In this document: in pieces, positions 1 to 64,000 of the stretch
Position numbering within the stretch: the stretch's first letter is position 1
Layout: each line of letters starts with the position of its first letter
Source of the DNA: Darksidea phi
Lineage: Eukaryota > Ascomycota > Dothideomycetes > Pleosporales > Lentitheciaceae
DNA: 64,000 nt
Direction of reading: 5' to 3'
NCBI GenBank assembly: GCA_030770425.1
Contig: JASJFT010000040.1
Location: 186,001-250,000 of the forward strand
Made by a program: the position numbers and the translations under genes
The notes under the pieces: model-generated
Told to the model about the DNA's origin: nothing
The model's database searches: none
The model's input: only the letters and a program-made list of their open reading frames with translations

Positions 1-306
1 TGTCTTCATGGGACGTAATGTTTACTGTGAACCGGTGTCTTCACTAATAACATTGACCTTAAAAGCTCTCACACACCTGCTAGCTAGAACGAGCCACGAC
101 CTAGATAGGAACTATGACGTATATAAATCACAAGGAGCTGGAAGGCGCTGAGTTCAGACTATTGATTCGCGTACATTTCTTCGCATACAGTTCGACCTTC
201 AGAAACACAACTGGTAAATTCAAATGTACATGCATGAATGATACCCATGCCATGCTACCACCAATCGAAGATTGCCCCCTTCATAAGCATATCAATCTCA
301 ACCTAT

Positions 307-1397
307 TCATGTGAAAGCCATACTCTTCTTGATCTCAGCGATTGCTAGCGCAGGGTTCAAGCCCTTAGGGCATGTCCTTGAGCAGTTGAGAATAGTGTGA
401 CAGCGATACAAGCTCATGCTATTGTTTAAAGCGTCCTGGCGTTCGGCTTTCTTCTCGTCTCGCGAATCGGCAATCCAGCGGTACGACTGGAGGAGGACGG
501 CGGGGCCGAGGTATTCTTCCTGGTTCCACCAATATGAGGGGCAGGAAGTCGAGCAGCAGGCGCAGAGAATGCATTCATAGAGACCATCGAGCTTCTTGCG
601 CTCTCCCTTCGTTTGTCGGTATTCACGACCCTGTAATGATGATGTCAGTGGGGCTCAGCCGGGATGCCATGCTAAACTTACATCTGGTGAAGGAGTTGTG
701 CGTTGAAGATACGGCTTAACCGAACGATACTGCTTGTAGAAAAGTGTCATGTCAGGTACCAGGTCTTTGACAATGTACATGTGTGGAAGAGGGTAAATGC
801 GCGACTCTTTGGCCGTCTCGGTGGGAATACGGCCTGTTCCACGTCGGTTAGCGTCTCGATCCTGCTACTGATATGATCTTTCGACATACAAAGACATGCC
901 AGAGTGTTGACGCCATCAATGTTCATAGCACAGCTTCCGCAGATTCCCTCGCGACAACTTCTTCGGAAAGTCAGAGTAGGATCGATCTCGTTCTTGATCC
1001 GGATCAGCGCATCTAGCATCATAGGGCCCGTCTTGTTTAAATCTAGAGTATACGATTGCATGCGCGGCTTCGCGGTGGGCTCGTCCGGGTTCCAACGGTA
1101 GATGTGGAATGTCTTGATCTTCGCATCTGTGCTCGGTTCGGGTTCCTTGACCGTGGACGTCTTACTCTCCGGAACAACCTTACGAGCAGGGTCCGGTACA
1201 GTCTTTTCGGCAACCTTGGAGATGGGGTCGCGGGCGCTGGTGTCGGTCACGGAGGCGAAGCCACGGGAGAAGACCGCGGGACGGAGGGCTGCTGCAAAGA
1301 CGTCAGTGGAGCTCCAATCGTGCCGAAATGCCTTTGTAGACCTGGTCGTACCTGTCCGCGTCGTAGCCAGACGAGCGAGAACGCGCGTGGTTGCCAT
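307..1397 (-). CDS. SDHB: Succinate dehydrogenase iron-sulfur subunit (complex II), 307 aa, 4 exons
   Basis: Iron-sulfur subunit of mitochondrial succinate dehydrogenase, which passes electrons from the flavoprotein to ubiquinone at the inner membrane. Exons are 1397-1352, 1291-890, 833-682 and 630-307; the introns are 60, 56 and 51 nt, and the second has a GCTAAC branch site. The N-terminus (about 30 residues, rich in R/A/T, starting [10 protein letters not shown]) looks like a mitochondrial presequence. The 2Fe-2S ligands are visible as CREGICGSC (C127, C132, C135) and C147. The 4Fe-4S and 3Fe-4S ligands are in [11 protein letters not shown] (220-230) and [11 protein letters not shown] (277-287). 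The start was chosen at MATTR because an upstream in-frame ATG (1421) adds a His/Pro-rich stretch atypical of a presequence. Length fits the family. Residues P231, N236 and H278 correspond to the ubiquinone-pocket positions changed in SDHI-resistant fungi, and all are wild type here. Confidence 0.97.
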
Positions 1398-1765
1398 TGT
1401 GGGTGGGTGGTGGTTGTGCAATTGCTTGGATGGCGAACTGAAGCGAACTAGAAGTCGTTACGTGCACGAAGTCGAAGACCTCGGGCCAAGCGACGAACGG
1501 CCGCTGGGTCAGCACTTCAGCCGCCCTGTGATTCGTCAGAAAGCGACATGGTCAGTGCTTCCCTTTCGGGCCATTTCGGCATACGCCACACCTTTGTCAT
1601 GAACACCCGGCTTTCTCCACTATTTGAGTTTAATTTCTTCGCTTCAACATGGGAACCTACACGGTTGGGTGACGAATACTACGCCTCGTTACAAAAATCT
1701 ACCCAGTCACCATTTCTCTTGTCCATCAGAGTGATTGCACGGTACCAGCCATGTGACAGACCCTC

Positions 1766-2788
1766 ATGTCCCGGGTCCGATGCTCTACCTTCACAACCAG
1801 GTTTTCATCACTTGGACGCTCTTTAGTCCGACAGCACCAACAGCGCTCCTACAATACCGGTATCATGTCCTCGCCGCTCTCCTTTTCCAGTCCTGTTCAT
1901 TGGATATTGGACTGGGACGGTACCATCACCAAGCGCGATACTCTAGATGCCCTAGTCAACATTGCTGCGAAGTGCAAGCCAGATTCGCCGGTCCTCACAC
2001 AATGGAAGTGCGTCACTGAAGCCTACATTGCCGACTATGAAAGCACACTTAAGATTCACGCATCTGGCGGAAGACTTCCCTCTTCGATATCTGAAGAGAA
2101 GGCTTTGCTGAAGATACTGGAAGAGGTCGAGCAGAGGAGTATCAATCGCGTGTCTGAATCGGGCATCTTTGATGGATTGACGATAAAAGATTTGGACAAC
2201 GGTGCTGCCAAAGCGATCGCGTCTGGAGAGGTCAAGCTGCGAGATGGTTGCGGCGACTTTCTGCATCTTGTTCGGTCACGCCCTCAAGGTCAAGACAGGA
2301 AGGCAGACATGATAAGTATCCTCAGCGTGAACTGGAGCCAGCGATTTATTTCTGCATGTTTGAGGGCCGTCCGCGAGGACTTTGCGCAAATGTTATCGCA
2401 TTCTGTCTACTCGAACGAGCTGGAGGGTCTCGAACATGGAACACGTACAACCGGACGTATATGTGTCGATAAAGATGTCAGGATCATCTCCAGCCGTGAC
2501 AAGCTAGCCCGCCTTGAACTCCTGCGCAAAAGCACCTTGCGTCAAGGGAAACCGATTCCAGTGGTATATGTTGGCGACAGCTGCACTGATTTCGAATGTT
2601 TGCTGGCTGCGGACTTGGGGATTTGCATCCGAGACGATCCGATGACTAGCGCGCAGAAGAAATTGGCCGATTCGCTAGCAACAGTCGGTGTTTCTTGTGC
2701 TCGTCTTCAAGATGTGGAAGAGGGGAACTGTGTTGCATGGGTTGAGGATTTTGATGAGCTCCGGAGATGGGTACATAGGACCAATTGA
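1766..2788 (+). CDS. HAD-superfamily phosphatase-like hydrolase, 340 aa (or 307 aa from the second ATG)
   Basis: Haloacid dehalogenase-fold hydrolase, probably a phosphatase; substrate unknown. Motif I is DWDGT (residues 49-53, nucleophile Asp in the DxDGT pattern), motif II is SVNWS, and motif III is VGDSCTDF followed by the hydrophobic stretch ECLLAADLGICI, all in the order expected for the superfamily. It is a single exon. Two starts are possible. ATG 1766 adds 33 residues rich in R, S and T with no acidic residue, which resembles a mitochondrial presequence. ATG 1865 (MSSPLSF) gives the bare enzyme. The gene is divergent from SDHB, with about 370-470 bp between start codons. Fold and class are clear from the motifs; the physiological role is not. 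Confidence 0.85.
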   Translation: MSRVRCSTFTTRFSSLGRSLVRQHQQRSYNTGIMSSPLSFSSPVHWILDWDGTITKRDTLDALVNIAAKCKPDSPVLTQWKCVTEAYIADYESTLKIHASGGRLPSSISEEKALLKILEEVEQRSINRVSESGIFDGLTIKDLDNGAAKAIASGEVKLRDGCGDFLHLVRSRPQGQDRKADMISILSVNWSQRFISACLRAVREDFAQMLSHSVYSNELEGLEHGTRTTGRICVDKDVRIISSRDKLARLELLRKSTLRQGKPIPVVYVGDSCTDFECLLAADLGICIRDDPMTSAQKKLADSLATVGVSCARLQDVEEGNCVAWVEDFDELRRWVHRTN

Positions 2789-3340
2789 ATGTTCCACAAA
2801 CTCCAGCAGCTCGATCAACCACCGGTTCTCCAGCACTTGAGGCCTCCTCAAAATACAAATCCAACGGCGAATGTTCGCTAACTATATACCTAGTCAAATC
2901 GGGATCTGGCTCTTAGGGTACAATATGCTACTAAATGCGTAAGGCAGTTTTGCATAAGCCGCAATAGGTCATGTTGTTGGGAGGCTAGTCCTATAGAAAA
3001 GCGTTGTGAACACTAAGGACGGGGGGGCATGGCGCCACACTTATTCATCAAGTCGGGTTGCTATCTGTCTATATATTCAGGAACATTGTATCAAACCGCG
3101 TCAATCATCCTCCGACTATTGTCGTAGATCATGGTATGATAACTTCATCTTCGCCGAAGTCCAACCCTCGACCCAACGCAGCAAGTTATCCCATCCTCCG
3201 TTACACATGTTCCTTCCCCTACCATGAAGTTATTGCCCGCACATTCAAACGTCCTACTAGCGTTGCACACGCACAAAAATCAAGCAACTCCTCCAACATC
3301 GCCACCACACTCTGACCAAATCGAACAACACTACACGGTC
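2789..3340. other. Intergenic, nothing recognised
   Basis: Region between the HAD gene and the tRNA terminator. Short ORFs here have no recognisable motif, and I see no repeat or RNA structure. Confidence 0.6.
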
Positions 3341-3352
3341 AAAAAGCAAAAA
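3341..3352 (-). terminator. Pol III terminator T-tracts for tRNA-Glu
   Basis: On the minus strand, two runs of five T (3352-3348 and 3345-3341) lie about 10 nt downstream of the tRNA 3' end. This is the usual RNA polymerase III termination signal. Confidence 0.75.
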
Positions 3353-3361
3353 GATGGCGCT

Positions 3362-3514
3362 TTCCGACACCGGGAATCGAACCTATTGGAGATTAGTAGA
3401 GTTTTAGATGGCTAGTAACAGGCTATTGCTTACCCGGGCCTTGCCGGCACTACCACGACGATGTAGTTACTCTGCAATGAGAGCGGCAAATCCTAGCCAC
3501 TAGACCATATCGGA
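3362..3514 (-). tRNA. tRNA-Glu (anticodon CTC) with canonical intron plus a second T-stem insert
   Basis: Reads from 3514 down to 3362. After removing two inserts it gives a 72-nt tRNA. The acceptor stem TCCGATA pairs with TGTCGGA (one G-U), with discriminator A at 3362. The D-stem GTCT pairs with GGAT. The anticodon stem TGCCG pairs with CGGCA around loop CTCTCAC, with CTC at positions 34-36. The T-stem CCGGG pairs with CCCGG around TTCGATT. Insert 1 (3477-3448, 30 nt) lies directly after A37, the canonical tRNA intron site, and holds a GAG that can pair with the anticodon. Insert 2 (3433-3383, 51 nt) interrupts the T-stem between positions 52 and 53 and is listed separately. The A-box region and the B-box GGTTCGATTCC are intact in the DNA. 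A TATATA run about 40 nt upstream and downstream T-tracts support an expressed gene. Confidence 0.9.
3383..3433 (-). other. 51-nt spliceosomal-intron-like insert inside tRNA-Glu
   Basis: Reading on the minus strand, the insert begins GTAAGC, contains TACTAAT (3398-3392) about ten nucleotides before the end, and ends CAATAG. It therefore carries a good fungal 5' splice site, branch site and 3' splice site, at the same length as ordinary mRNA introns in this window (47-63 nt). The boundaries can slide by one or two G residues, so GT..AG is one of three equivalent placements. Excision restores CCCGG|GTTCGATTCCCGG, a perfect T-arm. The hexamer CAATAG occurs near both ends of the insert. Confidence 0.8.
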
Positions 3515-3552
3515 TGTTGTTGCTGAATATGGAGCTTTTTGGGCCGCATGTC

Positions 3553-3561
3553 ATATATATA
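3553..3561 (-). promoter_or_regulatory. TATA-like element upstream of tRNA-Glu
   Basis: An alternating ATATATATA run lies about 40 nt upstream of the tRNA 5' end. This is the position where TATA elements assist TFIIIB at tRNA genes in several fungi. Function is inferred from position only. Confidence 0.45.
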
Positions 3562-4064
3562 CTACATACAAAGGGTTTACTCAGATTATAGGACTAGAAT
3601 GGCTTAATGTAGTTTGTATGCGGTGGGTATGATTGATCGTGGTCATGGTCAAATTAAGTCACTGCGAGTGGAAATTTTCAAAAGGGGGGACCCACTTCCG
3701 AGTCCAAATCTACATGCAGTAAATACAGAAATAGCATTGGAAACGAGAGTAAAAGACAGTATGCCGCTAACGCTAGAACCAAAACATACGATATCCTGCC
3801 CGGTTCCTTTCACAGCTGAATTTGAGGAACCCCCAGAAAGACATCGTATTGCTGGACTGGCGTTACATCAATTTAAACATTTGAAACCTCCATGCTAACA
3901 TCCTAGAAGGATAACACACGACAGTGGGAAGAGATAGGCCAATTTGCGAAGATATTGGAAAGTTAACAGAGATGCGTCATCGTTATCGCAGAAGGAAAGG
4001 AGTCATGGGAAACAACAAATCTCAACCACACTCGGGCCCCAAAAATCTGAAGTGGGAAACGGTG
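3562..4064. other. Intergenic, nothing recognised
   Basis: The only ORF of note (3614-3898, plus) has no recognisable domain and low coding character. No repeat seen. Confidence 0.5.
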
Positions 4065-6634
4065 TTACTCCGCGACCGGTGTATCGGCGCGTTCTGGCTC
4101 CGTCGTCGGGTAGGGGGTGATACCGAGTAGCTTCATCCCGTTCTCTAACACTACGCGAGTTGCTTCGAAAAGCACGAGGTGACCTGGCCCAAACACGATA
4201 TCCTTCTTTTCTCGCTCAGCCACCTGTATCTCTAACTCTCCTTCTGGTTTTACTGGTTTAGTAGTAGCGCCTCCTTCTGGTTCTACCGCTTCAGCAACTG
4301 CTTCTCCTTCTGGATCTACTGCTATAGCATAACCATCTCCTTCTGGCTTAGCTCCTTCAGCATCAGCATCTCCGTCTGGTTTTACTGCTTCAGCAACTGA
4401 TTCTGGTTCTGGTTCCACCGCTTCAACAGCAACTTCTCCTTCCGGTTCAGCTGCTTCGGCGACGGGCTCCGGTTCGGCTGCTTCGGCGACGGGCTCCGGT
4501 TCGGCTGCTTCGGCGACGGGCTCCGGTTCGGCTGCTTCAGCGACAGGCTCCGGTTCGGCTGCTTCAACGACAGGCTCCGGTTCGGCTGCTTCAACGACAG
4601 GCTCCGGTTCGGCTGCTTCAACGACAGGCTCCGGTTCAACTGTTTCAGCATCGGCATCTCCTTCTGGTTTTACTGCTTCCGCATCGGCATCTCCGCCTAG
4701 TTTTACTGCTTCAGCATCTACATCGCTTCCCGGGGGCAGTACATTCGCTTCTTCTTCTTCTTCTTCTTCTTCTTCATCCCTTTTCAAGCACTCCCCCAAT
4801 TGCTCGATAACACTGGCTAAATACGTGACGATAGCCGCCGGCTCGAGAGACTGGTATGTGGCATGAGTGATCTCCGGATACTGAGCTAGAAGACGGAGGA
4901 GGTTTGTTGGGTTTTCTTCCATGAAGAGCTCATAATCCTCGTCCGAAAGCTCTAAATGGGCAGGGCGGTCCTTGAGGATCGAACACAGCTTGGTATACCA
5001 GTACTGCATATCCGGTCCCGTGCCGGGCTTGAACGCAGTCATTGTGCTAGTGTCGAAGGAGTGGGTAGAGGTTGTTCTGGTTGATAGCTCTTGGGCGACT
5101 AGGGCGCTGACCCCGAGAATCTTTGCGCTTTCAACGGGTCCTTTGAAAATGGCAGACTTTTCTCCGTCCGCCTCCAATGCAGCCGCCATAGCCTCCTCGC
5201 AATGTCTAATGATCGCTTGCGGCCTGTACGATTTTTCCAGCTTTTCAGCCATCTTCGAGGCCTCGCTGAAGCGCAGATGTTGAACCTTGTCGGCAAGCTC
5301 TGCCATATCGAGCGCTTTCAGAATGTGATGTAGATGCGCGAAGTGCACGCTGTTGTCGTTCGCCGCAACGATGATCATCTTGTCAAACTCATATTTCCTG
5401 GACCGTTCCAGCACAGCCGCAAGATCGCGAAGAAGGTACGTGGTCCCTCCATTCCTATCTCTGATGATTGCCGTGCCCGCTTTCAGCCCGATCTCCTGCA
5501 TGTGAACCACCCAGGCTCCCGCGCCCTCTTTACAGATGCCTTTGTCCTTCAACATCTGCTCAATCTCAGCCATCGTATCTGGGCTGACCTCGGATTCGCC
5601 GGTGTACTCGTCGAACGTCACGCCCAGTTGCGAGTTGAAGTCTCTATAATTTTCGATGTTGACATCCCGAACGCGCTTCCAGAATGCAACGGCTTCTTCA
5701 TCTCCATCTTGCAGCTTCTTAAACGCTGCATTCCGCTCAGCAAATATGCCCTGGTTCTCTATCTCCAGTTGCACTTCACCTTCATCATGCCCATGCTTCG
5801 CCGCTTCGTCGCGAGCTCGCTTGCTAGCCTCTTTTTCGGGCTGAAATAATTCCTTAATCTGATGGTGAACGTCGAGAAGGTGTCCAATATCATTGGCTTC
5901 GTACTCAGCCTCGTTACCAAACCTCTCCCAACCCACTTTGAGCAGAGCAATGTCCTTGCCCCAATCTCCAAGGTAGTTGATTCTTGTTACATCCCATCCC
6001 ATGTTCTCATGGAACCTGCTTACAAATTCGCCTAGGATGGTACTCCGAAGATGCTTTCCTTGGAACTCGCTCGCAATGTTTGGGGAAGAAAACTCCACGA
6101 TAAGCTTCTTTCGTCCCTCTTCGGGGGAGGAGGGGCTTCGCAATCCAAGAGCCGCATCATTGCCATACGTGCTCTTGCGGTCCAGTATGAAAGGTAGCAA
6201 GAGGTACGCGAGCGGCTTAGCCTCGAGAAAGATACGGAAATGCACCGTTTCGAGGAACGGTAGGGGAAAGAGCGGATGGTCCCGTGGGAACTGAAAGGGA
6301 TTAGATACACATACACGTGGGCACGAGGAAAATATGAACGGGTTCAAACCTTTTTCAACAGATCAATGGCCACTTCGGCAGCCTTGAAGCCTGGCCGGAG
6401 CTTCGGAAGAATGACTGCTAAATCTCCGTTGTAGATGTTATTAGGCCATTGAATGGACTTATATGCAGTCTCCGGGCTACACTCGACGAGGCTACCCAGA
6501 ATATCGGCCAGATAGATACGCCAAAGGTCGAGAGGCTTGTTCAACACATCAGCTGCGTCGTAGCTGGGAAGAGGCACAGTCAAATGTAGCAACTCAAGGC
6601 GCTTCTCGAGCCCTGAAGTATCAAGCGTCATCAT
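4065..6634 (-). CDS. Divergent arginyl-tRNA synthetase-like protein, 836 aa, 2 exons
   Basis: Exons 6634-6350 and 6290-4065; the 59-nt intron has a CTAAT branch site and a TTTCAG acceptor, phase 0. The fold of a class I ArgRS is clear: the N-terminal Add1-like region (ADVLNKPLDLW), EFSSPNIA, LRSTI, NYLGDWGK, YTGESEV and TTYLLRDLAAVLER, then a C-terminal anticodon-binding segment ending VVLENGMKLLGITP. Three things are odd. The HIGH-type motif, usually HAGH after SSPNIA, reads QGKH (residues 172-175). The usual MSTRKG (KMSKS-equivalent) block is absent, and the aligned stretch reads SEASKMAEKLEKSY (near 435). About 190 residues of acidic E/P/A repeats (roughly 597-787) split the anticodon-binding domain. 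It may be a paralogue with weak or no aminoacylation activity rather than the housekeeping enzyme. Upstream initiation is not excluded. Confidence 0.85.
4450..4638 (-). repeat. Coding 27-bp minisatellite, 7 copies
   Basis: Seven tandem 27-bp units inside the ArgRS-like gene encode EPEPV(A/V)EAA repeats. Four units carry the A variant and three the V variant, so two sub-lineages were each amplified as a block. The unit length is a multiple of three, so copy-number change keeps the frame. Confidence 0.95.
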
Positions 6635-7420
6635 GAGTTCAAAGCTCCCTTCCGATCAGGTAAGGTACTCGTAGTAGGACAAAACAGTTGCAGCGGCGAT
6701 TCAAGACATTGGGCGCCCTAGAGTCACAGATGATTTCGGGATAGAAAGGTCGCCCGCACCGTACGTTGGGCACCGATAAGAAGGCATACCGCCCTCTTGT
6801 GCCAATACAACTGCAGTGTTCGCTGGTCACTCATTCTCAGCCTCATCCTATGCCACGTTGGTGCGCATGGGCCTCGTGTTTCCCCGTGATTGGTCATGAC
6901 ATCGGCATATGCGTCAGCACACGTTTAATGAAAATGCAAAGCTCACCTACATGACCAGAGTGGTGTTCATCATAGCAATTGATTTGAGCAATACGCGAGA
7001 CGCCGTCCAACTGCTATTGAAAATCTTGCCTTATCCTCGGCAGTGCAAATGACCGTTTCACCGGTCGCAAGCAGGTCGTTGAATGTTGAGACAAGGCGAA
7101 ACGAGGCGATTGAACGAGTCCCAAATAGGCACTGAGATCCCTTACAGGATTAACTCCAGCGAAATATCGACTCTCCATATTCGAAGGAATTATGATCCTA
7201 ACAGAAGAGCCACCCTTCGACGCGGATCGCGAAGACAATCCTATAGGAAAAAATCAACTCATGTGGATAAAAAATAATTGACCGTTATTATAGGAACTAA
7301 ATACATACAATTGCACGAGGGTATCATGGGAAGTACTATAGTAAGCCATACAAGGAAATTCGTAGCAAAACAGTCTACACCATAAGCCATCAGAGCATCA
7401 TGCGTCTGTTCACTGGCGTT
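6635..7420. other. Intergenic between ArgRS-like and CorA-like genes
   Basis: Upstream region of the ArgRS-like gene and 3' flank of the next minus-strand gene. No gene, RNA or repeat recognised. Confidence 0.6.
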
Positions 7421-9698
7421 TTAGGGCCCACAAATGGTCTCTTCTGTATCTGCGCGAAACAGCCTCCTTCTACGAAGTCTTTCCCAAAGTCGCAGGTTGC
7501 GCGGCTGAAATTTTGCTTTCGTGTCTTTGACCGTCTGCCAGACGTATCGAGGTCGTATTCGGCCTTCCTCGAAAGAGATGAGGAACCGTAGCAGAACGAA
7601 AACGATAATGATTGCACCAGCGAAAGACGCTCCAGTTCGTTGAAAGCCTCCGAATGGCTCTGGGATGGCGAAGAACGCCGAAACGATAGCGAATGGTGAT
7701 ACCCAGACGACCATCAACTTTGCATTGAAGCTGTTCACCTTCGCGACCTCGTTGCTCACCTTCGCGACCTCGTTGCTCTCCTTCGCGACCTCGTTGCTCA
7801 CCTTCGCGACCTCGTTGCTCTCGAGCGTCAAGCTGAGCTTAAGGATATCGGCTCTCGTTTGGCAACGCCGAACCAGAGTGTCTAGCCTTCGCTGTAAGAC
7901 TGCTAACTTGTCAAATTTTGCTTTGATCTCGAGAATCATCGGGCCTAAGCCCTGACTATTCTTCTTCGATACTTCGGGTATGTTGTCGAAGTCGCGGAAA
8001 TATCCAATGTCTCCATCAGCAGAGCAAAACCGCTTCCATTCCTCATTCGTCGTTGCGAGCGCATCATGGAGATCCCAAAGTATGGTCAGAGTCTTTTGCA
8101 TCCGATCAAATGTATCTTTGTTGGCCTCGGGACCAAGTGAAGGCGTCTTAACAGAGGGGGGCTTATCGGTGTCTTTTCGGATGCCGATCTCGCACTTGCG
8201 GATAAGCTTAGCCCATTCACCAACGATTTGGTCCAGTCTTCTAGATACAACCAACAGAAAGTACTCTCTTGGGTTCCACGTGGGAAGATTGGCATCGACA
8301 GTACGAGCACCGTCCGCCGCAATCTGATCGACGACCGTGCCGTTATAGTCGAATTCGGATTCGCCCATATCTCTGTCCTCGTCAAAATCGGTGTCGCTAA
8401 ATGCATAGGCGACCCAGCGGCGGTCCGCTACACCACAGATTGTAACAGCGATGTGCGCTTCGTGTATACCTAGCGGTGGCTCATCATGCATGGGAGGTCT
8501 ATCATTGACCAGGAATGAAACATCTGTCCAGGTCCTACGGGGCTTAATAAAGACTCCGCCTTTGAAATACTCCTTCTGGTGGCCCTTTCTGAGTGCATAG
8601 AAAGGCATATGGAACTGCATTTGAAAAACAGTATAGTTCCCCGTCTTATGATGAGTTAGCATCGTGCATTCTACACGCCGTACGGATGAACATACCGATA
8701 TATTAACGCTTATTGATGTTTGTATTGCGAGGTGGTTGAACATGATCTCTTTCAAGGATGGAGCCTGATGGGGGGGAGCAGTCTCGGTGAGTGCGAAGAT
8801 GAACGAAGGACTCAAATTGAAGATGGAACTGCCAAGGTTAGTTCACTAGAAGAATATGGTATACACGATCTTGAGACTTACATCAATCGCCTGTCCGCGT
8901 CTGGTAGTTCAGAGTGTCCAAATTGCTGGGAACATGAGGTCAGTGAAATGAATTTGCAAACCGAAGTTTAATGGGCTTGGCCAACCCCAGCCGGAGCATA
9001 TGAATATATCCATTAGAACAGGAATGTAGGAATTGGCTGTTGTCAAACCGGAGACGTCATTGTACCTTTTCCTTTAGACCTTGGAAGAGCGCTAATGCGC
9101 TTAACGGCGGTTCGTACATTCTATAGGGCAGGCCCTTGTTTGCACTTTGTGTAGTGCTGTTGTGACTAGTCCCGTGTTCAGGAGAGGTATCGTCCGAAGT
9201 TGCCCCTGGAGACAGAGGGCTGTCATTTACGGGCGGTGCTGGGGCTTTTGACGCCAGGGCTTCCAAATTTTGTGCAGAAGAGTGAGATTTAGCCGAATTG
9301 CAATAGGATGAGTACAACCGATCATCAAGCCATGCCGTGCTTTGTTGACTTCCTCCAGGTTGCTCTAGAGGGGATGGAGGCACCCCACTGCAGAAAGCGG
9401 TGATCTCCTCCTCTTCAATAGACGGATCGTCGTCATCATAGCCTCGTAGGAAGAGTTCAAGCCGGTTGGGCTTATCTTTTGGCACGGACTCAGATGGATC
9501 TGCGCCTGCCGGTTTCTGCTTTGCTGAATCCGTCGGTGGGTGTTCGTCGTTTGGTAGCGCAGTTGATGCAGCGTCCAACCTAAACTCAACAAGCGACTTT
9601 TCCTCCAAAGGATTTCGATCTTCTGAGAATTTGGCAGGCCAAATTTTCTGGAAGTGCTCCAGAGAGGAGCCACTGACTGGGTTCGGTTGCCCAAGCAT
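7421..9698 (-). CDS. CorA-like fungal membrane protein, paralogue A, 677 aa, 4 exons
   Basis: Exons 9698-9066, 8925-8882 (44 nt), 8828-8696 (133 nt) and 8644-7421; all phases close. Residues 1-211 are low-complexity and acidic/serine-rich, with AFCSGV and AWLDDR blocks shared with paralogue B. Next come DADRRLI, a conserved tract (SPSFIFALTETAPPHQAP), FHMPFYALRKG, an aspartate-rich region, and a helical region with ILWDLHDALATTNEEWKRF. A heptad-like SNEVAKV repeat (about 542-575) precedes two hydrophobic segments (about 580-598 and 609-627) and a basic tail. This layout, a large N-terminal domain then coiled coil then two close TM helices, resembles fungal proteins annotated as CorA-like Mg transporters. 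No GMN motif follows TM1, so transport is not supported by sequence. It is one of two paralogues in the window; intron 1 (140 nt) is the least certain boundary. Confidence 0.8.
7740..7823 (-). repeat. Coding 21-bp minisatellite, 4 copies
   Basis: Four tandem 21-bp units encode (V/E)SNEVAK heptads just before the first TM helix of paralogue A. The units alternate between two variants (GTG or GAG codon at the V/E position). Seven-residue periodicity suits a coiled coil. Confidence 0.95.
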
Positions 9699-12201
9699 CG
9701 AATCTGTTCTAACACCGCGTTAGTCCTGTCAGAATTAAAACGTGTGGTGACCAAGCATAGAGAAGAACATCTACACATATGAGTGCTCGTTGCTGAAATT
9801 TACTTACACACGAAACCTCCAATAGATACGCGCAATTAATGATCACCAACGCGTGCAAGAGATGTGGCGTATTGTCAATCTAGAAGTGTAGAAAGAGTCC
9901 ATGTTGGGACTCGAAGTCTATACTCTCTGGTATGGTGTAACATAAACGCCCGATAACTGCCAGGTCGCACTAGATAGATCTCCGAATTCGGGACTTTCGT
10001 CAAGTAAAGTAGAGGTTCGTATTCGCGATGCGACCTTCGAACTAAGACTGTCACTCAGCCTCCTTCATCTGCGCAGCTTCACGATGCCATATTGACGTGT
10101 CGTAGACAGTGCGCGGCCCGAGCCTGCTCTGACATTACTCGAGCTACGTGTCCGATGAGTCGGCGGGCCACGAGGCATCTACAAGACTAGTAGTTTGCCT
10201 GCTTGAAGATGTCCACTGGACGGTTGCCACTTCAGGGTGTCTACACCGCTATATCTGGCGTAGGAACGCTTCGTAGGTGCTTCTGTGATAAGCATATCCA
10301 TGATAGTATCAGGTCCTCTCTGGAGCGCCCAGGTCGCAAGGCTGCTTTTCGGCACATGTCCGGCGACGTTGGGCTTGCCCGCATATTCGCGGTTTCCAGG
10401 CCTTGAGATGACCAGTAAGGAGGAGTAAGCCAAAGTGTCGTGCTGGCCGACGTTGTTCGCACATGGCAACACCATTGGAATGCTGTGATTAAATGGTGTT
10501 CAAGCGTGGGCGCATGACGCAAAATTTAGCCCGATTTTCTCAGCCTTGTGTGCTGCGCCCCACTATTTTAACCGGTTGTCCGGAACTTCGGAATTTCGGA
10601 GCCTCGGTGCTTACACGCATTCGCAAAGTCCCTCTGGTAGGTCGGAGCGATGGTAGAGTGGAAGTGAAGCTGCGTCACTCGTACCGTTAGCCTTAGCCAC
10701 TTAGATTTTCGCATCTCTGGAGGGTCCTTCTAGGTATATATTAGAATGGCGCCTCAAGCGACCGACACTTGTTGGCTAGACATTCCGTGTTGTAAAGATG
10801 GGTAAAGGAGATATCACTCACCGATTGCTTGCTTCGGGCGCGAGGCTGGCCACAATAAATTTGCCTTGCCATTGCGACTGTCGAACAGGAATAATCGCCA
10901 CCAAGAGCCTTATGTTCTGGACTCAACTGATCAAGCTGACATTGTGCCATGTTCAACGAGGATCGTAAAACTGCTTTGGACGTCGAATGATGCTGATTCG
11001 AGCGCGTGGACGGTCGTTGGCGCGAACATATTCTGCTCGCCAATTACAGGACGTATTGTCACTGCCAGTTGTGGAACGAATGCGGGTCGCCCGCAGAAGG
11101 GCTAATTCCACTGTAACTGTGAAATGAAGATGGTTGGCCAGAGGTAGGGTCGGGTGACAAAGTTCCGCTGCCCATGTGCTGCCCATGTGCTACAGGCGTC
11201 CAGTACGATGTTTGACCGGAACCACGGCCTTGAACACGCGTGGTATGACAGTAAGCGCACCGTGCAACTCCGCACCTAGGGCAGGTGCCTGATTGAATGC
11301 TGATCGATGCGCATCCGCAGCCGCACTAAGGAAGTTAGCTGCCGAGATCTGTAAGTTGCCTTCTGCCTTTTAAATAGGCGACCTACACATTGCCATACGT
11401 ACACGTGCTTCTTCTTAGCCTATCTGGGTGTTAATCAATTGCTGCATATTGCGAGGCGCAGTGAGAAAATTACCAATGCCGCAATCGGGATTGGGTGGTG
11501 TGAAAGGTGAGCCTCCATACACCATTGCTCAAACATAACCATGTTTTGACCTCTAATGCTATTGGTTTCGCGAAACCGTTTGGCTAGGACCGGTCCGTAC
11601 CGTGCGATAGCCGAATGCAGAGAGTATATTATAGCCGGAATTGAGGACGATAGACCGGCACAAAAGAGAGGAACAGAATAAGATCAGCTTTGAGGTAAGA
11701 TGAACGCTTTGCTCTTATAGTTAACAAAAGAGCGGTGAGCCTTGGTCCGATAGTCAGTAGCACCGGCGGTTGGACAGAGCCAATATCCTAGGTAATTCAT
11801 GCGATGCGTACGCTCCGACGACGGCCCCTCTGCTTTTCAAATGTAGACGAGGCCTGTCGTGGTTCTTGTAATTAGAAGCACTCCTTTTCGAGAAAGTCGA
11901 GTAGCATTTCTTTGACATTTGCGTGTTTTCCACTTGATTCCAAATCCCGTCTCCTTCCACCATAATGGGATGTGATTAAGCGAGCGTGGAAGTTTTGCGC
12001 TCAGAGCGTGGTAGTCCAGCCGATCCCAGCAAGTTTGTACTCGAAAGGCCCCAGCCTCCAAGGGTAAGCGATGTTCGGCCCGAAATTTCCCCGCAAAGAC
12101 TGCTTGCTGAACAAGTGCTAGGCAAGTTTGGGATAAGACTGACTTTTTCGGTGGACAAACCCGGCTGAGCCAGGCGTCATTATCCCCGCAGATGGCGAAC
12201 G
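9699..12201. other. 2.5 kb gene-free stretch
   Basis: Holds only short ORFs on both strands, with no recognisable domain, no tRNA and no clear repeat structure. It separates the two CorA-like paralogues. It may contain decayed sequence, but I could not identify any source. Confidence 0.5.
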
Positions 12202-14491
12202 CTAGACCGAACTTGCCGAGTTCGCACCACTACGTTTCTCCCATACAGCGATAATATAGCCTTTGAGCCGGCTCCCCAGTTCGTGTCGATCGGCTAGGAT
12301 CAGGGCGTAGTTGATCAGCTTTACGCCCGCGGTGACAAGGAGGACGGAGAGGATGAAGGACTTCGAGTTCCGGTCGAAGTGGAATATAGCTTGCGGAGTA
12401 CTGAAATATGCAATAACGATAGTGATGGATGACACTATAAGGCTCATCTTAGCATCGTCAGCTATGTTCTTTGTCGCATAAGAGGGGTGAACAAACTGAT
12501 AGAGTCAATTGCGCTGTCTGGCTTGTCTGTCGTGCGGTTCGGTGGCTGTCCAAGGCTACCCGCTTCGTCTCTATCGTCAATTGGTGAGTATCATGATTCA
12601 GCACACTAGTCTGCGAATTCAGGTGATGGCTTTGGTGATTTAGCCCATAGCTTTCGAGATTAATTCTGTTACTTTCGAAGTTCAGTATCAATCCAAGCTT
12701 GCCACGTCAGCATTCAACATGTGTGGGATTGTTATTGGAGGAGGAACTTACAGTTTTATAAACTCTCTCACACGACTCATTGAGATATTGTAACCGTGCG
12801 TCAAGGTCCATCAATTCCTGAACTGATTGCTCGATGTGTTTTAGCACTAGATCTGAGGCGAGTCCCGGAACTTTCGCGAAATATTGCATATCACCCCGAG
12901 GACTGCTGAATCTTTCCCACGTCTCGAATGTCGTCAAGGTTCGTTGTCGAAGCTGACGTAGTACTTCTATCGTCCGGATGGTGCAATGAGTTTCCTCTCG
13001 GGTGTAATCGAGAGTTGCACCTTCCGAGATATTTATAGGACGCGCTTTTCTCTACCAAGAATCGAGAGGTGTTAGTTCGGCATTGACGCGATAGTAACAT
13101 GAAAATAACTCACACGGTCCTTCACACTCTCCTCCAGTACCCTGACTATATACCTCCATTCTTCAAGTATCTGGCTCATTCGAAGGTCGATGATGCGAAG
13201 GAAGTACCTTCTAGCGTTCCATATTGGCTGGTTAGCGTCAACCTCAGGACCTCTCCTATCTGAAGCTATTGGATCTTCAATGAAATCGAAGTTATCCTCG
13301 GAGTCATCGTCAGGTACAGTTACTCCATTGAGTTCGGGACTATCCTCATGGTCATCGTCAGGTACTCCATTGAATTCAGTATCGACGAACGCGTAGGCGA
13401 TCCAACTTGAATCGCCCGTTCCACATAGCACTACTGATGTCATGGCTTCGTGGATTTTGAGGACATGGTCGACTTCTTCGGTGGCCGCGGTGGCTATATC
13501 AGATCTCAAGAAGGATAAATCTATCCAGTCTCTCGTGTTGTTTATCCCAATTCGCGATTTCGTGAGGGTCTCAGCGTTCTTCGAAGATCTTCTCAGTGCG
13601 TAGTAAGGCAGGTGAAATTCGAGACGGAATGTTATGAATCCCATGGCCTAGCACTTTTGAGCCCCGCATCTTCATGGCAATGGTCCGAACGGCTTACGTA
13701 CCGGAATGTGAACTCTAATGGATGTTTGAAGAGTCAGATATTTCCAAATGGCCTTCCTCAGTGCCTCACACTGATGGAAGGATGCCGATTTTGCGAGAGC
13801 CAGAACATATTCTGGGCCTAGATTTGGAATGTAACTAATTGAACTCAAGACATAAGTAAGCCATTTATAATGGAAGCCGGCTGCGCGATCTGCACATTTC
13901 GCTTCGAATAATACAAAACTGTCGTAGAGCAGCATTACCTATTACTATAGTAAAAAGGATTCTCGAAAAGAAAAAAGTAACAAACAACTTACATCAACCG
14001 TCGATCGGCATCAGGAGTGCCCTCCAAGTGAAAGCGCTTCCAATCATCAGCCTAACATTGACATTTACTTAAAGACTGCATACTGGCTTTGCAAGAGATT
14101 CGTAGAGTTGGCTAGCCGAGAGGATATCTGGATAAGAGCGACAATTCCCACTGGACTTCTCCCTATCGTCGAGCCATGCCCTGGCGACATGCCCGTCTAC
14201 GGCAGATACTGACTGACGCGATGGGAGGACGGTGCCGGCGCAAAACTTCTTGATGTCTTCAAATTCGCAGGACGATAGCGACCCCTCGCAAGTAGAGAAG
14301 ACATTTAGATCATCCGCGCCCACTTCTGGTAGGGTGTCGGTGAATGGGAAATCATCGTGGGCCTTTCGGTCAGTGGAAAAGGTTTGGTTCCACCGCTCGC
14401 CATAGTCATCCGAAAGCGATGGTCTTCTTCTTCTTCGTGCTGCCAGTGTGTTGGTTCTGGTGAGTGAGTTTGGTCTATTCAAAACGTCCAT
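12202..14491 (-). CDS. CorA-like fungal membrane protein, paralogue B, 621 aa, 7 exons
   Basis: Exons 14491-14084, 14036-13993 (44 nt), 13834-13702 (133 nt), 13647-13114, 13051-12752, 12697-12497 and 12447-12202; all junctions keep phase. Exons 2 and 3 have exactly the same lengths as in paralogue A. Shared blocks are KFCAG/AWLDDR near the N-terminus, DADRRLI, FHLPYYALRR, WIAYAFVDTEF, NARRYFLRIIDLRMSQILEEW and TTFETWERFSSPRGDMQYF. Then follows an Asn/His-rich helical stretch (FESNRINLESYGLNHQ) where paralogue A has its SNEVAK heptads, then two hydrophobic helices (SLIVSSITIVIAYF and SFILSVLLVTAGVKLINYALIL). No GMN motif is seen. Unlike A, the C-terminal half is cut by three extra introns (62, 54 and 49 nt). 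Function unknown; membrane location inferred. Confidence 0.75.
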
Positions 14492-16193
14492 CGGCCGACC
14501 AGCAACGCTGCGTGTAGAAGTCTCCGCTTGTGAGTTTGTGCGTTTCCTAAATTGATGGCATCAATACTTGGAAGTGAAGGGGCGACGCTGAAGGAGTGAT
14601 CCAGACCGAATATAGCTAGAGGTGTAGCTCAGATTAATCGCGTTCTATGGCTGAGGCAGACCCTAGTACTCGATTCGGCACCCGGCTTTAGATGACGCAG
14701 CTCTCTAACTGGCCTTTTTTCCCTGTGGGACATAGCTGTGCATCAAGTCGGGCGGTCGAACAAATGTGAGGTGGCCTTTGGAGCATCCTGATGGACGTGC
14801 TGCGGTCGGACTAGTCGGGCCACGACTACAACCGGTCAGCCATACAACTTCTTCTTTGGACCACGTATCTCGTGCTGTATCGAGAGCGGTACGTGGTGAG
14901 CCACTCTGGGAGTCATGCAGACAGGCTGTGGATATTCCTTGCACTCGTGCAACATATCCAGGTAGCTGTCGGTTCTGGATGGGCTAGCCTTTTTTCTTGG
15001 CTCTGAATGCGCTTGAAGCATACCATAGACATTGCCCCGAGTCGGTCAGCTGAACGCGATGCGAGGGCGTCGTGTCGGAGGCGATCGTGGAGAAGTAGCA
15101 TTTAAGGTTGGCTCTCAGCCTTATTCGTAACGCCGAGTCCACCCATGTCAATATGCATCAGGCTGCATGAGGGACGACTATGCCAACACATGCGGCAGTG
15201 TTTGGGTATCATACTCGATTATCGTCGCTTATGTCCGTATATATTAATACTCTCATACATGCAGGATCGGTGGCGCGAGATGTACTTAATCTCTTAAGAC
15301 CAGAATGGGCCGCCACAGACATGACAGTATTCATTGCAAGCCGCCCAGCATATGATTACAGGAATGAGCTGGCTTTCTGTTGCACGATGTAACCAGAAGT
15401 TAATTAGATGGAAAGCTTCTTTCCCCTTGAATTGCTTCATAGTTCGGGGGATATGGCGTAAAATGAGATGGCTAACCATCTGCAATGCTGTGCATGTCTC
15501 CGTATACATGCATGATCCGCAAATAAACCTTCAGCAGTGAACGTGGCGTGGCATTCATATCGTTCTGCACGCGGTGATGCCCAAGCTGCCTGCGGGATGG
15601 CAACCAAGGATAACCGCTAAGGAGCTCTGTGGATCGGAGTTCACCGAACGACTACCAAGTACCGGCCGTCTTAGCCACCGAAAGTAATATCTCTCCAGTG
15701 GTGGGTGCGCGACCCAGGCAAGAATACTTTGAAAGCAAGATACTAGGGAATGAATTTAAGCCCAGGAATTATAAGTTGGGCAGAACGGATCGTTATGTCT
15801 TCCCATGTACTTCCTTGCGACACGTCCACCTTCCTTGAGCTTGATTGATATTACGCGAAGTCTGTCAATCGTCGCAAGGCCTGAATGCTTTCAGCTGGCA
15901 TTCCTAATAGGTATAAGTCATGAATGGAAAGTAAGCAAAGACACTGAAAGATGTACACCTCGTCAGTGAGTATCTACGCGGAAGAGGAAAAGAGGAAAAG
16001 GAAGATACCTCGAACTCACTCGAGTTATAATCAGACCTTCTGTAATCGGGCTTGAAACTTTGTGAGTAGGCAGTAGGCATATCCGCCTGCTCTGTACCTG
16101 AGTCTGGTGTCAATCGAGACTTAGATAGAGGGGTTTCCGCAGGTGCACTGCTTCTCCGGTATATTTCTTATCGACGATACGATGAAACATCTC
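14492..16193. other. Gene-free stretch upstream of paralogue B
   Basis: Short ORFs only, none with a recognisable motif. Ends where the dispersed repeat begins. Confidence 0.5.
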
Positions 16194-16541
16194 AGTGGCG
16201 TCGGTGCCGCAAAGTGAGACAGGCGTCCTGATCCGGGCGTCCCCATCCGAGCGTCCCCATCCGGTTTTAATAAGACACATAGTTGGTGCCAAATGCTTAG
16301 TATGACAAAGGCTGCGGATACATGTGTGACAATGCCAACTTAAATCGCTTTGCTTTTCCAGACCGATCTACGGGAATAAGTCCTTCGTGTATTAGAGCAT
16401 CGCGAAGTAGTGTCGAAAGTTAAGATGCTATATGTCTGCAAAAGTTTCGTTATGAGGTCATCTTCGTTGGCCATGGGACTGCTTTGAAGTGGGAGTATCA
16501 TCGGGGTGATCGACAGTGAATTCGGGGTGGCAGACTCTTGC

Positions 16542-16823
16542 GGTAGGCAAAAGCCTGAAAATAAGCGCACGGGCCACCGAAACAGCTAGAATGCGATTTA
16601 TATAGGAAACCTCGAAAACTCTGTATATACGGGTCTCTATACAAAGTCACAACCTTATTTCGATGAAATATGATGAAACGTGAGCTCACGAACCCTGCGT
16701 TCGTGCGCTTATTTTCCGGGGTATGGTCACACACTAACCTTACCAGGTATGGATCGATCGCGTAAGTTAGGAGCTTTGATCCAAACATGCGAACCAAACA
16801 CACGCATACGAGACAAGAATTGC
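16542..16823. other. 282-bp insert in repeat copy 1 with an internal inverted repeat
   Basis: Absent from the matching place in copy 2 (about 60042), and flanked by TTGC on both sides (16538-16541 and 16820-16823), as a 4-bp target duplication would be. Inside, GAAAATAAGCGCAC (16557-16570) is matched in inverted form at 16703-16716. The inverted repeat is internal on the right side, so this is not a simple TIR element. Confidence 0.5.
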
Positions 16824-16904
16824 AGCAAGCTGGGAAGCCCTCCGCCACGGAAGGCAATATAGACACATTAGAATCTAGTAAATTATCTGCTTACGTACAG
16901 TATC

Positions 16905-17285
16905 TACAATAGGGCGTTTTTATATAAGCTAATAATAAAGAGAATAAATATCATAGTTCTCTACTTCTATAAGGGCGTAATAGTATTCCTCCATAGAGTC
17001 CTTATTTACATAACCTATATACTTCTTATATTCATAGGCGTTGCGGAGGGAGAGACGTAAGTATAAAGCTTCGTAGTAGAGAAAACTATGGCTATTTAAC
17101 TAGTTATAAGTAAGCTTTTAAGTAGAGGGGTTTTAACGCCCCATCAGATATTAGTAATAGTTTAACTATTTAGTATAGAATATACGTACGAAGTAAGGGG
17201 TTAGAGCGTTAGTATTAGGGGAAATAGAATCTTTACGAGTCCATTAACATATTTTTTAGCTAGGTAAATATAGCGTCATAAGTCG
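16905..17285. other. AT-rich, TpA-rich segment resembling RIP-mutated DNA
   Basis: About 380 bp within repeat copy 1 that is much richer in AT than its surroundings, dense in TA dinucleotides and poor in CA/TG. This is the pattern left by repeat-induced point mutation. The matching part of copy 2 (60133-60520) is a different, less AT-rich sequence. Confidence 0.55.
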
Positions 17286-19575
17286 AACGTTGAGGTCAAC
17301 CAATCAGAAACCATGGTTGAGGGCAACACGTGACCCAAAGGCGAGGTGCGATATAGCCAGCGTCGGGCTACTAATCATCAGTCGCACGTTAGGCTCGGAC
17401 GAGAAAGCACGGCAATCTTTCGAGAGGCGTGTACCGGGCCAAACGCTAGCAGGGTACATTATGGCCCAACTCTTAATAGATTTTATATAAGTCTAGCATT
17501 ATGATTCACAACCCTCTAATACAATCCGTGCATGTCTAGGAATGGCTAAATCCTCATGGGTGATGGATCCACCCCCTGCTAGCATTTGGCTAAATAGCGG
17601 AGCTTTTTCTCCTATGGTCTTGACTTGGGCGCAACACTTGAGAACCATTCGTCTGGTTAGGAGTAGTATTTTCCTCCCATCATCTACATATCTCGATCTT
17701 CCATTCCTTCTTCATTTGTCTGGTCCTACGCATGGCCGACAGGTTTCTCGTGAGCTCAACCTGGGACGCGGGTGGTTTGGCAATAGGCGCATCGAGCACC
17801 TCCGCACTGAGGGCAGGAGTCGTTCCTGATCGGTAGAGAGGCAGCACCACAGTTACACTGAAGGTTGTTTAAGGGTATGTTGCAGCCTGGGTACTATGTA
17901 CTCTGACTTACGCATTGCCACAAATAGGTATGTTTCTTTTTTGCCTGAAATAACAGTTAGATAAGGATTCGTTAATGATTGAATGTTAAGAAACAGGGAA
18001 TAGTGTCCGAGCTTCCGAATCCTGTCCCATGCATATTACTAGGGTTCGCGCATCTCTCGGCCGTGAGCCTCTGCAGGTGCCTGCTTCTATCCAATAGCTA
18101 ATCGAGCAATGTCAGACTCGTGGCCGACATCACTCAGCAACGGATAATTCCGCGGAATGGAGCCCAGTAGACAGGATATTACGAGCGTAAGGAAGGAGGC
18201 CCAGACCCATTCAATTGTAGGAACATGGTGGGAGGAAAGTCATACCATAGGACTGAGGTACTTATAGTTGAAGATCTATCAATTCCAACAACTCGGAGAA
18301 AATGTAATAGTTTGGTGGCTAAAAGAGATTGGAGTATGTATACTCCCTCCTAAGCAGGGGAAGCTCTATTTAAAAGACGCTCTCAACATTTGGCCACGAC
18401 GGGATACTTCCGAGCCGAACTCCCGTCTCTCCGTGGACAACGGCTGCGCCGAAACACTACCACACATCGGTACCATCCCGCCGTACTTCGGTGGGACGAT
18501 ACCGAAGCTTTCGGAAAGAGATTAGTGTTTATCGGCGTCGCCGTTGTTACCGAGAGACGGGAGGTCGGACCGGGGACGGCTATCAAGTCGAAAATGGTCA
18601 CACTAGTACAAGTTAGACACTTGTGAAACTAGAAACCCCCGCTTTAGTCCTACGAGAACGTTAGCTTACTATCTAGCGTGGTCGAACAGAAGGCCCCCTG
18701 CTTAAACCCTTTTGTACCTAACCTTCCTTTCTTGAGAAGTTCCAGGTATTAGTACGCTGTCTCTAGATAAACAAGCTATCTAAAGGGTCAATGGTAAGCC
18801 CTCGCACACGTTTCCCAAATTGGACGATGCTTGGAAGCCGTGAGCCACTCCTCGCCGAGCTACTAGGCGACCCGAACAGCCGCCCCCTTTTCAGCACTGT
18901 CCATACGGAGTCATGTCACACGGCCCGGCGTATAATTCATTTTTATAGCATCAGTGCTTAATGAACTTATTTGTGGTTTTCGTCTGTCTAAGCCCGCGAC
19001 TTTCCGTCTATACATTTCTTCCTACTTAAACATAATTTCTCTCTATAGATTCAATCAGTGCCGAACTTCAACAAGAGGTTACAATTATAAAGACTTAGCT
19101 AGCTCTTGAGATGTTGGATATGACCAAGTCTAGCTAGGGTTTTGGTTTGTTCTACAATAAGTCCGTGGGACCACCGATTGTATTTCTTACCTCTCCCTCA
19201 TAGCTATCCAATACAGGTTCAAAACTGTTTAGAGATTATTTAAAATTATTCAGATATTGTTCAGAAATTAACTAACATGATCGGAAGAGTCCTCAGACCG
19301 AGGTGCAATTACCAAACAACGCGGCCAAAAACGGGTTAAGGTTAAAATCAAGTACACTACGCTCTTAATACCAGTTAAATACTACACATGGATACTAATC
19401 CTAATATAACATTAGTACAACCTTACAAACGAGACTCCCACTGTGCAAATCAAAACAAATAATATTGGTACGATGCAAGTTACCACTTAGCGCTAGGGGT
19501 AGCGTTGCCCCTATACTCAATCAGGATACTGGAATGCTCGTTAACAATCTCTTGTATGATAGCTCTTTCAGGTCT

Positions 19576-20769
19576 TTACAATTCTGCCTGCTCACGACGG
19601 TCCATCCTCGACGCCGCAACGATCAGCCTTCTGTAGTCTAATACAGCCTGCTCCAACGCCTCCCTCTTCAGCGCCTCGTGGTCTGAATGCGCAACAAATA
19701 TGCTGCCTGGTCCGTATAGATATCTTGTGTGATCACCCGCGAGATGTGGTATATCCGTGCCGTAATTAACAGTCATAGTGTTGAAGCCTTCAATGTTGCA
19801 GTTGATGTTCACGGGCGCGTAGCCCTCGCTAGTCCACTCGATCTCTAGATCGCCGCCTAGGTCTTTGGCGCGGGCTCTGGTGGAGTTCAGGGCGTTTATG
19901 ATGAGACGTTGAACGATTTTGGGTGTACCAGCTGCGAGGCGAACGGCGATGTTAGCAGAGGCAGTCTCGGCGACAACGTTTGCCGCAACGCCGCCTTCTA
20001 TCCTGCCAAAATTCATGGTTGTGTTGCCGTATTTTGTACTCCACGGCAACCCGTTATCCCTCAACTCCAGCAGTTTGCCCAAAGCGTCAACCAGTACGTC
20101 ATTCGCGGATACGCCGAGCCAGGGATATCCTGAATGCGCCGCTTTGCCGGTAACGTGTATGTTGAAGCCCAGCATGCCTTTGTGCCCACAGATAAGTTTT
20201 GCTTCAGTGGGTTCGCCGAAGATCACGATCTCGTGAGCGGGTGAGGGTCGCTTGGGCCAGGAGGAGAAAGCGCGCATGCCGTCGCCGCCGGTCTCCTCGC
20301 CAACGACGTAGAGGAGTGAGAGGTCATCGTATAACTGCTCTCGTAGCCCCTCGACGCCAATTATCTGCGCTGCGACGCTACCCTTCGCGTCCACGGACCC
20401 TCTTCCACCAATCAAATCTGATGTCTTATTGTGATAATAGGGCCAGTATGGTGGTACCGTATCGATATGCGAGGATAGCAGAATCCTGGCTGAGCGCTTC
20501 TCCCCGTAGGCATAAATATTGTATCGCTTCTTAGATACTTCTTGTAATTCCACCGTCCAGTCTTTGCCGCGTAGATATGAGGCTAGCCATTCGCCTACAC
20601 CAAGCTCATTTCCGGTTATTGAGGAGGTTTCGACGAGTTTGCGGTGGAGGTGGAGGAGTTCCGCAGATTGAGATGCGGGGAGGATGGGGGAGGGGCGTAT
20701 GAGCGCTTGGGAGCCCCCAATTGCTGTACGAACGGCGAGGGTGAGGAGGTGGAGGTGTTGCAGTCTCAT
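19576..20769 (-). CDS. M20 family metallopeptidase (carboxypeptidase S / ArgE-like), 397 aa
   Basis: Zinc-dependent M20 exopeptidase or deacylase in a single exon. Metal and catalytic residues are visible in order: H101 and D103 in SSHIDTVPP, bridging D127 in GRGSVDAKG, the E158-E159 pair in VVGEETGG, the E of FGEPTE, and the C-terminal H in IFVAHSDHE. The lid-domain signature KGMLGFNIHVTGKAAHSGYPWLGVSA is present. The N-terminus (MRLQHLHLLTLAVRTAIGGSQA) looks like a signal peptide, so the enzyme is probably vacuolar or secreted. Length is near the family norm of about 400. Substrate (N-acyl amino acid or dipeptide) cannot be read from sequence. It stands alone next to repeats. Confidence 0.92.
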   Translation of the reverse strand: MRLQHLHLLTLAVRTAIGGSQALIRPSPILPASQSAELLHLHRKLVETSSITGNELGVGEWLASYLRGKDWTVELQEVSKKRYNIYAYGEKRSARILLSSHIDTVPPYWPYYHNKTSDLIGGRGSVDAKGSVAAQIIGVEGLREQLYDDLSLLYVVGEETGGDGMRAFSSWPKRPSPAHEIVIFGEPTEAKLICGHKGMLGFNIHVTGKAAHSGYPWLGVSANDVLVDALGKLLELRDNGLPWSTKYGNTTMNFGRIEGGVAANVVAETASANIAVRLAAGTPKIVQRLIINALNSTRARAKDLGGDLEIEWTSEGYAPVNINCNIEGFNTMTVNYGTDIPHLAGDHTRYLYGPGSIFVAHSDHEALKREALEQAVLDYRRLIVAASRMDRREQAEL

Positions 20770-22330
20770 CGGAGTGGCTAGTGAGGTTGGTCGTGGTGCT
20801 AGGAAGAGCGTTTGAGCTTGCTTGGCAGGATGAACGCCAAGACGGCATTCAACCGCCCGGATTCATTTATGTGCATTACCAGAAGCTACGGAAGAGCCTC
20901 CGTTGGCTCAGAAGGCGATATTCATGTATTTGCAAAAGCTATAAGTAAAGAAGCTCCGCCGTGGCGAATCAATTGCAACTAGGACTTCATGCTTAAGTTA
21001 CAGTATATTCTGGAGCATGATGAAGTACCACTGCAATCCACGCTTATGGTCTCGTGTGCCTCGGTTGACCCGACTGATGAATGTAACAGTAAGATTGTAT
21101 GTACGATCGGCTGGATCGTGTCTAGAATAGCATGGTCCTTTCTCTGCCGCGAATTCGGCCCTGGGTGAATGCACTAATCGCCTTCGCGGAGCTATCATCA
21201 AGTATTCGGTCAATTCAATGTCGCGACTCGACTGGAGCGCCGTCCAAAGCGAATGAAGGATAGCTTTAACTCGGGCCTCTTTATGACAACTGTTATGGTC
21301 GCAGGTGTTAGTAGGGGTCTTATGGATATTCTTAAGGGGTTGAATTGTATTAAAACCAGCTACTACTGACTAATGCACGCAGATCGGCGTTGTTACGAGG
21401 AACTGTACTCCTCCAGAGTGAGACATCCTGACAAGCGTGCGCCTGCATAGTATCAACCATAGTGAGTGGGACACTCTTTTTGGAACTTTTAGAGGTCACA
21501 GCACCGACTGCCAGCGGGTGGACGCTTCGGGGAAAAGCTGTGCATGACACTCTAGTTTGCCCGATGATGGCTGTAGGACGGTTTCCTGCTGGAGAAGTTA
21601 CGTTACGTGAGAGGTGTCGAATGGTTGACTTCGATCTGCTCCTGTCTCGTATAACGCCCGAAGCCCAACGTCCGAACACTACGCTCAGAACAGACACCAT
21701 CGCCTTTCTAGAGTTACGTCGAAAGTTACGCCCGAACCTTGAAGGTGCGCTCACTTCCCAGTCTCGCTCGTTTCGCATTGGACTATCAGGAATGGTGCAC
21801 TCTTTGCACAATGATAGAAAAGAGGCGCTAAGCAACGCTGTGGGGGGCTCAGCTCATAGTTTGTGGAAGCCTGGACTTAGCTCCAGATTTTCCGAGCGGA
21901 TTTTCTTTTCTGATCTCTCTGTCCAGTTCCTTCTACACCATCTGTAATCGAAATTCTACACGTCTGTATCAGCAACTGCAAGTACCTCGTTCGTCGACTC
22001 GCTAACGCAGAACAAAACCGAGAAGACTTGATCCCGTCCGAAACACGCCGAACGAGGCGCTACACGTTACTCTGCGCCAACAGACGAATCCTATATCACT
22101 CGAAAACGCGCTTAACGCATCCAAACGAAACATCGTCCACAGGCCAACGGGTCGGGTTCGCCGGTATAAGCACCAGAGGCTGGCGCCATTTACAGGTGCT
22201 CGGAGTGGAGAAAGTAAGGAGGTGTGCGAGACGCCGTACGTCTTTTGAGCGTTTGGGTCACATTGCTGCTCAGGTTAGCAAGGGCTATATTGCTGATATA
22301 CTCCAGGTGGAGACGGAGAGCGGCGCACAG
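20770..22330. other. Intergenic; overlapping unrecognised ORFs near 21.4-22.3 kb
   Basis: Two ORFs of 161 codons overlap on opposite strands (21462-21947 plus, 21350-21835 minus); neither shows a domain. An open frame continues upstream of the small Cys-rich gene from about 22028 but lacks an ATG, so an extra 5' exon of that gene is possible. Confidence 0.4.
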
Positions 22331-22716
22331 ATGCACAAAAAGGCCCGAAAGCCTGTCCCTGTGACCGGAAGCTCGCTTTTTGGGGACTCTGACAGCAACA
22401 TCTCTTGCGTACCCGGGCTTAACCAACTCGAGACAAATAATGTGCCTGTTCTTGAAGCCCCTGTATGTATCCCTTCTCTTTATGGTCTAATGACGTAAGC
22501 TCCGTTTCACTGAATATTCAATAGGCAAAACCCAAGAAGTACAAGTACTTCTTCCAGTGTGTGAGTATCCCAGACGGTTGATACCTGCATCAGCCCACTA
22601 ACAATCTATAGAGTGCGTGTGGCCACCCATCAATCCCATATCGGAATCGAGCGTGTCCGAGCTGTGGTCATGCAAGATGCAACGCTTGCGTCATTGCCAA
22701 GGTGCTAGTCAAATAG
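22331..22716 (+). CDS. Small cysteine-rich, probable zinc-binding protein, 90 aa, 3 exons
   Basis: Exons 22331-22462, 22525-22560 and 22612-22716, joined by introns of 62 nt (GTATGT..AATAG) and 51 nt (GTGAGT, CTAAC, CTATAG), all phase 0. The C-terminus reads FQCSACGHPSIP..., RACPSCGHARCNACV, giving three CxxC knuckles and two GH residues. This is the spacing of a small zinc ribbon/knuckle. The N-terminal 40 residues are basic then disordered. The first ATG of the frame (MHKKARKPV) is used; the frame is open further upstream, so a longer form cannot be excluded. Fungal genomes contain many short proteins of this style without assigned function. It is too short and split to be seen as one ORF. 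Confidence 0.7.
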
Positions 22717-23619
22717 CTTTGGTTTAACGACGGCTCCCGACACAATGATTTCTTCGTATAATTAAGAGGAAATAGCGGCGTCTCCGAAGGTTCTCTGTTA
22801 TCGGTGCTAGATGGTATGGTTGTTATTGTCTAAAGGGCTGCAAACAATCGATTCACTTATGCTCACTGCTGCCTAATTTGACGTGCCTACCTTAACCATG
22901 AATTGAAGCTTGGCTTTTATGCATCTTAGCGTCCTTCATGCAATATTGGAAGGGGGAAACGCCCGACTGGTCATGTGCGTCAAATCATGGTACCGGTCAG
23001 ACCCCAGCGACCTCGGATGATGAGGCGGGCCGTAGTCAGCAGGCACCACTTGGCCAGGCCGTCCTTCGACTTCTCCTCCCAGGATTATTCATCGATCAAG
23101 GAGTCGACTATCTCGTCACTCCAAGATTCCCATGCTGATACTGCTTTGCTGCAGTTCCTCCGAGCGGACCTCAATGCGTATCAACTGGCTAAGTGCACTG
23201 GACTGGACAGCTTGACGCATGTCCATGGATCTCGCCGGAAACCTCCGCCTACCCGTCATAGAAGCGCTTTCCAAAGTCTGAATACAGGTATTCAGAGTCC
23301 AAGACCCCAGGTGACACCTGAATAACAACGTCGATAGGCGTCAATGTCACCAGGTCCAATCTAAGCATGCTTTCTAGAACTGATGAGTTCGTATTCGTGC
23401 TCCAGGCAGTCGATCCCTTCCCAAATACGCAGGCACATGTCGCATCCGTTTTAGCCGATGACCTCAGCTGCTTCCCATCTGACGTAGGGTTCTGTGAGCG
23501 CCATATATCTAGTGCATATCGTCTCAGTCGATCTCTCCTCTTCGGTGAGGTAGGCAATTTGATAGGCAATTAAATCTTCTAGGCTAATTACAAAATTACA
23601 ATGCTATTTAGGTGGAAAA
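22717..23619. other. Intergenic, unrecognised short ORFs
   Basis: A plus-strand ORF at 22975-23325 has a helical, mildly coding-like stretch (DFSSQDYSSIKESTISSL) but no identifiable domain. The N-terminal part of the downstream HET gene was not found here. Confidence 0.4.
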
Positions 23620-24407
23620 ATGCTTAATAACGGCGCTGAAGGCTCTGGAAGTGTCAATTTCCTTATCGGAATCCTCCGCAAAGCATCTAGCACGGCCTAT
23701 ATGCCTTCACCCCTAATTAACCTTCGTGATATTGGGACGTCGGGGGAAGTCCGACATGTTTTTAATGCCGAAGTCGAGCTTATCGCACTATGTGGCATAG
23801 CAAAGGCTCTCTCATTAACAATCCCTGGTGGTTACTACGCGGACATATGGGCGGAATGGTGGCTGTAGAGGCTTCTCTGGGCTGTAGATTAATGGCTCTC
23901 AGGAGATGAGATGGTATACAATCGACCACAGGGGGACTATAGAGCACCCTCGTGGTCGTGGGCATCTGTCGACGCTCCTATAGAGCCGTGGAGAGCAGAG
24001 GCAAAATTCACACAAACGCTAGTCGAACTGCAATCGATATCCACCACGCCGGCCACTGAAGACCCCTTCGGTCAGCTATCCGGAGGAGAGATCGCACTGA
24101 AAGGGAAGATTTTCAATCTTCCTCACTTCCGTGCGCTGGCAATCGTAGAATGGAGCGGTCTACCCTTGTACGCATTCAGTCTGGACGACCGTGACACAAC
24201 GGCATTTTCAATAATCAGACCTTCTTCCTCCCACTGGTGAAATCACCAGACCGCTCGTCATACGGCGACCTTACTATTTGTGGGCTGCTTTTGCAAGTCG
24301 CCGAGCGTGACCCCGGCCAAAGGACGGCTTTTCAACGTGTCGGATATACGGTCGTTTCTGAAATCGAAGGAAACGTAACTCGCTCAGGTCATCTGGTTCA
24401 GAATTAG
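23620..24407 (+). pseudogene. Broken HET (heterokaryon incompatibility) domain gene, C-terminal part
   Basis: The C-terminal portion of a HET-domain protein is readable: an ALCGIAKAL block, GGYYADIWAEWW, LLWAVD, then YRAPSWSWASVDAPIE (a very characteristic HET-protein tail) and finally GLLLQVAERDPGQR...RVGYTVV. The reading frame is interrupted by TAG at 23866-23868 and TAA about 24 bases later. It shifts frame after TGA 24238-24240, with the final segment from 24270 to TAG 24405. No HET core (the usual WVDTLCI-type segment) is found upstream. It is a truncated, inactivated copy. Confidence 0.75.
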
Positions 24408-25338
24408 ACACCGCCCCCATGGCTGGAAGAAGGCTTGGAAGTTGTTTTCATAGTTTGAGAAATATCTGAAGCTTGGTAGTGGTGCTACAAGTCGGAGCAA
24501 CTGGCGTCCGCCACACGCATCCAGCACAAGCTACTACCACCACCGCAGCGTTGATCACATCAACGCTGCTTATTAATGAAGAGCAAACATCATCTTTTTT
24601 TCCACAATTGATACGGCGCCTCTTCTTGAGTGCCTAGAGGAAGAAACAAGTAGCGGAACGGGTGAACGCGCCACTTAACATTGAACCTTACCGTCACTAT
24701 AGACAACCTGCTGCGACATCAAACGCCCACACCACACATCACAAAGACTAAAAGAATGTACCCCCAACTTTAGTCCACTAGGAGAAGAGTCTCACTCAAC
24801 TAGCGGTTCTGAAAATGGGTGCTCGCACCGGTCTCTACCCAAGTCACCCGTCTCGCGACAGAACAACTGGGTTGTGACCAGGACACGAATTGCTCTTGCG
24901 CATGTTTGCCTCGAAGGCACCAGACCGTACAAGCCATGGAAGTATAAGGCTGATTGCACGTCTGCGGATCTGTTCGACTGCGCTGGGACAAGGAGAAGTC
25001 GAGAAATATGTTCGCAGTGCGCGCTTTATAAGTTGGGGAAGGACGGAGAATGTCAGACCGATCGGGGTGGTGAAGGTGAATGCGGAAAGAGCGACGGTGA
25101 ATGCGGAAAGAGCGACGGTGAATGCGGAAAGAGCGACGGTGAATGCGGAAAGAGCGACGGTGAATGGGAAGAGAGACGCCAGGTGATGGGCGAGAAGGAC
25201 CCGAGGAAAAGACCAGATGTCATGTATTCTCCACTTACCGCTATGCGTCCCTGCGCCGCCAATGCATGAGTTGAGTAGTGTACACATACTATACAGAATT
25301 ACAACCACACTACCACAAAGTATATATACATCAAAAGA
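24408..25338. other. Intergenic with a minisatellite
   Basis: Flank between the HET remnant and CYM1. ORFs crossing 24844-25308 exist on both strands only because the 21-bp repeat keeps all frames open; none has a recognisable domain. Confidence 0.5.
25075..25158 (+). repeat. 21-bp minisatellite, 4 perfect copies
   Basis: Four identical 21-bp units beginning GGTGAATGCGGAAAG, followed by a partial fifth unit (GGTGAATGG). No gene could be assigned across it. Confidence 0.95.
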
Positions 25339-28300
25339 TTAGTTTGCAGCAGTAGCACCCTCAGGCATCTGTTGCGCAATCTCCTCCACCTTTTCCGCCA
25401 TATGCAAGTCGTGAATCTCCCAACCATTCACCGCACTCGCCCAATCTTTCTTTTCCCCTAGAATAGCAACACTGCTTTCCGACGCGCGCTGTACGAGGAA
25501 CTGATCTGCGACGCGCTGGACGTCTTCAGCGGTAACATCAAGCAAGCGCTCACGCCTTGTTTGGAGCATATCGTCGGTGATACCAGAGAGAAATAGTCGC
25601 ATGCCTTCCTGGCTGACGGACTGAGGAGCATCGTAGCCCTGAAAGACGCTGAGCTTAGCTTCTTCGAGGTCTTGTGCTGTCCAGGTACGATCGCGTGCCC
25701 ATTCGCCTGCCTCAGCCATGATCTTCATGGTGTTTTGCGGATTCGGGTCGCGGTAGCTGTACATACCGAAAAGGCCGCCGAGAGAACGCGAGTACGCTCC
25801 GCCGCCATAAGCGCCTCCCTTTTCACGGATCTCATGGTGGAGGTGCTTGTGCGTCAATAGTTGGGCGAGGATCTCGAGAGGTGCGCCTGAGGCGTTGACG
25901 TAGGGTACCGTCTTTATGGCGCGCCCAGAGTAGTAAACCTGGTAGGGGAGTGGAAAGAACGATTTGACGTTGCGTGCGTACTGTGTCTTTGCAGACTCCC
26001 AAGGGGTCGCGGTCTTTTTTGGTAGACTTTCGAGGAAGTGACTGAGAGCCTGTTGATTCGAAGCCGCGCTTTCGGTGCCACAATTAAGGGCAACGCTGAG
26101 CTGATTGGAGTTGGCGATGGCGAACCGTTGTATAGTCTTCAGCTTCTCGATAACATCGCTGAGCGACTCAGTCGGTACCCTGGACGCCAGGCCTGTGGTT
26201 AGCTTTACTTGAGTTAAGCCTCCCGTCTGCTCATTTAGCCTGCCAACGGGGGTTAGACCAGCTTCTGCGAACGTTCGCGCGAAGGAATGGCCAGACTCGG
26301 CTATGGAGTTAATGGCGCCGCTCGCTGAGGACTGAAGCAATTCTCGAATGTTTTTCTCGGCCTCAGGTCCGTCAAAGTTGGTTTCTGTGACGATGATTCG
26401 AAGAAGCTCGTACATGTCAGGGATATTGCGGTCCAGCGCGAAGCCTGTAAAGGACAGGCCTTCTCGATAAGTATCGAGGGCAAGCGGAGACGGCGAGGCA
26501 TGGTATCCCACCGAAATTCCACCAGTCTTCAGCTTGATGAGTTCCTCGAGCTGCTCCATCGTCTTGTTTCGTGTCCCAAGACGCATTACAGCACTGGTGA
26601 ACAACGGGATCATCTCTCTCAGCTCATCTGGTAGGTTCTCCAAAACGTGCACTGCACGAAAGTAGGTCAAGCCATTTGTAGGGGCCTCGCGCCACTGCAC
26701 TTTGACGTTCCCATTGTCGCTGTGACGAAGTCGTTTTCGTTCCTTCTCACGCGGGATGTCTTTGACATGGACAGTGGGAAGGCAGCTAAGGTCCTGATTC
26801 CTGGCTTTTTCCTGCACCTCTATGAGGTCGAGTTCTCGCTGTTCTAGATATTTCTGTGCCTCTTCCTCGCTTGGAAATGTTTTAGTAATCTCTAGTATCT
26901 TCTCCGCTAAGCGTTTGTTCTCCTCGTCCACTAGCTCTTGGCTGTATGTCTCGGAAGGGGCCATGGTGAAAGTTAACGTGTTGTCGTTCAGAAGGTATTT
27001 GTCCAGTAGACTTTCGAGATAACCTCCCTTAGCAAACCTCTCCTGGAAAGCATTGACGGTGTCCTGCCATGCAAGCGCGTCCAATGGATCTACGCCGTTG
27101 AACCAACCTGGCTTCAGTCGCTGCATCATATTCATGCCGAAATGCGCGGTCTTGTGCTTCAAAGACAGTTCTAGTTGATGCAAGATGCCGTCGACTTTGA
27201 TCTTGTCGAAACCGTTCTTCCGAGCTTCTAGGAAGGTTTTGGCGATCGCCTCTCGGACTTTAGGCACGTCCTCGTCTTTGACCGCGTTCAACCCAACAGA
27301 GAACACGCCTTTCTTTCCGGCACTATCGTATCCCGTATTCGGGCTGAAGTCTGCACCAAGTCCAGATTCAATGAGATTGCGATACAACGGTGAGCCATAG
27401 CCCTCCATTAACAGACTGCTTAGAACACCAAGAGAGAAGTTCTCTAATGTGTCCGCTGTATCACCCATCAACCAGGTCACCGAGGTCTTGAACTGCCTGT
27501 CAGCCGGAACGAGAGGATCCAATGGTCCTGGAACTGTGACGTGCTTGGGTCCGTCAAGTTTAATGGGCAGCTTAACGTCATGATCAACGGAGATCTTATC
27601 AAAGCGACTCAGTTGAGCATCGATATCCTTCAGATGTTCGGTCAAAGGCATGTTTCCGTATGTCAGCAACTTGGCATTACTCGGATGGTAGTGATCTCCA
27701 TGGAACTTCTTCAGCTGCTCCCATGTAAGATCTGTGATCTTCTGTGGGTCACCTCCGGAGTTGTTGATTGCTGGGAAGAGATGATCCTGGAATCTGATGT
27801 AGAAGAGGTAGCTTGCATCCGACATCTGTCCTTTCATCTCATTATAGACTACGCCTTTGAATACCAAACGCTTCGCATCTTCTGCACCCTCCTCTTGAGT
27901 AGCCAACGGATTCTCCGGCCCTATTCTCCATCCTTCTTGAGTGAAGTCATTTTCTTGCAATAGCGGGTGTAGTGTCGCATCGAGGTACACGGACATGAGG
28001 TTCTTGAAGTCTTGGGCATTCGTGGTGGCGAATGGGTAGGTAGTGTGATCGGAGGAGGTGAAGGCATTCATGAAGTTGGAGAGGGAACGCGGCAGCATCT
28101 TGAAGAAAGGGTCGCGGACAGGATACCTGGAGATGTCAGCTAGTTCGGGACACGGCATGGAGGGCGGGCCTACTTCTCACTGCCACAGAGGGTGGTATGC
28201 TCAAGGATGTGAGGTACTCCAGTGTCGTCTGGTGGGTTAGTCTTGAAACCAATGGAGAAGACATTATTTGCATCGTCTCGCGCAATGTGGAGGTACTCTG

Positions 28301-28520
28301 CTCCCGTCTTGTCATGCTGGAGTTCCAGCGCAGTCAGCTCCAGCTCGGGGACCTGTTTTACGCGCTTGAGTGTAAAGCCGTGAAGCTGCTCCCCAACGCT
28401 AGGAAAGCTTGAAAGGTCTGTGACGGCAGCATATCCTCGACGCCAGGGGCGTACCGGTGCCGCGCGGTGAGCACCAAACCGCCTAGAGGCTCGCAGCTGG
28501 CACCGAGCAGAGCGCAACAT
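25339..28520 (-). CDS. CYM1: Mitochondrial presequence protease (M16C, Cym1/PreP), 1044 aa, 2 exons
   Basis: Pitrilysin-family metalloprotease that degrades cleaved presequences and other peptides in the mitochondrial matrix. Exons 28520-28174 and 28126-25339; the intron is 47 nt with a GCTGAC branch site, phase 2. The N-terminus is Arg/Ala-rich with no acidic residue for 30 residues (a presequence). The inverted zinc motif HILEH is at residues 104-108, followed by [16 protein letters not shown]. The downstream [15 protein letters not shown] block contributes the third zinc ligand in this family. [18 protein letters not shown], the M16C-associated middle region and a [10 protein letters not shown].. 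[10 protein letters not shown]-terminal block complete the two-half enzyme. Length (about 1000) is as expected. Its promoter faces taxilin. Confidence 0.96.
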
Positions 28521-29198
28521 GGTCAGCTTGGATGGTGATGGGAGGAGCGGACGAGACCGTCTTCGAATAAAATGTGAAAGGCAGAGACGCTCTCTGCGCC
28601 GATTGGCCGCGAGCTAGACCCTATATGACTAATAACCATCGAGCAACTGTCAAACAACGTTAGCTTGTAGAATTTCGCTGCATATTGTGGATCATGAAGC
28701 GTTTATAATTTGGATATATCTATAGGCCCCGCTCCCGCTCATGTTTGTCGTGGTGGATGCGTCCTTGGAGTGGTGCGCTACCAGAGGGCCCGGCGATAGA
28801 CTACGACTGTGACGAAACCTCTGCTCTCGTCTACTCAGCAACGCCATCCACCCACGCCTCACGACACCCTCTCCGTCCAATCCCCCTCGACACAGCGCCG
28901 CATTTATACCACAACCTCCCACTTCCACCTTTACCCGTCGAGTTTCGCGTCCCCCACGAAGCCGGGTCCCGATTCTCCGACCGAAGCACTTCCGAGACGT
29001 CAGCGCGCACGACTCCTCAGGCGGCGCCTTGCGACCCGGCTCTCGCGTGCAGCTGATCTTGCGCCTTCTACACATGTAAAAGGTAACAGAGAGAATTGCG
29101 TGCGCGACGTTGGACCGCCTAGCAAGCTCTGCAAGACGTCACGAGGATACCTTCAGCACTGAAGCGCCCGACGAGCCAAGGGACGATTTGACGAATTC
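28521..29198. other. Divergent promoter region between CYM1 and taxilin
   Basis: 678 bp shared upstream region. ORFs within it show no domain. No specific regulatory motif is assigned. Confidence 0.5.
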
Positions 29199-31030
29199 AT
29201 GGCAACCGTCGCCCACCAGCACTATCCGACCTCGACGCACTCCCGATCGAATCCCCGTAGCATGGAAACAAGCCGTAGCGCATCCACGTCGACCTCGGCT
29301 TCAATGGCACCCGCCCAGCATGCTCCGACACCAGCGAAGAAGGGGAAGGGGAAGAAAGCTGCCGATCCTACGGAACAGCAGAAGCAGATACAAGCGAAGA
29401 TTGCGCAACTCGAGCAGGATGCTGCTGGAGACAAGGAGCAGGAGCTCGAAATTGGTGCGTTGACCCCTTCACCCGCACGTGTGGCAAGAGTGGGGCTGCT
29501 ATGGTGTCGTTCAGTTGGAAGCAAGTACCAAAGCACATAGTAATAATTGGGAGCGCCTCTTGGATGAAGATTCCCGTCTTGGCATGCCTCAAGACGGTGT
29601 GCTGCTTCTAGCTGTTTGACCCTGTACCCGCCCATACGGACAGGCCTGTCTAGTCGCAGGCCAACTTGGGGATTTCATGTTCAGGATACTTGTTTAGCCG
29701 TAGCTGACAGTGCTGCCATCACAGAGCGAGAAGTGAAGAAAGCGAACCGAGAGCTCTCGTCACTCCTTAACAATATGGACGGTCCGCTGACACGTCTCGA
29801 GGTGGTCCAGAAACGATACACGGAACTCCTTTCAGATATGAAGCGCACCGAGCGCGAGCACCAGAAGGCGAAGAAGCGCGGCGACCAGTTGCAAAAGGAA
29901 AAGGATGCGCAGAGATCAGAGTTGAACAAGGTTACTACAATGAAAGACAAGCTCGACAAGCTATCGCGAGATTTTGCCAAGGAGAATAAAAGATTGAAGG
30001 ACGAGCTGCATAAGCTGCAGACGAGCGAGTCGGCCGCACGAGAAGAGCTACACCAGCGGCTTGAGCATTTGTGGGAAGATGTGGACGAGTGTATCGCCGC
30101 GCAAAGTCAACCGGAACCACAGAATCAAGCTGATCTAGAGCTGGACGAGCTGTACGTAGCAGTGTGTCTGTGTGATAATGCGTACCCTGACATGCCGCAG
30201 ATTTCGCCAAAAGTTCAAGTCCTTCATCGACCAATACGAACTACGCGAGTTACAATTCCACTCTCTATTACGAACTAAGGAACTTGAAATACAGTACCAG
30301 ATGGCTCGTCTGGAGCAACAACGCAAACAGCAGGAAGCAGAATCGTCCAAGTCGCACCAGCTCACTAGACAAGTGTCTACCTTCTCACAGACTGAAACCG
30401 AGCTACGCACCCAGTTGAATATATACGTGGAAAAGTTCAAGCAGGTATGGCATTCGCAACGAGTTCAGCTTACAGCACATGGTTAATACTGACTAGATGC
30501 AGGTCGAAGAAACGCTCAACAACTCCAACGACCTGTTTCTCACATTTCGCAAAGAGATGGAGGAGATGTCGAAGAAGACCAAACGCCTTGAAAAAGATAA
30601 CCAAAGCCTGCAAAGGAACAAGGAGGTCACCAATCGAAATATCGCTGAGATGGTCGAGGAGCGCACAAAGATGCAAGAAGAAATAACTCGAAAGAGTAAA
30701 GAGGTGGAAGAGCAACGCAAAAAGATTGCTCGACTGGAGACGCTGTGTCGGGGCATGCAAGCGCAAGGCCGTGGTCAGGTTCCCATGACTGAATTGGAAG
30801 AAGATGAAGAAATCACAGAGAGTGAGTATGATTACGAAGACGAGGAAGATGAAGGCAGTGCCGAGTATGACGATGATACCGAAGACGACGCCTTGGAGCC
30901 GACGCCCGATCAGCGTCGGCCGTTTGGGCCTGTGCCTCCGCCTCCACCTCCGCCACAGAACCTCGCCAACGTAAAGACCAATGGTCACAAGCAAGCAAAT
31001 GGACAAGTCAACGGTGTAGTCAAGCGCTGA
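29199..31030 (+). CDS. Taxilin family coiled-coil protein, 484 aa, 4 exons
   Basis: Exons 29199-29454, 29725-30151, 30201-30444 and 30503-31030; the introns are 270, 49 and 58 nt. Taxilins bind syntaxins and are linked to vesicle traffic. The N-terminus is low-complexity with a lysine patch (KKGKGKKA). From about residue 86 the protein is a long coiled coil containing taxilin signatures: KANRELSSLLNNMDGPLTRLE, RDFAKENKRLKDE, LFRQKFKSFIDQYELRE, LRTQLNIYVEKFKQVEETLNNSNDLF and EMEEMSKKTKRLEKDN. The C-terminus is acidic (EEDEEITESEYDYEDEEDEG) then proline-rich. The first intron is unusually long for this window; its donor GTGCGT and acceptor ATCACAG are inferred from frame continuity. Confidence 0.9.
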
Positions 31031-31600
31031 CATGGATGATTGCTAGATGACCCCGAGCCATTCGGGCACACCGCTTGGCTGTCGCACATCGAGAATAGGC
31101 CTCAAGGACCCATGTGTCTAGTTGCGGAAGCAGAAAGTGGAATAGCGTTTACCCACGAGGCTTGCTCAGAAAGTTTGTGCGACCATGCGATGAGTTTCTG
31201 AGTCTTTCTGGCGCTTCTTGGACATGTTGATGTGCTTGCTCTCTTCCGGGCGCATGTATACTATCGCTCCAAAGCAATGGCATGTAGCTGTTCAACCTCT
31301 CCTCAATGCTTTCGCAGGGCTATGTAAACAATCTCCAGCTCGCAAATTCACCTAAGCGGCACCAGAATACTAGTAGCAGTTGCTCAATCATGTGACTCGG
31401 TGGGCTCCATACATAGTCGACTTTGACTCCGTGAGCCTCGGCTCTTCTCACCCCCGCGCTCGAATCGCGCCTCTAGATTTCTCTATGGGCTCTACTGGGA
31501 GCTCCACGCGCCTCTTTTGCCGTGGAACAGCGGTGCCTTCTTATTCTCTGTCGATATCCTGATTCTGACTTGTTCGTTGTTCTCTCCATGCACCACAGTC
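31031..31600. other. Intergenic between taxilin and nitronate monooxygenase
   Basis: Taxilin 3' flank and promoter of the next gene. The downstream frame is open from 31517, but the protein start is placed at 31601. Nothing else recognised. Confidence 0.5.
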
Positions 31601-32650
31601 ATGTCTCCACCGTCCCTCCAAACGCCGCTCTCCAAGCTCCTAGGGATCCAATACCCTGTTATCCTCGCCGGCATGGCGCGCACATCCGGCGGCCCTCTAG
31701 CCGCGGCTGTCTCCAACGGAGGTGGGCTGGGGGTGATTGGAGGTCTCGGATATACTCCCGACCAGCTCCAAGCGATCATCGATGAGCTAAAGGACAACCT
31801 CGCGGATAAATCGCTACCCTTCGGCGTCGACCTCGCACTTCCACAAGTTGGCGGCTCAGCACGGAAGACGAACCACGATTACACGCACGGTCAACTAGAT
31901 GAGCTGATTGAGGTGACGATCAACAATGGGGCGAAGCTGTTTGTCAGCGCAGTGGGCGTGCCGCCTGCGCATACAATCAAAAGACTACATGAGGCGGGGA
32001 TTCTGATTATGAATATGGTCGGACACCCAAAGCATGCGGTCAAGGCACTGGATGCAGGTGTGGATATCGTGTGTGCGCAAGGCGGAGAAGGCGGAGGACA
32101 CACAGGCGATATCGCAAACTCGATCCTCATCCCAGCCGTCGTCGACGTAGCGCGCAAATACAAGAGCCCATTGACTGGTCAGCCCGCAATGGTCGTCGCC
32201 GCGGGCGGAATCTACAACGGGCGCAGTTTAGCAAGCAGCTTGATGCAAGGCGCGCAGGGCGTATGGGTTGGCACGCGGTTTGTCGCCTCGGTGGAAGCCG
32301 GCTGCTCGCAGATGCACAAGGAGAATGTCGTCTCCGCAACATTCACGGATACCGACCGGACATTAGTCGTCAGTGGGCGGCCGCTGAGGGTCAAGCTGAA
32401 CGATTATATTAAGGACTGGCATGCACGACCGGAGGAGATCAAGAAGCTGACTGAAAGTGGGATTGTCCCGATTGCGAAGGATATGGATGATGGGAAAGAT
32501 GTGGATATTCCGTTTTTGATGGGTCAGGTTGCTGGCGTGGTGCAGGATATCAAACCTGCGAAGCAGATTGTGGACGAGATGGTGGAGGAGGCTATCGATA
32601 TGCTGAAGCTGGGACAGACGTATATTGGTACGCCGAGCAGCAAGCTATAG
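31601..32650 (+). CDS. Nitronate monooxygenase (2-nitropropane dioxygenase family), 349 aa, PTS1
   Basis: FMN-dependent TIM-barrel enzyme that oxidises alkyl nitronates such as propionate-3-nitronate. Family blocks are visible: LLGIQYPVILAGMA near the N-terminus, AVSNGGGLGVIGG, the central CAQGGEGGGHTGDI with the family histidine, then VAAGGIYNG and GAQGVWVGTRF for FMN phosphate binding. It is a single exon. I start at MSPPSLQ because the longer frame (from 31517) adds a hydrophobic, non-homologous stretch, and the ATG at 31601 has a good context. The last three residues are S-K-L, a canonical type 1 peroxisomal targeting signal, so a peroxisomal location is likely. Length fits the family. 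Confidence 0.94.
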   Translation: MSPPSLQTPLSKLLGIQYPVILAGMARTSGGPLAAAVSNGGGLGVIGGLGYTPDQLQAIIDELKDNLADKSLPFGVDLALPQVGGSARKTNHDYTHGQLDELIEVTINNGAKLFVSAVGVPPAHTIKRLHEAGILIMNMVGHPKHAVKALDAGVDIVCAQGGEGGGHTGDIANSILIPAVVDVARKYKSPLTGQPAMVVAAGGIYNGRSLASSLMQGAQGVWVGTRFVASVEAGCSQMHKENVVSATFTDTDRTLVVSGRPLRVKLNDYIKDWHARPEEIKKLTESGIVPIAKDMDDGKDVDIPFLMGQVAGVVQDIKPAKQIVDEMVEEAIDMLKLGQTYIGTPSSKL

Positions 32651-33275
32651 GGAGAGTCGCCCTCGAAATCATGCCCAGCATGCGCGGTCCAATAGAAAGT
32701 GAATTCGTCCGTAGTTCGGTCGGGCGTGCGACTGCAGGTTCGCTCCCAAATAGTAATCAACGCGGTCAGACTCTTGTCCAACCGTCCAGAAAGCCATGTC
32801 CAATGTAGGCTGCCGCAACCCAAAAATGAACAAAATCTCGTGCTGAAGTGCTACAGGACGAACGCCATAGAATAACTGGCGCGAGTGTCAACCGGTAGAG
32901 CAGTTTGACAGGTGCTCGCATTCTGGCGCGCTGCCCCAAAGAATCCGAAAGCTCGGTAGATCTGCAACTAGGATCCTCACAACCCCAGCAACTCCAACTT
33001 CTCAGGAGAGGAGAAGAAGAACACCGATCAACCTCGCGCCTCTCTTCCACGCATGCCCTAATTCTATTTCTTTACCTCGCCGCGCTCGTCGTTCTCCTCG
33101 CCGGCATATTCCGTCTATTCTTCCTCCAGCAGCAGATCCCGGCCGCTCTAGCTCGTGGCTTGTGCCGGCCACTATCGCCTCGCTCGTCCCACGGCTCGCC
33201 GATAGCTAGCATCATATAGATGTTGCTACGTCGGCCGCTTCCTCCTCTGAACAAGAGTCGCAGCGGCGCATACTC
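32651..33275. other. Intergenic or 5' exon region of the kinase gene
   Basis: The frame just before 33276 (DVATSAASSSEQESQRRIL) continues smoothly into the kinase and is preceded by ATAG at 33216-33219, so an upstream N-terminal exon probably lies here. An ORF at 32905-33219 has a hydrophobic segment, but I could not join it in frame with confidence. Confidence 0.45.
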
Positions 33276-35986
33276 ATGCAGTCGAGTGTCAGAGCACAGG
33301 CTGAAATTCAGGCCCAGCGGAAGAAGGTGGGCGCGCATACACCCAGCTTTGAATGTTTGAGGAGAAGCGCTAACCGTTGAAGCAGCTCGCAAACTCGTAC
33401 AAACAACTCCTCGAGTAAGACCGCGCCGCCGTTCCCGCACGTTATGACGCTGGGCAATACTGATCCGCGCGACGCAGTGAATTCTCGGCGCCTGATCTGA
33501 AGACTGTGGGAAATTATACGCTGGGGAGACTTATTGGCAAAGGTAGCTTTGGGAAAGTGTACCTGGCGACGCATAAGCTCACCAATGGCTCGAAGGTGCG
33601 CGCAGGAACAAGGCTGCCGGGATTTGCATTGACAGGAAGCAGGTAGTCCTCAAGTCAGCGAAGAAGGACGACGCCAACCTCGCCCGCGAGATCCACCACC
33701 ATCGTCAATTTATACACCCCCATATCGCTCGACTGTACGAGGTCAATGTCACGGAATCCCTAGTTTGGCTTGTCCTGGAGTACTGTCCAGGTACGGCGCT
33801 ATCATTAGAATTTGTATCCATGGCATGGCTGACTTGTGGCACAGGCGATGAGCTCTACAACTACCTGCTCGACAAGGGTGCCCTCGAACCCGCCAAGGTC
33901 CAGAAGATTTTCACCCAACTCGTCGGCGCCGTCACCTACGTCCATAACAAGTCCTGCGTGCACCGCGACCTCAAGCTCGAAAACATCCTCTTGGATAGAC
34001 ACGGAGACGTCAAGCTGGTCGATTTTGGATTCACGCGCGAATACGAAGGCAAGTCGAACTACCTGCAAACATGGTGTGGCACCGTATGCTACAGCGCGCC
34101 GGAAATGCTCAAGGGCGAAAAGTACGCGGGAGAAAAGGTGGATGTTTGGAGTCTTGGGATCATTCTTTATGCGCTTTTGGTTGGCGAATTACCCTTTGAT
34201 GATGACGACGAGACGGTTACGAAAATGAAGATCTTGAAGGAGGAGCCGAAATACCCGGACTCATTTCCACCGCAAGCAAAGGAGTTGTGCCAGAGCTTGC
34301 TTTCGAAGAGACCGATACTAAGACCTACGCTTGCGGATATACTACAGAACCCTTGGTTATCGGAGCATGCGCCACGGCAGCAGGAGATTTTAAAGTTACA
34401 ACAGCCCGCACCATTTACTACAGAATTGGAGAAAGAGGTGTTACAACGGATGCGCGCTGCTGGGGTGGATATCGACATGGTGATCGAGAACGTCCTAGCG
34501 CAGCGGTGCGATGCTTTAGCTGGGTGGTGGGCATTGTTGCTGGAAAAGGAGGAACGGAAAGCAAGGAGAAGAGAGCGTAAACGGAAGGAGCGAGAAGCTG
34601 AAGCGAAGAGTCTTAGGAGGCTCAGCGCTGCGAGTAGCCGTCTCGACAAAATTGCGCCTACGATCAGAGAAACGGATGAGGAGGGTTTGCATTCACCTTT
34701 GCTTGGAGATCCACCGAAAAGTCGTGGGAGGGCTCTGAAGCGGACGAGTATGCCTGGTATGTTTGACTTGGGGGAAACTCCAGTGAGGTGGCTGCTAACA
34801 ACATGTAGGTCCGCCTCCGGATCTTCCGCCAATGCCAGAATCCGGCCTCACACCTGAACTTGAGATCGAGAAGCCCCCACCACCAATCGAAAAAGACCAT
34901 GTTCGAAGTTCAGACTCGTCTTCCCGTCCGCCGCCACCACCTAAAGAGATGAGCAGAAGAAAATCGCAAGCTAGCATGCTCCAAGTTGTATCTAACAACC
35001 CCGACTTGCTATCTCCCAACGGTTTCGTACCCAAACGCCGGCGGAAGTACCAACCCCCGTTCTTAAACCACCTCACTTCACTCCGAAACTGGATAAAAGA
35101 AACCTCAAAACGCGCCCGCTCCCCCGGCTCCAAAGCCAGCAGCGGCAAGTCCCCTACCATATCGCAAAGCAAATCTCCTGATTCAAGGCGCCGGGTGAAC
35201 CCCGCAAACCGCAACTCAGGGGTCCTCGCTCATAACACAAATGTCATACCGGCTACTCACGTTCCCCCTCGGCCCAGAATCTCAACCCATGGCTCCGGAG
35301 GGAAACGGCCCTCCATCTCCCCAGCCCCCTTAACACCACGAGGCTCATATCGCCGCTCCTCTGGTGGCCTCCGCGGCCGCAAATCAACATCTTCATCTGT
35401 ATCCTCGATTCGCTCCATGCCACACCACCACCACTCGCACTCCAAAGCCTCATCAACCTCGTCCGCTTCTCTCGCTTCCCCCGCCGTATCCGTCTCGGGC
35501 CATAAAACGAAATCTCCCCATACTTCTGTGAAGGTGCTCCCCGCCACCCCTACCAATGCGTCTTTCCCCAACAACGTCCGCGTCGTACGCGCGCCCCTCA
35601 GCGAAGGCGGCGCTGCGTTCGGAACTGCACCTCCCCCGTCTCCGGGCCTCGTCTTCGCCAAACGAAAGCGCAGCCCCTTCAAAGGCCCAATGCTCAATCT
35701 AAATACGCACACCGGGAGCCCGGCTTCAAGGATGAGGGGGGATGGCACGGCTGGGAGTAGGAGTACGAGTGTGCAAGGCAGACGCAGTGGCGACTTCATG
35801 GGTATCACAGAAGAAGAGGAAGAGGACGAGATTGAAGAAGTGGAAGAATTTAGTCCCGTGGTGGCGAGTATGGGGGAAGTCGTCGAAGAGACGACGGCGG
35901 GGGCGCAGACGCCGCTTGCGACACCGGGAGAAACAGACGGCAAAGTTGAGCTGGGCGTTGACAAGGGGAAGGCTGCACAGACGTGA
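33276..35986 (+). CDS. CAMK-type serine/threonine protein kinase (Kin4/Ppk1-like), at least 812 aa
   Basis: Exons 33276-33326, 33383-33414, 33478-33595, 33643-33790, 33845-34756 and 34809-35986; five introns of about 47-63 nt, phases consistent. Kinase features are the glycine loop GKGSFGKV, ATP lysine K71 in VVLKSA, HRDLKLEN with catalytic D158, D176 of the magnesium site in VDFGFTREYEG, an activation loop ending WCGTVCYSAPEML, and DVWSLGIILYALLVGELPF. After the kinase domain come a basic RRRERKRKEREAEAK helix and about 400 residues of Ser/Pro/Arg-rich disordered tail with an acidic stretch near the end. The true N-terminus is probably an upstream exon. Group assignment (CAMK-like) is from overall motif style; the Kin4/Ppk1 link is tentative. 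Confidence 0.85.
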
Positions 35987-38900
35987 TTATTTACTGGTCC
36001 CGTGTTGATACGATGGAGCTTTGATCTGCCCTTTTGGGCATTTTGGTTCGTAAGAGCGTTGCATTGTCCAAATTTCCCCCTCCTAAACTTTTTTTTTGGG
36101 TAAACGATCTCCCTTTCGGTTCTCTTCGCATAGAATGCTGTCTGTTTTGATATATGTTTGGAGCGTTCTGCCTTTTTCTTTTTCTCTTCTTCTATGGAAA
36201 GGCCTGCTCGGTTGGATACCTCTTCTTACTTGCTTTTCTCGTCTCTCCTTGCTAATTCCTTGATGAGGGTGATACGATGGTTTCTTGTACATGGGCTTGA
36301 AGAAGAATAGGATGAGAGTTATGGACAGGCATAAAAAGACAGTGTATGAGCATTGAATAGGAATATATACGGGACGGTGGGGGAGTCTCAATGTGTTGAA
36401 CGATTATGTCGCTGTTGTGATTAACCTTCTAAATGGGCATATAGAACGTCGCTGAGGATGAACATGGCCTCGAGCTCTAAGTTCTTGCACAGCTATCCCC
36501 ACAGTAACGACGATAATACGAGCCTATGATACCGCTCGGTGATCGCCACCAGCGTCCACCCCGTTGGAGTGACGCCCAGCTCCACCCGCAGCCATGAACA
36601 AAGCCGTAGATGTTTCAAGCCTGCCACTGTTTCTCCGGAGTTTGGACAATGCAATGCGGGATCCGCTCTTCAGGTCCAGGTCCGCATATGCATGTCTTGC
36701 GTGCAGCTCCGTACGGCGTGTCGGGACGAACGCACAGTCGTATCTTTCGCCTACGAGGCTTTGTGTGCGATGGATTGACGTGGCCATTTACTCGTTTTCC
36801 GAGTGACGGGGACGTCTGGTTCGTGTGCAAAAGCCGCAATTCGCATCAAGTCAGCTCGGGTTGCCGATGAATTCCGCTGCTGAAAGATAGTGCAACACTA
36901 CACGGCATGGTATACGAAGAAAATCCATACTTGGCTCAGAGCCACGGTCTATGCGCATACGCACAACGCAATATCGATGGGCGGTCGGTCTGAGCGCGCA
37001 ACTCCAAAGCGAAGGCTTTACCGTGCGTGGTTCTTCCGCACCAATCCGGACTCATGCCAGCCATCTGCAATCCTCCTTCGACAATCGTCATCGGGGTTTA
37101 ACCTCAATCTCACCTTCCCGATGGAGAAGTGACAGATTCTTTTGCGAGTTGCTACGCGCAATAGCTGCGTTACATGATTGGCACGTGCAGACCTTCCCCT
37201 CGCACAAGCACGTTCGCCACGTGAGGCGCGACTCCGACGGCCAAAAAGACGGGACGTCGTGGCGCTGGCGGACGGTGATTGTGGGAGGGGACAGGGACGA
37301 GGGCGAGAGGATGGAAACAATTACATGGATGCGGGGTGAGGAAGTGGAAGGGTTGCGACGGCAAGGGGGGACGCCTTGGGGTTGACCTGGGGTTTCAGGT
37401 GCAGAGATGTCCCGGACTGGGAATTGAAGACGGCATGGTCTGTGTGCCTGGACTTTGATACGATCGAGGGGTCTGGAGGGGAGAGGATGCACGATAGATT
37501 GAATGGGGAGATGGTGTCTTAGATGCTCGGAAAGACGGGGATTGTGGAGTGTTGGCTGGGGGAGCTTTTCACGTAGCGCAACATTGGAGAACCGACCAAA
37601 AGTGCGGCAAGGACGAGGCGAACAGAAAACAACCAGGAGCAACATGTGAAGTGAGAAATCGCGCAGCGGCAAGGCGTACCCTCTTGCACATGCTTCGCAG
37701 ACATTCCGAAGAAAACTTGCCCCTGCTTAGGGCTTATTTACCTCGGAGGTTTTGCCGTCTTCCTTCGGAGCGTCAACAACGGCGTTCGCCTTCTTCGAGG
37801 CTAGATGGCTCAGATAGATAGTTGAACGTTGCAGGCCACGGCAAAGGCTTGCGGCTGTCGAATAATGTCTTTGTAGATGTGCGGGATGTTGGTGGTGGCC
37901 TTCCACGACCCATCACGCCAACCACTAAGGGAAGGCGGGTCAGGTGGGCATTCCGCGCAACTACACTATCAGTCACGCTACCAAGGGCGAAGGTCTAGCG
38001 CATGAGAGACAGAGTACAAAATGGAATAGTCTTTGTGGAAGGGGATAAGATAGACGAACTCTTGGTGCGACGCGCCCGGTGATACTCAGCGCTGCTTCTG
38101 GCTTGACGGACGCGTTTTCCGAACGCGGGTAATGGTAACGGTTGTACAGGCCGCTTCGCAAGCCGCTCGGGTGCGAATCGACGGTCAGACAGAGGAGACG
38201 GGCCGGATCTATGGCAGTCGATATAGCAAATTGCGGCGTAGAACGGGTGCACCAGATGCTACCGTGTGTTTACACGGGTCCACCCAATGACACGGCTCTA
38301 CAACGCTGTGCCGGGTGCGCTTCGTCGAATTGCGGGTGAGGAGAAGCGAGGGGTTTGTCGGGTGGAAGGACACTCTAAAGGCGCTTGCAGGCTGCATGGA
38401 GTTCGCGTAGTAGATGAACAGTTGCTGTCCCTGACAGGGTGCATACGCGAAGCTCATGGCTGCATGCAGGCAATCCGTAATAGATGGAATGCGCCCATAT
38501 TAAACACAGTTGGGCTGGGAGCGAGTCCAGGCTCGACGGTGTAATCAGATTGCCGGCTGACTGCGATTCCCCTTTCTCTGCGATATTGAGGGCGCGGTTG
38601 AGGAGCGTCCGGGCGATGGGTGGTGGTGAGCAACAGGCAAGATGGGCTGATGAGCTGACGGCAGAGGACAGAAGGGTGGCGCTGGGGTGGCCGACCGTCT
38701 GGGTCTCCGTATTCAACGAGGACATACTGCCGGGATGGACGTTTGGGTAGTGGTCCCTGGAGGGATACAAGATCGTATTGGCGTGAATTGCCTAAACTGG
38801 CGCCGCGTGTGCGGCCAATTGTAGAGCCAAAACGGCGGCATGAGAGTGCTGTGAGGGGTGATTCCAACGTCAGACAGAGTCAGACCGAGTCAGACTCGGG

Positions 38901-39013
38901 GGATGCGCGCAGACGTGCGGAGAGGATGGGCTGCGTGGAGACGGGCGCAGTGAGGGAGGTGTCTCGCGACCAGCTGCCGTGGAGTCCATGAGGTTGATAA
39001 GGCGTCTGTGCAG

Positions 39014-39056
39014 GGATGGCGGATGGCGGATGGCGGATGGCGGATGGCGGACGGCG
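39014..39056 (+). repeat. Heptamer satellite GGATGGC, plus orientation
   Basis: Five perfect tandem copies of the 7-mer ATGGCGG plus one variant (ACGGCGG). Confidence 0.95.
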
Positions 39057-39264
39057 GATTGTGGTCTTCTAGAAGGCCAGGCACGAGAGGGCGCCACTGG
39101 ACTCGAGGTTGGGCAACCGAAGTACAGGTAGAGAATTGGAGCGCTATTCATGGAGGACGCACCCGCGTATCAGGGCCCATGGCTCGCATCGGCGTGCACC
39201 GTGAAGGGGGAGACCCAAGCAGAGGGAATCCGTCTTATGGGTCCGGCATGGCATGGGCCCTGAC

Positions 39265-39292
39265 GCCATCCGCCATCCGCCATCCGCCATCC
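39265..39292 (-). repeat. Heptamer satellite, inverted copies
   Basis: About four tandem copies of CCGCCAT, the reverse complement of the heptamer at 39014. The two blocks are about 210 bp apart and can pair as a long hairpin. Confidence 0.9.
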
Positions 39293-39560
39293 CTCGCCCA
39301 CGCACCACAGGGCGGCCAAAAGACACAAGACACTCGACGGCAGACGCACGACGCACGACGCAAGACGGCTTTGCGCGGCCGTCGCCTCCGCATATTGCGC
39401 CGAGGTGGCTATCGCGTCACTCCATCTTGATCTTGGACGGACATGGGAGAGCGGAGAGCGAACGCGCACCCCTGCTGCGGCGCGATAGACAGACCTTAGG
39501 CCCGGGGCCCATTCTCGACGTCGGCAAGCCCCAGCCGCCTGGGCCCATGTTCCTCGAAGC

Positions 39561-39605
39561 ATCCTGGACCATGGCCCCGATCAGCTTGCCCGCTTTAAAG
39601 TAAAG
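39561..39605 (+). repeat. Left copy of a 45-bp direct repeat flanking the gap
   Basis: ATCCTGGACCATGG ... CTTGCCCGCTTTAAAGTAAA recurs at 39761-39805 with a few changes, exactly 200 bp downstream, across the GC-homopolymer and N run. Confidence 0.85.
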
Positions 39606-39705
39606 CCTGCCGCCCTGCCCCCCCGCGCCGGGGGGGGGCCGCGGGCCGGGGGGGGGGCCCGGCGCGGGGGGGGGGGCGGCGGGGCGCGGGCGGGGGGGGG
39701 GCGGC

Positions 39706-39715
39706 NNNNNNNNNN
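39706..39715. other. Assembly gap (10 N)
   Basis: Ten N flanked on both sides by G- and C-homopolymer tracts (39620-39740). Sequence quality around it is doubtful. Confidence 0.98.
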
Positions 39716-39760
39716 CGCCGGGGGGAATCCCCCCCCCCCGGGGCCCCTGGTGCGCGCACC

Positions 39761-39805
39761 ATCCTGGTCCATGGGCCCGCTCACCTTGCCCGCTTTAAAG
39801 TAAAC
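39761..39805 (+). repeat. Right copy of the 45-bp direct repeat flanking the gap
   Basis: Partner of 39561-39605; see that entry. Confidence 0.85.
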
Positions 39806-39983
39806 CCCGCCCCCCCGCCCCCCCCCCCCCCCGACCAACCAACCCCAGACCCGGCCCACCAGCACTGCTCTCTCGCGCCGCGCCCACGCCCTCGCTGGAC
39901 ACACGACACCACCCAGCACTGCGGCGGCACCACTTGAGCTCGCAGCGCCCGCTGCAGTCCTCCCCCCCTCAGCCCCATCCAGC

Positions 39984-41875
39984 ATGGTCGGCGACGATGA
40001 TCCGTACGGCACCGAGAAGAGTTTTGGGCGCGAGTCGCAGAGTTCGGCCTACTATGGGGAGTCATCGGTGCACAGAGACGGCATTGGGCGGAGGGTCCTG
40101 GACAGCTTCAGACGGGATCCGCATACCGCCATGACGCCAAAGGGCACCGTGTGCGCCGATGGAAAGGTCTTCGATGTCGAGAGCGCCGCCGTCAACACGG
40201 CAAACTCACCACTCGTGCGGCGACTCAAGGGCAGGCATTTGCAGATGATAGCCATCGGAGGCTCCATAGGTGCGATTGACTCGAGACGATATACGTGGAC
40301 CCGGCAATGCTAATTCCCGCCCAGGTACCGGACTGTTCGTAGGCTCTGGACAAGCCCTCGCCCAGAGCGGGCCGGCATCGCTCATCATCGCCTACTGCCT
40401 CGTCGGTATCATGCTGTACTGCACTGTGCACGCCCTCGGCGAAATGGCCGTTCTGTTTCCCGTGGCGGGTTCCTTTTCAGCGTATTCGACGCGGTTTTTA
40501 GACCCTGCTTGGGGCTTCGCAATGGGCTGGAAGTAAGTTACCGCCCCACCGGGTCGCAGCACTGCATCGACACCTGACTAACTAATGCAGCTATGCCATG
40601 CAATGGCTCGTGGTGCTACCGCTGGAAATCGTTGCCGCCACATTCACCATCAATTATTGGAATCACGACAGCAGCGTCAACAACAACGCCTGGGTCGCCA
40701 TTTTCCTGGTCCTCATTGTCGTCATCAACCTGTTCGGCGTCAAGGGCTACGGCGAAGCCGAGTTTGTCTTCGCTATCATCAAAGTCGCTGCAGTCATTGG
40801 CTTCATCATCCTCGGCATCATCATCAACATCGGAGGAGGGCCGAACGGGACATTCATCGGCGGCAAGCTCTGGCACGATCCTGGAGCGTTCAACAACGGC
40901 TTCAAAGGTCTATGCAGCACTTTTGTTAATGCCGCCTTTGCCTTCTCCGGAACCGAGCTGGTCGGGCTTGCAGCAGCCGAGACGGCCAACCCCCGCAAGT
41001 CCCTCCCCACCGCTGTCAAGCAGGTCTTTTGGCGCATTTCGCTCTTCTACATCGTTTCGCTTCTCATCGTCGGTCTCCTCGTACCCTACAACGACGAGCG
41101 TCTCCTTCAGAAAGCGTTCAACTCGGACGCTGTCGCCTCGCCTTTCGTCATCGCCATCCAGAATGCGGGTATTCAAGGCCTGCCCTCCGTCTTCAATGCC
41201 GTCATCATGATCGCTGTCCTTTCGGTCGGCAACTCTTCGATATATGGCTCCAGCCGGACACTTGCTGCCCTGGCCGAACAACACCAAGCCCCTAAGATCC
41301 TCGCCTATATTGATCGCCAGGGCCGTCCTCTTGTTTCTATCGGTGTGGCCTCCAGTCTCGGCCTTCTCGCATTCTTAGCAGGTGTCAAGCAGGAGGTGCA
41401 AGAGGCCGCCTTCGACTGGATGCTCGCTCTTTCCGCGCTGTCAGCCATCTTCACCTGGGGCTCCATCTGTCTAGCTCACATCCGCTTCCGCAAGGGCTGG
41501 CAAATTCAGGGTCACTCTCTGGACGAGCTCGCTTTCAAGTCGCAGCCAGGAGTCATAGGGTCATGGATAGGCTTCGGCTTCAACGCGCTCGTACTCGTCG
41601 CCCAATTCTGGGTCGCCGTCGCGCCCATCGGCTACGTTGAAAAGACGGTCTCAGAGCGCCTTCAAGGCTTCTTCAGCGTCTACCTAGCCTTCCCCGTCAT
41701 TATCATCTTCTACATCCTATACAAGCTCTACTACAGAACGTCCATCGTTCGGACACACAATATGGATCTGCATACGGGTATCCGCGAACTCAACCTCGAA
41801 GCGCTGATGGAAGAGGAGCGTGAAGAACGGAGAAACTGGCCCAAGTGGAAAAAGACGTACAAGTTCTTCTGCTAG
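39984..41875 (+). CDS. Amino-acid permease (AAT/APC family), 592 aa, 3 exons
   Basis: Plasma-membrane amino-acid:proton symporter of the yeast AAT type. Exons 39984-40269, 40325-40532 and 40591-41875; introns 55 and 58 nt with CTAAT and CTAAC branch sites. The N-terminal cytosolic tail ends with [28 protein letters not shown], the family hallmark in TM1. It is followed by GPASLIIAYCLVGIM, the GEMAVLFPVAGSF loop, FAMGWNYAMQWLVVLPLEI, AFSGTELVGLAAAETANPRKSLP, and about 12 hydrophobic segments in total. The C-terminal tail is hydrophilic and ends WKKTYKFFC, matching the cytosolic end with a terminal F-C seen in many fungal permeases. Substrate specificity cannot be read from sequence. Confidence 0.95.
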
Positions 41876-42505
41876 GCTGCTCAATGAGCTTTTTTTTATT
41901 CTCATGTAACACTTCTTGCGTTCCCGTTCCTAACTTCTGAGCGTTGAAGCGATATACCTTTTCCTTGGTTTGGGTGTCCCTTTTTGTGATACCAGGCGGC
42001 ATGTTGAATGTCAGCACTGCGCAGCCCTGCATTCCGTTTTTCTTTTTTGTGTATAGTAGTGATTAGTGAGTCATGTGTTGGCACGATTCATGAAACGTCA
42101 CGATAGTATAATACCTATTGAATCCAAATAGCTTTCTCGTATCTCATTCTCCAAGTCTTGCCTAAGCGAAATCCGTCTGGTGATCCCCGAAAGGGTCGTT
42201 CTCGAAGCCGAGTGCTTCTGCTGGCGTTACTAGATTACGAATCCATACCAGACGGTCCAACGTACAGAGTAGAGCGAACGAAGCCATGACAGGTAATCTA
42301 CCAGCTAGTGTAAGTAGCCTCCACATGTCATGGCGAACCACACGACTCATTCGTCCGGCGGGTAGAGTACCTTTGACAGTGAAAGACACCTGCTAATTCA
42401 GAGCTCGGACCCATGTTCAGCTACGTCAAAGAAAGTGCGAACGCATTCGAGTACAACACGTCGAGGACCGTGTATCATGTCCTTCCCCAAGTATGAGACA
42501 AATCA
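41876..42505. other. Intergenic (convergent 3' ends)
   Basis: 3' flanks of the permease (+) and the F-box gene (-). No feature recognised. Confidence 0.6.
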
Positions 42506-43330
42506 TCAAACGCCCGAGAGCGAGGAAGAAATCGGCGCTCGTTTCTTCGTCCACGCATCAAACCCATCGAGATCCACACCTCCTCTGTCGACCGACAGAT
42601 CCGTGTCCCAGGTCATTTTCAACCTCGCCCTAGCGCACGTTTCCCTCCATACAAGGTCTAAATCCATATCTTCCACCTCCGCACCTCTTGAACGCAGGTC
42701 CTTTTTGCGAAACAAGCCATTAGGGCAACACTGTTGGACACTTAATAGATACAGTGTAATCTGCAGCCCCTCCTCCGACTCCAACACGGAAAGACCGAAC
42801 GACGAGACAAGCCGGTAGCGGAGAAAGGACACGGTGATGTCGTATATAACGCCCATGGTGACACCGCCCGATGGAGAGTCCTCGAATGAAAACTTGCCGT
42901 CGCTTGCACCGTCGCCGCCCATTGCATGGAGGAAGGTAGTGATGGACAGGACCTTGGGTGGCGGCTGCACGAGCAGCATTCTGCGCCAACTCGCTTCTTT
43001 GCGCAAGAACGCATCCGTCTTTGAGGCATCGCTGAAACAGTCCAACAACTCAATACTCTCATACGTTGGCATGGCCAAGCGATGTTGCGGTATGACGAAC
43101 CAGGGCACAAACAGGTCCCGGAGAAGAGGGTTCAGCGACCATTTTTTCGGATCCTTGAAAGGCGCTGCACGGAAGAAGAGTAAGTGCTGGAGCCTCGGGG
43201 ATGCGGCTATGCTGGTTTGGAAGTGGCGAGAGACGCGCTGGGCGAGGAGGAGCGCGCGAGGTGGGAGCTGTGCTAGGATTGCTTCGAGGAGTTCTGGAGT
43301 TGCGAAGACGCGGTCTTGAGCTACCGACAT
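42506..43330 (-). CDS. F-box-like protein, 274 aa
   Basis: Single exon. Residues 9-55 (VFATPELLEAILAQLPPRALLLAQRVSRHFQTSIAASPRLQHLLFF) match the F-box pattern of short fungal proteins in which the box is followed by a residue-rich IxxSPxLQ/LFF segment. The remainder (PLLRDLFVPWFV, ASWRRMLLVQPPP) is also typical of this expanded mould family. F-box proteins recruit substrates to SCF ubiquitin ligases; the substrate here is unknown. The C-terminus has an acidic EVEDMDLDL stretch. Confidence 0.85.
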   Translation of the reverse strand: MSVAQDRVFATPELLEAILAQLPPRALLLAQRVSRHFQTSIAASPRLQHLLFFRAAPFKDPKKWSLNPLLRDLFVPWFVIPQHRLAMPTYESIELLDCFSDASKTDAFLRKEASWRRMLLVQPPPKVLSITTFLHAMGGDGASDGKFSFEDSPSGGVTMGVIYDITVSFLRYRLVSSFGLSVLESEEGLQITLYLLSVQQCCPNGLFRKKDLRSRGAEVEDMDLDLVWRETCARARLKMTWDTDLSVDRGGVDLDGFDAWTKKRAPISSSLSGV

Positions 43331-44531
43331 CTTGAGCGTATTATCTTTTCGATCAAACGTTAGCTAGAGTAGAGGGTGGGGTAGGCTGAAAGTAGCTGAC
43401 AACAAGCGTCATCTCTAGTTTGGGGTGGCTGTGCTTGGCGGGAGGCCGACGTCTGTCTCAGGAGGAGTCGTGTCTACCTCCATCTCCATCGCCATCCTGG
43501 AATCCATGGCGTTGCTACTGTCTTCTCTTTTTATGCGGAAGTATTGGGGTTTGATTCTTCTTCCTAATGATCAGCCTTGGAATTACGCTCAAGTGTTTGT
43601 GTATTGCATCTCTATGACCAACGCAGCAATGCGAATCTTATTGATTGGGTCAAAGGAGGGGCAATTTCAATACCGCTCCTGATGTACTATCTGCACTCCT
43701 TCAACTTACTGAGTAGCCCTCTTCTCTCAGCTTTACAGTACCTCCACTTAACCTGTACAGTGCCGGAACCCGCCGAAGAGTAACATCGAGTAGGACCGGG
43801 ATTTGACATTCGGTATAACACAAGTCCCCGTATATCAAAAGCCTGAGACGAAGCCTTGTATAAGCAGAACACGGGTCGAACGCCATCTTTTTGTTCTCTA
43901 TCATCGACAGGTTGGCAACCGTCACTTCGCTCGTCAGACTTCCTTTCCTCTTCCATAGTCATTTTCTATTACTCTATTACCCCAATTTTCCTTTTTACCC
44001 CGCGAACAACCAGCTGTTGTTCCATGTGATGAGTCAGCGAAAGGCGGTCGCACAGTCTGACTGTGTACAATATCATCATATCCTATATAAACGCACTTCC
44101 ACTTCTCTTTCTCGTCTCTACTCCAGTCTTTCGTACTCTTTCAAGACAACACATTTCTATTGTGCTAATCCTCGCCCCCGCTTTCCTAGACCAGACAGAC
44201 CTTCACTCCAAGCGGGTTTAGCCAACGCGGAAGGCCCGCCAACATGCTAATCTCTCCTCGCGACCAAAACACCCAAAGTCTCCTTCACTCACACCCGTCC
44301 CTCTAGAAACCACCCCAAGATGACACAATCGAATAGCGCGTGGAGCTCTAGGCTTGGCAAAAATCTGTTTACTTAACCTCGTCCGTGAGCCCGCGACCTT
44401 TCCCCCGACCACCCACAGGGACAACTGCTGACAATCTTGTGGAAATCCAGAAAGCTTAACACCGCATTTCTTTTGTCGGTCTACGATAAACCATCAGCTT
44501 TGTCTGTACGAGCTAGACTGTAACCAGCAAG
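43331..44531. other. Intergenic and long 5' leader of the next gene
   Basis: Contains TATATAAA-like sequence at 44091-44097 followed by a CT-rich tract (44098-44150), the usual look of a fungal core promoter. No gene recognised. Confidence 0.5.
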
Positions 44532-44608
44532 GTGAGTGACTGAGCTTGCTACCTCTTGTAGCGACTGTTGTCGACTAGGTGCTTGGTTTGGTAACTGACA
44601 AAACATAG
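44532..44608 (+). other. Probable 5' UTR intron ending at the start codon
   Basis: GTGAGT at 44532, TAACTGAC branch site near 44592-44599, and ACATAG ending at 44608, immediately before ATG 44609. An intron abutting the start codon is inferred from these sites only. Confidence 0.55.
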
Positions 44609-45812
44609 ATGAGCGCACCCGGCAAGTCGAAGATTGGCACCGAGGCAACGAGCGGAGGTAATCATAGACCAGGCCCTGGCACTCGTCACAACACCGCCCA
44701 TTTCACGCCGGAACGCCTCCAAGACATCCTCAGGGACATGGAGATTTCTGGCTTTGACCCGCGCTTCCCCGCTTCCCCCAGTCCGCCGGAGGCTTCGTTC
44801 AATGGAATGACGGCTCAGACTAGGCAGCAGACGAGCAAAAGCGTCCCCCATACCCCGATGCGCACCCGGGCTCGCACTCTGGGTCAAGCCGGTGGCCAGG
44901 TGAGTGTCATTCAATACCAGACCCACATCGCGGTCCAGTACTAATACGCATAACCTTTAGGGATACAATTCGACGTTGTCTCCGGCGTCACACCGCCGTT
45001 TGATGAGTGCCAGCTTCGTCTACGGCAGTCCTGTCCGCGGTCGGTTCCAGAGCCCGGAGAACGGTACTGGCCAATACCCTGGCCGTGGTCCTATACTCAA
45101 TCATGGTAGCATTTCATCGTATTCACCTGACTCGGCGAGCGACCGACGCGGCTCCGATATCGACTCTGGAGCATCGTACGGAATGCATTCTCGACGCGCG
45201 ACTCTCGCTGGAGCCCAACAGCCTGTGATGTTGCATCCGCAAATCGCCACCCAGCAGACCATGAACGGCATCAACGAGCAGCTGGCCGTGGAAGAATTCG
45301 GATTCCGTCGTGGACAGCTCGACAGGGGAACCGGACGCACACGCCTTCCTTCCAACCCCTTCGAGTCAGTCTTCGACAATGTTTGGGCTGCGAGCTACAA
45401 GCGAGGCAGGGAGTCTAACACTGCTAGTGTCGAAGTTTCAGGCGACCCTACCTCGCCCTCCCGCGAGAACTACGCGTGGCCTATTCTGGTCAACCCGATG
45501 ACCCAGACACCGGAGCACCCGAACGGCTCCCACGATCTCCGGTGGGTTAGGGACCAGTTGGTCAGCGCCTTGACGGGAATGCGCTCTCTGGTCGCCATGG
45601 CTGTCCAGCGAGGCAAGGACGGCCAGCAGGCCAAGGGCCAGCAGCGTGGCATGCACTGGCGGCCCCAGGGTGACTGGCAGCGAATCGTGTGCGATATTCC
45701 AGCCCCGATGGTGGACGTGCTCCACCAGTTCCCCGACCTTCAGAATTGGTACGATCAACTGAAGCGAGACGCTGCCGAAGCTCTCGCTGGCGGACTTCCG
45801 GAGGGCTACTAG
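44609..45812 (+). CDS. Conserved-style fungal protein of unknown function, 380 aa, 2 exons
   Basis: Exons 44609-44899 and 44961-45812; the 61-nt intron (GTGAGT..CCTTTAG) is phase 0. The first 250 residues are Ser/Pro/Gly-rich and probably disordered, with an early ordered block (HFTPERLQDILRDMEISGFDPRF) and an RRLMSASFVYGSP segment. The C-terminal 120 residues look folded: LAVEEFGFRRGQLDRGTGRTRLPSNPFESVF, YAWPILVNPMTQTPEHPNGSHDLRWVRDQLVSALTGMRSLVAMA, and a GDWQRIVCDIPAPMVDVLHQFPDLQNWYDQLK helix near the end. I do not recognise a named domain. Good codon continuity and clean splice sites make it a real gene. Confidence 0.8.
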
Positions 45813-46441
45813 AAGTCCACTCCGTTCTTGACTTTGTCGACAAGCGTGCGTTGTGCTCGACCGCAACTGTCGGTTAGTCACCTTCGTACAAACCCTGCTG
45901 TCCATTCGGAGTTTCGATCTTTAGACAGCCTTTTCTGACATCGTTGCGTTATATCGATGAGCGGCGCGGCGAAGGAACGACTCGACTGTAGTGTAGTATA
46001 CGACGAGCATTTCCCTAGGTCCTAGCGTTTTCCCTTGTCAGCGGAATGGCTGCGTGTCTGCGCGATGCCGCGCATGGCAGAGGGTCGATACGACGGGTTT
46101 TCTTTCATTAGCGGACTGGCCGAACGGCCTATTTTCCCCGATGTGTTTTCGACACGCGGAGGTAACTCTGCCACGAGCCATTTGCGGGCGAGAACTGTGT
46201 ACAATCGCATAAGTAGCATCTCGGCATCAACTGAAAATATGTGTTACAAAACTCGGTGTCTACCTTGAATGTGCATCACTCGAGTACAGCTTCCATGTGT
46301 GACAATGATATCGATTCTTGATACAAACTATGCGATGATAACGTTAGAAAGGGAAATTTGGTATCTGTCTATACAAGAACCGCTTACAAAACGCCGCTGA
46401 ATGCTAGACCATAAAGATGCTATGCGTACTATGAGAAACTT
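45813..46441. other. Intergenic (convergent 3' ends)
   Basis: 3' flanks of the 380-aa protein gene and the Erd1-like gene. Nothing recognised. Confidence 0.6.
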
Positions 46442-47797
46442 CTAATCACTATCATCGTACATATGATTCGACATATCGCCTAGCAAGATATCGTCGGGCG
46501 TAGGACCGCGATGGTTTCGCACTGTCTCACGTTAGCCATCGCGTCCCGTTTGTAGCGATTGCGTTGTAGACTTACCCCACTCACACTCTACACGGAAAAA
46601 TATCCATATCCATCGCCGTAGCACTTCAAGAACTTCCATCAAAAAGATGCCTCCCTCTAGATCATTGAAGTGGTCAAGATGTGGACTTAGTTTGAAGCTC
46701 CAAGTACATCGTAATATGGCATCCGTCCATATCGCCGCATAGTAGAATTCTTTAACGTGAAACCAACGATGCCGTCGAAGGCCCCAGGGGTGTTCGGGGT
46801 TGTTTCGTTCTTTTGGTTTGAAGAGGGTGAGGTCCCAATCGCGGGTTACATCCCAGTATAAGGAGTACGCAGAGTTTACGAGGACGGCTGTAAGCCAGAG
46901 GCGGAAGAGAGTTGCTTCTGACATGCCGTACTTTGAGGGTTCTGGAGAGCGTTGGAGAGCGCTGAGGATGATGACGGGGAAGGCTGTGGAGTACTTCAGC
47001 GCGTTGGCAAGATGGACGCCACCCCAACCAGTCGCAGGGTTGATTGAACCCGACTGCTTGTTCGCTTTCTGAACGCGGGAGTACTCCGTAAGGCATTGCC
47101 GGAGCCGGATGAGTGATGGTACACTGATGACGAAAGGAACCCAGAATGCGCCACCACAGTTGCGATTCGGGGGTCCGGTGGAGCTGTGCGAGGACGAGAA
47201 GAACATGCACAACGATATGAAAAGGTCTCCTAGCACTTTCGCATAGCTCGTCAGCGCATCCGCCAACAAGATATCCCCAAACTTCCCATCCTGCGCCTCC
47301 GCAATGCCTCCAATGCTTATCCGCTTTAACGTTGCAAGCGTCCTGTGCCTTCCATTACGACTAACAAAGGGTATAGGGATGAAGAAGCCGATGACGAGGA
47401 CGAGAAGATAGAGGTTGGGCAGAATCTCCCAGGCTGCGATGTCCGAGGGGCTGCCGCTTGTGAGCGACCAGAAGAGGAGGAGGGAGAGGAGGAGCGGGAT
47501 TGAGAGGGCCGTCGCGACGCGGTAGCAGGAGAGGTAATGTGGGGGGTGGTGCGGGGAGTTGCGCGCTGGGTAGCGAATAAGGCTAGGAACATCGATGCGA
47601 ATTATTGAGAGGTAATGGAGGTTGAGGCCCCAGGCCCAAATACCTGAATGTCATTAGAGCACATCGGTGCTGGAGGGTTGGTTAGCCCGTTAGGAGGAAG
47701 TCATACCCATTACTATGATCAAAGCAACGCGATAGGGTAACGGGAGTACGCGACTGAAGCCATCGAGCTCAGGCTCAATAGCCGGGTCACCGTCCAT
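46442..47797 (-). CDS. EXS-domain membrane protein, Erd1-like, 412 aa, 3 exons
   Basis: Exons 47797-47707, 47643-46576 and 46521-46442; introns 63 and 54 nt, phases 1 and 1. It is a polytopic membrane protein of the EXS family without an N-terminal SPX domain, the layout of yeast Erd1, which acts in the Golgi on phosphate recycling and retention of ER or Golgi residents. Visible features are MGIWAWGLNLHYL near the N-terminus, DILLADALTSYAKVLGDLF, IRLRQCLTEY, HLANALKYSTAFPVII, LWLTAVLVNSAYSLYWDVTRDWDLTLF, YYAAIWTDAILRCTWSF, and LRRWIWIFFRVECEWVRNHRG. These are the conserved EXS blocks. The last exon restores the ECEWVRNHRG ending and adds an acidic tail ending DDSD. Length is close to Erd1. 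Confidence 0.88.
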
Positions 47798-48344
47798 CTC
47801 TTGCTCTCCCGTGTCCTGAATCTCCTGTCTTGTCCCGCCCTCAAAACCTTCTCTTCCCTCATCAAATCCCGGCTCAAATCAATGCTGAGCAAACGAATGA
47901 ATAGAACGTAAAATTCCACCTTTCCCACAATGTGTCGTTACTTTGCGCAAGAAGTATGTGTGGATAAAAGGTAGCGTGTCCACTTCCCTCACCCGGAGGT
48001 TGCGCAAAAGGAGCGCCACAGTACAGCTGACGTAAAATCGGGCTTCAGCCGCATGCAAGCGACAGGGATGCTCCGCTCCAGCCCTGCCAAGCGAAGCGTT
48101 ATGAAGGGGGCCGAGCTTTTCCTAAAGCGCATCACCATGACGCTATCATTTGATAGTGAAGTAAAGGCATCTCTGTCCCTAATTGAACAGCGGTGAGAAG
48201 CTTCTAGCTAACCTAGGTCCTAAATCGTCTATTGAGTCGTCACTATACGAACGCTTCTACACCCTTGCGTCTTGCCGATCCATCCAAACAAACGATCTAT
48301 ATCCATCCCTCGACAAACTCCGAACCTCCACGTCCTCACTCGCA
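47798..48344. other. Divergent promoter between the Erd1-like gene and the 112-aa protein gene
   Basis: 547 bp between start codons on opposite strands. No specific motif assigned. Confidence 0.5.
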
Positions 48345-48811
48345 ATGTCGCGCCTCACCATTCCCAAGATCTTCATGGCCGGAGGCGCCGTCGGCTTCAC
48401 CTACTACATGTTCATGCGCCAGTACTGGTTCCCGAACCCTTATAAGACACGAGAGGTGCAGAACATAGAGGATCGATACACCGCTGGAGGAGGGACGCCG
48501 AACCATACGCCAGCTATTGGCACGCAGCAAGGTCTATAGCCCCGTACATTTATCTCTGAAGAGAAGATGGGAAGTGTATAGCTGACGATGCGTACTTGCA
48601 GGTGACCCGAAAAACGTCGATTCCAAACAAACGAGCGAGGGTAAGGGACCACAGTCGGAATGGCATAAGGAGAACGTCTCATCTCAGCAGTCTGAGGTAT
48701 GTGACACGGCCTAGATGGCTTTACAAAGAAATCTATACTAAGACTCATCTGCAGCCCGTCTGGCCAAGCAAGTTCTATGAGCAGCAGTACAACAATCCCA
48801 AGGGCAAATGA
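48345..48811 (+). CDS. Small single-TM, probably mitochondrial protein, 112 aa, 3 exons
   Basis: Exons 48345-48531, 48602-48696 and 48755-48811; introns 70 and 58 nt (branch sites GCTGAC and CTAAG). The N-terminus MSRLTIPKIFMAGGAVGFTYYMFMRQYWFPNPYKTREVQNIEDRY has one short hydrophobic helix (about residues 8-23) preceded by a basic residue. The rest is hydrophilic and Gln/Ser/Lys-rich, ending VWPSKFYEQQYNNPKGK. This resembles small inner-membrane or assembly-factor proteins, but I do not recognise a named family. The frame is also open upstream of this ATG to 48183. I prefer 48345 because the hydrophobic helix then sits at the N-terminus. Confidence 0.72.
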
Positions 48812-49684
48812 GCGCCTCGACGAGATCCACCGATCGCCCGAACGCATAAAAATTTGGGAAAGCCGAACTGGACAGAGTTTCTGCATGGATACTATTCCGG
48901 TGTAGAGTATCTTTCGTACTTTTATCCTGTACATATATCGAATCCTTCCTTGGTCTCAGATAATTCATAGGACGGTACGATGCATTTGGTCAAGTTAAAA
49001 GAGATGTCAGGGGCCTTGTGAGGTCTCTAATACCTCACCATATCATGTTTTGTGTATACGCGAGATTTCGGGAATGTGGACAGTCCGTCAATGTGAGATA
49101 CGGCCGCTTACGGAGATCTATATTTGTCCTAAACTTCCATGGCACACGTACGGTTCGAATTGTAATCGCTACGATTGTATGTGTGGATATAACAGTAGCA
49201 CTTCTACTTCTTGATTCCGCTCTAGCGCGCTGAGACGTGATGACAATATTTACCGAACTGACAGGTTGTACATAAGTGGCCTTCTCCGGTAGATGATATT
49301 TATCTTTCTTCTAGCAATAACTTTTTGCTCAACTCAAGCTCATCCCACATCGATCTGATAGTGTACGGTTTGTTCCCAACCTTTCATTACTATGAGCTGA
49401 TTCATAGACCTAACACAGCGCATACGTAACGGTGAAAAAACTGATACTTCTTTACACCACAAGCAGACTCTACCAAGTCTTCGGAACAATAGGATATAAT
49501 ACCGTTAACAATGAACATTTGGAGTGCCTAGATGCTAGGTGCAGAGGTGAACGCGAACTCACGTGGGTTGAGCGGCCCGTGCACCGCCGCTAGTTGCCCA
49601 ATTCTGACTTCAAGCCTGGACTTCCGAGCTCCAACACCCAATCCGCGAAACGCTCGACCAAACGCTATACCGACATTCGACACG
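48812..49684. other. Intergenic
   Basis: No gene recognised. An in-frame ATG at 49532 could extend the next gene by 51 codons, but that stretch looks non-coding. Confidence 0.5.
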
Positions 49685-50478
49685 ATGGATGCTCAGCAGG
49701 AGGAGATGGAAGTGGCGGATGCCACATACTCGTCTAATAACGGACTACCCGTGGACTTTGACCCAACAAACCTCAACATTGCCGAGCTCATTAAGACGCC
49801 ACACAACACTCGCTTGTATCAAGCTATACAAGTTCTGAAAACGCACTTCAACGAGCTTGTCGACTACCAGCTAGCACATCCCAAAATCTCGAAGCCCACG
49901 ACTCGCGAAGAGATCGATAGTGAGAAGAAAGTCCTGCGCGAGCTCGACACAAAGGAGAGACAACTCCGCACGCAGCTATCGGTCGTTAAAGCACTGTATC
50001 GGCAAGGCATTTTGAGGGTTAGGGAGGAGAAGACGAAGACCGCTGATGATAGAGCCGTCAACGATGCTTTGATCCTTGGACTTCACAACCTCAAGTATGA
50101 AGAACAGTCTCTGCGATCTGAGATTGCGGCGGCGGAGAACTATGAGTACGTACATATTCTAACGTATTACCTTGTCTGCTAATTAGTTCAAGCCACAAGT
50201 ACACGAAGCTCCCTCTCATACCCTCGGAAGAATTCCTAGAGAAGTATCCACAGTACGCAGACGCCTCCGAACATGACCTAATGGTTGCGCGCATTGAGCA
50301 CGAACACCAAGACCGCGTCAAACTGGAAGAGCGCCGACAAGAAAAACTCAAACAGAAGCAGAAGCTCATCGCAGAAGTCAAGAAGGGCAAAGATGATCTC
50401 ACGAAGCTCGACAGCATGGTAGAGAAGTTTGTTGAGGCGGCGGAGCCTATAAGGAAGGTGCTAGCAACAGAAGAGTAG
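49685..50478 (+). CDS. THO complex subunit 5-like protein (Fms-interacting family), 250 aa, 2 exons
   Basis: Exons 49685-50145 and 50187-50478; the 41-nt intron runs GTACGT..AATTAG, phase 2. THOC5 is part of THO/TREX, which couples transcription to mRNA export. The family pattern is a coiled-coil N-terminal half (LNIAELIKTPHNTRLYQAIQVLKTHFNELVDYQLAHPKI, REEIDSEKKVLRELDTKERQLRTQLSVVKALY, LHNLKYEEQSLRSEIAAAENYDSSHKYTKLPLIPSEEFLEKYPQ). The LPLIPxEEFL motif is the most diagnostic. The C-terminal part is charged coiled coil (HEHQDRVKLEERRQEKLKQKQKL). The protein is short compared with animal THOC5 but within the range for fungal members. Confidence 0.85.
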
Positions 50479-51408
50479 GACAGTATCAGGACTCTGTTCT
50501 TCTTCTCGGGGAGATAGTCCGGTTATGCTAAGATCGTGTGGTGCACAGGGAAAAGCAGAAGCAAAAGAACGTTGAAGATCTGGATACCCGAAAGCACCGA
50601 CGTCGACGAATCTTCCATCGGTGCCAAACTCGGCGAAAGCGGTGCATGGCGTAACGACCTTTAAAGATGCTCAGCACGGGTCGGCAAAACCCCGCAGGTT
50701 GAGAGAGCTAGCAAAGCTAACATGAGCGGTAAAGGAAGCTCACGGTCAAGCCACACGGGGTCAGGTAGGCGCGCACACGGGGGACACAGCGATGGAATGC
50801 GGAAGGCTCATGGGAACGATGAGGAAGATGGCACACTGGATTGAAAGCACAACACAGATGCTGGCGATGAGCGATTTGCATGAGCGAGATGCCAGGTTAT
50901 GGAGTAGCACAACAATGAGTTATTATTGCTGTCACAATACAATGCTCCTAGTCAGCTCGAAACCAAGATCAGGGAGCACGTGACAATTATACCGATTACA
51001 CTACTATTTTGCCCATATGGACCTATGACTCACCAAAAGAGGGCGGGATGAGGGGTAGGATCAGCTCAGGGGCACATGGTTCCAATTCCCAAACCTACCA
51101 AGAGAAGAACGCAATCTATCTCTCCTACAGACTTGCAAAGTGTAACGACAGAAAGAACCCTAGTGATTCAGGCACGCTGATCGATTACGAGCAAGATTCA
51201 CGGTACGCCAGATGAAGGTGAATGTCAGAAGTGGAAATCGGGGCGGCATTCACCTCCAAGCTCCGAGGCTTTGGCCGCGGGCGCCTGAAAGGGTGATATT
51301 TCTATCTTATCTAAGTGGCTTGGCGACAACTCGCCAGCCTTCCGCGTTCCGCTATGCAACCCGCTTCCTTCCCTCCTCCACACTTCTTTGGAAATTACCA
51401 CGCCTATC
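50479..51408. other. Intergenic
   Basis: Short ORFs only, without domains. Upstream region of the SNF2/RING gene. Confidence 0.55.
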
Positions 51409-54400
51409 ATGACTTCTGTCTGCGGCGCAGTGAATGTTCTGAGTTTCACCTCTTATAGCATCCGGGGGTCTTTGGAAAGATATCAGACTGGCTCCTCTAA
51501 AACACTTGCGGATCTGTTCCGAACCGATGTTGTGGAGGGTAGTGCATCTGAGGGACGAGCGCAAAAGAGACGGAAGCTTGATCGTGACGCCAATATTGGC
51601 TTACAGCTTGGAGATGTGTTTGATGCAAGCCGGAGCGTTGTTCTTGCCGATGTTGATTTACAGTTGGTAAGCCTTTCGCCGCAAGCTATTCATTGTCTTC
51701 GTCGCTGACCGTCGCAGCATCTGCCCGAGGGGTTCGAGCCATTAAAGATACCAGATGGATCGCCTCCCACAATCTCAATGTCACTTGAGTCGTTTAATCG
51801 CACCGATGCGCGAGAGTTTACAGTCTCTTTATGGGATCCGACCTTCTCGAACGGTCTAACTCTTGACGCCACCTCCACTCCCGAGCTCCTCGAAGCGATC
51901 GCGCTACACTTCGACACCGCCGCGTCACTGTTTATAAGCAAGGAAGAAAGAAAAAGATCGAAAATACTGCGTATCCCATCCTGTCGCTGTACTTTGTCGG
52001 CGCCGGCGACCGGCGAGCACTCGCTACGACTAAAGGTGGAGGTACGGTGGATTGTAGGATTATCCGTCTTGGACCGACCCGGTCAAAGGGCCCTCATACG
52101 TAAGGAGATGAACATACTCTCGAGATACTTTCCGGATGATTCCAGAGAGGCCAGAACACCTTGGGCACTCTCCGACTTCTACGACGCCGTGCATGTTCCG
52201 TCGACCACTCAGAATGTCTCACCTCGCATTCAGGAGGATTTGAACGGGACCGAGCTATATCCGTTTCAACAAAGAGCTGTCGATTGGCTACTGCGACGTG
52301 AAGGTGTCGCGTTCACAGCGTCCGGGGACCTCTCCCCAGTTACCGACGATATCATAGACTCTGCTCCTGTGTCATTCAAGGCTACACAGGATGCAACCGG
52401 CAAAACGTGCTATGTTAGTCATTTGCGTGGCATTATTGTGTCAGATTTGGACCCTGCCTGGGACGCTACACGATCTCTTCGAGGTGGCATTCTAGCCGAA
52501 GAGATGGGTCTTGGAAAGACTGTCGAGTTGATCGCGTTAATTTCCCACCACAAACGCAAAGTGCCGAAAGGGAACATCCGTGACCCCTATCTAGGAACGC
52601 TCGTTAAACCATCAAGCGCAACCCTTATCATTACTCCTCCTTCAATACTTGCACAGTGGAAGCAAGAGATAGCGACACATGCGCCTGAGCTTAAAGTGCT
52701 GCATTATAAAGGCCTGCCTCCAACATCAGCAGCGAGCAAAGAACATGCGGAAGCTACGGTCGAGAACCTTTTGCAGTTCGACATCGTTCTAACCACTTAC
52801 AATGTCTTGTCCAAAGAGGTACACTTTGCCACTCCTCCTCCGGATCGCTCACTCCGACATAAGAAAGTTCACGAGCGTAGGAAGAGTCCTTTGGTCGAAA
52901 TCTCATGGTGGAGAGTCTGTCTCGATGAAGCGCAGATGGTAGAGAGCGGCGTAAGCCAAGCTGCTACCGTAGCTCGCATCATTCCCCGATGCAACGCCTG
53001 GGCTGTGTCTGGAACCCCGCTGCGCAAAGACATTCAAGATTTGCGTGGTCTCCTTATATTTCTACGATACCAGCCCTTCGCTGGCTCGAAAACGCTTTGG
53101 GACCGTCTCGATAAGCCTTCTTTCCGAGCAGTTTTCAACCAAATTGCCCTGCGACATACTAAAGACAAGATTCGTGAAGAGCTCCGTCTTCCACCGCAGA
53201 AACGAGTCGTCATCACTGTCCCTTTCACAGCCATCGAAGAGCAGAACTATTCGGAAATGGTACGCCAGATGTGCAGGGCGTGCTTCTTGTCGCAAGAGGG
53301 CATACCACTCCGTGATGATAGAGAGGCCGATCACCCAGAAGTCATCGAACGCATGCGCGAATGGCTAGTGCGGCTGCGTCAGACTTGCCTTCATGCTCAT
53401 GTTGGCCGGCGAAACAGAAAAGCACTAGGTGCCAAAAACGGCCCGCTTCGGACAGTCGACGAAGTGCTTGAGGTTATGATTGAACAAAATGATACGGGCC
53501 TTAAAGCAGAGGCTCGAGAACTTGTTTTGGCTCAGATGATGCGCGGACACGTTCAGGCTAATGCTAAGAATATCGAGAGGCGGAGTATAATCGCGCTGCC
53601 TCACTACCAGGAGGCATTAGAGAGCACTCAGGGTTACGTCAAGATGTGCAGGAACGAGCTCGCACTGGAAAAAGAGAGGCTTCGCTCAACTCTGCCCGCT
53701 AAGGATAGCTCCAATGACTTCTCCGACGACGAAGAGGACGACGAACAGGGCGATAAATCAGGTCGCATTGCAGTTTTCCGAAGAACCTTACGCTCATTCC
53801 TAGAGTTGGAGCACGCTTGCCATTTCTTCATCGGTAATATGTACTACCAGATACACTCCAATCCGAAGCTCACGGAGCCTGGGTCGGATGAGTTCAAACG
53901 ACTAGAGCGGCTTGAGGAGGAATCGTACGAAAAAGCTAAACAGCTTCGAAAAGAGCTTCTCAGACACCCGCAGGGCCGCGCCCAAAGCCAAATGAAGAAG
54001 ATCGAGCCAGGACCACCCGCGTCCATACATGAAATTGCCGAACTTCCAGATCTAGGGGGCATCGAAAGTCGCAGAATCTTAGAAATGATGGACAACGTCA
54101 CCAATGTGATGAATGCCCAGGTCGATCAACTTTGTGAATGGCGGGCAAAGATTGTTGACATATTGACTTCGCCACTCGTCGACCAGGACGAGAATAAAGT
54201 CATCACTGGTGATGAGTATGAAGATTCGACTAAAGTCCAAGATGAGCTTTACGTGTACATTATGGCGCTCCGTACACTCATAGCGGACCGCAACACCGCT
54301 GTTCACGGCTTGCATGACCTTCTCGTTGAACACGAATTGCAAGTAGCAGTGAAGCAGGCGCAGTCTAAAGAGGAGGATAAGAGAGGCCACGCACCGGAGC

Positions 54401-55914
54401 TTGTACTCGAAATCGGGCGAATCCGCGAGAGGCTCAAGCCGAAAGAGTCAGATGGATCTTTAAAAGGAGTCATATCCGCTGCACGTTCGCTGATCACGGG
54501 GCTGCAGTGGAGAGCTGATGCCGCGGATGCTCGAGCTGAACGGGAGCTCGTCATTGCTAAGAAGCATCTGGAGCGCATTCAAGCAATATCTACCGAGCAA
54601 GAGAAAGCGATCACAGAGCTGGAAAAAGAGCAGGATCTCTTTCGCGCTACAATGAACCAACGTTTGGAGTTCTATCGACAACTTCAGCACATCTCTGACA
54701 CTGTTTCTCCTTGGAGAGATGAGTTGGATGAAGTCTTCGATGTCCCAGAATACGAGCGACAGATAGCACTCGTGGAAGATAAGGAGAAATCGCTAGCAGG
54801 TTTGAAGACAAAGCACGCGTATCTTACCAATCTTCGCCGTGAGAACCAGCAAGGGGGCGTGAAGCATGAATGCATTATCTGTCAGGACGAGTTTGAGGTC
54901 GGCGTCTTGACCTCATGTGGGCATAAAGTGAGCCGGTCTTGTTACTATGGTGAAGCTAGGACTAACGATGAGTAGTACTGTAAGGAATGCATCAACCAGT
55001 GGTGGCATCAGCATCGCACCTGCCCGCTCTGCAAACAAAGATTGAACTCAAAAGACTTCAAAGATATTACCTTCAAACCAAGCGAAGTCACGGCTCAAGA
55101 GGAGAATCAAGACGCAGCGAGCGCTTCGCAGCCTTCTACTCCCTCCTCGGCTAACTCGTCCATCTATTCCGACATAAGCGATTCGACAATGAAAGAGATT
55201 AAGCTGATCGACCTCGAAGGCTCATACGGTACAAAAGTTGACATGATCGCCCGACATCTACTCTGGATCCGCAGAAACGATCCTGGCGCGAAGTCTATCA
55301 TCTTCTCGCAATTCGCAGACTTCCTTGGGGTGTTGAGAGATGCCTTCAGAAAGTGGAAGATTGGTGCTAGCGGAATTGGAGATAGGGACGGCATCAACAA
55401 GTTCAAATGTGATCCTGCTGTCGAATGCTTCTTGTTGGACGCCAAGTCAGATTCATCGGGTCTGAACTTGGTCAACGCGACCTACGTGTTCCTTTGCGAG
55501 CCGCTCATCAACCCCGCCATCGAGCTGCAGGCTATCGCCCGTGTGCATCGAATCGGGCAGCAGCGCGCCACCACAGTGTTCATGTATCTCGTCAGCGACA
55601 CGGTCGAGGAAGCCATATACGACATCTCTGTTGCCCGTCGGCTAGAGCATATGGGTCGAAGCGCAGGCTCTCAATCAGGCTCTGCAACGCTCGCCCTGCA
55701 AGAGAAAACGCTTGATGCAGCCAACTCTATGGAGCTGGAAGCCGCCCCGTTGAAGCAGCTCCTCGGCAAGAAGGGCGATGGAGAAGTTGTCCTAGCTGAT
55801 GATCTTTGGACTTGCTTGTTTGGGAAGCCGCGGAAGCAGCACAGTGCTGTGCTGAACCGCGAGATAGGGAGGCAATTGCGTGCAGAGGCTGCGGAGAGGA
55901 GGATTGTGGACTAG
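51409..55914 (+). CDS. SNF2-family ATPase with RING finger, SHPRH-like, 1468 aa, 3 exons
   Basis: Exons 51409-51666, 51718-54927 and 54976-55914; introns 51 and 48 nt, phase 0. The second intron splits the RING. It is a DNA-dependent ATPase and probable E3 ubiquitin ligase acting in DNA-damage tolerance (relatives: SHPRH, Rad5, yeast Irc20). Domain order is an N-terminal region; SNF2 helicase motif I with ILAEEMGLGKT (about 340-352); IITPPSILAQWKQE; LTTYNVL; a DEAQ box (about 489) and VSGTPL; then a roughly 550-residue coiled-coil insertion. The RING CIICQDEFEVGVLTSCGHKYCKECI...CPLC spans about 1136-1185, and the helicase C-terminal lobe follows (SIIFSQFADFL, QAIARVHRIGQQRATTVFMYL). This placement of the RING between the two helicase lobes is diagnostic of the SHPRH-like group. 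Confidence 0.93.
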
Positions 55915-57492
55915 TCTACGACTGGGGCGGTTACTACGCTAGAATTGAGCGGTGCTGAAAGTATTTGATGGGGATTTTCGACTGGTGTTTGATGCACTAT
56001 ACCCATGTTTTGTAGATCTTCCACTATATACCACCCGAACGGCTTCGGGTTGACCTAGTGTCACGCTAAACCCTGTAAGGTCCCGCCTTCAGAGTATCGC
56101 TATACCAAGGGGATCACTCACGTTGAGGTACTAGGAGCTAGAGACAGAGTTGCTTTTCTTTCTCTAGATATCTATTTAGATGCGATGCGGCTATATTATC
56201 ACCCTGTCCTCAATCGCCGCTCTAGAGAAGGAAGGATTAGAGTATGAAGCGATGCCAAAGAGAAGGTCGCTAAGAACATGAAGGATGTCTTTGCGAAGGA
56301 TTGATTGTCTCCGACATGGTATTCTCGGCGAGTTTCGGGGCAGTTTCCCCTAATGTCGACGGACGTAATTAAGCGAGTCTCTTTTTAGGCAGAAACTACT
56401 AATGTGTACGTACGCACTGTAATTGCTTACGTACATATGTTCATGAGGCTGAACTAGCGGGCTGGGCGTTCGCATCTACAGGCACGCGCACACACCCACA
56501 CCTTGTTTGGGAAGTCTTTCGCGAAGACGTGAGTGCAGCCCGGCAAGACCAAGGCGGCGAGTGGTGATGTCATGGGTTGATGTTTGATCATGCTGTCTAG
56601 TCGAGATATTGAGGCAGTGCGCGTCATATATCGATGGGGAGGCGAGATGTAGGCCGCCAGTGTTGTGGTCGGTCGTCGGAGCGCGGCTTAATCCCGACAT
56701 TCCGGGTCCGAGCTATACGGCAGGAGCACTTCAACCTACGCTATTCCTGCTCCTTGGGCGTTTGGCAGGCAAGGCTTCAAGGGGTCATTTGGCTAGACGC
56801 TGGTGCAGACATGTGCATGCTGACGGACGAATATCCGTATGCAGCGGGCTTGAGGGCATCCAGACCGCTTGTCAGTATCAGATTGCAACTACCGCAACCG
56901 TCTTTGCGCCTGAGACGCGCGGTGGGATTGGCTTTGTTCCCCAAGATGCGGCCATCACGGTACTTTCAAAAGTCGGCGAGAAGTCTCCGCAAAAAGGATC
57001 CGCAAACGGGAGATACAGCTGGAGAGTTGTTTGAGCCGTCAATCTGCGATGCACGACTCATAGACGAGCCACGGTCAAGGCAGCCACATGGGATGCTTTT
57101 TACGGTAGGCCAGCCGGACGAAAAATAGCCGCTTGGTAGTCTCAAACAGGAAAGGCGCAGCCGTATCAGTGGATTCGGATTCCTCGGACCGTGGCCGCAC
57201 AGACCATCTTGGCGCAATCAGGAGCGGAAGCATGTCGTCTTGTTCGCAACATCAGCGTGTCGGCGTCTCGGTCACCCGTTTTCGCCTAGTTTAGGGTCGG
57301 ATGGACGTAACAACTCGTCCAGCCCTAGCGGCCGGAGGCTCTTCCGCTATATCATCTCCTGACTGCCCGCTGAGGCTCCCGTTTGCTCCACATTCACTTC
57401 GCCATCATTCCCTAACTGCCTTTGCCCTCTCCCCCGCTTCTGTGCTTGGAACACGAACCCCTTGTTGTTCTAGTACTTGACTTACACCATCC
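55915..57492. other. Intergenic
   Basis: 1.6 kb without a supported gene. Overlapping ORFs around 56.6-57.1 kb on both strands have no domain. Confidence 0.5.
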
Positions 57493-59442
57493 ATGAGTGA
57501 AAAGCAACGTCATCTGCGGCCTGTGTCAATGGCCGATTCCGAGGCAACTACCATGGCGCCCTCTGTTGTCGAACCAAAAGAACCCGTCGAGGACGTCAGG
57601 CCTACGACTACATCTACAGCGCCTTCAGCCCGCAAAACCTCCACCGAGCCGCAAACAGCACCTGTAGAAAACGAGAAAAATATGGAAAAGACAGCCGAGC
57701 ACACAGCTCCGGACAGTTCATCAGGCGAGGACGACGATGGCTTTGAATACCCGACCGCGTGGAAATTGACCGCCATCACCATAGCTCTCTGCCTAAGCGT
57801 ATTCTGTATGGCATTGGTACGTGCATGACTAAGCTTGCATGAGCAATTCTACATGGCAAGCTAACCAGCTCATCAGGATAACACCATCATTGCGACCGCC
57901 ATCCCCCGCATCACCGATCAGTTCAAGGCCATTAACGATGTCGGGTGGTACGGCAGCTCCTACCTTCTCACCACCTGCGCTACGCAGCTCATCTACGGCA
58001 AATTCTACACCTTTTACTCGATCAAATGGGTCTATCTCTCCGCCCTCGCCATCTTTGAACTCGGCTCCCTCGTCTGCGGTGTCGCGCCGAACTCTACAGC
58101 TTTGATCATTGGACGTGCGATTGCTGGTGTGGGTTCTGCAGGTATTTTCTCGGGAGCCATCTTGATTGTTGCCAACACTGTGCCTCTGAGGCAACGTCCG
58201 ACGTACATGGGACTTATTGGTGGAATGTATGGCATTGCTAGTGTTGCGGGCCCACTGTAAGTCGCTCCCTACATGCCCCCGAATCTTGAAGCATGTACTG
58301 ACTCTTGTTCAAGTCTAGGCGGCGCCTTTACCGATCATCGTGAGATCCCCGAGCCCGATTCCACTGTGAGACAGTTGCTAATTGTACTAGTTACCTGGCG
58401 CTGGTGTTTCTATATCAACTTGCCATTTGGAGCCGTCACCGCTGCATTCATCATTCCCTTCTTCAACATCTCTCGCCGTGGCGCAAAGACGGAGGCAACA
58501 TGGAAGGAGCAAGTCGCCAAATTCGATCTGCACGGCACCATCGTCTTCCTCCCCGGCATCGTTTGCCTGCTACTTGCGCTGCAGTGGGGCGGCAGTACAT
58601 ACGCTTGGAAGAATGCTCGCATCATCGTTCTTTTCGTCATCAGCGGCTTGCTGATTAGCGCTTTCCTGGCGATTCAAGTATGGAAGAAGGAAGATGCGAC
58701 TGTTCCGCCCCGTGTCTTCGCCAACCGCAACGTCTGGGGCTCTGCTTGGTATGTCACCATGTTGGGTGCCACCTTCTTCATCCTCGTCTACTTCCTTCCC
58801 ATCTGGTTCCAGGCCATTAAGGGCGTCAGCGCTACCAAGTCAGGCATTATGAACTTGCCCGCCATCCTTGGTCTCGTCCTCGTTTCCATCCTCTGCGGAG
58901 GCCTCGTCACCTACATTGGCTACTATACACCTTTCATGCTCCTCAGCTCTGTCCTCATGACTGTTGGCGCCGGCCTCCTCTCCACCTTTGAAGTAGATAC
59001 CAACTCCCCGAAGTGGATCGGCTACCAGTTCATCTTCGGTGCTGGTGTTGGTTTCGGTATGCAGCAGCCTTTGATCGCCGTTCAGACCGCACTTCCAAAG
59101 GCCGACATCGCCATTGGTACAGCCATCATCATGTTCTCGCAAACCCTTGGCGGCGCACTCTTCATCTCGGTCGGCCAGAACGTCTTCACAAACCAACTTA
59201 TCAAGAACATCGCCGCCGTCGTGCCGGACCTCGACCCCGCAATTGTGCTCAACAGCGGCGCAACGGAGCTCAAGAACGTCATCTCATCCCAGTTCTTGGG
59301 TGGCGTGTTGATTGCATACAACCAGACACTTACGCAGGTCTTCTACGTGTCGGTGGCGGCCGCGGCGCTTTCCATCGTCGGCGCTGCATTTGTGGAGTGG
59401 AAGTCGATGAAGGGCAAGGAGATCCAAATGGCTGCTGCTTAG
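57493..59442 (+). CDS. MFS transporter, DHA2-type 14-TM, 593 aa, 4 exons
   Basis: Drug/proton antiporter-like major facilitator. Exons 57493-57816, 57877-58256, 58314-58339 (only 26 nt) and 58391-59442; introns 60, 57 and 51 nt. About 85 hydrophilic residues precede TM1 ([32 protein letters not shown], containing the DHA2 LDxTI motif). Then come the [14 protein letters not shown] motif, [16 protein letters not shown] and, after the microexon, [22 protein letters not shown], a hallmark of fungal 14-TM exporters. Further TM segments run to IVGAAFVEW. The last intron (58340-58390) is 51 nt with no stop, so its retention would add 17 residues between TDH and TWRWC. Substrate (toxin, azole or siderophore) cannot be deduced, and no biosynthetic cluster is nearby. 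Confidence 0.93.
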
Positions 59443-59744
59443 TCGACGACCTCTCCGAATCCTCCTTTCCTCACAACACAACCAAATTCCCCACCGTACT
59501 CGCATTTCATCTTGGGATACCCACAACGCACCGTCATCTTCAGCCCAATTCGGACTGATAGACGCAATTCGGATTTTTTTTCTTCCCCTTATACCCCGTT
59601 TCGTTTTTAGTCATGCATCCGCATAGCAGCCAGGCGTTCGTACCCACGGCCGGATGTTTAATCAGCTTGCATAATAGATATAATAGAACAGAGGTTGCGT
59701 GTCTCAGACTGGGCGGAACGCTGTAGGATACATATCGGACTTCT
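59443..59744. other. MFS gene 3' flank
   Basis: About 300 bp up to the start of the dispersed repeat. Nothing recognised. Confidence 0.6.
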
Positions 59745-62154
59745 AGTGGCGTCGGTGCCGCAAAGTGAGAGAGGCGTCCCGATCCGGTTCCAATAAGACA
59801 TATAATTGGTGCCAAATACTTAGTATGACAAAGGCTTCGGATACATGTGTGACAATGCCAACCTAAATCGTTTTGCTTTTCCGGACCGATCTACGGAAGT
59901 CCTTCGTGCACTAGAGCATCGCGAAGTAGTTCTCGAAAGTCAAGATATTATGTATCTACAAAAGTGTTGCTATAAGGTCGTCTTTGTTGGCGATGGGACC
60001 TCTTTGAAATGGGAGTATATCATCGGGGTGGTAGACTCTTGCAGCAAGCTGGGAGGCCCTCCGCCACGGAAGGCAATATAGATACATTGGAATCTAGTAG
60101 ACTATCTACTTACGTACAGCATCTATAACAGGGCGTTTTTACATCGAATGAGTAGCAGCCATCGCGTCGTCAAACTCGCGGAATAACCCAAAAAGGTAAC
60201 AAAAAGGTATTTCGTCCCGAATACCTTAAAACGCAAGATAGGTATTTAGTTATAGTTATTACCTATAATCACCTAAGGCTTACGTTACGGTATAACTACG
60301 AGGGCGTGGCGCGTGCCATAATATTGAGCGGTAGCAACAGTAGTCTACCAGACTCGAGAGCAGCCAGAAACGTGACCTGCTGCCTGCTCAACGTCCGATA
60401 AGAACTTCTTCATCAGCAGAGCGTTGCACTCCATCCTCTATCCTCCATACTCCACAGTTCAAAAGCAGGCATAGGGCGGCTAAAAGGCTACATGAGTAAG
60501 TGGTCAGATTTCATGATGGCGAACGTTGAGGTCAACCAATCAGAAACGTGGTTGAGGGCAGCACGTGACCTAAAAGTGCGATGCAGCTAGCGTCGGGCTA
60601 AGCATCACACTCTAACCTTATCACGTATGGCGATCGGTCACGACATCGCAGGAAAAACACGAGAAAGAACATCAACCTTTGAGACGCGTATACCACCGTA
60701 AGATCCTTGAAAATTCTACCTATTATCGAATTGAAAGACTCCCTATCGTCTTGATTCTTGCGCGCAACATCGTCTGGAGTCGTAGCATTTTCCTTCCATC
60801 CTCTGGATATCTAGATATCTCGACCTCCCAGTCCTTCTGCATTGGTCTGGTCCCACGCATGGTCGACAGGTCCGCGCGGTAGCTCCTTGTCAGCTCGGGT
60901 TGGGGCGCGGATGGCGGGTGATCTGGCAATAGGCGCATCGAGCATGTCCGCACTGAGAACAGGAGTAGTCCTTAATCGGTTGATAGGGACTACCACAGTT
61001 GCACTGAAGGTCATTTAGGGGCATGTTACAGCCAATATGCGCTCGGACTTACACATTGCCAGACATAGGCGTGCTTCTTCTTCGCCTAAATAACCGTTAG
61101 ATAAAGATTCGTATCCAATAGCTAATCGAGTAATGTCAGGCTCGTGACTAACATCACTCAGCAAACGGATAATTCTGCGGAATGGAGCCTAGTAGACAAG
61201 ATATTGCGAGCGTAAGGAAGCAGGCCCAGACCTATTCAATTATAGGAACATAATGGGAGGAAAGACATACCATAGGGCTGAGGTACTCAAAAGATCTATT
61301 AATTCCAACAACTCTGAGAAAATATAACAGTATGGTAGCTAAAAGAGGTTGGAGTATATATAATACCTTATATATAGGGGAAGCTCATCTCGGCATAACA
61401 GGATACTTCCGAGCTGAGAAAGACTAATGTCTTTACGAAAGCTTCGGTACATTTTGACGGGAATTTCGGCTTAGCTTTCGTCCACTGAGGAACGGACAGA
61501 TGGTACTGATAAATCATGTTGGACAGTTATCAAGCCGGAAGGTATTGCACAAGCGCAGAGTTTAACCACTGACAGATGGGAGATCGAACCGCTTGTGGGA
61601 CGGCCAGTAAACCTAAAGATGTCACACTAGTACAAGTTAGACACTTATGAAACTAGAACTCGCTCTTTGAATCGTACGAGAATGTTAGCTTGCCATCCAG
61701 CGTGCTCGAACAGAAGGCCCCCTGCTTAAACCCTTTGTACCTAACGTTCCCTTTCTTGAGATATTCCAGGCATTAGTACGCTGCCTCTAGATAAACAAGC
61801 TATCGAAAAGGTCAATGGCAAATTCTCGCACTTCTTTCCTAAACTGGACGACGCCTGAGAGCCCCCCGCTTTTCAGCACTGTCCATCTGGAGTCAGGTCA
61901 CACGGCCAGGCGTATGTTCGGAAGAGTCCTCAAACCGAGATGCAATTTCCAAAAGAAAAAGAAACGGCTAGGCGTATGTCCGGAAGAGTCCTCAAACCGA
62001 GACGCAATTTCAAAAAAAGAAAAATGCGACCGAAAAAAGAAACACGCGACCAAAAAAGAAAAACGGAGCCAAAAAGGAAAAACGCGGCCAAAAACGCATT
62101 GAGGTTAAAATCAAGTACACTACGCTCTTAATACCAGTTAAATACTACACGTGG
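59745..62154 (+). repeat. Dispersed repeat, copy 2 (about 2.4 kb)
   Basis: Same orientation and block order as 16194-19391. It lacks the 282-bp insert and the AT-rich segment of copy 1 but carries its own unmatched stretch at about 60133-60520. Near its right end a roughly 60-bp unit containing GGAAGAGTCCTCAAACCGAG is tandemly duplicated (about 61906-62020) and followed by A-rich GA(C/G)CAAAAAAG-like repeats, whereas copy 1 has a single unit. No coding capacity recognised. Confidence 0.75.
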
Positions 62155-62694
62155 CGAGGCCGCGTAAGCTGCAATCTTTTCTTTGTTCAAGAAGTTGGGC
62201 GACTTGGTATTATAATAGTGGACAATAATAATAGTAGTAGTAGTCGTTTGTTTAGCACAGTGAAGTAGCTATAGTCATCAATGTCATTAGATATGGGGTC
62301 CAGCGAAGGGCTGCCCAAGGGGCTAAGTGGAGCAGCAACCCTTCCAAGCGTGATGGCCCACCCGAAACCGACTGTGTTCGCTGCGTTGACGCTGGCCAAA
62401 AGAACGCGATCTACCCTGGACCTCCAAGATAGTGTTCCTCAAATTGCACCTCCGTGCTCTTGCAGCCTCAACCCTTCTCTGAGCGCGTCTCCTTTCTGCG
62501 TTTGCATTGAATGATATGACGAAAAAAGGTTCACTGATTTTGCTCTTCTGCCGATTTGTTGGTGATGCTTGAACTCCCCATATTTCCCTGCTTCGCATGC
62601 TCAATGTAAGTAATTAGTAGGTGGGGAGGTGCGGGGCGAGGTCGGGGTGGGATGCGGCAACGGACGCCAGTGAACTCTCGGGTCCCCGACTTTA
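62155..62694. other. Spacer between repeat copy 2 and the MITE
   Basis: Contains a short TAA/TAG-rich microsatellite (62222-62250). ORFs on both strands are without domains. Confidence 0.5.
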
Positions 62695-63394
62695 GGGCCT
62701 GTTCGGTACGGGCTTCTCGAGGCACCAGTTTACCATCAGTTTGCTTAATAATCGATCTGAGGCTGAAACTGGCGCCGTGTTCGGTAAAAACGAGGTTCTG
62801 ACGGCGTAACTGGAGGTGTCAGTTTGAATATGAAATAAGGCAATTTAAAACCCCTGCTAGCGCTTACATGACCCATATTTAACCTCATTAAGCGAACTGG
62901 AGCCTCCAGAAGTTTTCTGATGGTCGAGAGGTGCCGTAAGGCCGTTAGCTTCAACTCGGCTCTGGCCCTGGCCGTGAAGCCAGCCGTCGTTATCTCTGTC
63001 GTTAATTATCACCAGTCTTGGTATGGTGTTGAGTCCCTAGTATACCCCGAATCGACGCCTCTACAGCGGCTGCCCTTACTAGGTTAATAGCCAGCGTTAC
63101 AGCAGTACTTGCCCATTTCAACGAGACGTATGAGGAGCCTATAGGCGTCGATATCGACAGGCCGTCAGCTGTAATAGACGCGAGCCGTTTATTAGTAATA
63201 GGCGTTATATCGGTCATAGTAATAGCGCGCGATCGGTGGGTAACATCAGGTCAGTAGGTTTGATTTTCGCCATATACGTATGTGAACGTTGGCGTTCTGG
63301 GCCTAGCGCAAACGCTAACCCACCCCCCTGTACGCCACCAGCTCCTTCTGAGGTCAATCTGACGGTAAACTGAAGCTCTGTACCGAACAGGCCC
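62695..63394. mobile_element. PIF/Harbinger-type MITE, 700 bp
   Basis: Terminal inverted repeats of 15 bp are perfect: GGGCCTGTTCGGTAC at the left (62695-62709) and its complement at the right end (63380-63394). Both ends continue with an imperfect inner repeat (AGTTTACC(A/G)TCAG). TTA stands directly outside both ends (62692-62694 and 63395-63397), the 3-bp target duplication of PIF/Harbinger transposons, whose termini commonly start GGGCCTGTT. There is no transposase ORF, so it is non-autonomous. Confidence 0.85.
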
Positions 63395-63811
63395 TTAAGC
63401 CGTGAGCGCGGCTACCGCCCCGGCTAACAAGTACGGACAAAACACTTGGGCCAGAAACATTGGAAACAACTCACGCGGTAGGGGAAGGAAGCCAAGAGCA
63501 AAACAGAACATTGCGGAAAATTTGCTATCGAATCAATGAAGAAGGTCTATTCTCTACCAATGGGTATTTTTTCATCTCTCACCGCCGACCATTGCATCCT
63601 AGGAAAAGGATGTCTGCATGCGTAGTAGCCTCCCTCATTGCTGACTGCTGTCCTTACGCTTATCCGCCAGTATCGACATACCAGGATACACAATGTCGAC
63701 CAGTTTTGCCTTGCCAGGATATTCGTATCTCACCACCCATGCCAGCCTTTCGCTGTCATCCCTGTCATCATCCTCAACTTTCTCTTCATCGTCAGTCTCC
63801 TCAACATCCTC
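63395..63811. other. Spacer and in-frame 3' extension of the GPD gene
   Basis: The frame of the flanking dehydrogenase stays open after its TAG for 58 codons on the minus strand (to TGA 63637-63635), starting with an acidic stretch (EDVEETDDEEKVEDDD). Otherwise nothing recognised. Confidence 0.4.
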
Positions 63812-64000
63812 CTAAGGCTTGGGCTCGATCAACTCCGGGATATCCTTCGGTTGCACCTTGCCCTCGAGGATGTTGTACACGGCCGTGAAGAGCGGAAAAT
63901 CGCTCTCGTGGCCATCCCGCTTCAGGAAGCTGTTGACTTCGTACGCTGTGCTAGTGCCTTGCAGTTTCTGCCCGTTAAGCACCTTCTGCTCGATCTCGTA
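63812..64000 (-). CDS. NAD-dependent glycerol-3-phosphate dehydrogenase, C-terminal 62 aa (partial)
   Basis: The window cuts this gene; only the last 62 codons are present, ending at TAG 63814-63812. The peptide contains [40 protein letters not shown] and IPELIEPKP, which match the conserved C-terminal end of cytosolic NAD+-dependent glycerol-3-phosphate dehydrogenase (Gpd1 type). This enzyme reduces dihydroxyacetone phosphate to glycerol-3-phosphate for osmolyte glycerol, redox balance and lipids. The catalytic and nucleotide-binding parts lie outside the window. Confidence 0.88.

Follow-up and report, generated by a model that had tools for sequence, protein, structure and literature searches.

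Introns of nuclear tRNA genes are regarded as the domain of a single endonuclease. mRNA-type introns have been described in U6 snRNA, a pol III transcript, in fission yeast and other fungi (PMC10484740). The available part of that paper gives reverse splicing near the catalytic site as their proposed origin, and a title cited there states that removal of the U6 intron is impaired in pre-mRNA splicing mutants (PMC10484740). In the rDNA of lichen fungi, a short spliceosomal intron (57 bp) was removed by yeast from pol I transcripts, as described in the available part of PMC8527467. Cyanidioschyzon merolae and nucleomorphs have extra tRNA introns in the D and T arms besides those at 37/38. In Cyanidioschyzon merolae, the D and T introns are supposed to be removed before the anticodon intron, according to the accessible text of PMC9602550.

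In this study, we analysed a tRNA-Glu(CTC) gene in a window of 64,000 nt from Darksidea phi (contig JASJFT010000040.1). The gene contains two inserts (Table 1). Judging from its sequence, the 51-nt insert is very probably a U2-type spliceosomal intron in a pol III-transcribed tRNA gene, and it is one of at least nine in the genome. The likeness to U6 is that an mRNA-type intron lies in what is here a putative pol III transcript. U6 is itself a spliceosomal RNA, whereas the hosts here are tRNAs, with at least nine genes and six sites. The lichen rDNA introns are likewise short spliceosomal introns in a structured non-coding RNA, but polymerase and RNA differ, and the word tRNA does not occur in the available text of PMC8527467. 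The D- and T-arm positions recall Cyanidioschyzon merolae and nucleomorphs. However, the ectopic introns of Cyanidioschyzon merolae are tied to a bulge-helix-bulge and the endonuclease (PMC4090602), while the genes described here have spliceosomal signals and no such motif. The first intron of the window gene (3477-3448) is a canonical 37/38 tRNA intron; the second differs from it in position and signals. Among the matches listed in searches of open-access full texts, no tRNA gene with a spliceosomal intron came up, and spliceosomal introns in tRNA genes appear to be new.

Table 1. Features of the window tRNA-Glu(CTC) gene (window coordinates) and further tRNA genes of the genome with mRNA-type inserts (contig).
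Feature	Location	Strand	Description	Found by
tRNA-Glu(CTC) gene, whole	3514-3362	(-)	two inserts: 30 nt and 51 nt	
5' exon, positions 1-37	3478..3514	(-)	identical across the three Glu(CTC) genes found	
A box in 5' exon	3497-3507	(-)		
Canonical 37/38 intron, 30 nt, after A37	3448..3477	(-)	clearly similar in window gene, L002 and L003	
Middle exon: anticodon 3' stem, variable loop, T stem up to G52	3434..3447	(-)		
mRNA-type T-arm intron at 52/53, 51 nt	3383..3433	(-)	GTAAGC...TACTAAT...TAG; missing in L003; 50-nt counterpart in L002	
Branch-site-like TACTAAT	3392..3398	(-)	10 nt from branch A to intron end; coordinates by hand	
3' exon: G53, T loop, T stem 3' strand, acceptor 3' strand	3362..3382	(-)		
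B box GGTTCGATTCC	3373..3383	(-)	11/11 against the consensus	
TATA-like element upstream of the gene	3551..3562	(-)		
Two downstream runs of five T, pol III terminator-like	3341..3352	(-)	coordinates by hand	
Ala(AGC) L300	C79		54-nt intron at 52/53 and 37/38 intron	splice-signal/B-box pattern
Ala(AGC) L303	C132		49-nt GTACGT...TACTGAC...TAG at 58/59, no 37/38 intron	BLAST
Initiator Met L335	C312		53-nt GTGAGT...GCTAAT...TAG at 54/55	BLAST
Ile(AAT) L336	C177		47-nt GTAAGT...TACTGAC...AAG at 25/26	BLAST
Leu(AAG) L345	C34		49-nt GCAAGT...CCTAAC...TAG in D loop, 15/16; GC-AG intron	BLAST
Arg(ACG) L355, L356	C9:124500-124670, C9:109935-110100		51-nt GTAAGT...TTCTAAT...TAG at 30/31 and 10-nt 37/38 intron	BLAST

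The coordinates and both inserts given by the first-pass annotation proved exact on re-examination. It had taken the first insert for an ordinary 30-nt 37/38 intron, and this insert is indeed alike in all three Glu(CTC) genes and contains a GAG able to pair with the anticodon CTC. A Sen intron is found one nucleotide 3' of the anticodon; the 51-nt insert sits elsewhere, at 52/53. The register of this insert is ambiguous by a few bases and is pinned by GT..AG. The TATA-like element, the A and B boxes and the T runs that had been noted for the gene are all there. ARAGORN called no tRNA in the uncut window and tRNA-Glu(CTC) once the 51 nt were removed. With both inserts, the gene scored 26.4 bits against the Rfam tRNA family, where the cut-off is 29. 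The folding z of the uncut transcript was -0.54, and that of the L002 gene was -2.69. The window also contains an arginyl-tRNA synthetase-like ORF at 4065-6347 (-) (PF00750, PF05746), in which the matched segment of the anticodon-binding domain is followed downstream by an acidic repeat stretch (EPEPVVEAA and variants).

A search of the source genome (51.35 Mb, 477 contigs) found three Glu(CTC) genes: the window gene, L002 and L003. Their exons are identical over 72 nt. L003 has no T-arm insert and scored 47.9 bits with Rfam; this natural insert-free copy defines the borders of the insert, which agree with the 51 nt at 52/53 and the GTAAGC, TACTAAT and TAG first proposed. L002 carries a 50-nt insert at the same T-arm site, with GTAAGT...AACTAAT...TAG. 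Beyond the splice signals, the inserts of the window gene and L002 are unlike each other (alignment score 8.0; shuffled mean 9.6). Conservation between these two inserts is confined to the features that the spliceosome requires. The same signals, a body similarity at the level of shuffled sequence and the same place in a second Glu(CTC) gene indicate that the insert is more than chance. As to whether other intact Glu(CTC) genes exist, one insert-free copy does (L003), and L002 has an insert at the same site. The window Glu(CTC) gene alone need not be indispensable, since L003 exists.

The layout described for the window gene is real, but it does not belong to a single odd gene. Such inserts are present in at least nine tRNA genes on eight contigs, the window gene included: two Glu(CTC), two Ala(AGC), initiator Met, Ile(AAT), Leu(AAG) and two Arg(ACG). 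The inserts affect at least six anticodon families and occupy six sites: 15/16, 25/26, 30/31, 52/53, 54/55 and 58/59. A single assembly error was rejected, as the nine genes lie on eight contigs. Site numbers and the assignment of Ala(AGC), initiator Met and Arg(ACG) were made by hand, and the Arg and initiator Met identities use features of the eukaryotic tRNAs. The claim of an mRNA-type intron in a live tRNA gene, which would need two splicing machineries, fits the sequence and is strengthened by the eight further genes. As the first-pass annotation had supposed, no described fungal counterpart of the layout came up among the open-access texts listed in the searches.

A pattern combining splice signals with a B box had three matches in 51.35 Mb, all of them in tRNA T arms (the two Glu genes and Ala L300); the reversed pattern had none. 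A relaxed pattern gave 10 matches against 2 in the reversed control. Three were known genes, one was the decayed Arg copy on C124, and two others inspected by eye were not tRNAs. A loose pattern occurred in at least 120 stretches of viral contigs and at least 118 of genome contigs. A stricter scan of the viral contigs gave one match, which we took for a pair of neighbouring tRNA genes on a virus contig. BLAST with insert-free tRNA queries recovered 6 of the 9 genes (Ala L303, initiator Met, Ile, Leu and both Arg); the Arg query derived from the decayed copy that the relaxed pattern had located. Ten tRNA sequences used as a joint query returned only a tRNA-Pro with a canonical intron.

By hand count, 46 nuclear tRNA genes without obvious decay were located, 9 of which have such an intron. 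In this non-exhaustive survey, the family search covered 63 of the 1735 candidates, and the choice of genes leaned partly towards intron-bearing copies. The 46 comprise 36 of 41 places in one tRNA search together with 3 Glu, 4 Ala, 1 Pro and 2 Arg genes. Copies on C86, C391, C77 and C51, at C135:210075, and the Arg copies on C423 and C124 were omitted as decayed; two more Rfam hits (L033 and L290) lie outside the count. Three tRNA-Lys(CTT) copies look decayed. L338 (C86:2950-3500) has a D-loop insert with GCAAGT...TACTGAC...CAG, L339 (C391:8000-8600) resembles a C-to-T mutated version of it, and L340 (C77:11650-12200) has GTAAGT...CTAAC in the T arm and has lost the T loop. In L028 (C51:47971-48038), which resembles a tRNA-Thr gene, the T loop is shortened. 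The order of the mitochondrial tRNA genes is similar to that of Pezizomycotina.

The nine inserts share one anatomy. They are 47-54 nt long, eight have GT..AG borders and one has GC..AG, and every one contains a CTRAY branch motif, with 9-11 nt after the branch A. Thus the 5' GT/GC, 3' AG and branch motif of U2-type introns are found in all nine. For seven inserts, the chance of G(T/C)..AG falling in one register is approximately 1e-12 at equal base frequencies, an estimate that includes one insert (Ala L300) itself located via a GTA..AG pattern. The first-pass annotation had likened the T-arm insert to introns of neighbouring mRNA genes, and ends, branch motif and spacing do match several in-frame mRNA introns of the window (length/branch distance: 51 nt/9 nt, 48/10, 47/9, 58/10, 55/11 and 60/12); the scan that listed these demanded CTRAY and gave 15 rows, with lengths of 47-110 nt and branch distances up to 28 nt. 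Exact removal of a U2-type intron should restore the product. The spliced exons equal an insert-free copy in 6 of the 9 genes (Glu 2, Ala 2, initiator Met and Leu), and Ile L336 has two differences from the insert-free L013, which leave one T-stem mismatch. Insert-free copies exist for five of the six anticodons (Glu, Ala, initiator Met, Ile and Leu). TTTT occurs in none of the nine tRNA introns versus 1 of 11 hand-picked mRNA introns; these counts speak neither for nor against pol III selection.

The B box is preserved. In the 52/53 introns, the final intron G substitutes for G52, which leaves GGTTCGATTCC in the DNA. With the terminal AG of the intron adjoining G53, the box is whole, and it is uncut (11/11 against the consensus) in all three genes with this site. 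The 58/59 intron of Ala L303 begins GTAC, and the B box reads GGTTCGAGTAC (10/11). The initiator Met intron splits the B box yet carries TGTTCGATTCC inside (10/11); this intron-borne box is better than the box of the spliced gene (9/11). The Leu and Arg B boxes were judged by eye. Runs of at least five T lie within 110 nt of the intron end in 8 of the 9 genes, and in Leu six T lie further on. The retention of the B box, noticed post hoc, would be expected if only promoter-sparing insertions persist. Contrary to this pattern, the Leu intron at 15/16 interrupts the A box.

After insert removal, ARAGORN reported the expected tRNA in 6 of the 7 genes tested. It misnamed the spliced Ala L300 as Arg and the spliced Arg pair as Thr, because the program placed the canonical intron elsewhere. 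On uncut genes it called some tRNA in 4 of 7, with other arms. The Rfam scores of the other uncut genes were 40.9 for each Arg, 35.9 for Ile, 31.0 for Ala L300, 28.4 for initiator Met and 26.9 for L002, and Ala L303 and Leu had no score; 4 of the 9 uncut genes pass the cut-off and 5 fall below. The five insert-free copies measured scored 47.9-64.6 bits. In the accessible text on tRNAscan-SE 2.0, looking for non-canonical introns is described solely under the archaeal mode (PMC8450103).

Could the insert-bearing genes be dead copies, broken by random or mobile insertions, while translation runs on the insert-free ones? Insert-free genes are there for five anticodons, a review says that insertions in the D or T arm of nuclear tRNA genes in eukaryotes supposedly denote pseudogenes (PMC4090602), and four decayed-looking copies (Lys on C86, C391 and C77; Arg on C124) carry inserts or remnants. 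We nevertheless consider this unlikely. Random insertions would not keep a 5' site, a branch motif and a 3' site in each insert, the exons match an insert-free copy in six genes, the B boxes score 10-11 of 11, and both intact Arg(ACG) genes found contain the insert. For the window gene, the assignment as a tRNA pseudogene was rejected on exons equal to the insert-free copy and on intact A and B boxes. Another reading takes the introns for recently copied members of a single mobile, introner-like element, a matter of origin only that is compatible with spliceosomal removal. Several genes and a narrow length range agree with it, as do 4 of 21 pairs among seven introns that exceed z 2 (best Ala L303/Ile L336, z 3.6), in shuffles with 6 nt at the start and 13 nt at the end of one intron kept fixed. 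But the other 17 pairs are not above z 2, and a 154-nt gene query matched only the three Glu genes in the genome, and we consider a recent common element very improbable.

Removal by the tRNA splicing endonuclease, as is thought for the ectopic introns of Cyanidioschyzon merolae, has the least to recommend it and is extremely unlikely. This red alga does have T-arm (53/54) and D-arm tRNA introns (accessible part of PMC9602550). The bulge-helix-bulge that is held decisive there (PMC4090602) is missing from all nine inserts in every register, and the class of bulge-helix-bulge ectopic introns was rejected on this ground. The nearest approach (Glu and Ala L300, GT..AG register) has 3 of 4 central pairs, 0 or 1 of 3 outer pairs and 0 of 3 inner pairs. 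The eukaryotic Sen endonuclease supposedly takes its measure from the body of the tRNA (PMC4090602). This body is unformed in these precursors, and the common GT/GC, CTRAY and AG would be left without a role. The new cleavage route that had been offered as an alternative to a second splicing machinery is thus unsupported. Self-splicing group I or II introns were rejected as well: an Rfam scan of window positions 1-8000 with E up to 1 returned tRNA and one weak lncRNA match, and the insert has only 51 nt.

Spliceosomal removal remains the best explanation, and tRNAs with these inserts probably need the mRNA-splicing machinery for maturation. Pol III would transcribe the window gene under the control of its TATA-like element and its A and B boxes. 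The unspliced precursor would be unable to form the T arm. The U1 and U2 snRNPs would bind GTAAGC and TACTAAT, and the spliceosome would excise the 51 nt as a lariat and join CCGG to GTTC. Cloverleaf folding, end processing and Sen removal of the 37/38 intron would come after this step. RNase P and tRNase Z, like Sen, use the tRNA body; we infer the spliceosome-first order because this body is absent before removal. The anatomy, the exon identity to insert-free copies, the signals, their recurrence and the lack of a bulge-helix-bulge are direct readings; from these, we infer transcription, spliceosomal excision and the order of steps. By analogy with U6, an origin of the tRNA introns by reverse splicing is a possibility. 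In the source genome, U6 (100 nt) and SRP RNA (265 nt) each match their family end to end, with no room for an intron. We counted these intronless RNAs against our explanation, together with the possibly dispensable genes, the cut Leu A box, the decayed insert-bearing copies, the Ile mismatch, the ARAGORN and Rfam calls on uncut genes and the misnamed spliced genes. For the five anticodons with insert-free copies, the insert-bearing genes could be dispensable.

Arg(ACG) differs in this respect. Two genome searches found four copies: two intact genes on C9, both with the intron, and decayed copies on C423 and C124; no intact insert-free gene was found in these searches. By eye, the C423 copy lacks the 5' acceptor strand and has several G-to-A changes, with the D arm aligned, and the C124 copy has a broken acceptor and D arm and a 50-nt GTATGT...TACTAAC...TAG in the variable loop. 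The two intact genes lie on opposite strands, 14.6 kb apart, with three differences, all in introns. Arg(TCG) and Arg(CCG) genes are present in the genome; their tRNAs leave CGU and CGC unread under the usual decoding rules. Of the 335 Arg codons in 11 ORFs of the window (5802 codons in total), 138 are CGT or CGC. Removal of the Arg(ACG) intron may be indispensable. A divergent Arg(ACG) gene, sequence lost to masking or contigs absent from the assembly could overturn this.

On balance, we lean towards the wider view that spliceosomal introns invaded tRNA genes at many sites, that some of them complete or carry the B box, and that, with all intact Arg(ACG) genes (CGU/CGC codons) interrupted, translation has come to require spliceosomal processing of a pol III transcript. 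Considering the Rfam scores and the description of tRNAscan-SE, such genes may have been overlooked in other fungi. If true, the finding adds a class of tRNA intron, means that short pol III transcripts are routine substrates of the spliceosome, and offers a natural test of spliceosomal intron gain in non-coding RNA. If the assembly is complete at Arg(ACG), the spliceosome would be needed for translation in this fungus.
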